Of a stretch of 60,175 bases of DNA, positions 1-60,175 are shown piece by piece. Each line of letters opens with the position of its first letter. The stretch's first letter is position 1. Where the stretch lies: positions 1-60,175 of the IMG/VR virus record IMGVR_UViG_3300044801_000195. One strand, written 5' to 3'. The position numbers and the translations under genes were made by a program. The stretch comes from a virus. The notes beneath the pieces are model-generated. The model ran no database searches. It was not told the origin of the DNA and saw nothing but the letters and a program-made list of their open reading frames with translations.

Positions 1-357
1 CTGCTGCCCCACGCTTCAACGCTCGGCTGGCTGCTGTCCCACGCTTCAACGCTCGGCTGGCTGCTGTCCCTCGCTTCAACGCGCGGCTGGCTGCTGTCCC
101 TCGCTTCAACGCGCGGCTGGCTGCTGTCCCTCGCTTCAACGCGCGGCTGGCTGCTGTCCCTCGCTACGACGCGCGGCCGGCTGCTGTCCCACGCTACGAC
201 GCGCGGCCGGCTGCTGTCCCACGCTTCAACGCTCGGCTGGCTGCTGTCCCTCGCTTCAACGCGCGGCTGGCTGCTGTCCCTCGCTTCAACGCGCGGCTGG
301 CTGCTGCCCCACGCTACGACGCGCGGCTGGCTGCTGCCCCACGCTACGACGCGTAGG
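1..357 (-). repeat. 30-bp tandem repeat array, left part
   Basis: About twelve direct 30-bp units occupy the left contig end. Units differ at a few fixed positions (CCCC/TCCC, TTCAA/TACGA, GCTC/GCGC), and those changes alter single residues without breaking frame. On the minus strand each unit encodes one decapeptide of the type VEARDSSQPR. Positions 1-126 are identical to 60019-60144 at the right end and then diverge, as expected when an assembler stops inside a repeat. There are no unique spacers, so this is not a CRISPR array. Confidence 0.95.
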
Positions 358-500
358 CTCACACCACCCATAACCTTGATGAATGGCGCCGCATTTCCGC
401 CAATCTTAATATCGAAATCCCCCTTGACTAGAGTAATCTCGTAGTTTTGATCCTTCTCAAGAGCAGCATCCAACTCGGCTTGCGTCCTGATTTCTTTCAT
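1..500 (-). CDS. Decapeptide-repeat protein, N-terminal half (gene split by contig ends)
   Basis: The ATG at 500-498 overlaps the stop of the upstream gene (ATGA), so translation is probably coupled. About 47 non-repetitive residues (MKEIRTQAELDAALEK...) lead into decapeptides of consensus V-[EV]-A-[RW]-[DG]-S-S-Q-P-R, in frame to the contig edge. The rest of the protein is read from 60175 to 59304: joining the ends in repeat register (dropping 7 nt plus any multiple of 30) keeps one open frame. Short xAxxSS repeats of this kind are expected to form a narrow beta-solenoid. Phage and actinobacterial proteins with the same repeats and a similar C-terminal domain exist (I recall DUF7666). Function unknown. 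Confidence 0.85.
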   Translation of the reverse strand, partial: MKEIRTQAELDAALEKDQNYEITLVKGDFDIKIGGNAAPFIKVMGGVSLRVVAWGSSQPRVVAWGSSQPRVEARDSSQPRVEARDSSQPSVEAWDSSRPRVVAWDSSRPRVVARDSSQPRVEARDSSQPRVEARDSSQPRVEARDSSQPSVEAWDSSQPSVEAWGS

Positions 501-1396
501 GCCGCTTTCCTTTCCTGATCTTCGTCGCCCCAGCCCGTCCGCCACTCGTCGGCTTCGGCCTGGCGCTCCTGTGTCCGGTATTCGCCTGGCACCGCGCGGA
601 CACTCTTGCCCGCGCGCCGGTCTGTCCGCCCGCGTTCGTAGGCGGCCTGCATCGGGTCCTCGGAAGGACCGTCTCCTTCCTCTCGATCGAATGAGGGGGC
701 GTCCGGCGACTTGAGGGGTTGCGTGGGGGCCGCCCCTCCCGCTGCGCCGGACGCCGGCGTACCCGCGAGGGATTCGGGGTACGCCATCGCGCGCTTGCCA
801 CCTCCAAGCGGGGCGCGCGAATCTGGTTCGCTGGCGAAATCTTTCTTCGCCGCGATTTCTTTAAAGTTCTGCATGCTGGGTTGAAGAGCCCTCTGCCTCG
901 GTGCATCGAGGCAGCCCCAGAACTCCCTCAACGCCACGGTTCCGTTCAGCGCCGCGGCCTTGGCCGCCTTCTCGTCATCGGCGGCGTGCGGACTTTCTGG
1001 CTCGGACTGGAGCGGTTGAACGGTGTAGGGTTTCCGGTTCGCTCGCGTTACCGTGAGCGCCATGGTGACCGGCTTATCGATGTCCGACACGTGAGAAATC
1101 CGGACACCGCCAACCGCGACGCCTCCGAACAACACCTTATCGTCCCGGTAAATCTTTATTTTCCGGCCAGTGTATGCCTTCGCGTCCGGACCCCAGAGGT
1201 TCACAAGCACGCGGCGCATACTCTTGCACGGCTTGAAAGGTTTTCCGTTGTCGCCGTCGAAGTGAATAGCTACAGGCTGGTCGGCCTCGGAGCATAGCTC
1301 GACACCTGTAATCTGAATTATCCTGCTAGCTCCGATAAGATCGTCAGCGTTCAACTGATCGCTTTTGGGCGCAATTGTTCTGCGGAGATCGATCAT
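497..1396 (-). CDS. Phage recombination-associated protein with Rmf-like tail
   Basis: 299 aa. The N-terminal half (LNADDLIG, KPCKSMRRVLVNLWGPDA, VGGVRISHVSDI) matches a conserved alphaproteobacterial phage family that sits beside YqaJ exonucleases, so a role with the exonuclease (annealing or ssDNA binding) is plausible but unproven. The middle is a disordered Ala/Pro/Ser linker. The last ~45 residues (AYERGRTDRRAG..., EADEWRTGW) resemble the short ribosome modulation factor/CrpP-like motif, with G-rich helix and W..GW end. It overlaps the exonuclease gene at its start and the repeat gene at its end by 4 nt each, within the leftward operon. Confidence 0.8.
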   Translation of the reverse strand: MIDLRRTIAPKSDQLNADDLIGASRIIQITGVELCSEADQPVAIHFDGDNGKPFKPCKSMRRVLVNLWGPDAKAYTGRKIKIYRDDKVLFGGVAVGGVRISHVSDIDKPVTMALTVTRANRKPYTVQPLQSEPESPHAADDEKAAKAAALNGTVALREFWGCLDAPRQRALQPSMQNFKEIAAKKDFASEPDSRAPLGGGKRAMAYPESLAGTPASGAAGGAAPTQPLKSPDAPSFDREEGDGPSEDPMQAAYERGRTDRRAGKSVRAVPGEYRTQERQAEADEWRTGWGDEDQERKAA

Positions 1397-2073
1397 ATGT
1401 ACATCTCCTGTTCAATGGTGCGTTTTGTTGGCATAAGGCGACGGGACTTTACCGCTTCGTTATAGAGTGCGAGTTGCTTCCGAATCGCGTTCTCGAACGC
1501 AAATGCCGCCTTCTCTATTGCAAGTTGGATGTCTGGATCGGCTTTGGCGCGGATGACATCCATCGGCAGTCCGCCACAGTAGGAGACGTAATCCCACCAT
1601 GGCCGTTCGGTAACGAGCATGGAGGTTTGGACCTGGATGATGTGCTCCTCGGGCACTTCACCAGCAACAATCGTCGAAAATTGATATTTTTGCCGGCGCG
1701 ATTTGCATTCTATCCCGCCATCGCCGCCAACTAGGCCATCTGGCGAGCACCCGACAGTGAACCCCCATTTATCGTTAGTGACAAACCCCGTCTTCTCTAC
1801 GGGGGCGTAGCGTTGGCCGTAGGCGAACACCGCAACAATCTCGTCTTCCTTGCCGCGCAGCATGTCATCGCTGATATAGGACGGTTCGACATACTGAGTA
1901 ATGCGCTGAGCCGCCAGTTCATTCAGGTGTGACCGCGATGCGGGATTGTCCGCATACTTAAGAGTTTTTGCGGTGATGATGTATTTCATCTCGCTCGCCG
2001 TGAGTATGCCGCAACGAAGGGCGTACCACTCGTCGCTGCCTTGCTCGATTTCCGGGTAATATCTAATCGCCAT
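1393..2073 (-). CDS. YqaJ/lambda-exonuclease-type recombinase
   Basis: 226 aa, normal length for YqaJ-type viral exonucleases (PD-(D/E)XK fold), which resect dsDNA ends for single-strand annealing. Visible motifs: QGSDEWYALR at 11-20, SPDG at 110-113 (catalytic Asp), IECK at 121-124 (catalytic Glu and Lys) and HIIQVQTSM near 144-152. The start ATG at 2073 gives the family's usual N-terminus. Its stop overlaps the next gene by 4 nt. As the lambda exo counterpart it fits a leftward early operon running from the repressor to the integrase. Confidence 0.9.
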   Translation of the reverse strand: MAIRYYPEIEQGSDEWYALRCGILTASEMKYIITAKTLKYADNPASRSHLNELAAQRITQYVEPSYISDDMLRGKEDEIVAVFAYGQRYAPVEKTGFVTNDKWGFTVGCSPDGLVGGDGGIECKSRRQKYQFSTIVAGEVPEEHIIQVQTSMLVTERPWWDYVSYCGGLPMDVIRAKADPDIQLAIEKAAFAFENAIRKQLALYNEAVKSRRLMPTKRTIEQEMYI

Positions 2074-2094
2074 GGTATCTATTTCTCCAGAGTC

Positions 2095-2325
2095 TCACGA
2101 TATCCCTCCATCTTTCAGTGCCCGGATCGACATCGCGATCCGCCGGGCGGCGCCCGCGCCGGCGAGCAGATCGGACCGCCCCAAACCGGATTCGTAATCG
2201 GCACGATTTTCAAGCCGTGCCGCTTCGGCATCGGCAACAAACGCGGCGAGTTCGATAAGGGCGCCATCCAAAGCCACGATACCCTCATGGACGATGCTTT
2301 CGATTTCCCGTGAAGCGATCTTCAT
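2095..2325 (-). CDS. Small hypothetical early protein
   Basis: 76 aa from the ATG at 2325, chosen because it overlaps the previous stop as ATGA; a longer start at 2367 would lie inside the upstream gene. Begins MKIASREIESIVHEG and is largely helical with many Ala and Glu. No family recognised. It lies just upstream of the exonuclease in the same operon. Confidence 0.65.
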   Translation of the reverse strand: MKIASREIESIVHEGIVALDGALIELAAFVADAEAARLENRADYESGLGRSDLLAGAGAARRIAMSIRALKDGGIS

Positions 2326-2600
2326 GACGGCCTTTCTTTCCTGACGGAAACGGAAACGGAGACGCATGACGCCTTGATAATACCAAGCAGCTCGAAGGCA
2401 TCGTGGGGGGTCGCGTCATGGCGGCCGGCAAGCGCGGTAATCCGCATCTCGATGGAACGCAGCGTTTTTTCGAGTTCGGCGACGCGGGTGTTGCGAAGTT
2501 CGAGCATCGACTGGAGCCGCGTCGAATGGATGCAAAGCTCGTTGGCGCTCCGCATGACGATGCACTGCAGTTCATCGAGGGGTGAGGTTTCGATGGTCAT
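2322..2600 (-). CDS. Small helical early protein
   Basis: 92 aa. The ATG at 2600 overlaps the upstream stop (ATGA) and has GGAGG upstream. A heptad-like stretch (LQSMLELRNTRVAELEKTL) suggests a coiled coil. No homologue recognised. Part of the ATGA-linked leftward gene chain. Confidence 0.65.
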   Translation of the reverse strand: MTIETSPLDELQCIVMRSANELCIHSTRLQSMLELRNTRVAELEKTLRSIEMRITALAGRHDATPHDAFELLGIIKASCVSVSVSVRKERPS

Positions 2601-2959
2601 TGCTCCGCCTCCTCGCACGGTATCGCGTCGACGAGGTTGATGGTGCGCGGAGACGGGGCGAGACGTTTGGGGTTAACGCTCATGGCCCCGCCTCCGCGCT
2701 TCTCGCCAGCGCCGCCAAGGGGGCAGGCGGGCCGGGGAAATTTAAGTGGCACATGACCGTCCACGGCGATGCGTTGGGCGAGCGCCGCGATCTCAATGGC
2801 GCAGGCTACGCCATCGCCATGGCTTGTCGCCGTCAGCAGCTCCGATGCCGCCGCGAACAGGCGCGCCATGCAAAGACGCGGATCGCCATATTGCGCACGG
2901 TCACGCACAACCGCGAAGGCGGCGCGCTGGCGGAAGTCTTGATCGGACATCGCGCTCAT
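2597..2959 (-). CDS. Hypothetical early protein
   Basis: 120 aa, start ATG 2959 overlapping the previous stop; an in-frame ATG at 2950 is also possible. The N-terminal part is helical (DQDFRQRAAFAVVRDRAQYG) and the C-terminal part is Pro/Arg-rich. No family recognised. Confidence 0.6.
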   Translation of the reverse strand: MSAMSDQDFRQRAAFAVVRDRAQYGDPRLCMARLFAAASELLTATSHGDGVACAIEIAALAQRIAVDGHVPLKFPRPACPLGGAGEKRGGGAMSVNPKRLAPSPRTINLVDAIPCEEAEQ

Positions 2960-3159
2960 GACTGGCCTCCTTCCTCGGGAGTGAGGGTGGGATTGAGGTG
3001 AAGCAACCGGAAAGCCTTGCCTGCTTCTTCGGCCGCGATGCTCAGATTTTGCACGGCGGCCACCGCGCCAACCAGGGGCTTGCCATCCGCGTTTAGGCGC
3101 CAGGCTTCCAAGAGGACCGCGATGGCGGCGTGGATATGCATGAGATAAATGCCATTCAT
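2956..3159 (-). CDS. Small helical hypothetical protein
   Basis: 67 aa, all-helical (AAIAVLLEAWRLNADGKPLVGAV in part). It is linked to both neighbours by 4-nt ATGA overlaps. No function recognised. Confidence 0.6.
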   Translation of the reverse strand: MNGIYLMHIHAAIAVLLEAWRLNADGKPLVGAVAAVQNLSIAAEEAGKAFRLLHLNPTLTPEEGGQS

Positions 3160-3347
3160 GGAGAGGTCCTCGCCTTTTTAGATTTGCGCCGGCGTTGTTT
3201 GGACGGCTTGGTTTTGACTTGCTCCAGTTTCCGCTCGCTATCCCCGCAGCTAGGGCACATCACGGGATAACCCGCGCGGGTGTCGAGATACTCTCCGCAG
3301 CAAGAGCAGCAGGTGCCGTCGAGCATCATTTCCGCGTATTCGCCCAT
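3156..3347 (-). CDS. Small zinc-ribbon protein
   Basis: 63 aa. The start at 3347 shares its T with the previous stop (TGATG). Two CxxC pairs (CCSCCGEYLD near residues 14-23 and MCPSCGDSE near 30-38) form a likely zinc ribbon, followed by a very basic Lys/Arg tail. Probably a small nucleic-acid-binding protein; exact role unknown. Confidence 0.7.
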   Translation of the reverse strand: MGEYAEMMLDGTCCSCCGEYLDTRAGYPVMCPSCGDSERKLEQVKTKPSKQRRRKSKKARTSP

Positions 3348-3754
3348 CACGCGGCCTTCCTCTGTGAGATGGCGAGAAAGGCGCGGTAGCCCCGTCCCAC
3401 GATGCGTTTCCAATCGGTGGCGGCGTGATCGCGGAAGGCGTTCTCGATGCCGCCCCAGTCGAGCTTCACGAAGTCTTCGGCGGCGTTGGCGATGCCGCCT
3501 TCAAGCTCTTGGGCGTCCTGTTCGCTGCCCCAGAACAGGTTGCGGATTTCGATATCGGAATCTTCGTCGTCCTGGACCAGGCGCATGAAGAGCTGGACGA
3601 CGCCGAACCCGCGCTTGGGTTCGACGAAGGCAAGCGCGCCGTCTTTGGTGCAGAACAGCCCGGCTTCGAGTTCGCAAAGATATAAGAGGGGGTAGACTGG
3701 ACCGTCATTGGGCAGCTCGTGCCCAAAGCGGCCGTCGATCTGGATAAGGGTCAT
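3347..3754 (-). CDS. First gene of leftward early operon, unknown
   Basis: 135 aa from ATG 3754. An upstream ATG at 3787 would lie only 2 nt below the -10 box of the promoter at 3790-3818, so the downstream start is preferred. Acidic, with TLIQIDGRFGHELPNDG at the N-terminus and FVKLDWGGIENAF near the C-terminus. No family recognised. Confidence 0.65.
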   Translation of the reverse strand: MTLIQIDGRFGHELPNDGPVYPLLYLCELEAGLFCTKDGALAFVEPKRGFGVVQLFMRLVQDDEDSDIEIRNLFWGSEQDAQELEGGIANAAEDFVKLDWGGIENAFRDHAATDWKRIVGRGYRAFLAISQRKAA

Positions 3755-3789
3755 TGGAGGTGGCCTTGCGATGTATGATCTACTCATCC

Positions 3790-3818
3790 ATACAAGCGCA
3801 GGCTGAAGCGCCCGTCAA
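3790..3818 (-). promoter_or_regulatory. Putative leftward early promoter (PL-like)
   Basis: On the minus strand TTGACG (3818-3813), 17-nt spacer, TTGTAT (3795-3790). It sits just upstream of the leftward gene chain and below a TATGA-N5-TCATA palindrome that could bind the repressor. Confidence 0.6.
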
Positions 3819-3827
3819 GCAAAAACT

Positions 3828-3842
3828 TATGAAAATCTCATA
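3828..3842. promoter_or_regulatory. Putative repressor operator at the leftward promoter
   Basis: Inverted repeat TATGA-AAATC-TCATA. The half-site is the same as in the palindromes at 4518-4555 between repressor and Cro genes, so this is a candidate OL. By inspection only. Confidence 0.45.
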
Positions 3843-3854
3843 TATGCGAAAAAG

Positions 3855-4523
3855 TCAGAAATCGATGATCGCCGAGCGGACCCGGCCAAGGATGTAGTTA
3901 TCCTTGTCCGGCACGAATGTAATGGTTTCAAAGGATATGTTCGAGGGCGTGAGCACGATGTAGGTGACTCCATCCTGGATCGTGCGTCCGAACCGCCGCA
4001 CGAGCGCTTCCTGGAAACCCTTGACGATGGCCATCACCAAATCGCCAGGCTGCGGTTCGCTGGCCGGATCGGTGATCGCGATGTCTCCCGGTTTCAGCGA
4101 TGGCACAATTCGTTGGACCATCGATTTATCGGTGATTGAAACGGCGAACGCAGTATGTGGCGTATCCTTAGGCATGGCAATGTACTCAACAGGTTCTGCT
4201 GGAAGTACATTATCTCTAATTTGTGCAAAAATCATCAATTCTTTTAGCGCATAGAGAGGAATTTGCTTAAGAGGAACAATTAATTGCGAAATTTTGTGCG
4301 GCTTGATGGGTGCTTCCCCGCCTTTGCCGTACAAAAGCCAATCGACGGACACCGCGAAAAACCGGGCATAGCGAATTAGCTCCTTCCGAGGAATTAAGCC
4401 GTACCGTTCGTGCCCCGAATAGGTGGAATAAACGACTCCAATGGCTGCAGCCGCCTTGCGAGCCGATTTATAGCCTCGCTTCTCGCGCGCCCGTTTTAAT
4501 CGTGTTCCCATGTGGTCATTCAT
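3855..4523 (-). CDS. CI-like repressor, HTH plus S24-peptidase fold
   Basis: 222 aa. Residues 6-60 form an HTH_3/XRE domain (TRLKRAREKRGYKSARKAAA...). Residues ~110-222 look like the LexA/S24 C-terminal domain: Ser134 in TDKSM, then PGD, PQPGDLVMA and EALVRRFGR. The catalytic Lys expected in 'TVKR' is Arg (R176), and no Ala-Gly cleavage site is obvious, so RecA-stimulated self-cleavage may be lost. It is divergent from the Cro-like gene, as in lambdoid immunity regions. No good Shine-Dalgarno precedes ATG 4523; ATG 4511 is an alternative. Confidence 0.88.
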   Translation of the reverse strand: MNDHMGTRLKRAREKRGYKSARKAAAAIGVVYSTYSGHERYGLIPRKELIRYARFFAVSVDWLLYGKGGEAPIKPHKISQLIVPLKQIPLYALKELMIFAQIRDNVLPAEPVEYIAMPKDTPHTAFAVSITDKSMVQRIVPSLKPGDIAITDPASEPQPGDLVMAIVKGFQEALVRRFGRTIQDGVTYIVLTPSNISFETITFVPDKDNYILGRVRSAIIDF

Positions 4524-4555
4524 AATGAATTTTTCATAACCGCTGCAACTATGAA
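4518..4555. promoter_or_regulatory. Putative operator palindromes between repressor and Cro
   Basis: Two inverted repeats: ATTCAT-A-ATGAAT (4518-4530), overlapping the repressor start, and TTCATA-N11-TATGAA (4533-4555). Both share half-sites with the element at 3828-3842. Candidates for binding by the repressor and Cro-like proteins. Confidence 0.5.
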
Positions 4556-4562
4556 TTGGCCA

Positions 4563-4592
4563 TTGACGGAATTTATGGATTGCTCATATGCT
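4563..4592 (+). promoter_or_regulatory. Putative rightward early promoter (PR-like)
   Basis: TTGACG (4563-4568) followed after 17-18 nt by ATATGC/TATGCT (4586-4592). Transcription would begin near 4599, making the Cro-like message leaderless or nearly so if ATG 4599 is used. Confidence 0.5.
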
Positions 4593-4598
4593 AAGCGC

Positions 4599-4910
4599 AT
4601 GACACATAAGGTTAATTTATCCACGCATGCGGAGCTAATGCGCGGCTTGGGGGGCTACAAAGCGGTGTCCGAGGCGTTGACGGGGGCGTTAGCCGAGGAC
4701 GTTCCCTATCCGACCGTCGCCTCGTGGGCGGTCAACGGTATCCCGGTGCGCGTTTGGACGGAATTCATCGCCTTCGCGAAGGACGCGGGCGTCACGGTTA
4801 CAGCCGACGAATTGCTGCGCACCCGTCCGCGGCGGACGAAGATCGAGCGGCGGATAAGGCGTAAACACTCGCGCGCTGGAATCGCGGCAAGTCATGGGGT
4901 GGCGTCATGA
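4599..4910 (+). CDS. Cro-like small HTH regulator
   Basis: 103 aa from ATG 4599. GGYKAVSEALTG...VPYPTVASWAVNG...VRVWTEFIAFAKDAG is a typical Cro/YdaS-type helix-turn-helix in which the serine-tryptophan turn ends helix 3. The C-terminus is basic. First gene of the rightward operon, divergent from the repressor; it overlaps the next gene by 4 nt (ATGA). Confidence 0.75.
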   Translation: MTHKVNLSTHAELMRGLGGYKAVSEALTGALAEDVPYPTVASWAVNGIPVRVWTEFIAFAKDAGVTVTADELLRTRPRRTKIERRIRRKHSRAGIAASHGVAS

Positions 4911-5350
4911 CGGCCACTCATGCGAGGGCGGCATGGCCCGTGGAACTATTCGAGAAAGCCGCGGCAATGTGGCGCGAAGGCGCATCGGGCGCCATGATAG
5001 GCGCCGCCATCGGCAAAACCCGTGAGGCGATCATAGGGGCGATGCATAGGGCTGGCGTCCGGCAAGGTTCAAAAAACTCCGCGAACGACAAGCGATTCAA
5101 GCCAGGACCGCGGAGAAACTATCGGGCCGCGCCCATGGCGCAATCGAAATTCAGGCTATTCCCAATCCTCGGCGCCAGCAATGAAATCAGGCGGAATCCG
5201 CCCGCACCGGTCAAGATGGACACAATCCCTTCCGCGCCTGAATCGCTGCGTCTGCCCATGACACAACTTGAGACCGGCCGGTGCCACTGGCCAACCCATG
5301 AGCAAGGCGGCCTGCATCTTTTCTGCGGCCAGCCCACCGATCCCTTTTAG
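4907..5350 (+). CDS. GcrA-like regulator, truncated C-terminus
   Basis: 147 aa. The N-terminus (WPVELFEKAAAMWREGASGA, IGKTREAIIGAMHRAG) is the GcrA DNA-binding helix-turn-helix. The C-terminal block GRCHWP...LHLFCG is the GcrA sigma70-contact motif (C-[RH]-W-P...FCG). GcrA controls cell-cycle promoters in alphaproteobacteria, so a phage copy may redirect host transcription. The frame ends with TAG at 5348-5350, yet the codons beyond it read VYCPCHGRAV, like the normal GcrA ending (YCxxH). The full-length form therefore seems cut by an amber codon. Confidence 0.82.
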   Translation: MTATHARAAWPVELFEKAAAMWREGASGAMIGAAIGKTREAIIGAMHRAGVRQGSKNSANDKRFKPGPRRNYRAAPMAQSKFRLFPILGASNEIRRNPPAPVKMDTIPSAPESLRLPMTQLETGRCHWPTHEQGGLHLFCGQPTDPF

Positions 5351-5475
5351 GTCTATTGCCCTTGTCATGGCCGGGCGGTCACCGGCCGTGGAATGCGTCA
5401 ACTAAAGGCTCAAGCCAAAGCCGCGCAATGGAGTTCGTGCAATGCTGGATGTTGAGAGCTGGCTGAAGTCCAAGG

Positions 5476-5910
5476 ATGGCTAGAAAGCGATGGATGCCTT
5501 GCGCCAAGGCGATGGATGCCTTGCGCCAAGGCGATGACCTGAAAGCGGTCGCAACGCGCTTTAAGGTCTCGCAGGATTACTTAAACCGCGCCATTGCATT
5601 CTCGCGAGTGCTGCCGCCGTGGGCGGTAGAGGCGGTCAGGATGTACAAAGCCGGAAACTTGATCGGCGAGATCAAGCGGAAAACCGGTGTCACCCATAGG
5701 GTGCTTTACCACGCGCTCACTGAAATGCATGTCGATTACCGCCACAAGCACTATTCGGCCGGTGCGGGCGCTTGGTGCGCTTGGTGCGGAGACCCGCTCC
5801 CCGCCGGCTTCAACCGCAAAACATGCGACGGCGAATGTTTAAGCGAGTTGATGTCCGATTATGCACGCCGGCGCCACCGGGCCAAGGAGGAGTTCCAATC
5901 ATGCGCGTAA
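5476..5910 (+). CDS. Putative HTH protein with C-terminal zinc motif
   Basis: 144 aa. KAVATRFKVSQDYLNRAI resembles a helix-turn-helix; WCAWCGDPLP...KTCDGECLSEL near the end is a four-Cys zinc-ribbon-like element. The 5' end contains a 22-bp tandem duplication, so the true start is unclear: ATG 5476 reads through both copies, and ATG 5512 in the second copy gives a shorter protein starting MDALRQGDD. Function probably regulatory. Confidence 0.6.
   Translation: MARKRWMPCAKAMDALRQGDDLKAVATRFKVSQDYLNRAIAFSRVLPPWAVEAVRMYKAGNLIGEIKRKTGVTHRVLYHALTEMHVDYRHKHYSAGAGAWCAWCGDPLPAGFNRKTCDGECLSELMSDYARRRHRAKEEFQSCA
5487..5530 (+). repeat. 22-bp tandem duplication at gene start
   Basis: Two identical 22-nt copies (5487-5508 and 5509-5530). 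Because 22 is not a multiple of 3, the copies are read in different frames and the duplication changes which upstream ATG is in frame with the downstream gene. Confidence 0.95.
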
Positions 5911-6176
5911 ACGGCATCGATCTGACCCCTTTCTCTCCCCAGCAGCAAGTCTTCATTTCGACGCTGGCGCTGCGCCACCCTGGCCTCGTTAGCAGCCGCG
6001 AGCTGATCGAGGCGATCTTTCCCGATCCCGATGAAGAGCCCGATGGCGCCGCCCGCATCGTCAACGTCCAGGCCCATAGAATCCGCGCGAGATGGAATAA
6101 TCGCGACTGGCGTCTCGCCTCGCGTCTCGGGCGCAGCGGCGGCTATTATCTGGAGCGTATCCATGCCGGCGATTAA
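5901..6176 (+). CDS. OmpR/PhoB-type winged-helix DNA-binding protein
   Basis: 91 aa, start ATG 5901 with AGGAGG upstream. The whole protein resembles the Trans_reg_C winged helix without a receiver domain: FSPQQQVFISTLALRHPG, SSRELIEAIFPD, ARIVNVQAHRIRARW (recognition helix) and the wing hairpin RSGGYYLE. It overlaps its neighbours at both ends in the rightward operon. Likely a transcription regulator or terminase-like DNA binder. Confidence 0.7.
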   Translation: MRVNGIDLTPFSPQQQVFISTLALRHPGLVSSRELIEAIFPDPDEEPDGAARIVNVQAHRIRARWNNRDWRLASRLGRSGGYYLERIHAGD

Positions 6177-6636
6177 GTGTGCGCTGCTGGGCATCGCGGT
6201 GGACGCTCAAATCAAGTCGTCCAAAACGGGCAAGGAATATCTCGCCATCGAGCTGGCTGGCGACGATGAAGATGGCGACAAGCTCTGGGTCGCGTCCTTC
6301 CAGGGCGTGAAGCGATTGGTCGAGATCATCAAGCCGGGTTCGCATCTCTACATCAAGGGCAAGGTCAAGCTCAACCGCTGGACTGGCTCGGATGGCGTTG
6401 CGCGCGCCGCACTCGCGATCACCGCCTCGGAGGTCGAGGTTTTGTTCGAACGCGAACCCACTCTCGATTTGAACGGCCGCAAAGCCCGCGGCGCGGGCGC
6501 TTACATGGCCGGCGGTCCTGGAACCGAGTTTACGTCCGTGCCCGCGCCCAAGGACGGCAAGACTAGGCACGAGCGCCCCTTCGACGATCCCATAGACGAC
6601 ATTATGCACGGCCCGGACCAGCAACCCAACGCATGA
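6163..6636 (+). CDS. OB-fold SSB-like protein
   Basis: 157 aa from ATG 6163. GKEYLAIELAGDD, KLWVASFQGVKRLVE, GSHLYIKGKVKLNRW and the following beta strand follow the SSB OB-fold order, and an acidic, disordered tail ends in DDIMHGPDQQPNA. It precedes the primase-helicase by 7 nt, which suggests ssDNA binding at the fork. This is a second SSB-type gene besides the one at 10661. Confidence 0.7.
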   Translation: MPAIKCALLGIAVDAQIKSSKTGKEYLAIELAGDDEDGDKLWVASFQGVKRLVEIIKPGSHLYIKGKVKLNRWTGSDGVARAALAITASEVEVLFEREPTLDLNGRKARGAGAYMAGGPGTEFTSVPAPKDGKTRHERPFDDPIDDIMHGPDQQPNA

Positions 6637-6643
6637 GGTCTTC

Positions 6644-8665
6644 ATGGCCTTCGACGCCCATGCGGCCATCGCAGGCCATGAAGGCAAGGTTTTGGCGGCC
6701 CTCGGTATTGCGTGGCCGTCCGCCGGGCGGAAGCATATTAAGTGTCCGCTCGGCACTCATGAGGATAACGATCCGTCCTGGCGCTGGGATGATAACGGCC
6801 GGCGCTGGTATTGCACATGCGGCGAAGGACATGGAAGCATCTTCGACGCGGTGATGCAGATCAAGGGCATCGAGTTCAAGGAAGCCGTCAGTTTTGCGAT
6901 GGACGTGGCGGGGCTTTCACAACAAACCGCGAGTGTAAAGCCGCAAGCTGCTAATGGGCATGCGAACGGCCATGCAAAGGCCCAGGCGCCGGCGGCTCAC
7001 TCCCGCCCGGCGAAGCAGCCGGCCGCGGCCGATCTGCGCCATTTCCAATATGGGGCGCCATCCCGCTTCTGGACCTATCAGCTCGCCGATTATAGCCTCG
7101 TCGAGGTCCGCGCCCGGTATGACGGCGAGACTGTCGAAACGCTCGCGGGGAAGGCCAAGGAAGTTATCCCGTGGCGCTGGAACGGGCACAAATGGGTCAT
7201 TGGCCAGATGGCGGGCCCCCGCCCCCTCTACCGCCTGCCGGATATCGCGACGGACCGGGAGGCGCCAATCCTTGTGACCGAGGGCGAGAAGGCTGCCGAT
7301 AAGGGTCAGGAACTTTTCCAGGATTATATCGCCACCACGGCGTCCGGCGGCGCCAAGGCTCATGCCGGCATGGATTGGAGCGTGCTCAAGGGCCGCGATA
7401 TCACGATCTGGCCTGACAATGACGAAGAGGGCCGCGCTTACGCCCAAGCCGTGGCCACGCATGCCAGGAACGCCGGGGCCGCCTGTGTGCGCATCGTACA
7501 AGTCCCGGAAAGCTGGCCGCACAAATGCGACCTGGCCGACGAGCTGCCCGATAGCGCCGATCTGCGCGAGATGCTGGACGAGGCCAAAGAGTTCAACGGC
7601 ACCGGAGACGATCCTGAATTCCCGGTCATAAACGCCGCCGAGCTCGTGAAGACGCGCGCTCCAAAACGGCAATGGCTGGTGGAGAATTGGATACCGCATC
7701 GCGACGTATCGGCGCTAGGTGCCGATGGCGGAACGGGAAAGAGTCTGCTGGCGCTGCAGCTCGCCGTCGCTGTCGCCGCCAGTGTGAGCTGGATGTGCCT
7801 GGACGTGAGGCCGGGCCCCGCGCTTTATGTGAGTGCGGAGGATGACAAAGACGAACTGCACTACCGGATAGAGCAAATCGTGGAAAACTCAGCACTTCCT
7901 TTGGATTTGTCGAAACTCACCTTGATTAATCTCGCTGGAAAAAACGCCATATTAGCCGTTCCTGGACCCAAGGGGCTACTTCTGGAAACCGATGAGTTCG
8001 CAAAGCTCGACGCGGTCATAGCTGCGTTGAAGCCACGGCTTGTGGTGTTCGACAGCCTAGCCGATTTCTTTGGCGGCAATGAGATCGATCGTGCCCACGT
8101 CCGCGGCTTCGTCACCATGCTTCGCAAGCGCACAATGCTTTACGATTGTGCCGGCCTATTGCTCATTCATCCCTCCGTCGACGGCATGAAAACCGGACGC
8201 GGCTATTCGGGCTCGACGCATTGGAATAATGCCGTCCGGTCCCGGATGTACATGACCGTTCCCGGCGGCGAGGATGGCGACGAACCGGACCCTGATTTGC
8301 GCATGGTCGAGCTTATGAAAGTCAACCGCACGCGAAAGGGCCAGAAAATGTGGATGCGGTTTAAGGACGGCATCTTCGAACCGGAAGCGCGCGCCTCCCT
8401 GCCCGCCTTCGAGAGCCAGCTTGCTTGTGAGAATCAGCTGCTGAAGCTTGTCCGCGCCATCAACGAATCGGGGCGGGAAGTAAGTCCGCATCTGGGGAGG
8501 AATTATATGCCATCGATGGCCGCCAAGCACCCCGAAAGTCGTGGCTACAAAGCGCGCGATTACGAGCGCGCCATGGAGACCTTGCTGGGCTCTGGTAAAC
8601 TTAAGGTTGCAACTTATGGCCCCCCCTCAAAGCAGCGCTCACGGTTGGAGATAGCCCCATGTTAG
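6644..8665 (+). CDS. Primase-helicase (zinc finger, TOPRIM, RecA-like ATPase)
   Basis: 673 aa. An N-terminal CHC2-like zinc motif (CPLGTH near 34, CTCGEGHG near 55) is followed by a TOPRIM domain (ILVTEGEKAADKG near 209; ITIWPDNDEEG near 253). A RepA/DnaB-type ATPase comes next: Walker A GADGGTGKS at 359-367, LYVSAEDD, Walker B RLVVFDSLADFF near 465, and a sensor-like GYSGSTHWNNAVRSR. The combination fits a phage replicative primase-helicase. The iteron-like region right after the stop may be its origin. Confidence 0.9.
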   Translation: MAFDAHAAIAGHEGKVLAALGIAWPSAGRKHIKCPLGTHEDNDPSWRWDDNGRRWYCTCGEGHGSIFDAVMQIKGIEFKEAVSFAMDVAGLSQQTASVKPQAANGHANGHAKAQAPAAHSRPAKQPAAADLRHFQYGAPSRFWTYQLADYSLVEVRARYDGETVETLAGKAKEVIPWRWNGHKWVIGQMAGPRPLYRLPDIATDREAPILVTEGEKAADKGQELFQDYIATTASGGAKAHAGMDWSVLKGRDITIWPDNDEEGRAYAQAVATHARNAGAACVRIVQVPESWPHKCDLADELPDSADLREMLDEAKEFNGTGDDPEFPVINAAELVKTRAPKRQWLVENWIPHRDVSALGADGGTGKSLLALQLAVAVAASVSWMCLDVRPGPALYVSAEDDKDELHYRIEQIVENSALPLDLSKLTLINLAGKNAILAVPGPKGLLLETDEFAKLDAVIAALKPRLVVFDSLADFFGGNEIDRAHVRGFVTMLRKRTMLYDCAGLLLIHPSVDGMKTGRGYSGSTHWNNAVRSRMYMTVPGGEDGDEPDPDLRMVELMKVNRTRKGQKMWMRFKDGIFEPEARASLPAFESQLACENQLLKLVRAINESGREVSPHLGRNYMPSMAAKHPESRGYKARDYERAMETLLGSGKLKVATYGPPSKQRSRLEIAPC

Positions 8666-8689
8666 AATATTTTTGCTTCCATCCCCCCT

Positions 8690-8880
8690 GCCAACGGAAT
8701 ATTATTCTCTTCCAACGGGCCTGCCAGCGGCCTTCCAACCGGCTTCCAACCGGCTTCCAAGGGGGGTGCCTTCCATCCCCCCCCGTACCCCCCCCTCACG
8801 CGCATACACGCGCGTAAGGAAATTCATCCCCGCCCTTCCAACGCCAGGCCGCTTGGAAGGCGGCCCGCCGTTGAAAGCGC
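8690..8880. repeat. Iteron-like repeats, candidate replication origin
   Basis: Non-coding GC-rich segment after the primase-helicase. CTTCCAA occurs at 8709, 8732, 8743, 8754 and 8835; the middle three are phased at exactly 11 bp as CTTCCAACCGG. An 8-bp inverted repeat CCTTCCAA/TTGGAAGG spans 8834-8860. Helical phasing and position suggest initiator-binding iterons. A proline-rich frame here has no ribosome-binding site and looks non-coding. Confidence 0.5.
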
Positions 8881-8905
8881 TTACAACCGAGAGATACAAC
8901 CAGCC

Positions 8906-9157
8906 ATGACCGGTCAACTACCCGAACAATCCTGGGTGAGCATGAACGTCGAATGGTACGAATTCCAGCGGGGCTATCCCGTGAATCTTGAGGCGAAAGC
9001 CCACAGAATCCTAATGCGGCAACCAGGCTGGATAAGGGTTTCCGGGGGCCTGCTATTCGACATCCGTTGCACATGGTACAGCGGAGAGCGTCAGCGCTGG
9101 CATTGCATCGCGAAGTTCGACATCCGATGCACACCCGATGGCAAATGGGAGATTTGA
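8906..9157 (+). CDS. Hypothetical protein with internal duplication
   Basis: 83 aa. FDIRCTWYSGE and FDIRCTPDGKW repeat within the last 35 residues, mirrored by similar DNA around 9058 and 9118. Several Trp and Cys residues. No family recognised. Confidence 0.6.
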   Translation: MTGQLPEQSWVSMNVEWYEFQRGYPVNLEAKAHRILMRQPGWIRVSGGLLFDIRCTWYSGERQRWHCIAKFDIRCTPDGKWEI

Positions 9158-9158
9158 G

Positions 9159-9506
9159 ATGGCGCAAACCCCCCACCTGGCACTTGGCCGCTTAAGAACG
9201 GGCGAGATGAATAAGACCGAGGCGGCTTATGCCGCCTATCTGGAGATGCAGCGCATTGGCGGAATGGTGGCTTGGTACAAATTCGAGAGCGTCAAGCTAC
9301 GCCTAGCCGATAAAACGTTCTATTCGCCGGATTTTGCGGTGATGCTCTCTTCAGGCGAACTCCAAATGCACGAAGTCAAAGGCTTTTGGCAGGATGATGC
9401 CCGCGTGAAGATCAAGGTGGCTGCGGAGCTTTATCCCTTCCAATTTATCGCGTTTCAGCCGCTACCCAAGAAGGCCGGCGGCGGCTGGAAGCAGGAGGAA
9501 TTCTGA
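9159..9506 (+). CDS. DUF1064-type nuclease-fold protein
   Basis: 115 aa from ATG 9159 (GGGAGA upstream). NKTEAAYAAYLEMQ, WYKFESVKLRLAD, YSPDFAVML and MHEVKGFWQDDARVKIKVAA carry the PD...(D/E)xK pattern of a restriction-endonuclease-like fold (PDF and EVK). DUF1064 proteins are common next to phage replication genes and are thought to act on DNA structures. Activity here is inferred. Confidence 0.78.
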   Translation: MAQTPHLALGRLRTGEMNKTEAAYAAYLEMQRIGGMVAWYKFESVKLRLADKTFYSPDFAVMLSSGELQMHEVKGFWQDDARVKIKVAAELYPFQFIAFQPLPKKAGGGWKQEEF

Positions 9507-9508
9507 GC

Positions 9509-9793
9509 ATGACCATCGCCAGTTCCAACAGCGCTCCCCCACGGCTCAAATTCGAGGTTCTCGCCACGATACGGCACATCGCCCAAAAAGACGGGTGGTA
9601 CTTCGAGATAATCCAGGATTCTGGGCACGAATTCCGTGCCGTGACTTATCGCAAGGAGAGTGCCGCGATTGTCGATGACGATGTGTTCGCCACCTTCGGC
9701 GAGGCGGCGGGCTGGCTTGAAGAACAGGCCGAACGAATAGCCGGTACAGGCGCGGTCCTGGCCATCAATCCGGGCAAGGCCGCGCGTCCATGA
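9509..9793 (+). CDS. Hypothetical protein
   Basis: 94 aa, mixed alpha/beta (FEVLATIRHIAQKDGWYFE...VFATFGEAAGWLEEQAERIA). No family recognised. It overlaps the next gene by 4 nt (ATGA). Confidence 0.6.
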   Translation: MTIASSNSAPPRLKFEVLATIRHIAQKDGWYFEIIQDSGHEFRAVTYRKESAAIVDDDVFATFGEAAGWLEEQAERIAGTGAVLAINPGKAARP

Positions 9794-10002
9794 TCGAACG
9801 GGGCAAGCGCGGCGAAACCGTCTACCGGCGCGCCTACGAACTTGGCCGCTCTAGCGGAGCTATCGGACCAGGCTGTCAAGAAATCGCGATGGAAGGATTG
9901 CGGTCTGGGTTAACTACAAATGAAGTCTATCGTCATATCGGGCGCGGCATCCAAAGAGCCCGATTGACGAACGCAAGGTTACGAGTTATCAAAAAGAGCT
10001 GA
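9790..10002 (+). CDS. Small basic hypothetical protein
   Basis: 70 aa, Arg-rich, coupled to the preceding gene by an ATGA overlap. LTTNEVYRHIGRGIQRAR could be an HTH-like helix pair. Function unknown. Confidence 0.6.
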   Translation: MIERGKRGETVYRRAYELGRSSGAIGPGCQEIAMEGLRSGLTTNEVYRHIGRGIQRARLTNARLRVIKKS

Positions 10003-10071
10003 CTTGCGTCATGCGTGAACGTATAACAGACTTGCATTACTGGAAACAGTATCGGAGTTTGTTCGGAAGGA

Positions 10072-10104
10072 GCCTGGATGACTGTTAGTGGTTGTCATCC
10101 AGGC
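10072..10104 (+). promoter_or_regulatory. 11-bp stem-loop over a mini-ORF start
   Basis: GCCTGGATGAC (10072-10082) pairs perfectly with GTCATCCAGGC (10094-10104) around an 11-nt loop. The left arm contains an ATG preceded by GGAAGGAG that opens a 20-codon frame ending at 10140. There is no T-run, so it is not a classic terminator; it could gate translation of the mini-ORF. It is the only notable element in 10003-10146. Confidence 0.45.
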
Positions 10105-10155
10105 GACTCCAAGCAGCAAGCAAACGGTACGCGCGAATAACCAGGAATGGGCGGC

Positions 10156-10356
10156 ATGAAGTCCGATCTCGTCGATATCCCCTGCATGATCGTTCGGGAA
10201 ACCGAAAAAGCTTATCTAATCGATGATGGTACAAAGCAGGTCTGGCTGCCTAAATCGCAGTGCGAAATCCAACAGGAGGGCATTATGGCGGATGGCTCCC
10301 CCGCATTAGTAGCGGTAATGTCAGAGCGTTTGGCCGCAGAAAAAGGACTGATATGA
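10156..10356 (+). CDS. Conserved small phage protein
   Basis: 66 aa from ATG 10156 (AGGA 10 nt upstream; ATG 10147 is too close to it). DLVDIPCMIVRETEKAYLI...QVWLPKSQCEI is a beta-rich motif I recognise from many small phage proteins of unknown function. Confidence 0.6.
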   Translation: MKSDLVDIPCMIVRETEKAYLIDDGTKQVWLPKSQCEIQQEGIMADGSPALVAVMSERLAAEKGLI

Positions 10357-10402
10357 GAAATCTAACTTCTTGCCATTTGCAGTTAATCGAGAAGAACTCG
10401 CG

Positions 10403-10618
10403 ATGACTGTCAGATATACCGCGGCATGGTTCGATGACGACACTCCTTATCTACAAAGTAGGGATAAGCCCATCACGATTACCACTATCTCCATTTATCA
10501 GCCGGAAAAGTTAGCTTTCGATACTGGGCTTTTGGATCGCAATGGCTCGAAAATCTGGAGGATAGAGGAACATGACCCAATCGGGTTTCATCCGGTGAAA
10601 CGGCAAAACCCGTTCTAG
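10403..10618 (+). CDS. Small hypothetical protein
   Basis: 71 aa from ATG 10403 (GAAGAA upstream). Starts MTVRYTAAWFDDDTPYL and is predicted beta-rich. No family recognised. Confidence 0.5.
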   Translation: MTVRYTAAWFDDDTPYLQSRDKPITITTISIYQPEKLAFDTGLLDRNGSKIWRIEEHDPIGFHPVKRQNPF

Positions 10619-10660
10619 CGGGATCGCAAGAGCTTAAACCCCATTCCAACAGGAAAACCC

Positions 10661-11119
10661 ATGGCAGGCTCGGTCAACAAAGTAATTCTCATCGGCAACT
10701 TGGGAGCTGACCCAGCGGTCCGGTATACCCAAGATGGCAAGCCCATCGCCAACATGCGGCTAGCGACATCGGAGAGCTGGAAGGACAAGCAATCTAGCGA
10801 GCGCCGGGAGAAGACGGAATGGCATAGCGTCGTCATCTTCAACGAACCGCTGGCCAAGATCGCCGAGCAATACCTGAAAAAGGGCTCGAAGGTCTACATA
10901 GAGGGCGCGCTGCAAACCCGGAAATGGCAGGATCAGGGCGGCAACGACCGCTACAGCACGGAAGTTGTGCTGCAGGCATTCAACGGCAAACTGGTGCTGC
11001 TTGGCGATGACAAAAACGGCGGCGGCAACGAAAGTGCGGGCGCCGCCGGAAAGGAACCGGCGTCGGACAAGCGGGCGAGTTCACCGCAAGAGCGGGTCGA
11101 CGACGCGGTTCCGTTCTGA
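10661..11119 (+). CDS. ssb: Single-stranded DNA-binding protein
   Basis: 152 aa, usual bacterial SSB length. OB fold: [62 protein letters not shown] Gly/Ala-rich linker leads to the acidic tip DDAVPF that recruits replication and repair partners. It is downstream of the primase-helicase in the replication module. Confidence 0.95.
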
Positions 11120-11197
11120 GCGGAACGATAGGGCGTTCCCCGGCGAGGGGAGAAAATCTACGCGATCACGATGTCACGGCTGGTTAATAAGTAGTAA

Positions 11198-12310
11198 ATG
11201 AGTGCTTATTACAATGAGATCGATCCCTATGCCGCCCAATGGCTCCGAAATCTCATCGCTGCCAGGCTTATCGCTGCTGGAGATGTGGACGAGCGATCAA
11301 TCGTCGATGTTGCCGCCGGAGACCTTACCGGATACACGCAATGCCATTTCTTCGCGGGCATTGGGTGCTGGTCGGAAGCGCTCCACCTCGCGGGCTGGCC
11401 GGACGAGCTGCCCGTCTGGACCGGATCGTGTCCCTGTCAGCCGCTTTCGGTCGCGGGACAGCGGAAAGGCCATGCCGACGAACGACACCTCTGGCCCGCT
11501 TTTTACCGCCTCATCGCCGAGTGCCGGCCTACAGCGGTGTTTGGAGAACAGGTTGCGAGCAAGGATGGACGTGAATGGTTCGCTGGAATACGCGCTGACC
11601 TGGAAAGCGTGGCATATGCCTGCGGGGGTGCCGATTTGTGCTCTGCGGGCGTTGGGGCGCCGAACATCCGGCAGCGGCTTTATTGGGTGGCTTACGCCGA
11701 TGGCGGGTACGCCAGCTCAGAACGGCCACAACGAGGCCGGGAACACGGACAGCTCGCGCAAGACGGTTGCAATGCTCACGGGCTGGCCGACGCCGCAAGC
11801 ACGCGATCATTTCCCGGCTCATTCCGAGGAATATGTGGCGGAGAAGAAGGCGCAGGGGCATGGCATGGCGAACTTGAACGATGTCGCCCAGATGGCGTTC
11901 AAGGGCTGGCCCACGCCGGACACGAACAAGCGCGGCGGCCCCCAACAGCCGGAGAAGCGGAAAGCGGGCGGTCATTCGGTGACGCTGCAGGATGCGGCGG
12001 AGACGTTGCGGGGCTGGGCGACGCCTCGGGCGCGGGATCACAAAGGCAATGGCGTGAGTATCGCCCGTGCGGCGAAAGGCATCGCGGACTCGTTGGATAC
12101 GCAATGCAAACTGGTGTGCCGCAATGGAATGGACCAACCGTCGCCATTAGATGCGCGGATGGCGCACGGCGGGTATCGGCTCAACCCGATGCATTCCCTC
12201 TGGCTCATGGGGTTAAGGCCAGAATGGGATGCCTGCGCGCCTACGGCAACGCCATCAATCCGATCCTCGCGGCGGAGTTCATCAAAGCCGCGCAAGAGTG
12301 CGGACCCTGA
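11198..12310 (+). CDS. C5-cytosine DNA methyltransferase
   Basis: 370 aa. Motif I FFAGIGCW (51-58), motif IV TGSCPCQPLS with the catalytic Cys (75-84), motif VI-like VFGEQV (114-119), motif VIII IRQRLYWVA (157-165) and motif X AYGNAINP near the C-terminus. It methylates cytosine, probably to protect phage DNA or tune expression. The 170-320 segment is Gly/Ala/Asp-rich and poorly conserved. The same DNA is fully open in a second frame with its own motifs (11202-12344), and motif X overlaps the WLMG motif of that frame. Confidence 0.87.
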   Translation: MSAYYNEIDPYAAQWLRNLIAARLIAAGDVDERSIVDVAAGDLTGYTQCHFFAGIGCWSEALHLAGWPDELPVWTGSCPCQPLSVAGQRKGHADERHLWPAFYRLIAECRPTAVFGEQVASKDGREWFAGIRADLESVAYACGGADLCSAGVGAPNIRQRLYWVAYADGGYASSERPQRGREHGQLAQDGCNAHGLADAASTRSFPGSFRGICGGEEGAGAWHGELERCRPDGVQGLAHAGHEQARRPPTAGEAESGRSFGDAAGCGGDVAGLGDASGAGSQRQWREYRPCGERHRGLVGYAMQTGVPQWNGPTVAIRCADGARRVSAQPDAFPLAHGVKARMGCLRAYGNAINPILAAEFIKAAQECGP

Positions 12311-12344
12311 CAACCAACATCAACTAGAAGGAGAGCAGTCCTAA
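11202..12344 (+). CDS. Overprinted frame inside the methyltransferase gene (WPTP-repeat protein)
   Basis: 380 aa open frame starting at GTG 11202, four nt inside the methyltransferase gene. It ends with TAATG shared with the next gene's start. It contains EYALTWKAWHMPAGVPICAL, four GW[LPA][TP]P-type repeats (GWLTPMAG, GWPTPQARDH, GWPTPDTNK, GWATPRARDH), and LNPMHSLWLMGLRPEWDACAPTAT. LNP..xWLMG..xxW is normally the C5-MTase TRD/motif IX border, here in a different frame from motif X. I recall similar second-frame proteins beside phage Dcm genes. Whether it is translated is unknown. Confidence 0.5.
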   Translation: MLITMRSIPMPPNGSEISSLPGLSLLEMWTSDQSSMLPPETLPDTRNAISSRALGAGRKRSTSRAGRTSCPSGPDRVPVSRFRSRDSGKAMPTNDTSGPLFTASSPSAGLQRCLENRLRARMDVNGSLEYALTWKAWHMPAGVPICALRALGRRTSGSGFIGWLTPMAGTPAQNGHNEAGNTDSSRKTVAMLTGWPTPQARDHFPAHSEEYVAEKKAQGHGMANLNDVAQMAFKGWPTPDTNKRGGPQQPEKRKAGGHSVTLQDAAETLRGWATPRARDHKGNGVSIARAAKGIADSLDTQCKLVCRNGMDQPSPLDARMAHGGYRLNPMHSLWLMGLRPEWDACAPTATPSIRSSRRSSSKPRKSADPDNQHQLEGEQS

Positions 12345-12682
12345 TGCCACGGCCTTTCGAACATACGCTCATGGAGATGCGCAACGGGCGCGTCGCCGAG
12401 CAGCTTACCGATGCATGGGGCGACCTTATCGCCGCCGTCCAGTGCACCGGCAAACCCGGCAGCATGACCGTCGTTTTTTCGGTCAAGCCATCCGGCGACA
12501 ACGGCATGGAGATCGTCACCAAGGTCACGGCCAAGGAACCCAAGCCCGAAACCGGCGCCAGTTTTTTCTATGTGGACCTAGAGGGCAATCTCACGCGGGC
12601 TGACACCCGGCAGCGCGATATATTCGAAACGGTCGCGGGCGGCATCCCCGACCGGGTAAAAGTCCAGCACAGCAATTCTTAA
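12344..12682 (+). CDS. Hypothetical phage protein
   Basis: 112 aa, AAGGAGA upstream of ATG 12344. GKPGSMTVVFSVKPSGDNGMEI...FFYVDLEGNLTR looks like a small beta sandwich. It belongs to a family often found next to DUF2303 genes, as here. Function unknown. Confidence 0.65.
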   Translation: MPRPFEHTLMEMRNGRVAEQLTDAWGDLIAAVQCTGKPGSMTVVFSVKPSGDNGMEIVTKVTAKEPKPETGASFFYVDLEGNLTRADTRQRDIFETVAGGIPDRVKVQHSNS

Positions 12683-12705
12683 ACCGCGGCCCTTGGAGAA
12701 AAATC

Positions 12706-13524
12706 GTGACCGGACAATCAGCAGAAACAGTCGCCTTGATCGAGCGCGCAATTCGCTTAGGCGCCCAGCTTACCGAGGCCAAGCAGAAACCCGACGGCTC
12801 TGGATTCGTCGTCGTGGCGCCGCAAGACATGCGCGTCCACGAGTTTGCAAACCCCGAATTCCTGGGAAACCATGTGAAGCAGCAGCTTTCCATCGAACAC
12901 CCGGACGATTTTATCGCCTACCTCCTGACCCATAGGGATAAGGCCGGCCAGACCGTCGTCTTCGCCGATCAGGGCAACCTGCGGCTTATCGGCGTGCTGA
13001 ACTATCATAGGCCGGATGCGCCAAGTTACGCCGATCATCGGGCAATTTTTCCTATGCAGTTCGATCCGACCTATGCGGCCTGGCGCCAATGCAACGGAAA
13101 TTGGATGGAACAAGTCGAGTTCGCCCGCTTCCTCGAAGAGCACGCGCAAGACGTTATCTCGCCCGCCGCGGCCACGATTATTGAGATCGCCTCCTCTCTT
13201 GAGGTCAAGACTGAGGTCGATTTCAAGAAAGCGATCAACCTGCAGAACGGGGCGGTCCAGCTTCAATTCGTCGAGCGCAACGCGGAACGCACGTCTGGCA
13301 ACTTTGAAGTACCGAAGCAGTTAGTAATTGAAACGCCCATTTATTTCGGTGGAGAACTAGTTCAAATCTTCATGTTTTTCCGGTATTCGGCGAAGGGAGG
13401 AACACTTAAATTCAAGCTCGACTTGCACCGATGGCAATACAATGAGCGCGATGCGTTCTTGAATATTTCGTCTCGGATCGGAAAAGAGTGCGCTGTTCCG
13501 GTTTACCTTGGCAGAATGAACTAA
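12706..13524 (+). CDS. DUF2303 family protein
   Basis: 272 aa from GTG 12706. Typical DUF2303 (YfdQ-like) features: FVVVAPQDMRVHEF, TVVFADQGNLRLIGVLNYH, MQFDPTYAAWRQCNG, MEQVEFARFLEEHAQDV, FKKAINLQNGAVQLQF. Length is normal. Common in temperate phages near recombination or replication genes; the role is unknown. Confidence 0.88.
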   Translation: MTGQSAETVALIERAIRLGAQLTEAKQKPDGSGFVVVAPQDMRVHEFANPEFLGNHVKQQLSIEHPDDFIAYLLTHRDKAGQTVVFADQGNLRLIGVLNYHRPDAPSYADHRAIFPMQFDPTYAAWRQCNGNWMEQVEFARFLEEHAQDVISPAAATIIEIASSLEVKTEVDFKKAINLQNGAVQLQFVERNAERTSGNFEVPKQLVIETPIYFGGELVQIFMFFRYSAKGGTLKFKLDLHRWQYNERDAFLNISSRIGKECAVPVYLGRMN

Positions 13525-13534
13525 CCGGGAACGC

Positions 13535-13568
13535 GCGCAAGCCCCGGCCTAACCGCTGGGGCTTGCGC
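13535..13568. promoter_or_regulatory. 11-bp intergenic stem-loop
   Basis: GCGCAAGCCCC (13535-13545), 12-nt loop, GGGGCTTGCGC (13558-13568), perfect complementarity in a 69-nt gap. No T-run on either side, so it may stabilise or segment mRNA rather than terminate it. Confidence 0.5.
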
Positions 13569-13593
13569 ACCCAAGGCGAACGGAGAAACAGCC

Positions 13594-14025
13594 ATGACCG
13601 AAACGGTCGATCCAATCGAAGAAGCGATGGCGCGGGCGGCGTGCTGGACCGAAAGTGTGGACCCCGATGAGACTGTTCGCCTCGGTCCAAGCGGCCAGAT
13701 TTCACCGCTGCCATTTGGGCTGCCCGTGGACTTCGGTGTCCCGCGCTGGCATGCTCATCTAGCGGAGGCGCGGAAAGTGCGCGCGATGATCGGGGCGATG
13801 CGGGCAACCGCAACGGCCGGCGAGAATGTCGATGCTCTCGCGGTAAGGGAATCCATCGTTGCCATGATCCGAAAGCGGCAAGATTGCTATGTCCGAAAAC
13901 TTGGCGAGCTGAATGTGCCCGGCCCATATAGAGCCCAGCATGTTACCGTTGTACGCGAGCTGCAGCACATCATCGATCTTATCGGACCTCAGGCTGAAGA
14001 GAAGGAGCCCGCAGCTCATGGCTAA
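13594..14025 (+). CDS. Hypothetical protein
   Basis: 143 aa; N-terminal acidic region (DPIEEAMARAACW), C-terminal helices (KVRAMIGAMRATATAGENVD). No recognised family. Overlaps the next gene by 8 nt. Confidence 0.6.
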   Translation: MTETVDPIEEAMARAACWTESVDPDETVRLGPSGQISPLPFGLPVDFGVPRWHAHLAEARKVRAMIGAMRATATAGENVDALAVRESIVAMIRKRQDCYVRKLGELNVPGPYRAQHVTVVRELQHIIDLIGPQAEEKEPAAHG

Positions 14026-14632
14026 ACGCCGCCGCAAACGCAACCAGCATAACGACCCCGCGCTGACCCACTCTCAGCTGCAAATGCTGATTCCCGGCGG
14101 CTCCGTCAACAAGCACCGCGCCCGCCGCGACGAAATCGAAATCGAAACCCGCGCCGCGACGGAGGGCGGAACCGCGATGATCGCGGGCGAGTACATCTCC
14201 ACCGCGGTCCGGAAATTGATGGCGCGCGGCGCGGTAACTCTCGAAGAGCATACCGCCGTGCAAAATTTTATCCGGGACCGCGATTTGGCTTATGCCTCTA
14301 GCACAAATGCGCTGGCCGCGATCCAAGTGGATTGCAATGGCGACGGCACGGGCGGCATGGAACGCAAGGTCCATCATTCCCTGCGGTTCGAGCACGCCCG
14401 CGCCTGGCTGCATTCCCAGATGTTCCGCGTTGCCCAAGCCGGCATCCTCGACGATGGCGACGCCGACATCGGCCGCGGTTTCACCGCCATCGGGGCCGAC
14501 ATGCTGCCGGGATATTCGAAGCAGGAACAGCTCGCCGCGGGACAAGGGTGCCTCGTTATGGTAATCCGGGAATTGGCCGTGATCTACGGCGCGCGGAACC
14601 CTGACCGGTCCAGGATCGTGGTGAATGACTGA
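14018..14632 (+). CDS. Hypothetical protein with basic N-terminus
   Basis: 204 aa from ATG 14018 (GAAGGAG upstream). Starts AKRRRKRNQH, then a helical body (RFEHARAWLHSQMFRVAQAG). Last gene of the early rightward run; the next genes are on the opposite strand. No function recognised. Confidence 0.65.
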   Translation: MAKRRRKRNQHNDPALTHSQLQMLIPGGSVNKHRARRDEIEIETRAATEGGTAMIAGEYISTAVRKLMARGAVTLEEHTAVQNFIRDRDLAYASSTNALAAIQVDCNGDGTGGMERKVHHSLRFEHARAWLHSQMFRVAQAGILDDGDADIGRGFTAIGADMLPGYSKQEQLAAGQGCLVMVIRELAVIYGARNPDRSRIVVND

Positions 14633-14652
14633 ACGAGGGAACTTGCGCTAGA

Positions 14653-14862
14653 TTATGTGCCCGTGGGTGCCGAGGCGCTGTCGCGGGCGGCGATCCTGAC
14701 TTTCAGCCAGGTGTCGATTTCCTCTTCCAGCCAGCAAATAGTAGTTGTGCCCAACGGCACCTTTTTCGGAAATGCGCCGGTTTCAATCAGCCGGTCCAGG
14801 TGCTGGCGACTATAATAAATCCCCTTCTGGTCGCGGAGGTCGCGATATCGAAGAATGCGCAT
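14653..14862 (-). CDS. AlpA-like HTH regulator 1
   Basis: 69 aa. LRYRDLRDQKGIYYSRQHLDR...GAFPKKVPLG...CWLEEEIDTWL is the AlpA/excisionase winged-helix pattern (MerR-like). AlpA proteins activate prophage genes or act as recombination directionality factors. Paralogue of the adjacent gene at 14874-15065. Confidence 0.85.
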   Translation of the reverse strand: MRILRYRDLRDQKGIYYSRQHLDRLIETGAFPKKVPLGTTTICWLEEEIDTWLKVRIAARDSASAPTGT

Positions 14863-14873
14863 GACAAACCTCG

Positions 14874-15065
14874 TTAGTTGTTGCGGGCGGCGATTCGCGC
14901 TTCCTGCCAGGCGTCAATCTCTTCCTCTAGCCAGGCACTCGTATTTTTGCCCAGTTTGACGGGCGGCGGAAATTCACCAACGGCGATAAGGCGGTAGGTG
15001 TGAGCTTTCGAAAACGGGTGTCCAAGGGATTTCAGATCCCGAAATCGGTACATGCGTTTGGGCAT
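14874..15065 (-). CDS. AlpA-like HTH regulator 2
   Basis: 63 aa from ATG 15065 (GGAG 9 nt upstream; ATG 15080 gives 68 aa). RMYRFRDLKSLGHPFSKAHTYR...GEFPPPVKLGKNTSAWLEEEID follows the same AlpA pattern as its neighbour, so the pair is a tandem duplication. Transcribed against the flanking rightward genes. Confidence 0.85.
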   Translation of the reverse strand: MPKRMYRFRDLKSLGHPFSKAHTYRLIAVGEFPPPVKLGKNTSAWLEEEIDAWQEARIAARNN

Positions 15066-15214
15066 TTCAGGCAACTCCATGCTGTCTTAATGTGGCCCAC
15101 GCTGGCACGAGTCGTTGCCTGAGAACACAGAGATTAATTTGCCGCCAACTTTTCTTCACAGCTCTTTTTATGCGCCAGCCACGATTTCGCAGCTTTTTTA
15201 TTCGAAGGAGACCC

Positions 15215-15739
15215 ATGGAAAACCGTCAATGCGGAGATTGCCAGCTCTGCTGCAAGCTATTGCCGGTAAGGGAACTTGGCAAGAAGGCCAATACCCGCTG
15301 CCGCTACCAGCGTCATGGCAAGGGATGCAAGGTCTATGGGCGCCGGCCGCATTCTTGCCGGCTTTGGAATTGCCGCTGGCTTGGCGGCGACGTGCCCGCC
15401 GGTATTCGCCGCCCCGACCGCGCCGGTTATGTCATCGATGTCATGCCCGACTTCATTGAGTTTAAAAATGAAGAAGGATTGATGCGGTTTCCTATTATTC
15501 AGATCTGGGTCGATCCGCTGCATTCCCTTGCCTACCGCGACCATAGGCTGCTGGCTTATCTCGAAAAGCAGTGGGAAATTGGCGTCTTGGGCCTGGTGCG
15601 GTTCGATTCCCGCGCCGCCATTGTCATGATCCCGCCGGCCTGGTCTGGTGAACCTGACTGGATCGAAAGGGGCGGCACCACCGGTACGGTAGAGCATTCG
15701 ACCGAGCAAATTTTGGGTGCCATCGCGGCGGCGAACTAA
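15215..15739 (+). CDS. YkgJ-like cysteine-cluster protein
   Basis: 174 aa from ATG 15215 with GAAGGAG upstream. Cys pattern CGDCQLCCKLLPV...RCRYQRHGKGCKVYGRRPHSCRLWNC fits the YkgJ/Fe-S or Zn cluster family. Metal binding is likely; the biochemical role is not known. It is frequently found upstream of phage packaging genes. Confidence 0.8.
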   Translation: MENRQCGDCQLCCKLLPVRELGKKANTRCRYQRHGKGCKVYGRRPHSCRLWNCRWLGGDVPAGIRRPDRAGYVIDVMPDFIEFKNEEGLMRFPIIQIWVDPLHSLAYRDHRLLAYLEKQWEIGVLGLVRFDSRAAIVMIPPAWSGEPDWIERGGTTGTVEHSTEQILGAIAAAN

Positions 15740-15751
15740 AATTTCACCCTC

Positions 15752-15782
15752 TTGACAAACATATGCGTTTGTGTCCTAAATT
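15752..15782 (+). promoter_or_regulatory. Putative promoter with overlapping palindrome before late genes
   Basis: Consensus -35 TTGACA (15752-15757) with a weak -10 (CCTAAA/TAAATT, 15775-15782). ACAAAC-ATATGC-GTTTGT (15755-15772) is an inverted repeat overlapping the -35 and spacer, as expected for an operator. Candidate start of late transcription. Confidence 0.5.
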
Positions 15783-15875
15783 TCGTCAGTCTCAAGAATT
15801 GTGCGCGGAACCACCTCCCCACACTTCCCTTTCCCGCCCTTCCCGCCTTTGACCGCCCCGACGGAGACCGTAGCC

Positions 15876-16271
15876 ATGGCCACCACAGTGCTCAATAGCC
15901 TGCTCAATTCGCTTGCCTCTTCGCTGCCCGCCGCCCTCAGCAATGTGCTGAGCACCAGCGGCCAGGCGTCGGCGCAGATCGAGCAATATGTCGCCCAGAT
16001 CGAGGGCGCCATCGACAATCCGGCAATGGTGGCGCTGTTCGCGCACGACATCATGTCGACGCCTTCGGTTCCGCCGGCCGCGGCTTTCATCGCCGCGAAG
16101 ATCATGACGCTTTCGCAAAATCCGGCGACCTATAATCCCACGCTCGTGATGTCGCTATGCCAGGCCATTCTGTCCACGATGGCGCAGCAGAATTCGAGCA
16201 TTCTGGGCGGCCTCGCCGGGTTTGCCGGCACGCTGACCGGTACGACCACGACGACCACGACGCTCGGCTGA
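15876..16271 (+). CDS. Hypothetical Ala/Thr-rich protein before terminase
   Basis: 131 aa from ATG 15876 (GGAG upstream). Mostly helical and low complexity, ending in a TTTTTT run near the C-terminus. No family recognised; position suggests a late-region protein. Confidence 0.6.
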   Translation: MATTVLNSLLNSLASSLPAALSNVLSTSGQASAQIEQYVAQIEGAIDNPAMVALFAHDIMSTPSVPPAAAFIAAKIMTLSQNPATYNPTLVMSLCQAILSTMAQQNSSILGGLAGFAGTLTGTTTTTTTLG

Positions 16272-16325
16272 TAGCGGCGGCGGACCCGATGCAAGGCGCG
16301 GCCATGAGCCGCGCCAATTTATTTC

Positions 16326-16877
16326 ATGAAATCCCCAAACAAGGCCGTAAAGCCGAAACGGAAGCGCGTTTTTTATAGCCGCGCGCTTGCCATCGAAATC
16401 TGCGACCGGCTCGCGAACGGCGAGACGCTGCGCCAGATTGAACGCGCCGAAGGAATGCCGAACCGGGTCGCGATCATCGCCTGGTCGAACCGCGACGTTG
16501 ACGGTTTCGCGGAACGTTACGGCCGTGCCCGCAATGTCTGGCTCGATCTTCTCGCCGATGAACTCATCGATATCGCCGACGACGGTACGAACGACTGGGT
16601 AGAGCGAGAGACCGGCGATGGCACCAAAACCGTATTCGACAACGAACACGTCAGGCGTTCCCATATACGCATCGATACGCGGAAATGGATTCTCTCAAAA
16701 CTGCGGCCTGGGAAGTATGGCGACAAGCTTGCGCTCGATCATAAATTGGAGCCCGTCGATGTCAAGCACGCTCACACCGTAAAACTCGAAGACCTGAAGT
16801 CTATGTCGATTGATGAACTTGCGCAATTCTATCGAGAGAAGGCTGCTGCGGCTGGAGGAGATCAACCGGAATCCTGA
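16326..16877 (+). CDS. terS: Terminase small subunit
   Basis: 183 aa. An N-terminal HTH (RALAIEICDRLANGETLRQIERAEGMPN...WSNRDVDGFAERYGRAR, abridged) is followed by an oligomerisation region (ILSKLRPGKYGDK), as in Sf6/phage terminase small subunits. It recognises the pac/cos site and loads the large subunit. Its 3' end overlaps the large-subunit gene by about 65 nt. Confidence 0.85.
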   Translation: MKSPNKAVKPKRKRVFYSRALAIEICDRLANGETLRQIERAEGMPNRVAIIAWSNRDVDGFAERYGRARNVWLDLLADELIDIADDGTNDWVERETGDGTKTVFDNEHVRRSHIRIDTRKWILSKLRPGKYGDKLALDHKLEPVDVKHAHTVKLEDLKSMSIDELAQFYREKAAAAGGDQPES

Positions 16878-18417
16878 GCTCATCCCGATCGAGCTTGAGA
16901 TTTGCCGCCGGGACATTCTACATTGGTTCAAGTGGTGGGTCTGGACCTACGATCCCAGGCGCGCCGCTTATGGCGAGATTACCTGGCTTCCCTTCGATCT
17001 TTACCCGAAGCAGATCGAACTTATCCAATGGTTCGGCGACCGGCTGAAGGCGCGCGAAGAAGGGCTTGTCGAAAAGAGCCGGGAGATCGGGTTTACCTGG
17101 CTCGCTGGCGGGTTTGCCGCCCATCGCTGGAGGTTTACGCGAGGCTTTAAGACTACTTTTGGGTCGCGCATCGTCGATTATGTCGATAAGGCAGGCAGTC
17201 CGGATTGCATCCTCGAAAAAGTCCGGATGCTCATCCTCGGACTGCCGCGATGGATGCTTCCAGCGGGTTTCAACCGTCGCGCGCATTTCAATTATTGCCG
17301 CCTGATCAATCCGGAAAACGGTAGCATCATCGGCGGAGAAGGTGGCGATCAGATGGGCCGCGGCGGCCGGTCCACGATGTATTTCATCGACGAAGCCGCT
17401 TTTATCGAGCACGCCGAAACCGTGGCAGCCTCCACATCGGGAAACACCGATGTCCGCATCTGGGGTTCGACGGTCAACGGCCCTGGTAATTTCTTCGCGC
17501 GGAAACGGTTCGGCGGTAGCTTGCGGCCAAACCAGCTCTTCCGGTTCCATTATTCCGACAACCCATCGATGACGCCGGAGCGGATCGAAGAGAAGAAGTT
17601 AAAATTGGAGCCTTATCAGTGGGCCTCTGAATATGAAATCGATTACTCCGCCTCGGTCGAAGGGATCTGCATCCCGGCCAAATGGGTCGAGGCCGCCAAG
17701 AAAATCGGCAAGCTGGTCAAGGCCGAGCCTAGTGTCGAGGGTATCGCTGGCGGCGACGTGGGCGGCGGCGGCAAGGCAAAATCGGTCGTTGTGCCGCGCT
17801 TCGGCCCTATCGTCATGCTGCCCCGGTCCTGGAAAGATGGCGACACCAATGAAACCGCTTACCGGATGCTGGACGCCTGCTGCGAAATCACCGCGATGCG
17901 CTCCGATGGCACGGTCTGCAAAATCCGGTCGCTCCGTTACGACGCTCCCGGCGTTGGCCTTGGCGTGCAATCGACGCTCAACCACACCCACCGGCCCGGC
18001 CTGTCGGTTACGGGCGTGAATACCGGTGTCGCTCCCACCGATATGGATTGGCCGGATGGAGAGACCTCGGCTGAGAAATTTCTGAACCTCAAGGCCGAAG
18101 GCTGGGCGCTCTGCCGGGAACGCATCAAGGCGTCATACGAAAAACTGCTCTTTCTCGAAGGCAAAGAGGGCGGCATCGATCATCCCGTCAGCGATCTGTT
18201 GATCCTGCCCGACGACAGCGAAGGCCCCGACGCGACGCTATTGGCCAGCCAGCTCAGCATCGTCAAATGGTCGCGCAACGAAAAGGGCAAGTATATGATC
18301 GAGCCCAAACAGAAACTCGCCTCGCGTGGCATTGCCTCCCCCGATCATGCCGACGCCTTGGTGCTGACTTTTACCGGTTATTCCGCCGTTGAAATCTGGA
18401 TGAAGTTGGCGGGGTAA
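16813..18417 (+). CDS. terL: Terminase large subunit
   Basis: 534 aa from ATG 16813 (TTG 16810 is one codon upstream). Packaging ATPase: the Walker A-like segment VEKSREIGFTW is non-canonical, as in several TerL families; Walker B MYFIDEAAF. The RNase H-like nuclease half has GGDVGGGG and the C-terminal acidic motif SPDHADALVL. It cuts concatemers and drives DNA into the prohead. Its stop overlaps the portal start (TAATG). Confidence 0.92.
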   Translation: MNLRNSIERRLLRLEEINRNPELIPIELEICRRDILHWFKWWVWTYDPRRAAYGEITWLPFDLYPKQIELIQWFGDRLKAREEGLVEKSREIGFTWLAGGFAAHRWRFTRGFKTTFGSRIVDYVDKAGSPDCILEKVRMLILGLPRWMLPAGFNRRAHFNYCRLINPENGSIIGGEGGDQMGRGGRSTMYFIDEAAFIEHAETVAASTSGNTDVRIWGSTVNGPGNFFARKRFGGSLRPNQLFRFHYSDNPSMTPERIEEKKLKLEPYQWASEYEIDYSASVEGICIPAKWVEAAKKIGKLVKAEPSVEGIAGGDVGGGGKAKSVVVPRFGPIVMLPRSWKDGDTNETAYRMLDACCEITAMRSDGTVCKIRSLRYDAPGVGLGVQSTLNHTHRPGLSVTGVNTGVAPTDMDWPDGETSAEKFLNLKAEGWALCRERIKASYEKLLFLEGKEGGIDHPVSDLLILPDDSEGPDATLLASQLSIVKWSRNEKGKYMIEPKQKLASRGIASPDHADALVLTFTGYSAVEIWMKLAG

Positions 18418-20402
18418 TGGTAGGCATCAAGAAGTCAACCGTCGCGCGGGCGCGCCGCGATGAAACCAAAACGCTGAAGGATTTGGAGAAAGCGGGCCGC
18501 ACGGTCGCCAAGGCGGCGCAAACCGCGGACGCACAGGTTTCGGATTCGTTTCAGAATTTCGCCCTGCAACTCGGCGTGGGCACCGACAACGCGATGTCGG
18601 GTTCGACCTATGGGTTCAACCCCATCACCCGGCTTCGGGTGCTGCTGGAATGGGCCTATCGTGGGTCCTGGATCGCCGCTATCTCGGTCGATGCCGTTGC
18701 TGACGATATGACGCGCGGCGGCATCGATCTGCAATCGACGATCCCGCCGGATGAAGTAGAGCGCCTGCATAAGGCGTTCACCAAATTCAAGATTTGGCAA
18801 TCGCTCAACGAAACCATCAAGTGGGCGAGGCTCTATGGCGGCGCGATCGCCGTTTATCTGATCGACGGTCAGGATTTCTCGACGCCGCTCCGGATCGACA
18901 CCATCGGCCGGGACCAATTCAAGGGCCTGCTCGTTCTCGACCGCTGGATGATCGAGCCGAGCCTTAACGACCTCGTGACCGTGCTTGGCCCCGATATGGG
19001 GATGCCGAAATATTACACCGTGACAACCGATGGCCCGGCGCTGCGCGGACAGAAAATCCATCACAGCCGCGTCATCCGTTTCGACGGTATCAAGCTTCCT
19101 TACTGGCAGAAGATTGCGGAGAATCTCTGGGGTCTTTCGGTCCTGGAACGGCTCTATGATCGTCTTGTCGCCTTCGACAGTGCCACGCAGGGCCTGGCCC
19201 AGGCGATGCACAAGATGCACTTGCGCATCATCAAGATCGATAAGCTCCGCGCATTGATCGCGGCCGGCGGCCCCGCCTACAATGCGGTGCTGCAGCAGGT
19301 CGCGATGATGCGGCGGTTTCAGTCCAACGAGGGCATCACCATCCTGGACGGCGCCGACGACTACGTGCCGAACCAGGTCAATATCAACGCAGGCTATTCC
19401 GACGCGCTGATTCAATTCGGCCAGCAAGTTTCCGGCGCGAACGGTATTCCGCTCGTCCGCATGTTCGGACAATCCCCCGCCGGGCTGAATTCGACGGGAG
19501 AGTCCGACATCCGGCTCTATTACGATGGCGTCAACGAAGATCAGGAAAACGACCTTCGCGTCCCATTGATCATGGTTGGCAATATCGTCGCCCGCAGCGA
19601 GGAAATCGCGCTGCCCGAGGAATGGTCGTTCAAGTTCAGGCCGCTCTGGCAACTCAAGGAACCCGAAAAGGCCGACATCAACGCGAAGGAGGCCGCGACG
19701 ATCCTGGACGCGCAAGAGCGCGGCATCGTCGATCATCCAACCGCGCTCAAGGAGCTTCGGGAGAGCGGGCGGCGCACCGGCCATTGGAGCAACATTACCG
19801 ACGAAATTATCAAGCAGGCCGAACAGGAACCGGCGCCTAGCGCGGCGGAGATGCAGGCCGGCGGCGCTCCTGGGATGCCGGGGCAAGAGCCCGGCAGCGG
19901 GGAAGAGCCTGGCGCGGGCGAAGGCGGCAAGAAGCTGTCGGACCTGCTACCGAAGCCCCGGTTGATATCCAGCCTTAATAGCAAGGACAATGCGCGCCGG
20001 CTGCCATTTATCAGAATCGCCGGCCTGCCAGTGCGGATCGAATGCTTCAGGGGCAACGAACGCTGGAAGGGCGGTCCAACCTGGCCGGCGGACTACGGCT
20101 ATATCGAGGGCACCAAAAGTGCTGAAGGCCCGGATGAAGCGATGGATTGCTTCGTAGGCCCGTACCGTGAAGCCGGAATGGCCTGGATCTTCGACCACAA
20201 CGGCAACGATGGCCGTTTCGAGGAGCACAAGATCATGCTGGGCTATCGCGACCCCGATACAGCGCGCGCCGATTACGCGCTAAGCTATGGCCGGGAACCC
20301 GCCGGATGGCTGGCTTACCGCGCGGACGAACTCGCGCATTGGCTCAAGACCGCCGATGTCACCAGGCCCGTGACGGGCACGCATAAGGTGATGGCGGCGT
20401 AA
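18417..20402 (+). CDS. Portal protein (DUF1073) fused to a pyrophosphatase-like domain
   Basis: 661 aa, longer than a usual portal. Residues ~60-440 match the DUF1073 portal family (FNPITRLRVLLEWAYRGSW, KWARLYGGAIAVYLIDG, GLSVLERLYDRLVAFD, SPAGLNSTGESDIRLYYD). A Pro/Gly-rich linker (~480-515) leads to a C-terminal domain with MPADYGYI-like PTWPADYGYIEGTKSAEGPD, MDCFVGPY, WIFDHNG and FEEHKIMLGY. That is the phage 'inorganic pyrophosphatase' (InPase) domain seen in polyvalent proteins. The fusion may place that activity at the portal vertex; catalysis is untested. Confidence 0.87.
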   Translation: MVGIKKSTVARARRDETKTLKDLEKAGRTVAKAAQTADAQVSDSFQNFALQLGVGTDNAMSGSTYGFNPITRLRVLLEWAYRGSWIAAISVDAVADDMTRGGIDLQSTIPPDEVERLHKAFTKFKIWQSLNETIKWARLYGGAIAVYLIDGQDFSTPLRIDTIGRDQFKGLLVLDRWMIEPSLNDLVTVLGPDMGMPKYYTVTTDGPALRGQKIHHSRVIRFDGIKLPYWQKIAENLWGLSVLERLYDRLVAFDSATQGLAQAMHKMHLRIIKIDKLRALIAAGGPAYNAVLQQVAMMRRFQSNEGITILDGADDYVPNQVNINAGYSDALIQFGQQVSGANGIPLVRMFGQSPAGLNSTGESDIRLYYDGVNEDQENDLRVPLIMVGNIVARSEEIALPEEWSFKFRPLWQLKEPEKADINAKEAATILDAQERGIVDHPTALKELRESGRRTGHWSNITDEIIKQAEQEPAPSAAEMQAGGAPGMPGQEPGSGEEPGAGEGGKKLSDLLPKPRLISSLNSKDNARRLPFIRIAGLPVRIECFRGNERWKGGPTWPADYGYIEGTKSAEGPDEAMDCFVGPYREAGMAWIFDHNGNDGRFEEHKIMLGYRDPDTARADYALSYGREPAGWLAYRADELAHWLKTADVTRPVTGTHKVMAA

Positions 20403-20429
20403 TGGGCTTCCATCATCACGTTCATATCG

Positions 20430-20639
20430 ATGACACGGATTGGAAAGAAGAGCTGCACTGCGTTTCACGAGGAAATATTGGCCGGGAGCAAAGACGAGCC
20501 AGGCGCATTCGATGAGTTGCTTGAGAAGCTCGGATTGACCGAGAAGTTTGCCGCCACCTTTGACGAGGAGGCGAAAGACGGCACTGCGGACCCGATGGAC
20601 GAAATACGTGCCTTAATGGCTAAAGTTCCTATCCGCTAA
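20430..20639 (+). CDS. Small acidic protein, possibly frameshifted 5' end
   Basis: 69 aa (FHEEILAGSKDEPGAFDELL, DEEAKDGTADPMDEIRALM). A better-coupled ATG at 20402 overlaps the portal stop (TAATG) and encodes MGFHHHVHIDDTDWKEELHC before running into another frame that stops near 20515. A one-base shift around 20455-20465 would join the His-rich start to this body. Either two overlapping mini-genes or one shifted gene. No family recognised. Confidence 0.45.
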   Translation: MTRIGKKSCTAFHEEILAGSKDEPGAFDELLEKLGLTEKFAATFDEEAKDGTADPMDEIRALMAKVPIR

Positions 20640-20645
20640 ACCTTA

Positions 20646-21437
20646 ATGGCACTTAATTTAGGCGCGGAGCTTAGCTCCCAGCAAACCCGCGACCTTGCCC
20701 GGCTCGAAACCCGCGAGGAACGGCTGGGCTGGGCGAGAGTCCGCCGCGCCGAAACCGGCTATGCGATCTCGCTGCGCGGGCTCGCCAAGCAGATCGGGCT
20801 GATCGTCACCGGCATGTGGCCGGAACAGCCCGAGGACGCCATCGCGCTGGCGTTGATGCGATATGCCGAGATTATTGGACCATGGGCGCAGGCCGTCGCC
20901 GGGCGCATGCTGGCCGATGTCTCCCGGCGCGACCAGGCGCAATGGAACCGGGTCAGCCGCACGATGAGCCGGTCGCTGCGCGAGGAAATCGAGCGGGCCC
21001 CAACCGGCGAGGCGCTGCGGAAGCTGCTCGATCTACAGGTCGAGCTGATCACGTCGTTGCCGTTGGACGCGGCAACACGGGTGCATGAACTCGCCATCGA
21101 AGGGCTGCAAACCGGCGCCCGCGCCAACGAGCTGGCCGCGAAGATTCTGGCCACCGGTCACGTCACGGCATCGCGAGCGAATTTGATCGCGCGTACCGAG
21201 ACCGCGCGCGCCGCTTCGACGCTGACGCAGGTCCGGGCCAAGTATGTCGGATCGACGCATTATATTTGGCGGACCTCGGGCGATAGCGATGTCAGGCCGC
21301 TGCACCGGAAATTGAACGGCAAAACCATCGCCTGGGATAACCCGCCAGTTTCCGGCGAAGACGGCGAGAAAGCCCACGCCGGTACAATCTACAACTGCCG
21401 CTGCTTTGCCTCTCCTATAATTTCAGAAGAGTTCTAG
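20646..21437 (+). CDS. Head morphogenesis protein, SPP1 gp7/Mu F-like
   Basis: 263 aa. The C-terminal half carries the family signature: ARTETARAASTL, WRTSGDSDVRPLHRKLNG, and HAGTIYNCRCFA with the conserved N-C-R-C end. Minor head protein that attaches to the portal. It follows the portal gene, as expected. Confidence 0.88.
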   Translation: MALNLGAELSSQQTRDLARLETREERLGWARVRRAETGYAISLRGLAKQIGLIVTGMWPEQPEDAIALALMRYAEIIGPWAQAVAGRMLADVSRRDQAQWNRVSRTMSRSLREEIERAPTGEALRKLLDLQVELITSLPLDAATRVHELAIEGLQTGARANELAAKILATGHVTASRANLIARTETARAASTLTQVRAKYVGSTHYIWRTSGDSDVRPLHRKLNGKTIAWDNPPVSGEDGEKAHAGTIYNCRCFASPIISEEF

Positions 21438-21440
21438 TCC

Positions 21441-21674
21441 ATGACCGAACCCCAAGCCGCGAACGGCAACCTGCCCAGTAGCATCGTTGTTCCGTTCGTC
21501 ACCGTTGCCGACAGGGCTGTCGAGATCAAGAATCAGATCGCTTCTCATCTGCGCGAAATCTGCGCCGAGCTTGACGAGGTCAAGCGCTTGGGCCTGCACG
21601 CCGAGTTCGACGTTCGCCCAAATGCCTTGGGCAAGATGGAAATTGTCAAACTGCTGGTTGCCCTCGCTTACTAA
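21441..21674 (+). CDS. Small hypothetical protein
   Basis: 77 aa. VADRAVEIKNQIASHLREI forms a helix likely to coil. No family recognised; sits between the F-like head gene and a secreted repeat protein. Confidence 0.55.
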   Translation: MTEPQAANGNLPSSIVVPFVTVADRAVEIKNQIASHLREICAELDEVKRLGLHAEFDVRPNALGKMEIVKLLVALAY

Positions 21675-21701
21675 CACGTTCCCCTTACCCGGAGATCATC
21701 G

Positions 21702-23123
21702 ATGCGCCTTTTGAAGCTGGCGCTGGCAGCTCTGCTGCTGGCGGGCCAGGCCCTACCAGGCTTTGCCCAAACTTATCCGATCACGACGCCTGTCTATATC
21801 CCGAGCGCCATTGAGCAGCCGGCGGTGTGCATCGCGGCCTGCGATGTCGTGTTTACCGTCTCCGGTGTCTCGACGGTTACTTTGCAGCTCGTCGGCACGC
21901 CGGCGGCGATCACTGCTTCGGTGCAGGGCACCAACGAGGCGCAGAGCGTTGCCGCGCCGACCTGGACCGCGCTGAACATGATCCCGGTCAATGGCGGCTC
22001 CGCGGTCACTTCAACCTCAGCGGTTGGGTTCTGGACCGTCAACACCACCGGCCTGACCAAGGTGCGGGCGCATGTCTCCGCGCTGACGGGTTCCGTTACC
22101 GTCAACATGACGGGTTCGAGCGGCGGTACGGTTTCGTTTTCGTCGAACTCCGTGGTCCTGGCCGACGTGGAAGCCAATATCGCGCCTGGCACCGCGCCGG
22201 CGAAAGCGGCCATCGTCGGCGGCGTCTATAACTCGGCGCTGCCCACGGCGACCAATGGTCAAACCGTGGCAATTCAGCTCAACGCTTCCGGCGAGCAGCT
22301 CGTTGCCAGCCCGAATCTTGAGATGGCCATTGCGCCCGGCACCGCGCCGGCAAAGGCCCTTGCCGTCGGCGGCGTCTATAACTCGGCGCTGCCCACGGCG
22401 ACCAATGGTCAAACCGTGGCAATTCAGCTCAACGCTTCCGGCGAGCAGCTCGTTGCCAGCCCGAATCTTGAGATGGCCATTGCGCCCGGCACCGCGCCGG
22501 CAAAGGCCCTTGCCGCGGGTGGCGTCTATAACTCGGCGGCGCCCACGCTGACCAATGGACAGACGGCTGCGTTGCAGCTCAACGCCTCGGGACAGCTCAT
22601 CACCTCCACCACGAACACGGAAGGTGTAATCACCGCGGCCACCGCTCCTACTAAGATGCAAGTGAGTGGCGCGGTTTACAATTCTTCCCCGCCCTCGCTT
22701 TCGACCGGACAGAGCGCGGCATTGCAGCTCGATAACGACGGTTCACTTTATATGAACCTCCGCGACGACACAGTAGTCGCGGCGGACCCCTGCCAAAGCC
22801 GCAATGTCGCGAAGTCTTCGGTGCTATCGAATATCGGTTCTGCTACGACCACGGCGCTAGTGGCGGTTTCTGGTGTCAAAGCCATTTACGTTTGCGGTAT
22901 TTCGATAGTTACGGGCGCGGCGGATACTGTTTATCTGGAATACGGCACAAGCACGAACTGCACGGGAACAACGGCGCTCACCCCAACTTATATAGCATCG
23001 TCTCAGATAAACATCGGTTGGGGCGGCGGAACGGTTGTAACAGCCCCCGCATCGCAGGGGCTGTGCGCGGTATCCACCGGTACGAATGCCCAGCAAGTGC
23101 TTGTCAGCTACGTTCAGCAGTAA
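21702..23123 (+). CDS. Secreted repeat protein in head module
   Basis: 473 aa. Clear Sec signal peptide (MRLLKLALAALLLAGQALPG then FAQ). Residues ~160-345 contain 50-residue repeats built on GGVYNSALPTATNGQ and LQLNASG; two copies are identical in DNA (22215-22514). The GGVYNS...TDGQ..LQLD motif occurs in phage virion proteins, so this may be a decoration or host-contact protein. A signal peptide in a head-module gene is unusual. Confidence 0.75.
   Translation: MRLLKLALAALLLAGQALPGFAQTYPITTPVYIPSAIEQPAVCIAACDVVFTVSGVSTVTLQLVGTPAAITASVQGTNEAQSVAAPTWTALNMIPVNGGSAVTSTSAVGFWTVNTTGLTKVRAHVSALTGSVTVNMTGSSGGTVSFSSNSVVLADVEANIAPGTAPAKAAIVGGVYNSALPTATNGQTVAIQLNASGEQLVASPNLEMAIAPGTAPAKALAVGGVYNSALPTATNGQTVAIQLNASGEQLVASPNLEMAIAPGTAPAKALAAGGVYNSAAPTLTNGQTAALQLNASGQLITSTTNTEGVITAATAPTKMQVSGAVYNSSPPSLSTGQSAALQLDNDGSLYMNLRDDTVVAADPCQSRNVAKSSVLSNIGSATTTALVAVSGVKAIYVCGISIVTGAADTVYLEYGTSTNCTGTTALTPTYIASSQINIGWGGGTVVTAPASQGLCAVSTGTNAQQVLVSYVQQ
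22215..22514 (+). repeat. Exact 150-bp tandem duplication
   Basis: 22215-22364 and 22365-22514 are identical by inspection, each encoding 50 residues in frame. Diverged copies precede and follow. Zero divergence implies a recent duplication or ongoing copy-number change. Confidence 0.95.
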
Positions 23124-23132
23124 GTCACACTC

Positions 23133-23795
23133 ATGCGCCTCATCCGCCTCCCCGCCCTCGCCCTCTTCGTGGGGGCGGGGTTCCTGGCCTTATGCGCGGC
23201 GGTTCCGCCGCTGGTAACGCCCGCGCGCGCCCAGCAGACAGCGGCGGCCTATGGCTCGGCCGCCTACAGCAATACCGCGCTAAGCAATACCCCAGCGCCG
23301 ATCAAGGCCAGCGCTGGACTGCTCACCTCGTTCAATTGCTACAACCCGAACGCCGCTGTCGAGTACCTGCAATTCGCCGATGCCGCCGCCCAAGTCATGG
23401 CGATCGCGGGCACAACCAACGGCACGACCTCGACCAGCAGCGCCGTGCTGCATTTCGCCAGCACGCCCGCGAACCTGGTCAAGGGCATGGGCATCGTGGA
23501 TACCTCCACGGGCTCCTCTATTGCCGCTGGCGCCACGGTTGTCTCTTGGACGGCCACGACTGTCACCATGTCGGCGAAGGCGGCGGGCGGCGGCGTGGGC
23601 GGCACGGACGGCATCACCTTCTTCACCGTGCCGAAAATGACGGTCGCGCTGACGCCATCGACGGTCAGCAACAGCGCTTGGCCTATCGGCGTGGGCTTTC
23701 CGTTGGGCGCCATTAGCGTGGCGGCTACTTCCGGCGTCACCACCTACAGCACCGCGCCCGGCTCGGCGCTGGCCTGCACCTTCACCTTTAATTAA
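23133..23795 (+). CDS. Secreted Ala/Thr-rich protein
   Basis: 220 aa. Signal peptide with hydrophobic core (LPALALFVGAGFLALCAAV) and ARAQQ cleavage region. The rest is beta-rich (TPAPIKASAGLLTSFNCYNP, TVTMSAKAAGGG). Second of two adjacent Sec-targeted products in the head module; function unknown, possibly virion surface. Confidence 0.7.
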   Translation: MRLIRLPALALFVGAGFLALCAAVPPLVTPARAQQTAAAYGSAAYSNTALSNTPAPIKASAGLLTSFNCYNPNAAVEYLQFADAAAQVMAIAGTTNGTTSTSSAVLHFASTPANLVKGMGIVDTSTGSSIAAGATVVSWTATTVTMSAKAAGGGVGGTDGITFFTVPKMTVALTPSTVSNSAWPIGVGFPLGAISVAATSGVTTYSTAPGSALACTFTFN

Positions 23796-23805
23796 CCGCC
23801 TCTGA

Positions 23806-25449
23806 ATGGCCGGAAAATTCTACGTTACCGAGAAGCTCAGCTTCCGGAAATGGCGCACGCCTGAAGGCTTCCTGATCTGCTACGACGTGCCTCTCGCCCG
23901 TACCGGCAAGATGCTCTACGGCGAGGGCGAGACGCCCGTGCATGCCGGCCCCGATGGCATCGCCCATATCGAGCGGACACCCGCCGAGGTCTTCCGCGAA
24001 GAGACGATGCGGAGCGCCGAAGGCAAACCCGTCGTCAATGAGCACCCCGATAGCGACGTAACGCCGGAAACCTGGAAGGAGCTGGCGCTCGGCCACGTGA
24101 TGAACGTCCGCCGCGGCACCGGCCCCGAGGCCGATCTGCTGCTCGCCGATCTGTTCATCGCGGACAAGGACGCCGCCGATCTTATCGAGTCCGGGAAGCG
24201 GGAACTCTCCTGCGGATACTCCGCCGATTACGACGAGTTCGCGCCTGGCTACGGCAGGCAGCGGAACATTCTCATCAATCATGTCGCGCTGGTTGAGCAA
24301 GGTCGCTGCGGCCCGCGCTGTGCCATCGGCGACCGCCAGCCAAAAAGGACTGCCATGACAAAGAGAAGCGCGCTCCTGCGCTGGCTCGATAAAGCCCGCG
24401 GATATGCCTTCAACGGCGACGAACAGGCCGCGGTTGAAATGTTGAAAGAAGGTCCGGCGCGCCAGGCCACGGACGAACCCGAGGAAGACGACATGAAGAA
24501 ACGGCACGGCCGCGATGACGACGACACGAGCGGGCATCACACGCACATCCATTTGCCGCCTGGCGATGGCGCGCGTCACGATGACGACGATGACGAGGGC
24601 GGCACGCATTCCGTCGAGGCCCGCGTCGATAAGATCGAGGAGACCGTCAAGGGTCTGGCCGAGGCAATGTCCAAGATGATCGCCCTTCTCGAAAAGGCCG
24701 GGGGCGGCGAAGAGGAAGACGGCGATGACGATGACGACGCCAAGGGACGCCGCCATCATCGCGCCCGCCGCCACGATGATGACGACGATGCCGCGAAGCG
24801 CCGTAAACATCGCGATGACGACGATGACGATGACGACGGCGAGAAACGCCGCAAACATCGTGACGACGACGAATCCGAACGCGAGAAAGAGCGCGAAGAA
24901 GAAATGAAGGACGGCGGAAGGCGCCGCAAGAGCCGTCACGATTCGGACAATCCCGAAAAAGAAGACAAAAAAATCGAGGGCCGTCTCGAAGAAGAAGCTC
25001 CTCCCGGCTCCGAGGAAAAGGCGGTCAAGGCCCGCGACAGCGCCTATCTCGCCGACAGCTTCCGCGAAACCGTGGCGCTGGCCGAAATCCTTGCCCCCGG
25101 CATCCGCATTCCGACGTTCGACCGCGGCGCCAAGCCGGTGGAGAGCTACAGCCGGATCTGCGGTCTCAGGCGCCAGGCGCTCGACCTGGCCTACCAGCAA
25201 CCCGATGGCCGCGGCATCATTCACGCCGTGAACGGTGGCAAACCGTTCCGCGCGCGCGATGCCGGTTGCGGCCAAATCCGCACCTTGTTCCTGGCCGCGG
25301 CGGGAATGAAACGGGACGCCAACAACGGCCAGATCGGCGCCCGCACCAGCCTTGAGGGCCTGGATCTGAACGCCGCGCCCGCGGGGCTTTCTTCCGTCGA
25401 AGAATTGCAGGCCATCAACACCGCCTTCTACGCACCCAAATCCAGCTGA
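23806..25449 (+). CDS. DUF2213 prohead protease-scaffold protein
   Basis: 547 aa. Residues 1-180 are DUF2213 (KFYVTEKLSFRKWRTPEGFL, GKPVVNEHPDSDVTP, GKRELSCGYSADYD, NHVALVEQGRCG), considered a prohead protease. Residues ~184-420 are highly charged, with runs of Asp, Lys, Arg and His, followed by a short C-terminal domain. This matches a fused scaffold. An internal start at 24355 could yield the scaffold alone. It directly precedes the decoration and major capsid genes. Confidence 0.87.
   Translation: MAGKFYVTEKLSFRKWRTPEGFLICYDVPLARTGKMLYGEGETPVHAGPDGIAHIERTPAEVFREETMRSAEGKPVVNEHPDSDVTPETWKELALGHVMNVRRGTGPEADLLLADLFIADKDAADLIESGKRELSCGYSADYDEFAPGYGRQRNILINHVALVEQGRCGPRCAIGDRQPKRTAMTKRSALLRWLDKARGYAFNGDEQAAVEMLKEGPARQATDEPEEDDMKKRHGRDDDDTSGHHTHIHLPPGDGARHDDDDDEGGTHSVEARVDKIEETVKGLAEAMSKMIALLEKAGGGEEEDGDDDDDAKGRRHHRARRHDDDDDAAKRRKHRDDDDDDDDGEKRRKHRDDDESEREKEREEEMKDGGRRRKSRHDSDNPEKEDKKIEGRLEEEAPPGSEEKAVKARDSAYLADSFRETVALAEILAPGIRIPTFDRGAKPVESYSRICGLRRQALDLAYQQPDGRGIIHAVNGGKPFRARDAGCGQIRTLFLAAAGMKRDANNGQIGARTSLEGLDLNAAPAGLSSVEELQAINTAFYAPKSS
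24355..25449 (+). CDS. Nested scaffold reading frame (internal start)
   Basis: In-frame ATG 24355 (residue 184 of the parent) has AAAAAGGA seven nt upstream. It begins MTKRSALLRWLDKARG just where the protease domain ends, giving 364 aa. Lambda C/Nu3 uses the same nested arrangement. Inferred from the ribosome-binding site and domain border. Confidence 0.5.
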   Translation: MTKRSALLRWLDKARGYAFNGDEQAAVEMLKEGPARQATDEPEEDDMKKRHGRDDDDTSGHHTHIHLPPGDGARHDDDDDEGGTHSVEARVDKIEETVKGLAEAMSKMIALLEKAGGGEEEDGDDDDDAKGRRHHRARRHDDDDDAAKRRKHRDDDDDDDDGEKRRKHRDDDESEREKEREEEMKDGGRRRKSRHDSDNPEKEDKKIEGRLEEEAPPGSEEKAVKARDSAYLADSFRETVALAEILAPGIRIPTFDRGAKPVESYSRICGLRRQALDLAYQQPDGRGIIHAVNGGKPFRARDAGCGQIRTLFLAAAGMKRDANNGQIGARTSLEGLDLNAAPAGLSSVEELQAINTAFYAPKSS

Positions 25450-25472
25450 GCCGAGGAAAGGAGAATAACCCA

Positions 25473-26168
25473 ATGCTCAATCCCTTCCGCATGCTCCGCG
25501 GACTGATTCTTGCACCGGGCAAGGACGCCGTTATCACCCATATTAGGGGTGGCCGCTATGCCGGCATGACCGAAATCCTCGTCAAAAAGGGTGTCGCGCG
25601 TGGCCGGTTCTACACACGGGACGCTTACGATCCGATGGCCCTGCAATTCAGGGCTTCCGCTGGATTCCCCGGCTCGGTCACGCGGATGAACCCCGTCACC
25701 ATCGAGCCGTGCTTGATCGATTCCGCGGCGCCGCCGCTGGGCTTCGGTTATGCCGTCATGGTCGATAATACCTCGACTCAGGGCGTCCGTCAGGTCGCGA
25801 CCACGGACGACACGACCGACCATGCGACCGTAACCGATATCTACGGTATCGTCGTGCGCTCGTTCCCCGGCCAGGACCCCGGCGCCGCTGGCGTCTATGG
25901 CGCCTCGGCGTTCAATGCCGGCACGCCGCCGCTCAGGGGGGCGCTCGATATCTTGCGCATGGGCTACATCATCGTGCAGCTCAACGGTTCGGTTTACAAG
26001 GGCAGCCCCGCCCATGTCTGGTGCGCGGCGACTAACAGCCCGCATACCCAAGGCACGTTCGAAGCCGCCGCCACCGCCAGCTCGACCATCGATATCGCCT
26101 CCAGCAAGACAACCTACAATTCTCCCGCCGATGCCAGTGGCAACGTCGAACTCGCCCTCAATATCTAA
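25473..26168 (+). CDS. Putative capsid decoration/cement protein
   Basis: 231 aa, AGGAGA upstream. ITHIRGGRYAGMTEILVKKG, FGYAVMVDNTSTQGVRQ, GALDILRMGYIIVQLNG and SPAHVWCAATN resemble phage structural 'cement' proteins encoded just before DUF2184-type capsids. Expected to bind the capsid surface. Confidence 0.75.
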   Translation: MLNPFRMLRGLILAPGKDAVITHIRGGRYAGMTEILVKKGVARGRFYTRDAYDPMALQFRASAGFPGSVTRMNPVTIEPCLIDSAAPPLGFGYAVMVDNTSTQGVRQVATTDDTTDHATVTDIYGIVVRSFPGQDPGAAGVYGASAFNAGTPPLRGALDILRMGYIIVQLNGSVYKGSPAHVWCAATNSPHTQGTFEAAATASSTIDIASSKTTYNSPADASGNVELALNI

Positions 26169-26182
26169 GGAACCCATACCTC

Positions 26183-27391
26183 ATGCGCGCTTTTTTCGAC
26201 GAGGGCTATGCGGTCCCGCGTTTTGCTGGCCGTGCCCGAACCAACGATCACGCATTGACCTACGACAATGCGGCGTTTCTCACCCACGATTCCAGCGGTA
26301 TCCGGTATATGCCCGGCCTGCCGCTGGGGCAAAGCTACCGGCGCAGGGTGCCGGTCTGGGACGCTTCCGGGAAACTCCAGCAGCGCTGGGTTACTTACGA
26401 CTCCACGGGCGCCTACCTCGTGGGCGAGTTGGAACGCCTGGACCCCACGTTCCACATGCCACTGGTCGCGGTATCGTGGCAGCGCGACATCAAGCTCCGC
26501 CAGGATGTGACCATCGCCGATGAAATTTCATCGTATACGCTCTCGACCTTCGGCACGCCCAGCAACCTCGGCACTGGCGCCGGCATCGGTAACGGCAAGC
26601 ATTGGTCCGGCAAGAACACGACGCAGATCGCGGGCGTCAGCCTCGATATCGCCAAGAAGGCGTTTCCGCTGACCCCATGGGACATGGAGCTCCAATATTC
26701 GATCTTCGAGCTTGAATCCGCCGCGAAGGCTGGGCGCCCGGTCGACCGGCAGAAGTTCGAGTTCATCAAGCTCCAGCACCAGATGGAAATCGACGAGCAG
26801 GTCTATTATGGCGACACCGCTCTTGGCGTCGGCGGCCTGGTCAAATGCGAGACCGCGACCGGCTACGCCAATGCATTCGTGAGCAATGTCAGCAACGCGC
26901 CGGCTGGCGTTGAGGGCAGCACGGCTTGGGCACTCAAAAGCCCGGACGAGATTCTGGCCGATTTCAACACCGCGCTAACCAGCACTTGGGCTGCCGCGGC
27001 CTGGGCGGTCATTCCGAAAAAGGTCCGGGTGCCTCCAGTGCAGTTCGGGTATCTGTCCACCGCCAAGGTCAGTCAGGCCGGCAATCTTTCCGTGCTCAAA
27101 TACATCAAGGAAAACAACATCCTTACCGCTGCTGGCGAGGGTGAGCTCGATATCAAGCCGCTCAAATGGCTTGAGGGCGCCGGCATCGGCGGCGTCATCG
27201 GCACCACGGGTACGGTCGACCGCATGCTCGTCTACAGCGACGAGCACGAATATGTGCGCTTTCCCATGACGTTGATGGCCAATACCCCGATCCAATATCA
27301 GGGCATCTACCACAAGAGAACTTATTACTGCAAGCTGGGCGTTGTCGAAATGCCCTATCCGCAGACCGTTGGATACTTGGACGGCATTTGA
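26183..27391 (+). CDS. Major capsid protein (DUF2184 family)
   Basis: 402 aa. Features of DUF2184 capsids: TYDNAAFLTHDSSGIRYMPG, VAVSWQRDIKLRQDVTIADE, DIAKKAFPLTPWDMELQYSI, MEIDEQVYYGDTALG, PIQYQGIYHKRTYYCKLG. HK97 fold expected. Follows the protease/scaffold and cement genes. Confidence 0.88.
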   Translation: MRAFFDEGYAVPRFAGRARTNDHALTYDNAAFLTHDSSGIRYMPGLPLGQSYRRRVPVWDASGKLQQRWVTYDSTGAYLVGELERLDPTFHMPLVAVSWQRDIKLRQDVTIADEISSYTLSTFGTPSNLGTGAGIGNGKHWSGKNTTQIAGVSLDIAKKAFPLTPWDMELQYSIFELESAAKAGRPVDRQKFEFIKLQHQMEIDEQVYYGDTALGVGGLVKCETATGYANAFVSNVSNAPAGVEGSTAWALKSPDEILADFNTALTSTWAAAAWAVIPKKVRVPPVQFGYLSTAKVSQAGNLSVLKYIKENNILTAAGEGELDIKPLKWLEGAGIGGVIGTTGTVDRMLVYSDEHEYVRFPMTLMANTPIQYQGIYHKRTYYCKLGVVEMPYPQTVGYLDGI

Positions 27392-27432
27392 TCCATACTT
27401 GCCACCGATAAACCTATACGGAGAGATTACTC

Positions 27433-27855
27433 ATGGCTGACGACGAAGCCGAGATGAACGACGAAGAGAAAGCGGCTTATGAAAAGGCGGGGCGCGCCAA
27501 CGCGGAACTAATAGCCCGCGTCGGCCAAAAGCCGGACGATCCGGTAACTCCGCTGTCGCTGCGGAAGAATGGCGAAGGCACCGTGCTTGTGACGGTGCCC
27601 CGCCAGTTCTTTTACCGGCCCGATCATCGCAAACTCGTGGTGGTGCGCCCTGGCGTGCAGGAAATCCCGCATCACCTGGCGGAAAATAAATGGTTCCTGG
27701 CTAATGGCGTCACCCGCGTCGATCTCGCCGAGGCCGCGATCAACAAGGCGCTCGCGCTGGCGCCGGCGCCGCAAGCGCCTTATGCGCTGGGCGAACCCGT
27801 GCAGGGCACCGAGGTAGCGGCCAAGAAAACCAATGGCAAGAGGGGAGCGAACTGA
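27433..27855 (+). CDS. Hypothetical head-region protein
   Basis: 140 aa. Acidic N-terminus, central beta region (GTVLVTVPRQFFYRPDHRK, PGVQEIPHHLAENKWF), basic tail. Possibly a small capsid-associated or head-tail protein. It shares a base with the next start (TGATG). Confidence 0.6.
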   Translation: MADDEAEMNDEEKAAYEKAGRANAELIARVGQKPDDPVTPLSLRKNGEGTVLVTVPRQFFYRPDHRKLVVVRPGVQEIPHHLAENKWFLANGVTRVDLAEAAINKALALAPAPQAPYALGEPVQGTEVAAKKTNGKRGAN

Positions 27856-28097
27856 TGATGCGCGCGAAGTTCATGTTAGCGAGGTATGAAACCTCGCTCG
27901 ACTACGGCAGCAAAAAAGAACTCAGGACGCTTCATTTTCAGCCCGTATCGAGCGGAAGCAAGGAAAACGAAAAGTTCTTTGCCTACACGCCTTGCGGCAG
28001 CGTCTCGATTGGCACTGTCAATCCAGAAGCATGGAAGCACTTCGAGCTTGGCAAGGAATACTATCTCGACTTCACGCCAGCAACGGAGGCCAAATAA
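27855..28097 (+). CDS. Small conserved phage protein
   Basis: 80 aa. KELRTLHFQPVSSGSKENEKFFAYTPCGSVSIGTVNPEA (abridged) and LGKEYYLDFTPA belong to a small beta-barrel-like family found after phage capsid genes. Function unknown. TAATG link to the next gene. Confidence 0.65.
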   Translation: MMRAKFMLARYETSLDYGSKKELRTLHFQPVSSGSKENEKFFAYTPCGSVSIGTVNPEAWKHFELGKEYYLDFTPATEAK

Positions 28098-28345
28098 TGC
28101 CTCTCACAGCCAAGGGCGAGAAGATCAAGTCCGAGATGGAGCGGCCGGAAAGCGAAGGCGGATACGGCAAGGAGAAGGGCGAGCAGGTCTTCTACGCTTC
28201 CGCCAACAAGGGCACGATATCCGGCGTCCATAATAGCGGCGACGATGCTGGCAAGTCCTGCGCCGCCGACGCCACGCTCGATTCCGCCGAGGGCTCATCC
28301 GGTTACACTCTGCCCCCGCCGCCTTTCATGAAGGTCCATAAGTGA
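28097..28345 (+). CDS. Small conserved phage protein
   Basis: 82 aa from ATG 28097 (TAATG overlap). AKGEKIKSEMERPESEGGYG...QVFYASANKGTISGVH is a frequent short phage motif of unknown role. Its stop overlaps the GTG start of the RlpA-like gene. Confidence 0.65.
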   Translation: MPLTAKGEKIKSEMERPESEGGYGKEKGEQVFYASANKGTISGVHNSGDDAGKSCAADATLDSAEGSSGYTLPPPPFMKVHK

Positions 28346-28971
28346 GGGGTCCCCGCGGGCGCGACCCGGCCACACTACTCCTGGCGGTAGTGTTCCTGCT
28401 CGCCGCCATCGCCGTCATTGTGTTTGTATCGGCCCCCGCGCGGGCGGAATGCGGTGTCGCCTCGGTCTACTGGCAAGGAGCGAGGACCGCCAACGGGGAA
28501 CGGTTCAACCCGGATGGCGTCTCCGCGGCGCATAAGACCCTGCCCTTCGGCTCCCGTGTCGTCGTCCGCAACCAGCGCACCGGCAAATCGATCCTGGTCC
28601 GCATCAACGACCGCGGCCCCTTTGTCGCGGGCCGCATTATCGACTTGTCGCGCGGCGCGGCGCGCCAGTTCGGGATGGCCGGGCTTGCGCAAGTCTGCAT
28701 CGATGTCGTTAGCTATGGCGGCAAGACCGTAAAGCGGCGCACCGATTATGCTCAGCACTACGCTGACCTGACCGCACGCGCGGTACATGGCACCATCCGC
28801 CGCACCGCGAAGGACTTTGGCGCATTCACTCGCGATGGAATCCATCGGGTCCAAAGGGCCGGCACTCAGATCGTCCGTATCCTGACGCCGCAACGAGTCC
28901 GGCATCACCGCGGGCATCGCCGCCACCATCGGCAAACCCACCGGCATTATCAGCCCCAGATGAGGTTCTGA
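28342..28971 (+). CDS. RlpA-like lytic transglycosylase, secreted
   Basis: 209 aa from GTG 28342 (GTGA overlap). A signal/anchor helix (LLLAVVFLLAAIAVIVFVSA) is followed by a double-psi beta-barrel: ASVYWQGARTANGERFNP, AAHKTLPFGSRV, VRINDRGPFVAGRIIDLS, GAARQFGM. Glu, His and Asp equivalent to the RlpA catalytic residues are present. RlpA cleaves glycan strands lacking stem peptides. The tail is very basic and His-rich. An unusual enzyme to find between capsid and connector genes; it may aid lysis or entry. Confidence 0.85.
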   Translation: MRGPRGRDPATLLLAVVFLLAAIAVIVFVSAPARAECGVASVYWQGARTANGERFNPDGVSAAHKTLPFGSRVVVRNQRTGKSILVRINDRGPFVAGRIIDLSRGAARQFGMAGLAQVCIDVVSYGGKTVKRRTDYAQHYADLTARAVHGTIRRTAKDFGAFTRDGIHRVQRAGTQIVRILTPQRVRHHRGHRRHHRQTHRHYQPQMRF

Positions 28972-28974
28972 CCG

Positions 28975-29475
28975 GTGACGATCACCCCGGTCAGCTTCGT
29001 CGCGGATTTCGCCGAGTTCGCGAACGCTTCCGACTATCCTACTAGCGCGATCACCTATTGGGCCAATCTGGGCGGCATGCTGCTCAGCACGGATCGTTTT
29101 GGGCCTGGCGCCGCGACAGCATCGGCGCCCCCCACAACGCTTTACGATATCGCGCTAGAGCTGTTCGTTGCCCACAACCTCGTCATCGAAAAGCAGGCCA
29201 AGGATTCGGCGGCGAACAATGCCGCGCCTGGTGTCAGCGAGGGGCCGGTATCGAGCAAGAGCGTTGCGGGGGTCAGTGTCTCCTACGACACGGGAGCCGC
29301 GCTTGATCCGAATGCCGGCCACTGGAATCTGACGGTCTATGGAACGCGGCTTTGGGAACTCTTCCAGAAATTCGGCGCCGGTCCCATTCAGATCACGGGC
29401 GCGCCAGCGCCCCAGATACCGGGCTTCGGCGTTCCCTGGTTCGGCCCCGTGGTCGATCAGGGCTGGAGTTGGTAA
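28975..29475 (+). CDS. DUF4054 head-tail connector
   Basis: 166 aa from GTG 28975. DFAEFANASDYPTSAITYWA, LYDIALELFVAHNLVIEKQA, VSEGPVSSKSVAGVSVSYDTG and WNLTVYGTRLWELFQK are typical DUF4054. Proposed adaptor/head completion protein. TAATG overlap with the next gene. Confidence 0.85.
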   Translation: MTITPVSFVADFAEFANASDYPTSAITYWANLGGMLLSTDRFGPGAATASAPPTTLYDIALELFVAHNLVIEKQAKDSAANNAAPGVSEGPVSSKSVAGVSVSYDTGAALDPNAGHWNLTVYGTRLWELFQKFGAGPIQITGAPAPQIPGFGVPWFGPVVDQGWSW

Positions 29476-30041
29476 TGACAACTGTCAAGTGCGTCGTCAA
29501 CAAGCATGCCGATGTAATGCGTGCGCTGAACTTGCTTGCGAATACCCGCGTGATGGTAGGCGTGCCGGCTGAGCACGCCGTCCGGAACCCGGAACCGGGC
29601 GAGAAAGGGGCGCCGCCCAACAACGCCGAGCTGGCATACATTAACGAGCATGGTTGCCCCGCGACCCACATCCCGCCCCGCCCATTCCTAAAATCCGCGA
29701 TTGCCGGTATCGCGGGCGAGATCGATCAAAGCCTCCGCCGCGCCGCCGAATATGCGATGCAGGGCCGGCCGGAAGCCGTCGAGAAATCGTTCATGGCTCT
29801 TGGCCTCCTAGCACAAGACGCGGCCCGCAAAAAGATCAACGAAGGGGTGCCGCCGCCGCTTTCGGAGCGGACGCTTCAGACGCGGGCGGCGCGCGGGCGC
29901 AAGGGGGCGAAGAAGGAACTAAAACGGCGCGGCGAGGGGATGTTGCCAAGCATCGAATTCGCGAAGCCGCTTATCGATACCGGTCAGTTGCGCAACGCGA
30001 TCACCTTCGTTATCCGCAAAGTGCGCGGCCTACAATTTTAA
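29475..30041 (+). CDS. Putative tail completion/neck protein
   Basis: 188 aa from ATG 29475. VMVGVPAEHAVRNPEPG, NNAELAYINEHGCPATHIPPRPFLKSAI (abridged) and LIDTGQLRNAITFVIR are the pattern of gp10/virion-morphogenesis neck proteins. Position after DUF4054 supports a head-tail joining role. Confidence 0.7.
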   Translation: MTTVKCVVNKHADVMRALNLLANTRVMVGVPAEHAVRNPEPGEKGAPPNNAELAYINEHGCPATHIPPRPFLKSAIAGIAGEIDQSLRRAAEYAMQGRPEAVEKSFMALGLLAQDAARKKINEGVPPPLSERTLQTRAARGRKGAKKELKRRGEGMLPSIEFAKPLIDTGQLRNAITFVIRKVRGLQF

Positions 30042-30067
30042 CCACTTCGTCGAAAATCGTTGGCGTT

Positions 30068-30096
30068 TTGAAGTTAGCGACTTATCTGTGTTATTC
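30068..30096 (+). promoter_or_regulatory. Weak candidate promoter for moron
   Basis: TTGAAG (30068-30073), 17-nt spacer, TTATTC (30091-30096), in an AT-rich gap before the 75-aa gene. Modest match only. Confidence 0.3.
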
Positions 30097-30120
30097 CGAT
30101 AATACGGCCAGGAGAAATGC

Positions 30121-30348
30121 ATGAATACCCATGTGAGCATTGGTGAGATCGCGACGATGTTACCTCCTGGGACGAAGGAGTTTGAAGTCTCGGACCATCC
30201 TTATAAATGCGGAAATGACATGGTAATCGACCTAATAACGCCTGATATTGAATTGAACACCAAAATCAGAACGACAGTTAAGAATTACATCGATGGGCTG
30301 TTTCAGCGGCCCGTCTTGATTAACTTTTCTTCCCGACCGTGGAATTGA
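30121..30348 (+). CDS. AT-rich moron, unknown product
   Basis: 75 aa with AGGAGA upstream. Base and codon use are clearly more AT-rich than the flanking structural genes. VSIGEIATMLPPGTKEFEVS...IRTTVKNYIDGLFQRPVLI; no family recognised. Flanked by a weak promoter and a downstream hairpin, it interrupts the neck-gene run, so it is best read as an inserted moron. Confidence 0.6.
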   Translation: MNTHVSIGEIATMLPPGTKEFEVSDHPYKCGNDMVIDLITPDIELNTKIRTTVKNYIDGLFQRPVLINFSSRPWN

Positions 30349-30355
30349 TGGCAGC

Positions 30356-30376
30356 GCTGTCAAACATTGTGACAGC
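30356..30376 (+). terminator. Stem-loop after AT-rich moron
   Basis: GCTGTCA-AACATTG-TGACAGC, 7-bp perfect stem and 7-nt loop, eight nt after the moron stop. No T-run follows, so termination strength is doubtful. Confidence 0.4.
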
Positions 30377-30395
30377 AAAGTAAGCGCATCATTTA

Positions 30396-30878
30396 ATGCC
30401 GCAAATCGATGTCTCCGATATCGTCCGCGATCCCTTCATCGCGGGCGAACGGTTTACGGTGCTACGCCGCGTCGAGACCGTGAGTGCCTACGGGCAATCT
30501 TCGGTCGCGATACGAACCTACCCAGACCAAATAGGCTCCATTGTCCCCGCGGGCGACAACAGCCTGGTCCGCGAGGAAGCCTACCAGACCCAGGCGAAAG
30601 CCATCCAGGTCATCACCTCCTTCCGGCTGCGCGGCGCCTCGAAAGATCAAGCCGGCTACCGTTATCAGCCCGACATCGTGATCTGGAAGGGCGATGCGTT
30701 CGTCGTCCGGTCCATTTCCGACTTCTCGCAATACGGCGCCGGGCTGGTACAGGCGGACTGCATCTCGATCGATCTCGTCGATCAAGTGCCCGCCGGCAAT
30801 ACCGCGGCTCCTGTCAGCGAGACCTTCGCGGTGCCAGGCTTCTCCGATCAAATTCCCATTCTCGATGGCGAGGGCTAA
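30396..30878 (+). CDS. Putative head-tail/neck protein
   Basis: 160 aa. DISDIV-type start (QIDVSDIVRDPFIAGERFTV), then QAKAIQVITSFRLRG, YRYQPDIVIWKGDAFVVRSI, a beta-rich pattern seen in myophage collar/connector proteins upstream of the neck terminator. Position-based call. Confidence 0.55.
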   Translation: MPQIDVSDIVRDPFIAGERFTVLRRVETVSAYGQSSVAIRTYPDQIGSIVPAGDNSLVREEAYQTQAKAIQVITSFRLRGASKDQAGYRYQPDIVIWKGDAFVVRSISDFSQYGAGLVQADCISIDLVDQVPAGNTAAPVSETFAVPGFSDQIPILDGEG

Positions 30879-31210
30879 TGCTGATTCAAGTCCGCGACGC
30901 CCAAGGCAATCCGCAGCTCGTCGCCGTCCAGAGCGTGGCGGCGCCAACCGACCGCTCGGGCTCAATCGCTGCAACTGGCACCTCGTTGCAGGTCATGGCC
31001 GCGAATACCGCGCGCTCGGGCTGGTATTTTCAGAACAGTTCCGTCAATCCGATGACGCTCAACGATCTGGGCACCGATGCCACTCAGCCCAACAGCTTTG
31101 TCATCGGCGCCGGCCAGGTGTTTCCGCCGCCGCGCTATCCGGTTTCACAGGGCGCGATCACGGTCGCCGGGCTGCAAATCGGCGACACCTTCGTTGCCCG
31201 CGAATGGTAG
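30878..31210 (+). CDS. Small structural protein, unknown
   Basis: 110 aa. TARSGWYFQNSSVNPMTLND...ARYPVS-like beta strands (PPPRYPVSQGAITVAG) resemble small beta-sandwich virion proteins. It overlaps the preceding stop by one base. Confidence 0.55.
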   Translation: MLIQVRDAQGNPQLVAVQSVAAPTDRSGSIAATGTSLQVMAANTARSGWYFQNSSVNPMTLNDLGTDATQPNSFVIGAGQVFPPPRYPVSQGAITVAGLQIGDTFVAREW

Positions 31211-31213
31211 GAC

Positions 31214-31819
31214 GTGTCCGATAGTTCGACCGGCGGCTACCTAGCACCCGCCGCGGCCCCGGCCCCGCTTCAGGGCGCCGGGCTCAATAACGCCATCCAA
31301 CAGGCTATCGCCGGGATTACCGGACTGCCGGGCAATCTGGTGCGGCCGGCTTTTCAAGCCGAACCGCCGGACTGGCCCGATGCCGGAACCGCATGGTGCG
31401 CCTTCCGCTATCAGCGCCGCCCCGCCGATCTGTTTCCGGCAATCGTTCACCAGCCCACGGCGAATGGCGGCCAAGGCCAGGATGAGTTGCAGCGCTACGA
31501 ATCCATCGAGGTGCTTTGCAGCTTTTACGACCTCGGCACCACGGGCCAAGCCGACTATTACGCCGCGACGCTTCGCGATGGGCTTTCGATCCCGCAAAAC
31601 CGTGAGGCGCTCGCCGCCGCGGCCATCGTCCTTGTCAAGACCGGCGATATCCTCGCGGTGCCGGTACTGGTGAAACAGCGCTGGCTTTATCGCGCCGATC
31701 TGTCCTTCACGCTCCGCCGCACCGTCCAGCGCGATTACCCCGTTCTCAATGTCGTGTCGGCAACCGGGACGATTCGAACCGATTCTCCGCCGCTTTCCGA
31801 AACTTTCACCGCCTCATAA
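31214..31819 (+). CDS. Putative neck terminator/tail terminator protein
   Basis: 201 aa from GTG 31214. NLVRPAFQAEPPDWPDAGTA, WCAFRYQRRPADLFPAIVHQ, DELQRYESIEVLCSFYDLG and VKQRWLYRADLSFTLRRTVQ match phage gp12-like neck terminator families. Immediately upstream of the tail sheath, as expected. Confidence 0.72.
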   Translation: MSDSSTGGYLAPAAAPAPLQGAGLNNAIQQAIAGITGLPGNLVRPAFQAEPPDWPDAGTAWCAFRYQRRPADLFPAIVHQPTANGGQGQDELQRYESIEVLCSFYDLGTTGQADYYAATLRDGLSIPQNREALAAAAIVLVKTGDILAVPVLVKQRWLYRADLSFTLRRTVQRDYPVLNVVSATGTIRTDSPPLSETFTAS

Positions 31820-31834
31820 CCGGAAGGGCATCCG

Positions 31835-33325
31835 ATGTCCCTTGGCTTACCCGTCTCGCAGCTCATCTCCGCGAGCGTCAACCTTTCCGCGCTTGCCAGC
31901 CAGGTGCCGAGCTTTAACAGCAACTTGATCCTCGGCACCGCGACGGTCATCGATACCGTGACCCGGATGCGGACCTATTCCTCGCTGACCGCAATCGCGG
32001 CCGATTTCGGCGGCGCGGCCGAGGAATATCTGGCGGCGGTTCTCTGGTTTGCACAGCGGCCGCAGCCGGGATCGCTCTCTGTCGGACGCTGGTGCAAGGC
32101 TGCCGCCTCGGGCCAGCTCGTTGGGGGCGCGGTCTCCGCGGCAAACCAGGCGCTCAGCGCCTGGACTCCAATCACCGCGGGTTCCTTCAGGATCACTATC
32201 GATACTGGTTCGGCGACGGATGTCACGAGTCTAAATTTCTCCGCGCAGACCACCATGACCGGTGTCGCCGGGGTGATTAATACCGCGCTTGCCCTCTTGA
32301 CTCCGGCGGCGGGCTGCGTCTGGGATCCCGTCTATCAGCGCTTCGTCATTACTTCCGTTTCGACGGGGATCAACTCCGCGATCTCATTCCTGTCCGCGGC
32401 AACCGGTGGCACTCCTATCGCTGCGCAGACGGGTCTTACCGCCGCAACCGGCGCCTACCAGGCCGGCGGGCTCGCCGCGGAGAGCGCGCTTGCCGCGGTA
32501 ACGCTATTCGATACGATGTTCACGTCGCAATGGTACGGCCTCGAAATTCCGTCCGCGGCGCAGGCCGATCATCTGGCCGTTGGCGCCTTTATCGAGGCTT
32601 CGAACAACACGCACTTTTACGGCGTCACCGATCAGGAAGCCGCGGTGCTGACTCCCGGCGATACCTCGACAACCGCCTACAAATTGGAGCAGCTCGCCCT
32701 CAACCACACCGCGACGCAATATTCCAGCTCCTCGCCTTATGCCGCCTCCAGCCTGCTTGGCCGCATCCTGACGACGAACTGGAACGACAACAACTCCGCG
32801 ATCACGCTTATGTACAAGACGGAGCCGTCCGTCGTTGCGGAGACCCTGAACCAAACGCAGATGGCCGCGCTGCTGGCGAAGAACGCCAACGTTTTCGTCA
32901 ACTACAACAACGCCACCGCCATCATTCAGCCCGGCGTCTGCGCTTCGGGCCAGTTCGTCGACACGATCATCGGCGTCGATTGGCTGCGCGCGACGATCAT
33001 GACGAACCTCTACAACGTGCTCTATCTTTCGCCCACCAAGATCCCGCAGACCGATGCCGGGATGCACCGGCTTACCACCGCGATGGAAGCCGCCCTCGAT
33101 CAGGGCGTCAATAATGGACTCTTGGCGCCAGGCACCTGGGGAGGCGCCGGTTTCGGCCAGATCCAGACCGGAAGCTTTCTTTCCAAGGGGTACTACATTT
33201 ATCAGCCCCCCATCGCGAACCAGGCATTGGCGCAGCGTTCGGCGCGCGTCTCGGTGCCCTTCCAAATCGCGGCTCATCTCGCCGGCGCGGTTCATACCGC
33301 CAGCCTCACCATCAACGTCGCCTGA
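31835..33325 (+). CDS. Contractile tail sheath protein (DUF3383)
   Basis: 496 aa. LGLPVSQLISASVNLSALAS, SNLILGTATVIDTVTRMRTY, AADFGGAAEEYLAAVLWFAQ, NDNNSAITLMYKTEPSVVAE, NVFVNYNNATAIIQPG and ARVSVPFQIAAHLAGAVHTA are DUF3383 sheath features. This gene defines the phage as a myovirus type. Confidence 0.9.
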   Translation: MSLGLPVSQLISASVNLSALASQVPSFNSNLILGTATVIDTVTRMRTYSSLTAIAADFGGAAEEYLAAVLWFAQRPQPGSLSVGRWCKAAASGQLVGGAVSAANQALSAWTPITAGSFRITIDTGSATDVTSLNFSAQTTMTGVAGVINTALALLTPAAGCVWDPVYQRFVITSVSTGINSAISFLSAATGGTPIAAQTGLTAATGAYQAGGLAAESALAAVTLFDTMFTSQWYGLEIPSAAQADHLAVGAFIEASNNTHFYGVTDQEAAVLTPGDTSTTAYKLEQLALNHTATQYSSSSPYAASSLLGRILTTNWNDNNSAITLMYKTEPSVVAETLNQTQMAALLAKNANVFVNYNNATAIIQPGVCASGQFVDTIIGVDWLRATIMTNLYNVLYLSPTKIPQTDAGMHRLTTAMEAALDQGVNNGLLAPGTWGGAGFGQIQTGSFLSKGYYIYQPPIANQALAQRSARVSVPFQIAAHLAGAVHTASLTINVA

Positions 33326-33341
33326 TCCATAGGAGGCCGCC

Positions 33342-33806
33342 TTGGGCACCCCTCTCGCCTATTCGTTTCTCGGTATCGTGGGGGCCATCACCGGACCCGG
33401 CGGCAATTATAATCTGGGCGCCGGCGCGGGTAACGCCGAGGATGCCATCCGCGTCGGCATGGCGACGGAAAAAACCACCACGACTTCCGGCGCGGACGGC
33501 TCCATCATGCAGGCTCTGCATGCCAACAACACGGGCACGATCACTTTCCGGCTGCTGAAGACCTCGCCGGTCAATTTCTCGCTGAGCGCGCTTTATAACG
33601 CCCAGCGGCTGTTCGCAAATCTCTGGGGCCTGAACGTCATCCGCGTCATGGACATCAACCGGGGCGATGTGATTTTGGGCACCCAAATGGCCTTCGTGAA
33701 GCACAGCGATATCGGCTACGATGTCAACGGCAATATCAACGAGTGGGCGTTTCGCGGCCTTGTCATCATGGAGCTCGGCCAGGGCGTCGCGGACGTGAAT
33801 ATCTGA
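33342..33806 (+). CDS. Tail tube protein (DUF3277-like)
   Basis: 154 aa from TTG 33342. YSFLGIVGAITGPGGNYNLG, EKTTTTSGADGSIMQALHAN, GTITFRLLKTSPVN, VIMELGQGVADVNI: the small tube protein that follows DUF3383 sheaths. Stop overlaps the next ATG (TGATG). Confidence 0.82.
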   Translation: MGTPLAYSFLGIVGAITGPGGNYNLGAGAGNAEDAIRVGMATEKTTTTSGADGSIMQALHANNTGTITFRLLKTSPVNFSLSALYNAQRLFANLWGLNVIRVMDINRGDVILGTQMAFVKHSDIGYDVNGNINEWAFRGLVIMELGQGVADVNI

Positions 33807-34297
33807 TGGCCGAAGATTTCCAAGTTGGCGAACATACCTACCGCGCCGGGCGCCTCATCGCAAGAACGCAATTTCATGTCGTCCGCCGCCTCGGCACCGT
33901 GGTCTCCGCTTTCGGCGCCGTGCTGCCCTTTCTGAAAGGCTCGGCCCCGATTGCTGTCGTCGAGCCGCTGCTCAAGGCCATCGGCGAGATGAAGGAGGAG
34001 GACGCGGATTACGTGCTTTCGAAATGCCTTGCCGTGGTGCAAAGGGTCACTCCGGAAGGCGCCTTCCCCATCCAGGCCGGCAATGACAGGCTGACTTATG
34101 AGGACATCTCGATGCCGGAGATGGTCCAGATCGTCTGGCATGTTCTCGAAAGCAATCTCAAATCTTTTTCCTCCGCGTTCCCCTTCGCCGGGACGGAGCG
34201 CGCGGAAGCCCCGGCGGCGACTGGCTCACCCTCCCCGATGACGAAGACTGGCTCCTCCGCCCGGCACTCGAAGGCGCCTGCCGGTTCGAGAGCCTGA
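33806..34297 (+). CDS. Tail assembly chaperone, zero-frame product
   Basis: 163 aa from ATG 33806. EDFQVGEHTYRAGRLIARTQ, FHVVRRLGTVVSAFGAVLPF, TYEDISMPEMVQIVWHVLES. Located between tube and tape measure, the usual place for the chaperone that coats the tape measure. The last ~40 residues (Pro/Ala/Ser-rich) are low complexity, while the -1 frame in the same DNA carries conserved coding. That points to programmed frameshifting near 34163-34171. Confidence 0.78.
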   Translation: MAEDFQVGEHTYRAGRLIARTQFHVVRRLGTVVSAFGAVLPFLKGSAPIAVVEPLLKAIGEMKEEDADYVLSKCLAVVQRVTPEGAFPIQAGNDRLTYEDISMPEMVQIVWHVLESNLKSFSSAFPFAGTERAEAPAATGSPSPMTKTGSSARHSKAPAGSRA

Positions 34298-34407
34298 TCG
34301 ATGGCACGCTCGACCTCGAAAACGTCGCCCTCCTGAACGACGCCCTCGATGCCCGGATCGAAAACCGGCGGCGGACGCAATTATTGAATTGGGGAAACGA
34401 TGGCTGA
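34102..34407 (+). CDS. -1 frame extension of tail chaperone (DUF6889-like)
   Basis: This frame is open from 34102 to the TGA at 34405-34407 and has no ATG, GTG or TTG start. It encodes GGDWLTLPDDEDWLLRPALE, GACRFESLIDGTLDLENVAL and LNDALDARIENRRRTQLLN, the conserved DUF6889-type sequence that follows tail chaperones in related phages. It is reached by a -1 shift from the 33806 frame. A run of five T at 34165-34169 (codons TCT TTT TCC) is the best slip site. The fusion would parallel lambda gpG-T. It ends inside the tape-measure start. Confidence 0.75.
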   Translation, partial: GHLDAGDGPDRLACSRKQSQIFFLRVPLRRDGARGSPGGDWLTLPDDEDWLLRPALEGACRFESLIDGTLDLENVALLNDALDARIENRRRTQLLNWGNDG

Positions 34408-35836
34408 CACGATTCAAGAGTATTTGATCGCGCTCGGCTACAAGATCGACGAGCCCGGTCTCGCTAAGTTTAATCTCTTCCTCGGCACCACCTCGAAATC
34501 TTTTGGGGCACTGGCGAGGGTTGTCACCGCGACGACGACGCAAATCGTGGAATCGGTGACACAGATCGCGCGCCAGTTCGAGGGCCTCTACTATGCGTCG
34601 CAGCGCACCGGAGAGACCGTGGCGGGATTGCAGGCGGTAGGTTTCGCGGCTAAACAGATCGGCATCTCCAGCGAGGCCGCGCGGAGCGCCATTGAGAACT
34701 TCGCGCGCGCCGTGCGGATGAACCCCGGTGTGGAGGGTTTCCTGAAGGGCTTGGGTGTTGGTCCTGGCGCGCCTATGGAGCGGCTGGAGCAGTTCATCAA
34801 GAATACCCAGAATATGGCCTATCCGGTTCGCGCCCGGATGGCGGGCGAGATTCTTGGTATCGACGAGCAAACCTTCCGCATGCTCACCTTGGAAGGCGGC
34901 CTGGAACGCTTCATTCAAGAAGAGCGGGAACATGTAAAAGTTCAGCGCGAAGCCGGCGTTGACGCGCAAAGGCTCGCTGAAAAGAGCACGGAATATGGCC
35001 GTTCCATTAATAGGCTGGGCCGGGAATTCGCAATCTTTGGTGAGATCATGGCCGGCGTGTTCCTGCCACCGCTTGAAAAGGCAATCAATGCGCTCGACCG
35101 CCTGATGCAGGCCACGAACAAAACGCTCGGGTCGACGATTAAGGAGAATAAGGGACTCGAAAGCTTCCTGGCGCAAACGTGGGTGCGATTGCTAAATTGG
35201 ACCGGCGCCATCAGCGACGAGGAGCTCGCCGAGCTTGAGGAGCCGCTGGAGAAGGGCGGGGCCGCAGGCGCGGCCAAGGTCACTGCCCAGCCAAACGGCG
35301 GCCAAGTTGGTGGTTCCAACGCCGCAAGCGTGATGCGCTATTTTCAGGGTAAGGGCTATTCTCCAGCAGCCGCTGCAGCGATTGCGGCGAATGCCCAAAG
35401 TGAGAGCGGCTACGATCCGGAGAGCTTCAATCCGAAGGGGGGCGGTCAGGGTGCTTTTGGACTGTTCCAATGGCGGGGTGACCGGCTCGCAGGTCTTCGC
35501 TCCCGATATGGCGCACATCCCAACGCCGGGCAGCAGATGGACTATGCGGCCTGGGAGCTTCAGAACAGCGAATCAGCCACCGGCCGGATGCTGCGCGGCC
35601 CCATGGGCAATGCTGCCACGCTGGGCACGATGTTCAGCCGCGACTTCGAGCGGCACGGCAACGCTGCCGAAGATGCGGCGCGCGGCCGTCTTGCCGAGCG
35701 TCTCGTCGTCCAGAACTCGACCACCATCAACGTCGGCGCCGGATCGACGGCGGGCGCGACCGCGCAGGCTGTGGCCGGCGAGCAGGGCCGCGTCAATGGC
35801 GATCTCGTCCGTAATCTGCAGGGCGCGGTGCGGTGA
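34400..35836 (+). CDS. Tail tape measure protein with lysozyme domain
   Basis: 478 aa, short for a tape measure, implying a tail of roughly 70 nm by the usual residue-to-length rule. Residues 1-300 are long helices (YIALGYKIDEPGLAKFN-type start, IVESVTQIARQFEGLYYASQ). Residues ~310-400 form a phage tail lysozyme domain: VMRYFQGKGYSPAAAAAIAA, NAQSESGYDPESFNP, GAFGLFQWRGDRLAGL, QMDYAAWELQ, with Glu in SESG as likely catalytic residue. It sets tail length and opens peptidoglycan on entry. Confidence 0.85.
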   Translation: MADTIQEYLIALGYKIDEPGLAKFNLFLGTTSKSFGALARVVTATTTQIVESVTQIARQFEGLYYASQRTGETVAGLQAVGFAAKQIGISSEAARSAIENFARAVRMNPGVEGFLKGLGVGPGAPMERLEQFIKNTQNMAYPVRARMAGEILGIDEQTFRMLTLEGGLERFIQEEREHVKVQREAGVDAQRLAEKSTEYGRSINRLGREFAIFGEIMAGVFLPPLEKAINALDRLMQATNKTLGSTIKENKGLESFLAQTWVRLLNWTGAISDEELAELEEPLEKGGAAGAAKVTAQPNGGQVGGSNAASVMRYFQGKGYSPAAAAAIAANAQSESGYDPESFNPKGGGQGAFGLFQWRGDRLAGLRSRYGAHPNAGQQMDYAAWELQNSESATGRMLRGPMGNAATLGTMFSRDFERHGNAAEDAARGRLAERLVVQNSTTINVGAGSTAGATAQAVAGEQGRVNGDLVRNLQGAVR

Positions 35837-36414
35837 GCCTCGTCCCGACCGGCCTCCCGCTGGCACTCGCCGCGGCGCAGGCGCTCATTGGCCCGGTTCT
35901 GATCCGGTCCCGTCAAATTGGCGGCTTCATCGCCGATGTCACCATCGAGGAGATTCATCGCGACCGGCTCACGGCAACACGGCACCCCGTGGAGCAGGGC
36001 GCCGCGATCACCGACCATTCCTACAAGGAGCCCGCCGAGGTCATCATCCGCTGCGGCTGGTCGAATTCGAGCCTTGTAAGCTTCGGCGATCCGAACTATG
36101 TCCAGAACATCTACGCGGAGTTTCTCGCGCTGCAGGCCGCCCGGCAGCCCTTCGACATCCTGACCGGCAAGCGCGCCTACACCAACATGCTCTGCACCAT
36201 GCTCCAGGTCACAACCGACGAGCGCACGGAGAACGCGCTACTGATTATGGCGGAATGCCATGAGATTTTGATCGCGCAAACGCAGGTTGTAACCGTGGGC
36301 TCGTCGTCGAACATGACGAGTCCGCAGCTTAACGGGGCGACCCAGAACACTGGCACCAATGTGCTCGGACCCGCGGGCCAGAACAACTACAGTTCGAGCT
36401 TGCCGCCGCACTGA
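35833..36414 (+). CDS. Baseplate protein, Dit-like
   Basis: 193 aa from GTG 35833 (overlaps tape measure). IGGFIADVTIEEIHRDRLTA, TRHPVEQGAAITDHSYKEPA, EVIIRCGWSNSS and LQAARQPFDILTGKRAYTNM match the N-terminal domain of myophage baseplate/Dit-like proteins. TGATG link to the plug gene. Confidence 0.78.
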   Translation: MSLVPTGLPLALAAAQALIGPVLIRSRQIGGFIADVTIEEIHRDRLTATRHPVEQGAAITDHSYKEPAEVIIRCGWSNSSLVSFGDPNYVQNIYAEFLALQAARQPFDILTGKRAYTNMLCTMLQVTTDERTENALLIMAECHEILIAQTQVVTVGSSSNMTSPQLNGATQNTGTNVLGPAGQNNYSSSLPPH

Positions 36415-36728
36415 TGGCAACCGCTTACGAAATCCCGCTGCAGGCCAGCGCGCAAACCTTCGTCATCCAGCTCGCCGGCGTCACTTATGGCATGACGCTG
36501 CATTGGTGCGACCCGAACCAGACCTGGATTCTCGACATTGCCGATGGCGACGGTAACGCGCTGGTTCAGGGCATCCCGCTCGTGACCGGCGCGGATTTGT
36601 TAGCGCCCTATGGCTATCTTGGTTTCGGCGGCTCTCTTTACGCGCAGACCGATTACGACACGTTCGCGCCGCCCACCTACGACAACCTCGGTTCCGCGGG
36701 CCACCTCTACTTCGTGACCAATCCATAA
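36414..36728 (+). CDS. Baseplate plug protein, Pam3 gp18-like
   Basis: 104 aa. QTFVIQLAGVTYGMTLHWCD, QTWILDIADGDGNALVQGIP, LVTGADLLAPYGYLGFGG is the single-domain plug family first described for cyanophage Pam3. It closes the central baseplate channel. Confidence 0.82.
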   Translation: MATAYEIPLQASAQTFVIQLAGVTYGMTLHWCDPNQTWILDIADGDGNALVQGIPLVTGADLLAPYGYLGFGGSLYAQTDYDTFAPPTYDNLGSAGHLYFVTNP

Positions 36729-37687
36729 TGAGCGATCTTTACCTCCGCAAGGTGGGCCTCGCGGTTGTCATGGGCCAGAAGGCGCTCGATCTTTCGCAGA
36801 TGCGGATCGTGTTCCGCACACAAGCGGCGGATGAAGGCGCCCCGGCGACGGCGCATATCAAGGTCTACAATCTGAGCGATCACACCGCGCAATCGGTGCA
36901 GAAGGAATATCAGAGCGTCACCCTGCAGGCCGGTTACGAGAACGGGCCTTATGGGCAAATTTTCAATGGCACCATCGTCCAAGTCAAGCGCGGGCGGGAA
37001 ATCGGGGCCGGCGGCGTTGTCGATACTTATGTCCAGATCGACGCCGCCGATAGCGACATCTTCCATAATTTCCAGCTCATCAACGGAGTCCTTGCCGCCG
37101 GAGCGACCAAAGCGCAGCAAGCGCAGACCCTGGCCACGCAAGCCCAGCAAAACAAGACGCTGACGGATGCGAAGCTCGAAGCGCTCAAAAATCAGACGTC
37201 GCCAACGGGCGGCGTTCTGCCCCGCGGCAAGGTGCTGTTCGGCATGGCGCGCGACATCCTGGACGATCTCGCGGCCTCGACGGGCACGGCATGGAGCATT
37301 CAGAACGGCGTTCTCACGTTCCGCGGCCTGACCACATACGATCCAGGCGACATCGTGGTGCTGACGGCCAAAACCGGCTTGATCGTCGTTCCCGAGGCAA
37401 CCGACAACGGGATTAGGGTGCAGACCCTGCTCAATCCGTTTCTCCAAATCGCCCGCCGGGTGCAAATCGACAACAAGTCGATCAATACGACGGCGCAGCA
37501 TGCCAATTTCGGGCTCCAATATCAGGGCCTCAATTACATCGCGACCACGAACGACGACGGCATCTACCGCATTCTGGTTGTCGAGCATGCCGGGGATAGC
37601 CGCGGGCAGCAATGGCAGACCGATCTGGTTTGCCTGAATGTCGATCCGAGCTCCGCGCCGGCGAAGGCCGTGAAGGCTTACGGGTAA
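36728..37687 (+). CDS. Baseplate hub protein
   Basis: 319 aa. RIVFRTQAADEGAPATAHIK, VYNLSDHTAQSVQKEYQSVT, GTIVQVKRGREIGAGGVVDT, DILDDLAASTGTAWSIQNGV, PFLQIARRVQID: hub (gp27/gpD-like beta-barrel) pattern. Follows the plug gene and precedes an accessory insertion and the spike. Confidence 0.78.
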   Translation: MSDLYLRKVGLAVVMGQKALDLSQMRIVFRTQAADEGAPATAHIKVYNLSDHTAQSVQKEYQSVTLQAGYENGPYGQIFNGTIVQVKRGREIGAGGVVDTYVQIDAADSDIFHNFQLINGVLAAGATKAQQAQTLATQAQQNKTLTDAKLEALKNQTSPTGGVLPRGKVLFGMARDILDDLAASTGTAWSIQNGVLTFRGLTTYDPGDIVVLTAKTGLIVVPEATDNGIRVQTLLNPFLQIARRVQIDNKSINTTAQHANFGLQYQGLNYIATTNDDGIYRILVVEHAGDSRGQQWQTDLVCLNVDPSSAPAKAVKAYG

Positions 37688-37750
37688 CTCTGTTTTCAGA
37701 TTTTATGCGTATTGAATTGATGGTCTTAGCCAGAATGCGTAAACCTAGCA

Positions 37751-37820
37751 ATGCGCGGCCAGGCGAGGCGCGGCGGGGTCAGGCGCGGCATGGCGTGGCT
37801 AGGCGAGGCAAGGGGCCGTA
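37751..37820. repeat. Degenerate 10-bp GC-rich repeats
   Basis: About six back-to-back decamers of type NGGCGNGGCN (for example AGGCGAGGCG, AGGCGCGGCA, TGGCGTGGCT, AGGCGAGGCA) directly upstream of the truncated gene at 37845. They lie in an otherwise AT-richer gap within the baseplate module and may mark the border of an inserted cassette. Confidence 0.7.
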
Positions 37821-37844
37821 TGGCCAATTAATATGGAGGCACCA

Positions 37845-38216
37845 GTGGAAGTAATACGCAAGTATCGCATCACAATAACAGGAAGCCAGCCACTATTAAT
37901 GCATGCCGACGATATCGAATGGGCCGATCAGATGGACGCCTGGAAAGCAACCGCTGACAACAAGAAAACGGGGAAAGCGGGTGACGACCGGTCGCCCGCA
38001 TGGCGCTTGCAGGCCCGGATTGGCGTTCAGCCAAACAAGCGTTTGCTTGAAAATGCAACCTTCAAGAGCGGGATAAGTCGCATTCGCGACGCATCTGGCC
38101 TTGAGCCAATCTGGCGCAAGCTTCCACTGCACCCGGATATTTGCAACCTGCTCGGCGAATTCCCGCTCGTTGCATTGCCGATCCGCGTCGCACAGCATGT
38201 CCGGAGAATTTGGTAG
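37845..38216 (+). pseudogene. Truncated phage cassette gene remnant
   Basis: GTG 37845 has GGAGG five nt upstream. The first ~50 codons (VIRKYRITITGSQPLLMHAD, DIEWADQMDAW, KAGDDRSPAWR) match a phage family I recognise as starting with a RKY.LTI...LLMH.D...WAD motif. After ~37998 the similarity ends, and the remaining frame is simply the antisense of the secreted-protein gene on the other strand. The native C-terminus therefore appears replaced. Confidence 0.55.
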
Positions 38217-38333
38217 CACCGGCAGGCCGGGCGAAAGTTTCGCCGCTGGGGCGCGCACGGACACATTGCTCTGCGCCCAAGCGCCCTGCCCCAACAAAAA
38301 TGCCAGCAATATCGCGGCTGCATAACGGCACAT
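37896..38333 (-). CDS. Small secreted Cys-containing protein
   Basis: 145 aa from ATG 38333 (GGAGAG upstream). Signal peptide MCRYAAAILLAFLLGQGAWA then Q. The mature part has paired Cys: MLCDADRQCNEREFAEQVAN, DWLKARCVANATYPALEGCI. Likely periplasmic. The last ~35 residues are antisense to the truncated plus-strand gene, so the native stop may have been lost. Encoded against the late operon; a moron candidate. Confidence 0.6.
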   Translation of the reverse strand: MCRYAAAILLAFLLGQGAWAQSNVSVRAPAAKLSPGLPVLPNSPDMLCDADRQCNEREFAEQVANIRVQWKLAPDWLKARCVANATYPALEGCIFKQTLVWLNANPGLQAPCGRPVVTRFPRFLVVSGCFPGVHLIGPFDIVGMH

Positions 38334-38475
38334 GACGCTCTCCATTAACCATTTGTAAACTCCCGAAGCGGTGCCCCCGCACGCTGGCGCTGTCCACCGC
38401 GCTCCGGTTGCAATCCGCATAATTTCCGCGTTTTCCGCATGAAATCGGCCACGTACCGCATAAAAGGAGGCCCCG

Positions 38476-38568
38476 ATGCTCGAAACCGTCCTTTTCACCC
38501 ACGCTGGGACCGCCCTGCTTGTCATCAAGATTCTGCTCACTTTTCTAACGCTGCCGCTGGGGCATTGA
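38476..38568 (+). CDS. 30-aa membrane peptide
   Basis: MLETVLFTHAGTALLVIKIL followed by LTFLTLPLGH. A perfect AAGGAGG lies five nt before ATG 38476. One hydrophobic helix. The product is too short for routine gene calling; it may be a holin-like or regulatory peptide. Ends just before the spike gene. Confidence 0.5.
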   Translation: MLETVLFTHAGTALLVIKILLTFLTLPLGH

Positions 38569-38578
38569 GTGTTGCGCC

Positions 38579-39232
38579 TTGGATAGACGCGAGCGCTTCG
38601 ACAACCCCACCGTCGCACTGCGCGCGGCGCTCAGGGGCTGGCAAACCCAGATCTGGACGGCGCTGCCCGCCATTTTCGTGGAGCCCGGCAAGGGCGTGCA
38701 AACCGCGAAGGTGCAGCCCGCGATCCAGGCTCAGCAGCGCGACCAGGCCGGGAACTGGACCCCAGTGACGATGCCGCTATGCGTCGATTGCCCAATCCTG
38801 TTTCCAGGCGGCGGCGGCTTCCAGCTTACTTTCCCGCTGGCGGCGGGCGACGAAGGGCTGCTCGTCTTTTCCGCGCGCTGCATCGACGCCTGGTGGCAGT
38901 CAGGCGGCGTGCAGCCCCAAGCCGAGGTCCGGATGCACGATCTGAGCGACGGCTTCTTCATCCCCGGCCAGCTCAGCCAGCTCAAAGTGCCCTCGGGCGG
39001 TTATAGCGCCACCAACGCGCAGCTCAAAACGGCGGGCGGCGCGGTGCTGTTCGACCTCACGCCCACGAAGATCGTTATCAACGCCAATGTGGACATCGTG
39101 GGCGCGCTGACGGCCACCGGCAATGTTACCGCGGGTAAGGGCGGCGCGGACCAGATCACCTTGCAGGGCCACCTCCATGGCGGCGTCAATACGGGCGGCG
39201 GCAGCAGTGCGCCGCCGACAGCGGGGACATGA
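38579..39232 (+). CDS. Baseplate spike protein, Gp138-like
   Basis: 217 aa; TTG 38579 is the only usable start in frame. IWTALPAIFVEPGKGVQTAK, LCVDCPILFPGGGGFQLTFP, LAAGDEGLLVFSARCIDAWW and RMHDLSDGFFIPGQ match the Gp138 N-terminal OB domain. The C-terminus is beta-helical and ends with GHLHGGV, a His motif that often binds metal at the spike tip. Confidence 0.85.
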   Translation: MDRRERFDNPTVALRAALRGWQTQIWTALPAIFVEPGKGVQTAKVQPAIQAQQRDQAGNWTPVTMPLCVDCPILFPGGGGFQLTFPLAAGDEGLLVFSARCIDAWWQSGGVQPQAEVRMHDLSDGFFIPGQLSQLKVPSGGYSATNAQLKTAGGAVLFDLTPTKIVINANVDIVGALTATGNVTAGKGGADQITLQGHLHGGVNTGGGSSAPPTAGT

Positions 39233-39591
39233 TGCGAGTGCGGGCACAAGACGCCAATGGCGATTACAGCTTTGGGCGGGGCTCTGGGAATTTCCTGGCG
39301 AACTCGCCGGCCGCGGTTGCCCAGCTCGTGACGACGAACCTGCTTCTGAAACGCGGCGAATGGTTTCTCGATCAAACCGCGGGCACCCCTTGGTCAACCG
39401 AAATCCTGGGCTACGGCACGGCCCCCCTCTACGACCTGGCGATCAAGCAAACGGTGCTCGATACGCCTGGGGTCTCCTCCATCGATTCCTACTCTTCGGA
39501 CTTCGACAAAACCACGCGCGCGCTGACGGTGAACATGACGATCCTGACCGCCTACGATCCCGTGGCCGTTCCCGTGAACGTGACGCTCTGA
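39229..39591 (+). CDS. Baseplate wedge, gp25-like
   Basis: 120 aa. NFLANSPAAVAQLVTTNLLL, KRGEWFLDQTAGTPWSTEIL and VLDTPGVSSIDSYSS match the W/gp25-type wedge family of simple myophages. Between spike and J genes. Confidence 0.8.
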   Translation: MMRVRAQDANGDYSFGRGSGNFLANSPAAVAQLVTTNLLLKRGEWFLDQTAGTPWSTEILGYGTAPLYDLAIKQTVLDTPGVSSIDSYSSDFDKTTRALTVNMTILTAYDPVAVPVNVTL

Positions 39592-39592
39592 C

Positions 39593-40807
39593 GTGACGAC
39601 GCTTGCCCCGCAAATCGGGCCGGCCGGGATCTCTGGGCCGAGCTATGCCGATACTTTCGCCCAGCTTCAGAATATGTATTGGACCGTCTACGGCTCCGAT
39701 GCGGTGCTGGACCCCTCGACCCAGGACGGCCAATTTCTCGCCATCGTGGCGCAGGCGATTTACGACACCGGCCAGGCTTGTATCTCGGTCTATAACTCCT
39801 TCTCCCCGGCAACGGCCCTAGACGCGGCGCTGTCCTCGCGTGTTGGCATTAATGGCCTGACCCGCAACGTGGCCGGCTATTCCACCGCGACCGTGACGCT
39901 GACCGGCACCGCGGCGGCCGTTATCGGCAACGGCATTGTTGGCGACAACCAGAACCTCGGCACCCAATGGGCGCTGCCCGCCACCGTTACTATCGGGGGC
40001 GGCGGCACCGCGACGGTAACGGCGACCTCGACAGCAGCCGGAAACGTGTCCGCGGGCGCGGGCACCCTCGTCAACATCCTGACGCCAATGCTGGGCTGGC
40101 AGAGCGTCACCAATGCCGCCGCCGCGGCCGTTGGACTGCCCGTCGAGAGCGACGCCGCCCTGCGGCAGCGCCAAGCCGCATCCGCGGGACTTCCGGGACT
40201 TACACAGCTTGAGGGCATCTACGCCGCCGTCGCGGCGCTACCGGGCGTTGGCGCCCCCGCCGTCTTCGAGAACGATACCGGCATCACCAATGCGCTGGGC
40301 CTGCCGCCGCATTCGATTTCCGCCGTTGTGCAGGGCGGCGCCATTTCCGCCATCGCCGGCGCCATCGCGCTCAAAAAGAGTCCCGGCACCTCAACCTACG
40401 GCACCACGAGTCAGCTCGTCATCGATCAGAACGGCGTGCCGGTTATCGTCAATTTCTACCAGCTCGCCACGGTCACGATTAGCGTTGAAGTCACGGTCAA
40501 GGCGCTAACCGGCTATGTCTCGACCACGGCAACGCTAATCGAGCAAGCGGTCGCGGCTTTCATCTCCGGTCTTGGCATCGGCGGCCAGGTTTATCTGAAC
40601 CGCCTTTATATGCCGGCCAATCTGGGCGGTGACAACGCCGTGGCGGCAACCGGCTACAGTCAAGAGCAATTGGACGCCTTCGCGGCAACCTACAATGTCA
40701 GCGGTATCCGCATCGGCACCCCAGCGCTTGGGACCGCCGATATTCCGCTCAACTTCTATCAAGCCGCGATCTGCGTTATCGCGAATGTCACCGTGATCCA
40801 GACCTAA
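39593..40807 (+). CDS. Baseplate J-like protein
   Basis: 404 aa from GTG 39593. DGQFLAIVAQAIYDTGQACI, GINGLTRNVAGYSTATVTLT, NAAAAAVGLPVESDAALRQR, LTQLEGIYAAVAALPGVGAP, HSISAVVQGG: typical J/gp47 assembly. Links wedge to fibres. One-base overlap (TAATG) with the next gene. Confidence 0.88.
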   Translation: MTTLAPQIGPAGISGPSYADTFAQLQNMYWTVYGSDAVLDPSTQDGQFLAIVAQAIYDTGQACISVYNSFSPATALDAALSSRVGINGLTRNVAGYSTATVTLTGTAAAVIGNGIVGDNQNLGTQWALPATVTIGGGGTATVTATSTAAGNVSAGAGTLVNILTPMLGWQSVTNAAAAAVGLPVESDAALRQRQAASAGLPGLTQLEGIYAAVAALPGVGAPAVFENDTGITNALGLPPHSISAVVQGGAISAIAGAIALKKSPGTSTYGTTSQLVIDQNGVPVIVNFYQLATVTISVEVTVKALTGYVSTTATLIEQAVAAFISGLGIGGQVYLNRLYMPANLGGDNAVAATGYSQEQLDAFAATYNVSGIRIGTPALGTADIPLNFYQAAICVIANVTVIQT

Positions 40808-41574
40808 TGGCCGATCCCTTCATTTCCCAATGGGATTCCGGTCAACCGGGCGCGTTCTGGGATGTAGGTCTCGATTGGGATACCAATGTTGGCCCGTCGC
40901 CAGGGACGGTCTCCGCATGGCTCGCGCTGGTTACTTCCGGGCATGCCGATAAGCCGAAATTCATGTCGACGCTCGCCAATGTGTTGCAGCCCTTCGCGGA
41001 TACGATTGCGCTACTGCAGGGGATGTCCGCGGCATTCGATGTTGGCGCCGCTACCGGCGCCCAGCTCGATATCGTGGGCCAATGGGTTAACGTTTCCCGG
41101 TATATTCCCGCGGCGCTGACGGGGGTCTACTTTTCGTGGGATATGGCGGGCGTCGGTTGGGATCAAGGAACCTGGTGGAATCCGCTCAGCCCCGTCTCGC
41201 AACTAACCGCGCTGCCGGACGATGCCTACCGCCGCGCGATCCAACTCAAAATCGCATGGAATCAATGGGATGGTACCATCCCTGCAATCTATACCGCCTG
41301 GAATTCGGTTTTCCAGTCATTCGGGATCGGCCTGCTTATTCAGGACGAACCCGGCATGTGCATGCTTTACGCGCTGAGCGGCACCGTGCCGGACCCTCTA
41401 ACCCAAGGCATGTTTCTGGCCGGCCTCCTGACTCCCAAACCGGCCGGCGTTCAGATCGACACCTTTATGACCCCTTCCGTGCCCGCCACCCCTTATTTCG
41501 GCTTCGATGTCGAGAATTCAGCGATCTCGGGCTGGGATACCGGCGCTTGGGGCACTCTTAACCCCGGACTTTAA
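40807..41574 (+). CDS. DUF2612 baseplate/tail protein
   Basis: 255 aa. NVLQPFADTIALLQGMSAAF, DVGAATGAQLDIVGQWVNVS, LPDDAYRRAIQLKIAWNQWD and QSFGIGLLIQDEPGMCMLYA are DUF2612 features (gpI-like position). Connects baseplate to fibre. Confidence 0.82.
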   Translation: MADPFISQWDSGQPGAFWDVGLDWDTNVGPSPGTVSAWLALVTSGHADKPKFMSTLANVLQPFADTIALLQGMSAAFDVGAATGAQLDIVGQWVNVSRYIPAALTGVYFSWDMAGVGWDQGTWWNPLSPVSQLTALPDDAYRRAIQLKIAWNQWDGTIPAIYTAWNSVFQSFGIGLLIQDEPGMCMLYALSGTVPDPLTQGMFLAGLLTPKPAGVQIDTFMTPSVPATPYFGFDVENSAISGWDTGAWGTLNPGL

Positions 41575-41636
41575 ACCTCACCACATCAGGGACGGCACCG
41601 GCCCGGCTTTGCCGCGGCGCGGGCTGGCGCGCGTGA

Positions 41637-42857
41637 ATGACCACCAACGACTTCCTCCCCTTCGCCAACGATTCCGGCGCCACCAATGTTGACAGCCAGG
41701 TCAACTATCTCGCGGCGCAAACCGGCGGCGGTTACTCGCAAATGGGGTTCGCTGCTGGGCTCGCGGCATCGAACAAGGTCAACAAGGCGATCCGGCAGGC
41801 TAGTGTCGTCTCCGCCGCCCTCACCAACCTGATCGTCAGCCAGCTTGCCCAGAACGTGACGGATAGCGGCGGGGCCGGCAGCGTCACCGCGCTGTCGGCG
41901 CAATTACTCGCCCTGATGCAGGCCGCCGCCCAAGGCGCGCAGCCGCCGCTAAGGCCGCAAGGCCGCCTCACCCTGACCACAAACACCCCCGTGCTCGCCG
42001 CCGACGTTGCCGCGGCGACGGTGGTTTACTACACCGCTTACGAGGGCAACCAGGTCCCGGTCTGGAGCGGGACGCAATTTCTCAACCTGACTTTCGCGTC
42101 CGATCTTGTGCTGACGCTGACCTCGGCGGCGCAGGCCAACGATATCGTCGATGTGTTCGCGATCGATGTGTCCGGCGCGCCCGTGCTCGCCTTTGGGCCG
42201 GTCTGGGGCAATTCCGGCGCCGGGGCCGGGGCGCGCGGTTCGGGCGCGGGAACGACGCAGCTTGTCCGCCAAAGCGGCCTCTGGACCAATGCCAACATCG
42301 TCACGCTCTACAACGGCGCCACGACCTATGCCGGTGTCCCGGCCAATCAGGCGACCTATCTGGGCTCGTTGTTTATCGATGCCGCCGCGGGGCAGACGAC
42401 CTGCCGTCTCTCCTTCGGGCAGACCCGGAAATGGGGAGTGTGGAACGCCTATAACCGCAAACCTATCGCCATGCTAGGCGGCGACGGCACCGCATCCTGG
42501 ACGGGCAACGGGTCGCTCAGGGCGCTCAATGCCAACGCCGCGAACAACTGCACAGCATTTACCGGACTCCCCGAAGAACCGGTGCTGGCGATGCTTTCCA
42601 ACCAGGGCATAATCGCGGTTACCGGCTTGTTGAAATTCGGCATCGGTTTGAACAGTACGTCGGCTTTCACCGGAAGTATCGGATACAAAAGTGGCGGATC
42701 GACCGGATACGGTACTAACGAAACCCTCGTCAGCCAAAATATAATCTCGCCGCAACTTGGGATCAATACTATAAACATGCTGGAAAACGTGACAAGCGGC
42801 GCGGCGGTATATGGAACGCAAGCCAATAATCAATTGCTTGTAAGCTACCTGGGCTGA
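41637..42857 (+). CDS. Tail fibre protein
   Basis: 406 aa. The N-terminal ~100 residues (NDFLPFANDSGATNVDSQVN, NKAIRQASVVSAALTNLIVS) are a virion-attachment module common to myophage fibres. The rest is Gly/Thr/Asn-rich beta structure, likely the receptor-facing part. Its 3' end overlaps the convergent glycosyltransferase gene by 13 nt. Confidence 0.75.
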   Translation: MTTNDFLPFANDSGATNVDSQVNYLAAQTGGGYSQMGFAAGLAASNKVNKAIRQASVVSAALTNLIVSQLAQNVTDSGGAGSVTALSAQLLALMQAAAQGAQPPLRPQGRLTLTTNTPVLAADVAAATVVYYTAYEGNQVPVWSGTQFLNLTFASDLVLTLTSAAQANDIVDVFAIDVSGAPVLAFGPVWGNSGAGAGARGSGAGTTQLVRQSGLWTNANIVTLYNGATTYAGVPANQATYLGSLFIDAAAGQTTCRLSFGQTRKWGVWNAYNRKPIAMLGGDGTASWTGNGSLRALNANAANNCTAFTGLPEEPVLAMLSNQGIIAVTGLLKFGIGLNSTSAFTGSIGYKSGGSTGYGTNETLVSQNIISPQLGINTINMLENVTSGAAVYGTQANNQLLVSYLG

Positions 42858-43603
42858 ATTCGAAACCTGCGGGCTAGCATGCGTGCTTCGATTCTTTTGC
42901 GAAACGAGTGCTCGATGCGCTCGAAACGAGTGCAAAGCCATTGTGCTACTGTCAATTTCTTGGTGTGCACGGCCCGTACCGGTCTTATGGTAGATGGAAG
43001 GCCGCTTTCCCAGATCAGCGGCCGGTCCACACATAACGCGACCAGCCCATACCGCCAGAAAAAGCCCAAATGCGTATCGTAGGCATGCCTGAAATGGCGC
43101 AAGCTTTGAAGAACTTTTCCGGCTCCTTGCCGCGAATACATCCAGCCTGTCGACCCGGCGCTTAGAAAAGCGGTCGCATGGAGATTGATATCTCCTATTC
43201 TCGCAAGAGACCGCTGGAGCGGCTTTTCTTTGCGAATTTCGAGTTTGATTGCATCCCATTCCATGGGCAGGTTCTTCGCGGCCCTGGCAAAGACTGGAAG
43301 GCGTTCCGAAAGCCGGGCATCGTCTTCGAGGATTACCGCAACCTCAGCAGCACTGGCCAGGAATGTTTGGAGCGCTTTTTGGTGACTTAGCACGCATGCA
43401 ACTTCCTCCGGTTTCAGATCGGGCGCGTAGCGGAGGCGCCCCTTGCGGTCATAACCAAACGCGGCGTCAAGATCGATGCCCGCACCATCAATGGCCTGCA
43501 CGAAACTAAGCGCTATACCGATTCTTTGCGCCTCGGCTTCCATCGCTGTGCGCCGATCGAACGACCGCGCGAGATTAATGCATAGAAATAGAACTTCCGT
43601 CAT
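42845..43603 (-). CDS. Family 25 glycosyltransferase (LPS modification)
   Basis: 252 aa from ATG 43603 (AGG upstream; TTG 43627 is less likely). CINLARSFDRRTAMEAEAQR, CVLSHQKALQTFLA, VAVILEDDARLSERLPVF and GSTGWMYSRQGAGKVLQSL follow the GT25/LgtB-type order with the LEDD metal-binding motif. It transfers sugars to lipooligosaccharide. Inverted between two fibre genes, it likely alters the host surface during lysogeny (receptor change or superinfection exclusion). Confidence 0.87.
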   Translation of the reverse strand: MTEVLFLCINLARSFDRRTAMEAEAQRIGIALSFVQAIDGAGIDLDAAFGYDRKGRLRYAPDLKPEEVACVLSHQKALQTFLASAAEVAVILEDDARLSERLPVFARAAKNLPMEWDAIKLEIRKEKPLQRSLARIGDINLHATAFLSAGSTGWMYSRQGAGKVLQSLRHFRHAYDTHLGFFWRYGLVALCVDRPLIWESGLPSTIRPVRAVHTKKLTVAQWLCTRFERIEHSFRKRIEARMLARRFRIQPR

Positions 43604-43680
43604 CGAAAACCTACTCGCGCGCTTCAAAGCGCCGCCATAGCCCCGTTATCCTTAACAAACTAACACCGGGCAAGCCACCC

Positions 43681-45441
43681 ATGCAGAGTTGCATAAATCC
43701 ACGCGCCGCGCTGTTAGCGCTGCTGGCCACCGTGCTTCTCGCGTGGCCGGTCCATGCGCAGAGCACGATCAATCCCAGGATTCCCGCCGCGAATTCGACG
43801 CTGAGTTCCGCGCCGATCCGAGGCAATTTTCAGGCCGCCTACAACGATATCAATGGGCTCTACGCCAGCTTTCTTAACCCGCTGGCAATGCCATTTGGCG
43901 GCACCGGGGCGGCGCTGACGCCATCCAATGGCGGCATCGTTTATTCCAACGCTTCGAGCCTTGCCATTCTGACCGGCACGTCCACGGCGCGCCATATGCT
44001 ACAATCTGGCGCAAGCACCACGCCGGCCTGGTCGACGGCGACCTGGCCCGCCACGGCGGCGCAGGGAACGGTGCTCAATGCCGGCACGCTCAATGCCTGG
44101 TCCGCGACCGCGACGCCAACGCTTGGGCAAGCGGGCGTCACCACGGGTTGCCTTAGTTTTGGCGGCGTCACCAGCGGCACCGCGAGCGTGTGCGCGCAAA
44201 GCGCGGCGGGCGCCCCCGCTTTGCTATGGCCCACCACCTCGGGCACGCTCATCAACACGGCGGGCGGACAATCCATTGCCGGACTGACCGTAACGGGCTC
44301 GCTCGCGGCCCCGGGAGGTACGGTTAGCGGCACAACTACGTTTACTTACGATGGCGACTGGTGGATTGGGGGAAACACCGACCTATCGCTAATGTATATC
44401 GGCGGATTTGCCACGGCATCCGGCACCTTGGCGGGATTGCTTACTGGCGGAGATTTTTGTCACCTTTATTTTAATCACAACGTTCCTACCCCCAGCAACG
44501 GTACATTCACAACCACCGCCGATTATACGTCGCCGAGCTATAGCATATGCTGGTCGGATCTAGGACTTCTGAACGTCTATCAAGCGCCCGCGACCGGAGT
44601 CCTCGGAAATCCTCCCGCATTCGGGGCAACGCCCACCTACTCGCAAAACCTGCTTACGGGTACTTTGAAGCTCAACGGCGTTTCGGTTCCCATGCCTAGC
44701 GCCGCGACAACTTGGACCGCTGTTCAAACTTTCACGAATAGCGACATCCGGCTCCTCGGCTCTTCGACGGGCTATACCGCATTCACAAGCGCGAATGCCG
44801 GCGGCTCCAGCTATACGCTGACGTTCCCGGCGGTCACGGATACGTTAGCCACGCTCGGCACGGCGGATCAAACGCTGTCGGGTGGCGCCAATCTCACCGC
44901 CTATTCCATCGGCACGAAATCCGGCGGCACCTACACCGTGGATTGCGGCTTTAATCCCGTGCAGTATCTGCTAAACGCGGGTGCGTTCATAATTGCCGCC
45001 CCGGCGCTGGATGGCCACTGCGTCGTACAGGCGGTGAGCGGACCCGGCGCCGGGGTTATAACGCTGTCCGGATTCTCGGCATCGGCTAGCGGCACTGGCG
45101 ACATTTATACCACGGCGAACACCGCAAGCGGCGCCGTTACAATCTCAAATAACTCGCCGGCGGTTATCACGTGGACGCAAGCTTTTGTGCCGGGGCAAGT
45201 GGTCTATTTTACGACAAGCAGCGCGCTGCCGGCCGGCATTACTGCCAATCAAATCTATTATGTAATCGCGGCGGGGCTAAGCGGCAGTTCGTTCGAGATA
45301 TCCGCGACACCGGGGGGCGCGGCGGTCAATACGAGTAGCGCGGGCTCAGGCACACAAACCGGGCATGAGCCGGCGGTGTACGCGCTTTATGTGTTCCGGG
45401 TTAACGGCCTGGCCACGGGCGTCTGGAAACAGCAACAATGA
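43681..45441 (+). CDS. Secreted fibre-like protein
   Basis: 586 aa. Sec signal peptide (AALLALLATVLLAWPVHAQ), then STINPRIPAANSTLSSAPIR and NFQAAYNDINGLYASFL, a fibre N-terminal repeat style, then Gly/Ser/Thr/Ala-rich beta repeats (GGTGAALTPSNGGIVYSNAS). Probably an adhesin or fibre. A signal peptide is atypical for a fibre gene. Confidence 0.7.
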   Translation: MQSCINPRAALLALLATVLLAWPVHAQSTINPRIPAANSTLSSAPIRGNFQAAYNDINGLYASFLNPLAMPFGGTGAALTPSNGGIVYSNASSLAILTGTSTARHMLQSGASTTPAWSTATWPATAAQGTVLNAGTLNAWSATATPTLGQAGVTTGCLSFGGVTSGTASVCAQSAAGAPALLWPTTSGTLINTAGGQSIAGLTVTGSLAAPGGTVSGTTTFTYDGDWWIGGNTDLSLMYIGGFATASGTLAGLLTGGDFCHLYFNHNVPTPSNGTFTTTADYTSPSYSICWSDLGLLNVYQAPATGVLGNPPAFGATPTYSQNLLTGTLKLNGVSVPMPSAATTWTAVQTFTNSDIRLLGSSTGYTAFTSANAGGSSYTLTFPAVTDTLATLGTADQTLSGGANLTAYSIGTKSGGTYTVDCGFNPVQYLLNAGAFIIAAPALDGHCVVQAVSGPGAGVITLSGFSASASGTGDIYTTANTASGAVTISNNSPAVITWTQAFVPGQVVYFTTSSALPAGITANQIYYVIAAGLSGSSFEISATPGGAAVNTSSAGSGTQTGHEPAVYALYVFRVNGLATGVWKQQQ

Positions 45442-46412
45442 GAGGCTTATTTCTAGCGGTCTGGCTGGCGTTAGCGGTTCTTAGCGCGCCCGCCAGCCAC
45501 GCCGCGGACTGCAACACGGCCTATATAACGGCCACGGGGGCTGGATCGTGCACGGTCCCCGGCGGCATCGCATCGATGACGCTGATAGGCTATGGCGGCG
45601 GTCAATCGGGCTTTACCGCCACGACTTCACCATCCGTCGCGGGCGCGGGGGGCGCAGGCGCCGATTATGCAACGGCCACGGTTACGGTCACGTTCGGCCA
45701 TACCGTTTATTTCAGCATCGGCACGGGCGGAAGTACAACCGGCGCGGCCGGCGGCGATACCTGGATCAATGTCAACGCCAACGCCGCGCCCAGTTCCGCT
45801 GCCAACGGAATTCTGGTTAAAGGCGGCGGTTCGGCTAGTACCAGTGTCGGCACGGTAATAAAGACCGGCGGCGCGGGGGGCGCGGGCGGCGCGGGTACGT
45901 CGGGGGGCGGCGGAGGCGGAGGCGGAGCCGCGGGCTCGTATGGAAACGGTGCCGCGGGCGGAGGCGGATATGCCACTACCGGCGGCGGCGGGGGGGGCGG
46001 CGGTAGCGATAACGGCACGGCGGGCACTACCGCGACGGGCGGTACGGGTGCAATAGGCGGTAACGGACGCGGCGGCAGCGGTCATGGCATCGCAAACGGC
46101 AATGCCACGCCCCTTTCGGGAGCCGGCGCGGGCGGCGGCAGCACGTCGAATCCTGGCGGCCTCGGTGCGCTTGACGACGTTTACGGTAACGGCACGAACG
46201 GCCCGGGAGGGGCGGGGGGGGGCGGCGGAGGCGGCGCGGCATGCGGCGCGGGCGGCTCGTCGTCGGGCTACGGCGCGGGCGGTGGAGGCGGCGGACGGGG
46301 AAGTACAGGACCAACGTTGTGCGCGGGCACCGCGGGAACGCAAGGTTTCGCGCAAATCGGGTTTACAGCGGCACCGTCGGCCATATTGCCGATGCCTCCA
46401 ATCGTCCCATAG
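45438..46412 (+). CDS. Glycine-rich adhesin-like protein with signal peptide
   Basis: 324 aa, ATGA overlap with the upstream gene. Signal peptide (LFLAVWLALAVLSAPASHA). Residues ~35-130 are beta-rich (GSCTVPGGIASMTLIGYGGG). Residues ~135-300 are glycine-dominated with runs of 7-9 Gly, split by short variable segments, as in polyglycine-II helix adhesins such as phage S16 gp38. Likely the receptor-binding tip; secretion raises other options. Confidence 0.65.
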   Translation: MRGLFLAVWLALAVLSAPASHAADCNTAYITATGAGSCTVPGGIASMTLIGYGGGQSGFTATTSPSVAGAGGAGADYATATVTVTFGHTVYFSIGTGGSTTGAAGGDTWINVNANAAPSSAANGILVKGGGSASTSVGTVIKTGGAGGAGGAGTSGGGGGGGGAAGSYGNGAAGGGGYATTGGGGGGGGSDNGTAGTTATGGTGAIGGNGRGGSGHGIANGNATPLSGAGAGGGSTSNPGGLGALDDVYGNGTNGPGGAGGGGGGGAACGAGGSSSGYGAGGGGGGRGSTGPTLCAGTAGTQGFAQIGFTAAPSAILPMPPIVP

Positions 46413-46420
46413 GAATCCCC

Positions 46421-47266
46421 ATGCAACACCCTTATGACGCCCTTCGGGGCGAATACTTGGAGTTTTTGTCCAAGCTCACGATAACACGTGCGAACGAGGC
46501 CAGGGAGCGGGCGAAGGAAATCCTGCCGCTCAAGCCGCGCTACCAGACGGTTTCGGATGAGACTAAAGTGCCAACGGTTATGCTAATGGCACTTAATGAG
46601 CGCGAAAGCGGATCAAATCTGCGGACCTACCTCGGGAACGGCCAGCGGCTCGACCGCGTGACAACGCTCGTGCCCAAGGGGCGCGGGCCATGGTCTACAT
46701 TCGAGGCCGGGTGCGTCGATGCGTTCGCCTACGAGCATCTCATTGGCCTCGATTGGTCCGATGGATGGCCGTTTGTGCTTTACCACGAGGAAGCGTGGAA
46801 TGGTTTTGGCCCGCGCGATCGCGGCAAGCCAACTGGATATCTCTACGCTGGTACGAACATCTATACGGGTGGCAAGTATGTAGCTGACGGGATCTGGAAC
46901 TCTACATTTAACGATCCGCAGCTCGGTACGATCCCGATCATGCTCGCACTCATGGAGCTGGACAAGTTCATGAGCCTCCCTGGCTGGCCGAAGTCGAGCC
47001 CGTGGCTGAACATCCCCGAACTGCAAAAGCCTCCTGTGGGACACGACGGCGGCGATCATGGCGTTTCGTGGCTACAAACCGAGCTCAACGCCGTTCAAGA
47101 CGCGGGCCTCGCCGTGGACGGCTCATATGGCCGCTTCACCCGGATGGCGGTGCGGCAATTCCAGGCCGCGCACGGTCTCGACGTGGACGGTCTGGCGGGG
47201 CCGCTCACGCTGGCACTGCTTGAAAAAGCAGTTACCTCTCGCAATAACCTAGGAGCATCGTCATGA
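46421..47266 (+). CDS. Endolysin: lysozyme-family domain plus peptidoglycan-binding domain
   Basis: 281 aa from ATG 46421. The N-terminal catalytic domain (PTVMLMALNERESGSNLRTY with Glu in RES, GNGQRLDRVTTLVPKGRGPW, TFEAGCVDAFAYEHL, FGPRDRGKPTGYLYAGTNIY, GKYVADGIWN) matches the phage lysozyme family of the COG5526 type. C-terminal PG_binding_1: VSWLQTELNAVQDAGLAVDG and RMAVRQFQAAHGLDVDGLAG. No signal peptide, so it needs a holin. Confidence 0.87.
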   Translation: MQHPYDALRGEYLEFLSKLTITRANEARERAKEILPLKPRYQTVSDETKVPTVMLMALNERESGSNLRTYLGNGQRLDRVTTLVPKGRGPWSTFEAGCVDAFAYEHLIGLDWSDGWPFVLYHEEAWNGFGPRDRGKPTGYLYAGTNIYTGGKYVADGIWNSTFNDPQLGTIPIMLALMELDKFMSLPGWPKSSPWLNIPELQKPPVGHDGGDHGVSWLQTELNAVQDAGLAVDGSYGRFTRMAVRQFQAAHGLDVDGLAGPLTLALLEKAVTSRNNLGASS

Positions 47267-47562
47267 ATTTTGCCTTATCCTTCCTATCGCCGAGCTGGCT
47301 TGCGGGGCTTTTCCTGCAACTTATCAGCTCGGACCTCTTCCAGTCCCTCGAACGCAAAGCGCTGGCCGGCCTTGCGGGCTGGTTTATTCACATCGGGGTA
47401 AGCACAACCGATGCCAATGCCGCGCTGACCTCGATTATCGCGGGCGTCACGACGCTGCTGGCAAGTCTGTTTGCCAGTCTCAGGAACAACGCCTCTAGCA
47501 CAGCGAGCGCAACCAATGCCGCAGCCACAGCCACTGCCAAAAACCCGCCAGCAACTGTTTGA
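47263..47562 (+). CDS. Putative holin-like membrane protein
   Basis: 99 aa; ATGA overlap with the endolysin. Two hydrophobic stretches (LSFLSPSWLAGLFLQLISS; ALTSIIAGVTTLLASLFASL) and a disordered Ala/Thr tail fit a small two-helix membrane protein. Holin role inferred from position. Confidence 0.55.
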   Translation: MNFALSFLSPSWLAGLFLQLISSDLFQSLERKALAGLAGWFIHIGVSTTDANAALTSIIAGVTTLLASLFASLRNNASSTASATNAAATATAKNPPATV

Positions 47563-47710
47563 TACGATTGCCTCAGCCATCGGCTGGGGCGCGACCGCCG
47601 GCGATGTGGCGGCGGTCGCCCTGCGGTTAGAGGCACAGGGAATCGAATTCGTTCCCGCCGCTCTCTTGCCGGAAGGATTCGTCAATCCCTTCCGTGCTAA
47701 AAAGACCTGA
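47516..47710 (+). CDS. Small phage protein after lysis gene
   Basis: 64 aa from ATG 47516, overlapping the previous gene in another frame. QQLFDTIASAIGWGATAGDV, AALRLEAQGIEF-type helix and PAALLPEGFVNPFRA form a compact conserved-looking protein. Function unknown. Confidence 0.55.
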   Translation: MPQPQPLPKTRQQLFDTIASAIGWGATAGDVAAVALRLEAQGIEFVPAALLPEGFVNPFRAKKT

Positions 47711-47820
47711 TCGTGTTCAGATTTTTTGGCGGAAGCCTCAGCCTAGACCCCGCGGCAGAGCGCCTGCTGGGCCGGCTCATTACCGCGCTCAATCGTAATT
47801 CCGATGTAGGAGAAAAGCTT

Positions 47821-48078
47821 ATGACTGCCATCGACGATCTGACCGCGGCCGATACCGCTCTTGGTGCTGAAATCGCCGCCGTTCTGACCGGTTTGCAAAC
47901 GCTAGGCAACGAGATTGCCACGCTGGTGGCGGAGCTCGCCGCGGCCAACGCGGTCAACAACACTGCCGCTATCGCCGCGATCGCCGCCGATCTCACTGCA
48001 AAAACCGCGAACCTATCCGCCGGGCTCGCCACGGCGCTGGCCACGATTCCCGCGGCCTCCGCACCGGTCGCGGCGTAA
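47821..48078 (+). CDS. Small coiled-coil protein
   Basis: 85 aa from ATG 47821, chosen for its AGGAGA box 8 nt upstream. A GTG at 47713 would add 36 residues without a ribosome-binding site. TAIDDLTAADTALGAEIAAV and later heptads predict a long coiled coil. Often seen beside phage lysis genes; role unknown. Confidence 0.6.
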   Translation: MTAIDDLTAADTALGAEIAAVLTGLQTLGNEIATLVAELAAANAVNNTAAIAAIAADLTAKTANLSAGLATALATIPAASAPVAA

Positions 48079-48083
48079 GGACG

Positions 48084-48350
48084 GTGCCGGCCCGCGCCAC
48101 GGATGACGCCCCGGCTCCGATGTGGCGCTCCATGACCATTCAGGATTTATCGAAAGGATATATCCCGGTCTTATTGGCGATCTCGCTGGGGATCGGGCTC
48201 ACCATGGCGGGTATTGAAACCGGGATCTTCATCGAGAGCATGCGCGAGGATCATAGCGCGCTGCTCAGCCTCAAGGGACAAGTCGCCGAGATCAAAAAGA
48301 TGCTTGAGGGGCATGTACCCTGCATTTCAGGCAGTGTCGCGGGAAAATAA
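48084..48350 (+). CDS. Single-TM protein, possible spanin/holin partner
   Basis: 88 aa from GTG 48084. One membrane helix (GYIPVLLAISLGIGLTMAGI) followed by a short coiled coil (ALLSLKGQVAEIKKMLEG). Last gene of the late operon; an i-spanin-like or holin-accessory role is possible. Confidence 0.5.
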   Translation: MPARATDDAPAPMWRSMTIQDLSKGYIPVLLAISLGIGLTMAGIETGIFIESMREDHSALLSLKGQVAEIKKMLEGHVPCISGSVAGK

Positions 48351-48383
48351 TTCCGCTCCCGCCGTAGACCCGAAAATAAAAAA

Positions 48384-48419
48384 CCCCCGCTCCGGAATGA
48401 ACCGGAGCGGGGGTTTTTT
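48384..48419 (+). terminator. Strong intrinsic terminator of the late operon
   Basis: A 12-bp perfect stem CCCCCGCTCCGG/CCGGAGCGGGGG (48384-48395, 48402-48413) with loop AATGAA, followed by six T. A-tracts precede the stem, so it can also act on the minus strand. Confidence 0.95.
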
Positions 48420-48604
48420 GATTCCTGCGGGCGAATGGACGGCGTGTCCGGAAGCAAGCGTTAATAAACCGGGATACCGTGGGATGCCATGTCTATCATT
48501 TGGACGCTCCGTCCAGCCGGGGCCGGATGGCATGAAGCATTGTCTAGCATTGTTTTGTAAACGTCCGAAATATTGTCCGAAGCGTCCACTTTATACGTCC
48601 GGTT

Positions 48605-48733
48605 TTACTTGGCTTTTCTACAGTATTCGCACACATCTGGATAGGCTCTCTCAGTATCCAGATCATGGCCGTATCCATCGGGACATCGCTTATTCGCAGT
48701 GTCCGGCCGTCGTGCTTCATGTTCATCGTCCAA
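48605..48733 (-). CDS. Possible 42-aa zinc-finger-like peptide
   Basis: TTG 48733 opens a frame containing KRCPDGYGHDLDTERAYPDV then CEYCRKAK, a C-x5-H-xn-C-x2-C pattern common in tiny phage zinc proteins. The overlapping frame from ATG 48726 has the better-spaced AAAGGA box but no motif. Uncertain which is real. Confidence 0.35.
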   Translation of the reverse strand: MDDEHEARRPDTANKRCPDGYGHDLDTERAYPDVCEYCRKAK

Positions 48734-48752
48734 TCCTTTCCAGCGCTGAAAT

Positions 48753-48787
48753 AAAAAAAAGACGCCCGCCGGTTTCCCGAGGGCGTC
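48753..48787 (-). terminator. Intrinsic terminator for the membrane-HTH gene
   Basis: On the minus strand GACGCCC (48787-48781) pairs with GGGCGTC (48767-48761), followed by eight T (48760-48753). It lies four nt after the stop of the 48792-49898 gene. Confidence 0.9.
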
Positions 48788-48791
48788 AGCG

Positions 48792-49898
48792 TTATGCCGC
48801 ACATTTTTGGCCCAAGCGAATGATGCGCTTGTTGCCGTGCTTGACAACTTCGAGCAGGCCCGTCTCTTCCCACTTCACCAGCCAGCCGGCCAGTGTCGAG
48901 TTCGGCACGCCGATCAATTCGGCGAGCTGCCGTCCCGAGGCGACGAGATGACCGTTGCCGTTCAGGATTAGAACGGCGATGCGATCCAGCGCTTCACGCT
49001 GCGAGCCCGGAAGCGATACGGTGCCGGCGGCATTCGTGCGGGGCTTGTCCGTGGCGGACTGCTTTTGCTCGCCGCGGCATTGTATCGCGCCGCCGATCAG
49101 ACTGGCCGCCTGGCCGCCTAAAAGGGAGACGAGCAGCGTTACCGCGATGCCGAGGCCGGTAAGGGTTAGGGCGATGTAGCGGGCCACGTCCGACGCGTCG
49201 GCGCCGAGTCGCCCCGCGATGACCGTCGCAACCATGGAAGCCTCGGCCGGGCCAGCCTTTGCCTCCGTCTTGGCGGCATTGACCTTGGCGTCGGCTTTCT
49301 CCGCGCGGGTGAGCGCTTCGGCTTTCGCCTTGGCCTGCCCAAGCCGCTGTGTGAGCGCGCCCAGATCGGTTTCGGCGGCGCGGCACGTTTTCATGCCCGC
49401 GCAGATAATGCCGCGATCTTGGGCGGCGGTTGTGAGCCCGGCGAGCCTTACGCTGGCTTGGGTCACGAGCTGGGCAAGCGCGTCGGCGCTGCTTGTCTCG
49501 CCGATGGCCGCCGCTTCCTTGCGAGCCGCCGCGGCATCGCCGCGGGCGGCCTGTGCATCAGCGAGCGCCGAAGTGTAAGCCGCCTGGCTGGACTGCGCCG
49601 CCAAAATCGCGGCGCCCTGCTTGGCGGAGTAGGCGTTCACCGCCGCCCAAACCGTGAGGGCAACGCAGATCCAGGTGAGGGCCTTTAAGTGGCGCGACCA
49701 GCCAAGGATCGCAGCCGCGATAGGGATCGCGACAACGGCGACGGCGGCGATGGCGAAGGCGGTGGCGAGTTCGACGTTCACGGTTTTGCCGTACTCCCAA
49801 TTGTTGAGGATATCGATGCGGACGGCTACGCCGGCCATCGCCGCCAGAGCGGCGCCGGTGCAGAGTTGCACCCGCCACCCGATAGGGGTATCGTTCAT
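48792..49898 (-). CDS. Membrane protein with coiled coil and C-terminal winged helix
   Basis: 368 aa. Two N-terminal TM regions plus one more (VELATAFAIAAVAVVAIPIA, LTWICVALTVWAAVNAYSA) are followed by an Ala-rich coiled coil (~100-220) with one Cys pair. A further TM comes next (ALTLTGLGIAVTLLVSLLGG, ~245-265), then a linker and a cytoplasmic winged HTH (GNGHLVASGRQLAELIGVPN, STLAGWLVKWEETGLLEVVK). The HTH suggests membrane-tethered DNA binding. The gene is monocistronic with its own terminator. No named family recognised. Confidence 0.75.
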   Translation of the reverse strand: MNDTPIGWRVQLCTGAALAAMAGVAVRIDILNNWEYGKTVNVELATAFAIAAVAVVAIPIAAAILGWSRHLKALTWICVALTVWAAVNAYSAKQGAAILAAQSSQAAYTSALADAQAARGDAAAARKEAAAIGETSSADALAQLVTQASVRLAGLTTAAQDRGIICAGMKTCRAAETDLGALTQRLGQAKAKAEALTRAEKADAKVNAAKTEAKAGPAEASMVATVIAGRLGADASDVARYIALTLTGLGIAVTLLVSLLGGQAASLIGGAIQCRGEQKQSATDKPRTNAAGTVSLPGSQREALDRIAVLILNGNGHLVASGRQLAELIGVPNSTLAGWLVKWEETGLLEVVKHGNKRIIRLGQKCAA

Positions 49899-49931
49899 GG
49901 TGTGATTTCCTTGTCACAGGGGTTGTCATGA

Positions 49932-49963
49932 GCCCGGCACCGCACTTTCAATGCGTGCCGGGC
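49932..49963. promoter_or_regulatory. Stem-loop upstream of membrane-HTH gene
   Basis: GCCCGGCA-C-CGCA (49932-49944) pairs with TGCG-TGCCGGGC (49952-49963), 12 bp with one bulge. On the minus strand it lies in the leader, about 35 nt before the start codon, and could attenuate or insulate. The rest of 49899-50090 shows no gene. Confidence 0.5.
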
Positions 49964-50090
49964 GTCTCTTTATGCAAAGGGACAAACGCAAATGGGACAG
50001 CATAGGCCGTCCACTTGCAATAACTTGCAGTTGCAAGATCAACTAAATACGTGTTATTGGTTGATGGTCAATTTTCGCCGGATTGATGCG

Positions 50091-50125
50091 AAAAAGCCCA
50101 GCCAGAGTGCTCTGTCTGGCTGGGC
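50091..50125 (-). terminator. Intrinsic terminator after coiled-coil gene
   Basis: GCCCAGCCAGA/TCTGGCTGGGC, an 11-bp perfect stem with an 8-nt loop, followed on the minus strand by five T (50095-50091). It sits 8 nt after the stop at 50133. Confidence 0.95.
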
Positions 50126-50132
50126 CGCATTT

Positions 50133-50381
50133 TCAGTGCTCTCTGTTCTTGATATCCCGCGCCACCTTGTCGAGATTGCGCTTGATCTGCTCTTGCTGCT
50201 TTCGTTGCGCTTCCTGCTGCTGGCGGGTTGTTTCCCCGCGTTGCCGTTCGAGCTCCTGCAATTTCTTGAGCTGTTCAGCAGCCTTCCGGGCCTGTTCGAG
50301 CAAGCGTTTTTGGTCCGCGTGGTCGATGCATATCAAGACCGCTTGCCGGGGCAAACGGGTAGCGATGCAGTAAGTCTGCAT
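50133..50381 (-). CDS. Small coiled-coil protein
   Basis: 82 aa from ATG 50381 (AAGGA 7 nt upstream). The N-terminal 25 residues contain Cys and hydrophobics (QTYCIATRLPRQAVLICIDH). The rest is one long charged helix rich in Gln, Lys, Arg and Glu. No family recognised. Confidence 0.65.
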   Translation of the reverse strand: MQTYCIATRLPRQAVLICIDHADQKRLLEQARKAAEQLKKLQELERQRGETTRQQQEAQRKQQEQIKRNLDKVARDIKNREH

Positions 50382-50474
50382 GTCCAGATCCTTCAAAGCT
50401 GTGGACGTTGCAGGTCTGGCGTGGTGTTAGCGCACCGCGTCAGGCCATCTCTTTCGGGTGAAAGGGACAAAAGA

Positions 50475-50492
50475 GGGCAGCGTGGGCTGCCC
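50475..50492 (-). terminator. Probable terminator after HTH gene
   Basis: GGGCAGC-CCAC-GCTGCCC on the minus strand (50492-50475), followed by CTCTTTTG. Good 7-bp stem and short T-run about 60 nt after the stop at 50551. Confidence 0.7.
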
Positions 50493-50550
50493 TTTGCAAT
50501 TTCAGGCTGCAATTTTTTCTCTAGTCGATTGCCATAATGGTGACTATCGT

Positions 50551-51285
50551 TTAACCTGATGTTTTGTGACGCTGCAACACCACGTAGACAGTTGCGATGC
50601 TGCGGCCCAACGTTGTCGCGATGGCTTTGGGCGATATCCCGGTCGCGCGCATTTTCAGGATGCGGTCGATATCGGCTGGAATCAAGTTGCGGCGGCGCGA
50701 TTTTCTGGGAGCCAATTTGCCGAATCGCCGGGCGGCGGAGAGCTGGAAGGCACTGACACCGATTGACCGGCATATTTCGGCATCGTTTAAATCAGTGGCC
50801 TGCAGGCACGCGGCGGCCCCTATGCACCAGGTGCGAGCGGGCCGGGAGTTTGTCGTTTTGCCGCGCCTATTTCTGGGCACGACCTGCAACGTGTGCTTGA
50901 TTATAATCTGCGATACGGATTGACGGGAAACCCCCAATAACGTGGCGACCTCAACAGGGCGCGATCCTAGATCTAGGAGGGATCGTATCCGGTCTACTTG
51001 GGTGCTGGCCACGATGCCCTTAGCCGTTTTCCAGCGGTCGGGCCAGACCGCCGGAGGTGTGGTTTCCAGGAGTTGAATTAACCACAGTACCTCCAGCGGT
51101 ACGTTCCGGCCCGACAACCAATCGTCAACCGAACTATGTCCTCGCTCAAAGGCGGCCTGCAATTTTTGGGCGAGGCCGTCCGGGCCGAACAGAACCCCGC
51201 AACGGGCGCGAAAGCGCGGAACGGCAACTCTGCGGACATCGCGCATAGCTGAGGAGCGGTTTCGCGGAGATTTTGGAGAATGCAT
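50551..51285 (-). CDS. DNA-binding protein with repeated HTH elements
   Basis: 244 aa from ATG 51285 (GGAG upstream). Three helix-turn-helix-like segments: SRPVEVATLLGVSRQSVSQI, LNDAEICRSIGVSAFQLSAA and GISPKAIATTLGRSIATVYV, the last like resolvase HTH_7. The N-terminal third is basic. Likely a regulator or recombination accessory protein; no catalytic motif seen. Its leader is highly structured (51306-51370). Confidence 0.7.
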   Translation of the reverse strand: MHSPKSPRNRSSAMRDVRRVAVPRFRARCGVLFGPDGLAQKLQAAFERGHSSVDDWLSGRNVPLEVLWLIQLLETTPPAVWPDRWKTAKGIVASTQVDRIRSLLDLGSRPVEVATLLGVSRQSVSQIIIKHTLQVVPRNRRGKTTNSRPARTWCIGAAACLQATDLNDAEICRSIGVSAFQLSAARRFGKLAPRKSRRRNLIPADIDRILKMRATGISPKAIATTLGRSIATVYVVLQRHKTSG

Positions 51286-51305
51286 TGTCTGCTCTCCTTC
51301 ATGCC

Positions 51306-51370
51306 GTGAGATAAGCCTCACGCCGAAACCGCCAGTAGCGGCTTGGGGGTGAGGCCCAGTTAAGGGCCTC
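51306..51370 (-). promoter_or_regulatory. Structured mRNA leader with three hairpins
   Basis: Three consecutive inverted repeats: GAGGCCC/GGGCCTC (51351-51370), CCGC/GCGG (51329-51341) and CGTGAG/CTCACG (51305-51322). They fill nearly all the gap before the HTH gene. The first follows the preceding stop closely and has no T-run. Possible processing or regulatory RNA. Confidence 0.55.
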
Positions 51371-51375
51371 TAGGA

Positions 51376-51600
51376 TCAGCAACCTAGCCGGGTACGTACC
51401 CGTTGTTCCCACTCGGCAAGAGTGAGATCTTCATGCCACGTATTATTCATGGCGTCGCCGAGAGTATGTTCCGCCTGATCGCGAACATTTTCATCATGAG
51501 CCGCTTCGTATTCTGGAAGCAATTTGGCCTTGAGCATTTCGTATGCTTGTTCGTAAACGAGCTGGGTGGCGGTGTCGTGTTGCGTGTCCATCGTATTCAT
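51376..51600 (-). CDS. Small acidic protein downstream of ribozyme
   Basis: 74 aa from ATG 51600 (GGAG 10 nt upstream). Helical, acidic (QLVYEQAYEMLKAKLLPEYE, HEDLTLAEWEQRVRTRLG). No family recognised. Second gene of the transcript that begins with the hammerhead leader. Confidence 0.6.
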   Translation of the reverse strand: MNTMDTQHDTATQLVYEQAYEMLKAKLLPEYEAAHDENVRDQAEHTLGDAMNNTWHEDLTLAEWEQRVRTRLGC

Positions 51601-51635
51601 GTTGTTCTCCATTGAGATAGTCGAGCCATCTTCGG

Positions 51636-51677
51636 GCGGGGCGATACCCCGCGACCGTCGCCGGATGTTGGGTCCGG
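51636..51677 (-). promoter_or_regulatory. Intergenic stem-loops
   Basis: Plus-strand GCGGGG-CGATA-CCCCGC (51636-51652) and CCGGA-TGTTGGG-TCCGG (51661-51677) form two stable hairpins in the 89-nt gap between small genes. No T-run. They add to the unusually structured transcript of this operon. Confidence 0.5.
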
Positions 51678-51689
51678 CTAGGTTTCGGC

Positions 51690-51893
51690 TTAGTGGTTGT
51701 TGCCATCCGTCCACCAATCGTCATTCTCCCAGATCGACCGGAATGACGATGCGTCTGACGCTTTCTCGGCGATGCGCTTGATTTCGTCGCGCGAGATGTT
51801 GAAACCGCAGTGAGTTTCAACCGCAATCGCGAAACCAGCAGATGATTGGGTGTATTCAGCGTAGATATTTTCGAGTGTCATAGTGATATCCAT
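51690..51893 (-). CDS. Small protein directly after the hammerhead ribozyme
   Basis: 67 aa from ATG 51893, or 63 aa from ATG 51881; neither has a good Shine-Dalgarno. ENIYAEYTQSSAGFAIAVET, CGFNISRDEIKRIAEKASDA, SIWENDDWWTDGNNH. No family recognised. The start codon is 11 nt below the end of ribozyme stem III, so self-cleavage would set the 5' end of this message. Confidence 0.6.
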   Translation of the reverse strand: MDITMTLENIYAEYTQSSAGFAIAVETHCGFNISRDEIKRIAEKASDASSFRSIWENDDWWTDGNNH

Positions 51894-51903
51894 TCGGTTG
51901 TTT

Positions 51904-51956
51904 CACTGTTTCGCCGTTTCCGGCTCATCAGGCAGGGCGCGCACCCTGCGACAGTA
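51904..51956 (-). ncRNA. Type III hammerhead ribozyme
   Basis: Read on the minus strand. Stem III 51956-51951 pairs with 51909-51904 (6 bp, one G-U). The cleavage triplet GUC ends at 51950. Stem I GCAGGG/CCCUGC (51949-51944, 51937-51932) is closed by a 6-nt loop. The core CUGAUGA is at 51931-51925. Stem II GCCG/CGGC (51924-51913) has a GAAA tetraloop. Core GAA is at 51912-51910, and A at 51909 pairs with the U of GUC. Every invariant hammerhead nucleotide is present. Predicted cleavage is between 51950 and 51949. Stems I and II are closed and III is open, so it is type III. A strong promoter lies ~130 nt upstream. Confidence 0.93.
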
Positions 51957-52082
51957 TTTGTTTTCCGGTGAGGCCGGTTGGCCTTCCATCGGAGCTCTAC
52001 CCTCCGATCCTCTCACCATGGGCTTCCCGGTCTGGTTTGTTGGCTCCTGCCACGCTCCCCTCGCCGCCCTGTCTGTAGGATT

Positions 52083-52111
52083 AATATACGTGTTCACAGT
52101 GATCACGTCAA
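52083..52111 (-). promoter_or_regulatory. Strong sigma70-like promoter for ribozyme transcript
   Basis: TTGACG (52111-52106), exactly 17 nt, TATATT (52088-52083). The spacer contains the palindrome GTGATCAC and a GTG...CAC dyad, possibly an operator. Predicted start is near 52076, giving a ~125-nt leader 5' of the cleavage site. That leader has a 7-bp hairpin (ATCGGAG/CTCCGAT). Confidence 0.75.
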
Positions 52112-52131
52112 GAGAAATAAAAGGGTATTAT

Positions 52132-52359
52132 TCACTTTTTTGTGATAGAGCGAAGTTTCTGCGTTGCTGCATTCGGCCATAGTGTTGCAGCTATCGGGCG
52201 ATCCGCCGCTTCCGTCACTTTCATGAGCGCCCGCTCAATCAAGCGCCGGACCATCTCGGTGTTGTCCGGAACGTCATCTTCGTGCCGCCTCAGCTCATTG
52301 AGATCGGCGAAAAAGCGCTCGTCGACGCGCATCCGGAAGGATTGACGTTCTTTTTTCAT
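52132..52359 (-). CDS. Ribbon-helix-helix regulator
   Basis: 75 aa from ATG 52359. KKERQSFRMRVDERFFADLN, ELRRHEDDVPDNTEMVRRLI, ERAL: the beta strand plus two helices of Arc/MetJ-type proteins. It ends 21 nt upstream of the ribozyme promoter, whose spacer is palindromic, so it is a natural candidate regulator of that promoter. Confidence 0.78.
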   Translation of the reverse strand: MKKERQSFRMRVDERFFADLNELRRHEDDVPDNTEMVRRLIERALMKVTEAADRPIAATLWPNAATQKLRSITKK

Positions 52360-52434
52360 GAATGCTTTTCCCACCCTATGAGCCCGAAACCAGAAATGCG
52401 ACAGAACCTGCGATAATTCATTTGGCCGTATATC

Positions 52435-52821
52435 ATGTGGACGCCCCCTTCTTGGTATTCGATACCGCAAGAATGTGGCAACAGTGGTCACAAGTCAAGT
52501 GGTTTTTACGCCTATTTGGAACAATCCCAGCGATACGATTTTTTCGCAAGCGGGCCGCAAGGCGATCTATTTGGGCCGCCGCCGCGCGTGAGTTATGCGC
52601 CGGACCCGGAGAAAGTCCGGCAGAGGATGCTTGCGATGCTTGGCCAGCTCCGCGGCGTGGAAGAGTGCCCCTGGAACAAGGACAGGCTAGGGCTGAACAA
52701 AGTGATCTTCCCGCAAATGGCGAATTGGCTGCCGGAGGAGGAAGCCGCCGAATTGCGGCGCGAGTTCTCAGCCGAGGTAGCGCGGCTGGAGGCGGCTGGG
52801 CGCGGGCTATGTTTCCCGTAA
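52435..52821 (+). CDS. Conserved phage protein (WLPEEE family)
   Basis: 128 aa. The C-terminal ~75 residues (PDPEKVRQRMLAMLGQLRGV, EECPWNKDRLGLNKVIFPQM, ANWLPEEEAAELRREFSAEV) belong to a common temperate-phage family of unknown function. The only plus-strand gene in this accessory block, divergent from the RHH gene. Confidence 0.7.
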   Translation: MWTPPSWYSIPQECGNSGHKSSGFYAYLEQSQRYDFFASGPQGDLFGPPPRVSYAPDPEKVRQRMLAMLGQLRGVEECPWNKDRLGLNKVIFPQMANWLPEEEAAELRREFSAEVARLEAAGRGLCFP

Positions 52822-52881
52822 AATTACCGCTTGACTGGCACAAAAAGCTTCCACCGAATCAAAGATTAAGCTAAGATGATT

Positions 52882-52941
52882 TTGAGAACTCAATCTGAGT
52901 CCAAAGGAGCGTGACATGGCCGCTCACGGATGAGTTCTCAA
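52882..52941 (+). promoter_or_regulatory. Long-range hairpin around a 5-codon leader
   Basis: TTGAGAACTCA (52882-52892) is the perfect reverse complement of TGAGTTCTCAA (52931-52941). The loop holds AAAGGAG and ATG 52916, which opens MAAHG-stop. That stop overlaps ATG 52930 of a 39-codon frame whose start lies at the right arm of the stem. The layout resembles a translational attenuator. Confidence 0.5.
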
Positions 52942-53049
52942 GGTTCCGCCGTCGTTAAGAGCGCTGCCCTCACACGGCAGAGGAGAGGGAAGTGGCGGTC
53001 CTTGTGCATCGCAATGGAGTGCTTTGCTAGCGCTCTGGATATGCAGTAG
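52930..53049 (+). CDS. Possible 39-aa leader-coupled peptide
   Basis: SSQGSAVVKSAALTRQRRGK then WRSLCIAMECFASALDMQ after the initial Met. Coupled by ATGA to the 5-codon leader. The same DNA contains a tRNA-Val anticodon-arm fragment, so coding status is doubtful. Confidence 0.3.
   Translation: MSSQGSAVVKSAALTRQRRGKWRSLCIAMECFASALDMQ
52956..52983 (+). other. tRNA-Val(CAC) anticodon-arm fragment
   Basis: The 28 nt match the end of the D arm, the anticodon arm (stem CTGCC/GGCAG at 52964-52968 and 52976-52980, loop CTCACAC, anticodon CAC at 52971-52973) and the next bases of bacterial tRNA-Val(CAC) as I remember it. No T arm follows, so it cannot be a working tRNA. Likely a captured or decayed fragment. 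Confidence 0.5.
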
Positions 53050-53071
53050 CTCAGAGGAATCTAATTTTAGA

Positions 53072-53182
53072 CTAAGGTAAATGATGCAACCATTGCGCGA
53101 GCGCGTAGACTGTATAGAAAGTGGCGAAAATCGAATAGCAAGCCCCCACGGCCATGAGAAGTAAAGCAAGCTCAGATTTCAT
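53072..53182 (-). CDS. 36-aa single-TM peptide
   Basis: KSELALLLMAVGACYSIFAT then FYTVYALAQWLHHLP after Met. One clear membrane helix. ATG 53182 has AAGGA about 10 nt upstream. Last gene of a four-gene operon (53931 to 53072); 7 nt separate it from the previous stop. Role unknown. Confidence 0.5.
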   Translation of the reverse strand: MKSELALLLMAVGACYSIFATFYTVYALAQWLHHLP

Positions 53183-53189
53183 CCCTCAA

Positions 53190-53483
53190 TTATCCTTCAT
53201 CGTAGCCAAGAGAGGAGCGGGATGGCGCGGCGCCGCTTGTGATCACTTCGATCAGATCCGGATCGCTGATTAAGAGTGTCGCTGTCACGGTGCGAGTTTC
53301 CTGATCGTATCGTACCGATCCCTTTAGGATTTGGCATGGTCTGGGGAGGCCATCCGCGATGATTCTTGTGAGGGCATCGACATCATCGCTGCAATATCTG
53401 GGCGACTTGGAGCAAAACTCTGAGATCTGTTCCCTGACATATCGGAGCACGGCATCGTCATCCCTTATTGGGTCATCGGTCAT
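53190..53483 (-). CDS. Small hypothetical protein
   Basis: 97 aa from ATG 53483 (AGAGGGG upstream, ATGA overlap with the previous gene). TDDPIRDDDAVLRYVREQIS, VRYDQETRTVTATLLISDPD. Alpha plus beta; no family recognised. Confidence 0.6.
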   Translation of the reverse strand: MTDDPIRDDDAVLRYVREQISEFCSKSPRYCSDDVDALTRIIADGLPRPCQILKGSVRYDQETRTVTATLLISDPDLIEVITSGAAPSRSSLGYDEG

Positions 53484-53590
53484 ACGATCCCCTCTTTCTT
53501 CAACGCGAGCCACAGGCGGGCGACAGCTTCTTTACTGCTGCGGCATTTTTGCAAGAAGAGCTGATCGTACCAGCGAGCATAGGAGGTCAC
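53480..53590 (-). CDS. 36-aa basic peptide
   Basis: GTG 53590 overlaps the previous stop (GTGA) and has GGAAG upstream; its stop overlaps the next start (ATGA). TSYARWYDQLFLQKCRSKEA then VARLWLALKKEGIV, amphipathic helices. The double overlap is the main support. Confidence 0.5.
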   Translation of the reverse strand: MTSYARWYDQLFLQKCRSSKEAVARLWLALKKEGIV

Positions 53591-53931
53591 GGTTTCTTCC
53601 ACAGCTCCGGGTGTTCGATCATAAGGTTTGCGACGGCTTCTTCTGGACTGTCGCCACTTCGCCTAAATGACCATCTTGTTAGTTCGTGATCGAATTCGGC
53701 GTTTTCATTCGTCACGTATCCGGCAAAAAATTCATCTTCCGTAATCTGCACGGTGAGGTCTCCAAGCTCGTCACAATCACGCGGTCTCCATTTGTGCCTG
53801 ACCGCCCTCACCATCGACCCGAGGTCATAAGGCCCTGGGTATCCGAGATCGTAGAGTTTGGATTGCCATTCATTAAGAGCTTTTGGAAAGTCATTAAATC
53901 GGTCACTTATCATTGTGGCTACGACCCCCAT
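53587..53931 (-). CDS. Hypothetical protein, start of four-gene operon
   Basis: 114 aa from ATG 53931; ATG 53913 is an alternative. SDRFNDFPKALNEWQSKLYD, LGDLTVQITEDEFFAGYVTN, EEAVANLMIEHPELWKKP. Low-complexity free, conserved-looking; no family recognised. Confidence 0.6.
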   Translation of the reverse strand: MGVVATMISDRFNDFPKALNEWQSKLYDLGYPGPYDLGSMVRAVRHKWRPRDCDELGDLTVQITEDEFFAGYVTNENAEFDHELTRWSFRRSGDSPEEAVANLMIEHPELWKKP

Positions 53932-53995
53932 ATTCACGCCTGCCCCGCTCAAAAATTTTCTTGGCCGAGCCCTACGCCCGAAGCGTAAACAAAGC

Positions 53996-54046
53996 GTTTC
54001 ATTCGCATACCGTTCGCCGTTTCGTTCGCCTTGGTTTCATTCGCAA
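53996..54046 (+). other. Integrase arm-type repeats, left of attP core
   Basis: GTTTCATTCGCATA-C-CGTTCGCC (53996-54018), then GTTTCGTTCGCC (54019-54030) and GTTTCATTCGCAA (54034-54046). The 23-nt unit recurs with one mismatch on the other side of the core at 54214-54236. Spacing around the tRNA core fits arm-binding sites of a lambda-type integrase. Confidence 0.65.
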
Positions 54047-54066
54047 GCTTAACTCATTGATTTTAT

Positions 54067-54116
54067 TGGTCGGGGCGGCGTGATTCGAACACGCGACCCT
54101 CTGGTCCCAAACCAGA
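54067..54116 (-). other. attP core: 3' half of tRNA-Pro(UGG)
   Basis: On the minus strand the sequence reads through the tRNA-Pro anticodon arm (stem CTGG/CCAG, loop with anticodon TGG), the variable loop, a T arm with GTTCGAATC, the acceptor strand CGCCCCGA and CCA at 54069-54067. No 5' half is present, so it is a tRNA-mimicking attachment core that restores the host tRNA on integration. An intact attP means the sequence is the excised or virion form. Confidence 0.88.
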
Positions 54117-54163
54117 ATGACGCCCCAAGCAGAATCCCGCCATTATTGATAATGCACATTAAT

Positions 54164-55384
54164 TTACCCTGACTTTGCGCGGAATGGGATCACTTCACCC
54201 CCCTTTTGGAGCCGTTTCATTCGCATATCGTTCGCCAAATTCCGTGACTTCGGCGCCACGGCGGAAGCGGCATTTTGCTGAAAGTCGGGACGATGATGTG
54301 CATAACTTTCGAGCTGCTGGACCGTCATGCCGAGATAACCGGCGGCTTCCCAGTTATCGACACCGGCCTGCATCAGCCAGGTCGCCGCGGTATGCCGGAA
54401 GCCATGCAGCACGAAATGCTGCTCCAGCGCGGCTTCCTTGCGGACGCCCGTCCAGCTCCGGCGCAGCTTTTTGATGGGCTCGCCGTTGTAATGAATCACC
54501 GATGAAATCCCAGCCGCAAGATCGGCGCGCCGCCAGCGCACTAGGTGAGGCAACAGCTTGCGGTGTATCCGGATTGGCGGCTGCCGCTTTTTGGTCTCCG
54601 CCTTGCTGGCACCCTTGCGGTACAAGATGCCCCGGCTGAGATCGATGTAACCGGTATCGGGCGAGCGCACCCAGCGCAGGCCCAGGATGGCGCCAGAGCG
54701 GGTGCCGGTATAGACGCCAATCAGAATGACACGCGCGACGTGCCGGGCCTCGGGACGCCGCCTCACGGCCCACAGAAGGGCGGCTACTTCCTCGACCGAC
54801 GCGCATACTTCGCGCGCCGGCATCGGCGATGGAACCGTGACTTTGGGCAGCACCTTCAGCGGCTTTTCGGCATGCCAGAACCGGATCGCGGCGCGCAGCG
54901 TGATAAGCTCATTGCGCGCGGCCGTTTTCATGGGCTTGCCGGGCACGGCTTGCGAAGTTCGGAAATCGACATATTCCTGACAGATGCTCGCGCGGATGTC
55001 GGTTGCCGGTTCGCCGTCCTCGACATAATAGACCAGCTTCTCTCCCCAGAACCGGACCAGCCGCTTGATTTCGCTTCTGGCCACTTCCGGCCGGCTGTGG
55101 TGCGGAACGCTATGGTCGAGATACCAATCGAGCACCTGAACTACCGCGACGCTGGCGCCCGCCTTGCCGGTTTTGGGAGCTTCCGGCCCGGCACCGGCGA
55201 GACAAGCGTTAAGCGCTGACTCCCCACCGCCGATGTAGGCGGCGAGCGCCTCCGCGGCGCGTTTAGTTTCGCCTTCAACGATGCCTGTATAGATTTTTGT
55301 GCCGCCGTCAAGGATGACCCAGACGGACTCTCTTCCCGGCCGGATTTCCAGCCAAAGCCGGGGCGGTTTTCTTTTCCTTGGCAT
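54164..55384 (-). CDS. int: Tyrosine integrase
   Basis: 406 aa. N-terminal arm-binding and core-binding regions (LDWYLDHSVPHHSRPEVARS, GKPMKTAARNELITLRAAIR). The catalytic domain has Arg in YTGTRSGAILGLRW (~232), HGFRHTAATW (His-x-x-Arg, ~325), a His/Trp region and nucleophile Tyr in QLESYAHHRPDF (~360). It ends ~50 nt from the tRNA-Pro attP core, with an arm-type site inside its 3' end. Last gene of the leftward operon. Confidence 0.94.
   Translation of the reverse strand: MPRKRKPPRLWLEIRPGRESVWVILDGGTKIYTGIVEGETKRAAEALAAYIGGGESALNACLAGAGPEAPKTGKAGASVAVVQVLDWYLDHSVPHHSRPEVARSEIKRLVRFWGEKLVYYVEDGEPATDIRASICQEYVDFRTSQAVPGKPMKTAARNELITLRAAIRFWHAEKPLKVLPKVTVPSPMPAREVCASVEEVAALLWAVRRRPEARHVARVILIGVYTGTRSGAILGLRWVRSPDTGYIDLSRGILYRKGASKAETKKRQPPIRIHRKLLPHLVRWRRADLAAGISSVIHYNGEPIKKLRRSWTGVRKEAALEQHFVLHGFRHTAATWLMQAGVDNWEAAGYLGMTVQQLESYAHHRPDFQQNAASAVAPKSRNLANDMRMKRLQKGGEVIPFRAKSG
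54214..54236 (+). other. Integrase arm-type repeat, right of attP core
   Basis: 23-nt direct repeat of 53996-54018 with one mismatch (T for C). It lies within the last codons of the integrase gene. Confidence 0.6.
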
Positions 55385-55596
55385 AGCGTCACCATCTCGC
55401 GTATTGCATCGCCTGAGACAAGCTTCATGCCACCAATTTTAGTGATTGTTAACCTTTTTCTGCGCGCTTGGTCGAGTAAATCCCCAGGAACTATCCCGAA
55501 GCCAGGAAAGAAAACCTCGCAAGCCTGCTGCAACGTATAGAGATCGAGCGGAGACTTTTCCTGATGTTCTATATGCTGATCCGGCGCATTACTCAT
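55141..55596 (-). CDS. Putative excisionase-like protein
   Basis: 151 aa. PLDLYTLQQACEVFFPGFGI, RRKRLTITKIGGMKLVSGDA and IREMVTLCQGKENRPGFGW form the winged-helix pattern of small proteins encoded just upstream of phage integrases. The tail (AAQKSIQASLKAKLNAPRRR) is typical too. Its 3' third overlaps the integrase start by 244 nt in another frame. Confidence 0.7.
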   Translation of the reverse strand: MSNAPDQHIEHQEKSPLDLYTLQQACEVFFPGFGIVPGDLLDQARRKRLTITKIGGMKLVSGDAIREMVTLCQGKENRPGFGWKSGREESPSGSSLTAAQKSIQASLKAKLNAPRRRSPPTSAVGSQRLTLVSPVPGRKLPKPARRAPASR

Positions 55597-55652
55597 TGTG
55601 CTTCACTTATACTTGTTTAGGCGTTCCGTTCCATTCGCGGCCATCGATGGAT

Positions 55653-56270
55653 TTAATGGCCTTGCTTCTTAATCGCTTCCTGCACTTCTGGTGTAAGCCA
55701 TAGCTCGGCAAGCGCGATGCGAAGCGTCGGACCTTCACCGGTGCATTCCGCGGTGCGTGCCGGTGATGTACTGCCATGCGCAACCCAAGAGCAACGATTG
55801 ACGTTGCGATAGGTGCCGATCAAATAATCTCCAAGCGCCCCGATAAGTTGATCCGTGCTTGGGGCAAAGGCATAAGAACCGTCATCGCCACGAAGATACC
55901 GCCCTCCCAAGGCGTGGAGGTTGCCCAGAGTATGGCGAGGCTGCGGCCACCCGGCGTCCTTTAAGCGTTTCTCAAGTGCGTAGGGAAAGGTCATCGCTTC
56001 CGCGATTTTACAAAGCGCGGGGTTGCGATACTCGACAATCCACGCCACAATGTTCCTGAGCATCTCTCCGTCACCAGCATCGCCATCCATTCCAGCGCAA
56101 ACGGCTGAGCCATCGATGCACTCGATCAGCGCTTCCGTGGCGGCGAGCTGTGCTCGTGCTTCGTCGCATTCACGCTCTGCCGTGGCGAGCTTGTCTTGTA
56201 AGTTCTCCCAGGCGTGGTCATATCCGCTCAACTTCTCAATCCTCTGAATAGTCGTAGTTGTCAGGACCAC
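55653..56270 (-). CDS. Hypothetical early protein with coiled coil
   Basis: 205 aa from GTG 56270. An N-terminal coiled coil (ENLQDKLATAERECDEARAQ) is followed by a mixed region (DAGWPQPRHTLGNLHALGGR, FAPSTDQLIGALGDYLIGTY). Overlaps the upstream gene by 35 nt. No family recognised. Confidence 0.55.
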   Translation of the reverse strand: MVLTTTTIQRIEKLSGYDHAWENLQDKLATAERECDEARAQLAATEALIECIDGSAVCAGMDGDAGDGEMLRNIVAWIVEYRNPALCKIAEAMTFPYALEKRLKDAGWPQPRHTLGNLHALGGRYLRGDDGSYAFAPSTDQLIGALGDYLIGTYRNVNRCSWVAHGSTSPARTAECTGEGPTLRIALAELWLTPEVQEAIKKQGH

Positions 56271-56496
56271 GCTCTACACCGCAATAATCGCAGATCCAGC
56301 CTTCTCCATGGTAATATTTAAACGAGTGCCCAGTCTCACCATCGTCGTGTTCGGCCTTTGAACAGCATTCTGGGCAAATAGTCTTGCTGTGATCATGTGG
56401 GTAGCAGATGACGTGCTCAACGCTTTTGCAGATGCGGCAGGATGGTGACATTCGAAGCTCTATGCGGCGGGCGAAGTTGGCGGTTGAGTCAGTCAT
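56236..56496 (-). CDS. Small zinc-binding protein
   Basis: 86 aa from ATG 56496. Four Cys pairs: SCRICKS, CPEC, CDYC and CYP...H. Resembles a double zinc ribbon; ends very acidic (NYDYSED). Probably binds nucleic acid or protein; unknown. Confidence 0.6.
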   Translation of the reverse strand: MTDSTANFARRIELRMSPSCRICKSVEHVICYPHDHSKTICPECCSKAEHDDGETGHSFKYYHGEGWICDYCGVERGPDNYDYSED

Positions 56497-56725
56497 CGAG
56501 CATCGATTCCGCTTTGTACGCCGCGTCCTTAAGCTCTTCGGCAAGAGCGCGCGCTTCCTGTGGCGTGAGATTCGACCATGCCACCTCGCTAATGCTAAGG
56601 GACATGATGCGGGCCATCTCTCCCAGCACCAAGCTCACCATCTTCTTTGGTTGATCGGTGCCGCCGCTGACCACCCCAACGCGCGTTAGATATCCCCACT
56701 CTTCGGTAAACTGGCGTGGTCTCAT
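56489..56725 (-). CDS. Small hypothetical protein
   Basis: 78 aa. RPRQFTEEWGYLTRVGVVSG, LTPQEARALAEELKDAAYKA. Helical C-terminus similar to small phage regulators; overlaps both neighbours by 4-8 nt. Confidence 0.6.
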   Translation of the reverse strand: MRPRQFTEEWGYLTRVGVVSGGTDQPKKMVSLVLGEMARIMSLSISEVAWSNLTPQEARALAEELKDAAYKAESMLDD

Positions 56726-56997
56726 CCGTACAGCTCCTTCATTTCGGCTCGAATACGCTTATTCTCCTCCCGGTACTCCCGGACCTTATCCTTGGCGCAA
56801 TCCTTGCAATTGTGCCTGCCGAGGCGATCGACACGCACATTTTCCGCCGTCAGCAGGTGGCCTTTCGAGCACCGCTCGCCCAGAACGTTCTTATGAGGGC
56901 CGCCCTTTGCGCTGCGGAGGAGCTTCGTTATTTCCTCACGCGCCGCCGCTCCGCTTGTGGCGGATGCGTCGGGGACCGTTTTATCCGCCTTGGTCAT
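56722..56997 (-). CDS. Zinc-finger protein related to HNH N-termini
   Basis: 91 aa. The C-terminal half CSKGHLLTAENVRVDRLGRH then NCKDCAKDK carries the C..GH...N......C..C finger found before many HNH nuclease domains, but no HNH core follows. Basic helix at the end. Likely DNA-binding; nuclease activity not supported. Confidence 0.65.
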   Translation of the reverse strand: MTKADKTVPDASATSGAAAREEITKLLRSAKGGPHKNVLGERCSKGHLLTAENVRVDRLGRHNCKDCAKDKVREYREENKRIRAEMKELYG

Positions 56998-57308
56998 TTC
57001 GCCGGCCTTTTCGTCCTGCCTTGACCGGCCGGCAACCCCCGGTTCCGCGCCAGCCTGCGATCGTGCTCCGGATCGATGACCCGTCCTTGGCCAGTCGACC
57101 CTTGGCGGTTCCGCGCAAAGCGTTTATCCTGCTTTGGATCGATGACCCGTCCTTGGCCAGTCGACCCTTGGCGGTTCCGCGCAAAGCGTTTATCCTGCTT
57201 TGGATCGATGACCCGTCCTTGGCCAGTCGACCCTTGGCGGTTCCGCGCAAAGCGTTTATCCTGCTTTGGATCGACGACTCTTCCCTGCTTGCCTTTCGTT
57301 TCGCTCAT
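56994..57308 (-). CDS. Basic 22-residue-repeat protein
   Basis: 104 aa composed almost entirely of four tandem 22-residue repeats (GRVIDPKQDKRFARNRQGST then GQ). The three middle units are identical in DNA (57070-57267). Strongly basic, no hydrophobic core, probably disordered and nucleic-acid binding. Confidence 0.65.
   Translation of the reverse strand: MSETKGKQGRVVDPKQDKRFARNRQGSTGQGRVIDPKQDKRFARNRQGSTGQGRVIDPKQDKRFARNRQGSTGQGRVIDPEHDRRLARNRGLPAGQGRTKRPAK
57070..57267 (-). repeat. Three identical 66-bp tandem repeats
   Basis: 57070-57135, 57136-57201 and 57202-57267 are identical; a diverged fourth copy starts at 57268. Length divisible by three keeps the frame. Confidence 0.95.
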
Positions 57309-58132
57309 GCGGCTCCTTCCGCCCAGATTTCAAACAACGCGGCCCGCACCATGGGATCGCTCTCTTTAACGATCGCGGCTTCGTCTAGCTTCCAGCGTTG
57401 GATAATCGCCCAGCTCGGAATTACGCAGCCATGCCAAGCGAAGATGCCGAAACCATCCTTCCAAGCCAGCGCCGGACCCGCTGTGGCATGGAGGCGGCCA
57501 TTGGCATCGAGAGCTACATTCACTGGGCGGTCGCAGACTAGGGCGGCATCCTGGCACGGGAATAGCCAGCCCGCTGTTTGTGCGTAGGTTTTATAGGCGT
57601 CGAACCAATCCCAAAGATCCGGCGGGATTTTCAGCAATCCAGTCTGGATCGCAAAATCGTAGGTGGCGAGCCAAAACGCGTCCTGGCCTCCGAGGAATCG
57701 CGGGGATTGGACGATGTCGCGGTCGATGCCGCTCAGCGCGAGACCGTGATCGAGGTTGACCATGAAACAGCCGGTGCGCAGCCAATGCAGGGCGCAATAG
57801 AATTCGGTGGCGAGATAGGCCTGCATCTCCTCGCCGAGCTGAGCCTCGAATAGCTCGAATAGGGCGTTGCGATAGGGGTCCATTAGGCTATGGAGCTGAA
57901 CGCGGCGGTCGATAATATTGCAGCGGGTGGCGCGGTGCTGTAGCGCCCGGAATGGCGATGAAAATAAGTTAACCTCCGGTGCTGCAAATCCGGTTACGGT
58001 ATAGAGGTGCTGTGCGGCATTAACCGCCGCCTTCTGGCTCATGGACGCGGTATTGGTTAAAACCTCGTGCCACTCCCGCCGGACCTGGCCGAGGATAGGC
58101 TTCAAGGTGAAGATGGATAAGAGGTTTGTCAT
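57305..58132 (-). CDS. DUF6745-like protein
   Basis: 275 aa from ATG 58132 (ATGA overlap with the upstream gene). The C-terminal 150 residues show the DUF6745 pattern: WDWFDAYKTYAQTAGWLFPC, QDAALVCDRPVNVALDANGR, LHATAGPALAWKDGFGIFAW and HGCVIPSWAII. Role unknown; often found in repeat-rich or phage loci. Confidence 0.75.
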   Translation of the reverse strand: MTNLLSIFTLKPILGQVRREWHEVLTNTASMSQKAAVNAAQHLYTVTGFAAPEVNLFSSPFRALQHRATRCNIIDRRVQLHSLMDPYRNALFELFEAQLGEEMQAYLATEFYCALHWLRTGCFMVNLDHGLALSGIDRDIVQSPRFLGGQDAFWLATYDFAIQTGLLKIPPDLWDWFDAYKTYAQTAGWLFPCQDAALVCDRPVNVALDANGRLHATAGPALAWKDGFGIFAWHGCVIPSWAIIQRWKLDEAAIVKESDPMVRAALFEIWAEGAA

Positions 58133-58302
58133 TGCGCGCCGCCATCCCCTTTTTCTTCCCGCGCCAGCCGCCTCATCTCGGCGAGCCATTGATCGCGTAT
58201 CGCGACCCATGTGTCCTTCATCTTGGACTCTTGAGGATCTGGGCAGATTATCCAGGCGAGATTTAGCAACCGCTTAAATAGCCACCAGCGGAAAGCAGTC
58301 AT
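58129..58302 (-). CDS. Small basic amphipathic protein
   Basis: 57 aa: TAFRWWLFKRLLNLAWIICP then DPQESKMKDTWVAIRDQWLA after Met. ATG 58302 has GGGAG upstream and overlaps the previous stop; its stop overlaps the DUF6745 start. Hydrophobic N-terminal helix suggests membrane association. Confidence 0.6.
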   Translation of the reverse strand: MTAFRWWLFKRLLNLAWIICPDPQESKMKDTWVAIRDQWLAEMRRLAREEKGDGGAQ

Positions 58303-58562
58303 ACCGGCTTCTCCCGTGAATGTTCACGCGCAAGCAACAGCGCTTCGTTGATTGGGATCAAGAGCCGCACGGTTGCGATATGGTTGCCAAGCAGATCTCT
58401 CTGCAATTCGCGTTCGCCGGGGAAGGCAGCGAGCCATATCGCCAGAAGATCCGCGAGTATGGCTCCTTGGAGATCATGAGAGAGGCCGCCAAGGATCGAC
58501 TGAACCTGCCAGGTGCATGCTATACCGGCATCTGTGTCCGGCTTATCTTCTATTTTCGTCAT
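58299..58562 (-). CDS. Small hypothetical protein
   Basis: 87 aa from ATG 58562 (ATGA overlap). WQVQSILGGLSHDLQGAILA, DLLAIWLAAFPGERELQRDL resembles a common phage protein with helical core. Function unknown. Confidence 0.6.
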   Translation of the reverse strand: MTKIEDKPDTDAGIACTWQVQSILGGLSHDLQGAILADLLAIWLAAFPGERELQRDLLGNHIATVRLLIPINEALLLAREHSREKPV

Positions 58563-58738
58563 ACCTCTTCCCTCCCGGCCCGTACCGATACGACGGCCAT
58601 GAGCGCGGCAGCGCCCGCGGCCACGCTGCCCGCAAGCAGACTGCCGGTTCCGTACCCGATCCATGGCGCCAGCCCGAGCAAGACGGCCGCGAGCCATGGC
58701 AGCTTGGTGGCGGCCCAATGCCTCAAGCGTCCTTTCAT
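58559..58738 (-). CDS. Small membrane protein
   Basis: 59 aa from ATG 58738. Two hydrophobic helices (LPWLAAVLLGLAPWIGYGTG; SLLAGSVAAGAAALMAVVSV) between basic ends. ATGA overlaps at both ends. Unknown role. Confidence 0.6.
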   Translation of the reverse strand: MKGRLRHWAATKLPWLAAVLLGLAPWIGYGTGSLLAGSVAAGAAALMAVVSVRAGREEV

Positions 58739-58983
58739 AGCTCTTCCTCCCGTTTCCGGCGCGGCGTGGCGCCGCCCTTGCGTCCGCACGTCCTTGCGAA
58801 CTCGTGGTCGCGCGAAAAACTCCGCTTCTCATCCGCCAGCGCCAGGCCGCCCTTCCTGCCGGCCGCCGCGGCTAATTCGGGATCGCGGCTAAAAGAGCGC
58901 TTCCGGGCTTCCACCGCGCGTCCGCCAAGCGAAGCGATTTCGCGCCGCCGCGCGGGCGGCAGGCTCGCAAATCCTTTTGTCAT
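58735..58983 (-). CDS. KGG-repeat protein
   Basis: 82 aa. RGFASLPP-type start (KGFASLPPARRREIASLGGR), then SRDPELAAAAGRKGG and SRDHEFARTCGRKGG: KGG/stress-induced repeat family, basic. Found in many phages and bacteria; likely DNA-associated. Confidence 0.75.
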   Translation of the reverse strand: MTKGFASLPPARRREIASLGGRAVEARKRSFSRDPELAAAAGRKGGLALADEKRSFSRDHEFARTCGRKGGATPRRKREEEL

Positions 58984-59019
58984 CGATTATTCCTGTCTAA
59001 TTTCGAGGATGGAATGGCG

Positions 59020-59307
59020 TCAGCTCACAAGCTCCGCCAATTGCCTCCGCCATGCCTGCGCCCAGCGGAGATGGCCGACTGTGATTCTGACCGTCCGTTG
59101 GCTTTCGCTCCGCCCCATGGGAGGGAATGCGATGAGGCCGGTATCCGTAGCAACGGCGGCGGAAAATTCCCTCGCCAGATCGGCGAGGGGGCCGATGATT
59201 AGCACCGCTTCAAGAAGCTGCTTTTGCAGCCGGTCCCTATCCTCGATAAGCCCCGCGATTGTCAGACGTGCGGTCTCCTGTTCCGTCGGAATAATGGGCT
59301 CGCTCAT
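59020..59307 (-). CDS. Hypothetical helical protein
   Basis: 95 aa from ATG 59307, overlapping the stop of the repeat gene. AGLIEDRDRLQKQLLEAVLI and VRITVGHLRWAQAWRRQLAE are helical. No family recognised. Confidence 0.6.
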   Translation of the reverse strand: MSEPIIPTEQETARLTIAGLIEDRDRLQKQLLEAVLIIGPLADLAREFSAAVATDTGLIAFPPMGRSESQRTVRITVGHLRWAQAWRRQLAELVS

Positions 59308-60175
59308 GATGCGCACGCCTCCGCATCTTCAGCTGGCGCGGGTACTGGCTCGCCGTTTTCATCAACCTCATAGACCGGGCCGCAGCAGCCACGCGCCTTT
59401 ACCTTCTGCGGAAAATCTCCATTAGGATGCACGGCCATATCCGCGAGCGCCACAGGACAGCCGACGAACTTCTTGGGATCGGATACAAACTCTCGCGTCA
59501 TCGCTGGGGATGGAGAAAAATGCAACCCTTTGCCGCACTCCTGCTCGCCTCCATCCCAGTCAGGGGCAATCGGCGTTGTGCCGGGATGGTATGCAAATCC
59601 CCATGAAGAAATAAAGTCATGATTTACAGCCTTATATAGCATAGCTATGCCGTCATTGACGCTAACCCCATGGTAGTCGCACCACTCGTCAGGCGTTGAG
59701 CGTGCGACTACTGTCTGCTTTCCGCCTTCAACTTTCGCGTCTCCATCGATCAGGATGGAAACATTCGCTGAGGCAAAGGCAATCACTTTGCCGAACAATG
59801 ATAACTGTGCGTAGCCCCTCGCTTCAACGCGCGGCTGGCTGCTGCCCCACGCTTCAACGCGCGGCTGGCTGCTGCCCCACGCTACGACGCTCGGCTGGCT
59901 GCTGCCCCACGCTACGACGCGCGGCTGGCTGCTGTCCCTCGCTTCAACGCGCGGCTGGCTGCTGCCCCTCGCTTCAACGCTCGGCTGGCTGCTGCCCCAC
60001 GCTTCAACGCGCGGCTGGCTGCTGCCCCACGCTTCAACGCTCGGCTGGCTGCTGTCCCACGCTTCAACGCTCGGCTGGCTGCTGTCCCTCGCTTCAACGC
60101 GCGGCTGGCTGCTGTCCCTCGCTTCAACGCGCGGCTGGCTGCTGCCCCTCGCTTCAACGCTCGGCTGGCTGCTGC
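59304..60175 (-). CDS. Decapeptide-repeat protein, C-terminal half
   Basis: Continues the gene begun at 500 on the left edge. From the right end inward come about twelve decapeptides, then GYAQLSLFGKVIAFASANVS and a globular domain of ~150 residues: STPDEWCDYHGVSVNDGIAM, LYKAVNHDFISSWGFAYHPG, APDWDGGEQECGKGLHFSPS, KARGCCGPVYEVDENGEPVP. This domain recurs at the end of xAxxSS-repeat proteins (I recall DUF7666). Its PDW, GLHF and CGPVYEVD motifs look enzymatic or binding but have no assigned role. A TTG at 59798 mimics a start but the frame is open far upstream. Confidence 0.85.
   Translation of the reverse strand, partial: SSQPSVEARGSSQPRVEARDSSQPRVEARDSSQPSVEAWDSSQPSVEAWGSSQPRVEAWGSSQPSVEARGSSQPRVEARDSSQPRVVAWGSSQPSVVAWGSSQPRVEAWGSSQPRVEARGYAQLSLFGKVIAFASANVSILIDGDAKVEGGKQTVVARSTPDEWCDYHGVSVNDGIAMLYKAVNHDFISSWGFAYHPGTTPIAPDWDGGEQECGKGLHFSPSPAMTREFVSDPKKFVGCPVALADMAVHPNGDFPQKVKARGCCGPVYEVDENGEPVPAPAEDAEACAS
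59812..60175 (-). repeat. 30-bp tandem repeat array, right part
   Basis: About twelve more copies of the unit seen at the left end, in the same register and minus-strand frame. The contig stops 6-7 nt into a unit. Confidence 0.95.

Follow-up and report, generated by a model that had tools for sequence, protein, structure and literature searches.

What does a hammerhead ribozyme do in front of a small gene of a temperate phage? Hammerheads in phages and prophages have been on record since 2010-2011 (PMC3088659, PMC6155905), and their function in bacteria and phages is stated as an open question (PMC6155905). In most cases the effect of a hammerhead on a single gene is hard to isolate, as the ribozymes lie inside operons. 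Here we describe a hammerhead found in 60,175 nucleotides of viral DNA (IMG/VR record IMGVR_UViG_3300044801_000195, hereafter the window). The element at 51956-51904 on the minus strand is a genuine type III hammerhead ribozyme, and it joins a large, already known population of phage hammerheads.

The phage and its ribozyme

The carrier is a temperate phage, to judge by its portal, capsid and integrase families and by an att-like site at a tRNA-Pro. The window encodes portal, major capsid, tail lysozyme and primase-helicase-like proteins, together with a tyrosine integrase whose nearest named relatives come from Rhizobium, Ochrobactrum and Sinorhizobium phages. A tRNA-Pro-like sequence follows immediately past the integrase gene, the same place relative to int as the attP of phage 16-3, and this presumed att site lies about 2.1 kb from the ribozyme. 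The segment at 53995-54236, directly after the 16-3-like integrase, holds a tRNA-Pro (UGG) with a seemingly intact 3′ half and a degenerate-looking 5′ half, and is probably attP. The GCGAATGAAACG repeats that flank the tRNA (53995-54018, 54034-54045 and 54213-54236) are possible arm sites of the integrase. One and the same 30-bp tandem array, in about 12 copies each time, stands at either end of the record (1-353 and 59814-60175). This points to a circular or circularly permuted genome, likely a circular one opened within a repeat that assembly failed to bridge. Further repeats are a 66-bp unit at 57070-57278 (3.2 copies, 99% matches) and a 150-bp unit at 22182-22609 (about 2.5 copies), the latter inside the structural gene region. 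No DNA similarity to phages or plasmids was found for the window.

Read along the minus strand from 51956 to 51904, the ribozyme is UACUGU-C-GCAGGGU(GCGC)GCCCUGC-CUGAUGA-GCCG(GAAA)CGGC-GAA-ACAGUG (Table 1). The invariant core is complete in the sequence and in the Rfam alignment, with CUGAUGA, GAA, the A15.1-U16.1 pair and H17 at the cleavage site. Stem I has six Watson-Crick pairs and a U.G closing pair, and stem III has five Watson-Crick pairs and one U.G. Stem III is open while stems I and II are closed by loops, which is the type III layout. Cleavage is predicted 3′ of C51950, between 51950 and 51949. An earlier note on this DNA had described the complete core, the three stems and this same cleavage site, and our re-reading of the sequence agrees with it in all important respects. 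The hammerhead is probably active and probably a fast cleaver.

Table 1. Features of the ribozyme locus, in window coordinates.
Feature	Position	Strand	Basis or remark
Type III hammerhead ribozyme, complete	51904..51956	-	Sequence, Rfam, fold, descriptor, covariance model
Stem III 5′ strand, UACUGU	51956-51951	-	Sequence
C at position 17 (H17)	C51950	-	Sequence
Stem-loop I, GCAGGGU-GCGC-GCCCUGC	51932..51949	-	Sequence; compensatory changes keep the pairing in relatives
Core CUGAUGA	51925..51931	-	Sequence; nearly invariant across the 42-sequence alignment
Stem-loop II, GCCG-GAAA-CGGC	51913..51924	-	Sequence; alignment of relatives
Core GAA, then A51909 pairing with U51951 at the base of stem III	51910..51912	-	Sequence
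Stem III 3′ strand, ACAGUG	51909-51904	-	Sequence
Leader of about 127 nt, releasable by cleavage, with a 2′,3′-cyclic phosphate end	51950..52076	-	Inferred from promoter and cleavage site
Sigma-70-like promoter, TTGACG-N17-TATATT	52083..52111	-	10/12 consensus matches
21-bp near-palindrome, arms agreeing at 9/10 positions	52088..52108	.	Probable repressor operator
First gene 3′ of the ribozyme, 67 aa (63 aa from 51881)	51690..51893	-	Conserved C-terminal IWENDDWWTDG
Second small gene, 74 aa	51376..51600	-	Own GGAG ribosome-binding site
Helix-turn-helix DNA-binding protein	50551..51321	-	Probably in the ribozyme's transcription unit
75-aa protein just upstream of the promoter	52132..52359	-	

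A default Rfam scan of the window reports nothing, because the site scores 45.1 bits against RF00008 (Hammerhead_3), 3.4 bits short of the gathering score of 48.5 bits, which is a curation threshold and not a mechanistic feature. The covariance search that the earlier note had proposed as a check nevertheless matches this model, in a full-length alignment (1-54) with an E-value of 1.5e-8 in 801 bases and 1.1e-6 in the whole window. A subclass covariance model built from 41 other viral hammerheads, with the window sequence left out, gives the site 65.1 bits (E 1.1e-15, filters off), and under the same settings it finds no other ribozyme in the window. The next-best match of this model, 51175-51225 on the plus strand with 18.8 bits, lacks CUGAUGA. 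A loose descriptor that requires the core and paired stems picks out a single site in the 60-kb window, 51904-51956; random sequence of the window's G+C, 120 Mb in all, contains no match. Finally, the minimum-energy secondary structure of the isolated 65-nt segment is the hammerhead (z = -2.8), and one shuffle in 200 folds as well.

A common subclass in viral contigs

How unusual is this ribozyme? A pattern scan of IMG/VR returned at least 120 stretches, and all counts of viral hammerheads given here are among the matches listed. With a pairing descriptor, the fetched loci contain at least 119 type III hammerhead sites, the window copy included. The exact geometry of the window ribozyme, with an 18-nt stem-loop I and a 12-nt stem-loop II, recurs in 43 of 104 distinct hammerheads among the matches listed and is the commonest subclass. 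Most of these 43 carry U-GNGN-R in loop I and NAAA in loop II, a signature that the window ribozyme keeps (UGCGCG with GAAA). By the pattern used and among the matches listed, viral contigs carry this sTRSV-like form, with its short NAAA loop II, more often than any other.

We aligned 42 hammerheads of the subclass among the matches listed, again counting that of the window. Standard pairs fill 98.7% of the pair cells, and double changes occupy 203 cells where shuffles give about 58. The earlier note had named homologues lacking core conservation or compensatory stem changes as evidence against its reading; in the alignment the core holds and both sides have changed at 12 of the 16 pairs. The comparison is among members of one RNA class at different loci. 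A relative sharing the locus of the window ribozyme was not found, nor was any hammerhead in three capsid relatives or in phages 16-3 and POI1126.

The intact type III core, the phage leader and the good promoter, which the earlier note had read about 130 nt upstream as TTGACG-N17-TATATT and which is present at 52111-52083, all stand. The rarity that it implied does not, since viral contigs very commonly have a type III hammerhead directly in front of a start codon and phage and prophage cases are well documented (PMC3088659, PMC6155905).

Two side observations concern distribution. At least five of the viral contigs have two or three type III hammerheads each, many of them directly before a small gene, and resemble the prophage clusters described in PMC3088659. 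In a set of about 85,000 species genomes, an exact sTRSV-like pattern with a GAAA loop II occurs in 28 stretches, at least 18 of which are titled as Patescibacteria/CPR groups and one as Spartobacteria; eight of these genomes were checked and have 1-4 such ribozymes each.

Gene context and the proposed role of cleavage

The ribozyme belongs to a stretch of small orphan genes on the minus strand. The earlier note had a small frame starting 11 nt past stem III, and an ATG is indeed found there, at 51893, but the ATG at 51881, with GGA ahead of it, is an equally good or better start. The 67-aa gene has four viral relatives. No hammerhead was detected in these four, so the pairing of gene and ribozyme is not conserved. 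The protein has no relatives in bacterial genomes or in named phages, and a fold comparison gave no match. For the 74-aa, helix-turn-helix and upstream 75-aa genes no viral relatives were found. By eye the 75-aa protein looked like a ribbon-helix-helix repressor, a candidate that we rejected on a poor AlphaFold model (pLDDT 60) and the lack of any profile or PDB match.

Between the upstream gene and the ribozyme is a gap of about 175 nt that contains the promoter, a strong one, with transcription expected to start at about 52076. The near-palindrome ACGTGTTCACAGTGATCACGT exactly fills the spacer between the -35 and -10 elements. Its pattern occurs once against zero expected in shuffles, an expectation that serves as a guide only because the pattern was written post hoc. 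It is a probable operator, and a repressor-controlled promoter is the natural reading.

What, then, would cleavage achieve? We think it likely that an active type III hammerhead removes the 5′ leader here and leaves a hairpin-capped mRNA with a 5′-OH, a scheme in which transcription, cleavage, docking and the effect on expression are all inferred. RNA polymerase would start at the promoter and transcribe the leader and then the ribozyme, which would fold while emerging, with loop I probably docked onto the GAAA loop II in the manner of the sTRSV hammerhead. Cleavage 3′ of C51950 would free the leader with its cyclic phosphate, and the remaining accessory-gene mRNA (51893 to about 50551) would begin with a 5′-OH and fold into stem-loops I and II just ahead of the start codon. 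The most likely effects are that the 5′ end of the mRNA would be defined, that a structured leader able to hide the ribosome-binding site would be removed and that the message would be shielded from 5′-end-dependent decay, in a RiboJ-like layout. The whole series of promoter, probable operator, leader, ribozyme and first gene is packed into about 220 nt, which would let a reporter with a single core base changed reveal directly how cleavage affects the message. This clean arrangement for testing what phage hammerheads do is the value of the window ribozyme.

It is possible, although we favour it less, that the ribozyme is an active processing site, at which cleavage splits a read-through message (from 52359 and beyond) from the accessory genes while the nearby promoter is incidental. 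Perreault et al. put forward such a role for prophage hammerheads, which they found clustered between genes (PMC3088659), and the genes on both sides of the window ribozyme are on the minus strand. The surroundings of the relatives are also of this kind. Among the matches listed, a same-strand frame ends less than 100 nt upstream at 72 of 101 sites (median 34 nt in the measured set), and an ATG opening at least 40 codons lies within 80 nt on the 3′ side in 87 of 97 relatives (median 20 nt), against 39% of random places. With frames ending close upstream and an ATG close downstream, the common layout is that of an intergenic cut within an operon. The window departs from it, with the upstream frame ending about 175 nt away, the 10/12 promoter and its spacer palindrome in between, and only one ribozyme. 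Assuming a sigma-70-type consensus, from which other phages may differ, a promoter of 10/12 matches within 250 nt upstream is seen only in the window and at two others of the 101 sites among the matches listed, and at none of the 72 tightly packed ones. The promoter-proximal layout is thus a minority arrangement among the hammerheads listed.

Could the leader instead decide whether the ribozyme cuts? Cleavage might be governed by ribosomes translating a leader frame of 38 codons (ATG 52019 to TGA 51903) or by pairing of the leader's 5′ end with stem I (CAGGGCG with CGCCCUG), and we regard either form of regulation as improbable. The frame is open across the entire ribozyme, but so is a frame through 61 of 102 other viral hammerheads among the matches listed, and no good ribosome-binding site is visible for it. 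In the minimum-energy fold of the full leader, stem I and the core do pair with the leader's 5′ end, and in the 197-nt transcript the ribozyme fold makes up about 0.4% of the ensemble, which it exceeds by 3.4 kcal/mol, in a calculation of secondary structure only, with tertiary contacts, Mg2+ and co-transcriptional folding outside it. This penalty is ordinary: shuffled leaders give one as bad or worse in 144 of 200 cases. The leader-ribozyme duplex is weaker than that of most shuffled leaders, 420 of 500 of which form one as strong or stronger. An anti-ribozyme leader, which we had suspected from the minimum-energy fold, was dropped on these grounds.

That the element is a decayed, inactive copy or a chance match we hold to be very unlikely, for although it scores below the Rfam cut-off, is a single copy and has no detected counterpart in the relatives searched, its core is unchanged, its stems are perfect, 120 Mb of random sequence gave no match and an independent model scores it at 65 bits.

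Comparison with known systems

Leader removal by an active hammerhead, the reading that we prefer, can be set beside several known systems. The window ribozyme is like RF00008 in its core, three stems, open stem III and GUC cleavage site, and differs in its short loop II of 4 nt, which is longer in the model. Its stem III (CUGUC/GAAACAG) and its stem II, which is short and capped by a tetraloop, resemble those of the sTRSV hammerhead. The latter is also of type III, with different stem I and loop sequences.

Phage and prophage hammerheads, including those of Agrobacterium and Azorhizobium (Perreault 2011, PMC3088659; PMC6155905), share the temperate-phage setting with a nearby integrase and likewise directly precede a small orphan gene. 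Cleavage by related bacterial hammerheads is documented both in vitro and in E. coli (PMC3088659). Unlike the clustered prophage examples, the window ribozyme is single-copy and promoter-proximal, with its own promoter and probable operator.

In the haloviruses HF1/HF2 a hammerhead precedes the first gene of a transcript by 13 nt, and the 5′ end mapped for that transcript is within three nt of the cleavage site, which fits cleavage (PMC3088659). The window ribozyme is similarly a dozen nt before the first gene of its predicted transcript. HHphage, the hammerhead of these viruses, has unusual core insertions and an archaeal host, whereas the core described here is canonical.

RiboJ, a synthetic insulator, consists of the sTRSV hammerhead and a hairpin placed between promoter and gene, and in E. 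coli it raises transcript about 2-fold and protein 2-10-fold, tentatively via mRNA stability (PMC6206723). The window ribozyme likewise lies between a promoter (52111-52083) and an ATG (51893 or 51881); it is natural and has no separate added hairpin after it. By analogy, RiboJ and HF1/HF2 lend support to a leader-removal role. A bolder and rather doubtful extension is that the window holds a natural RiboJ, in which a phage hammerhead behind a repressor-controlled promoter fixes a 5′-OH, hairpin-capped accessory message whose expression is boosted or decoupled from the leader. If true, this would give prokaryotic phage hammerheads a concrete role in gene expression.
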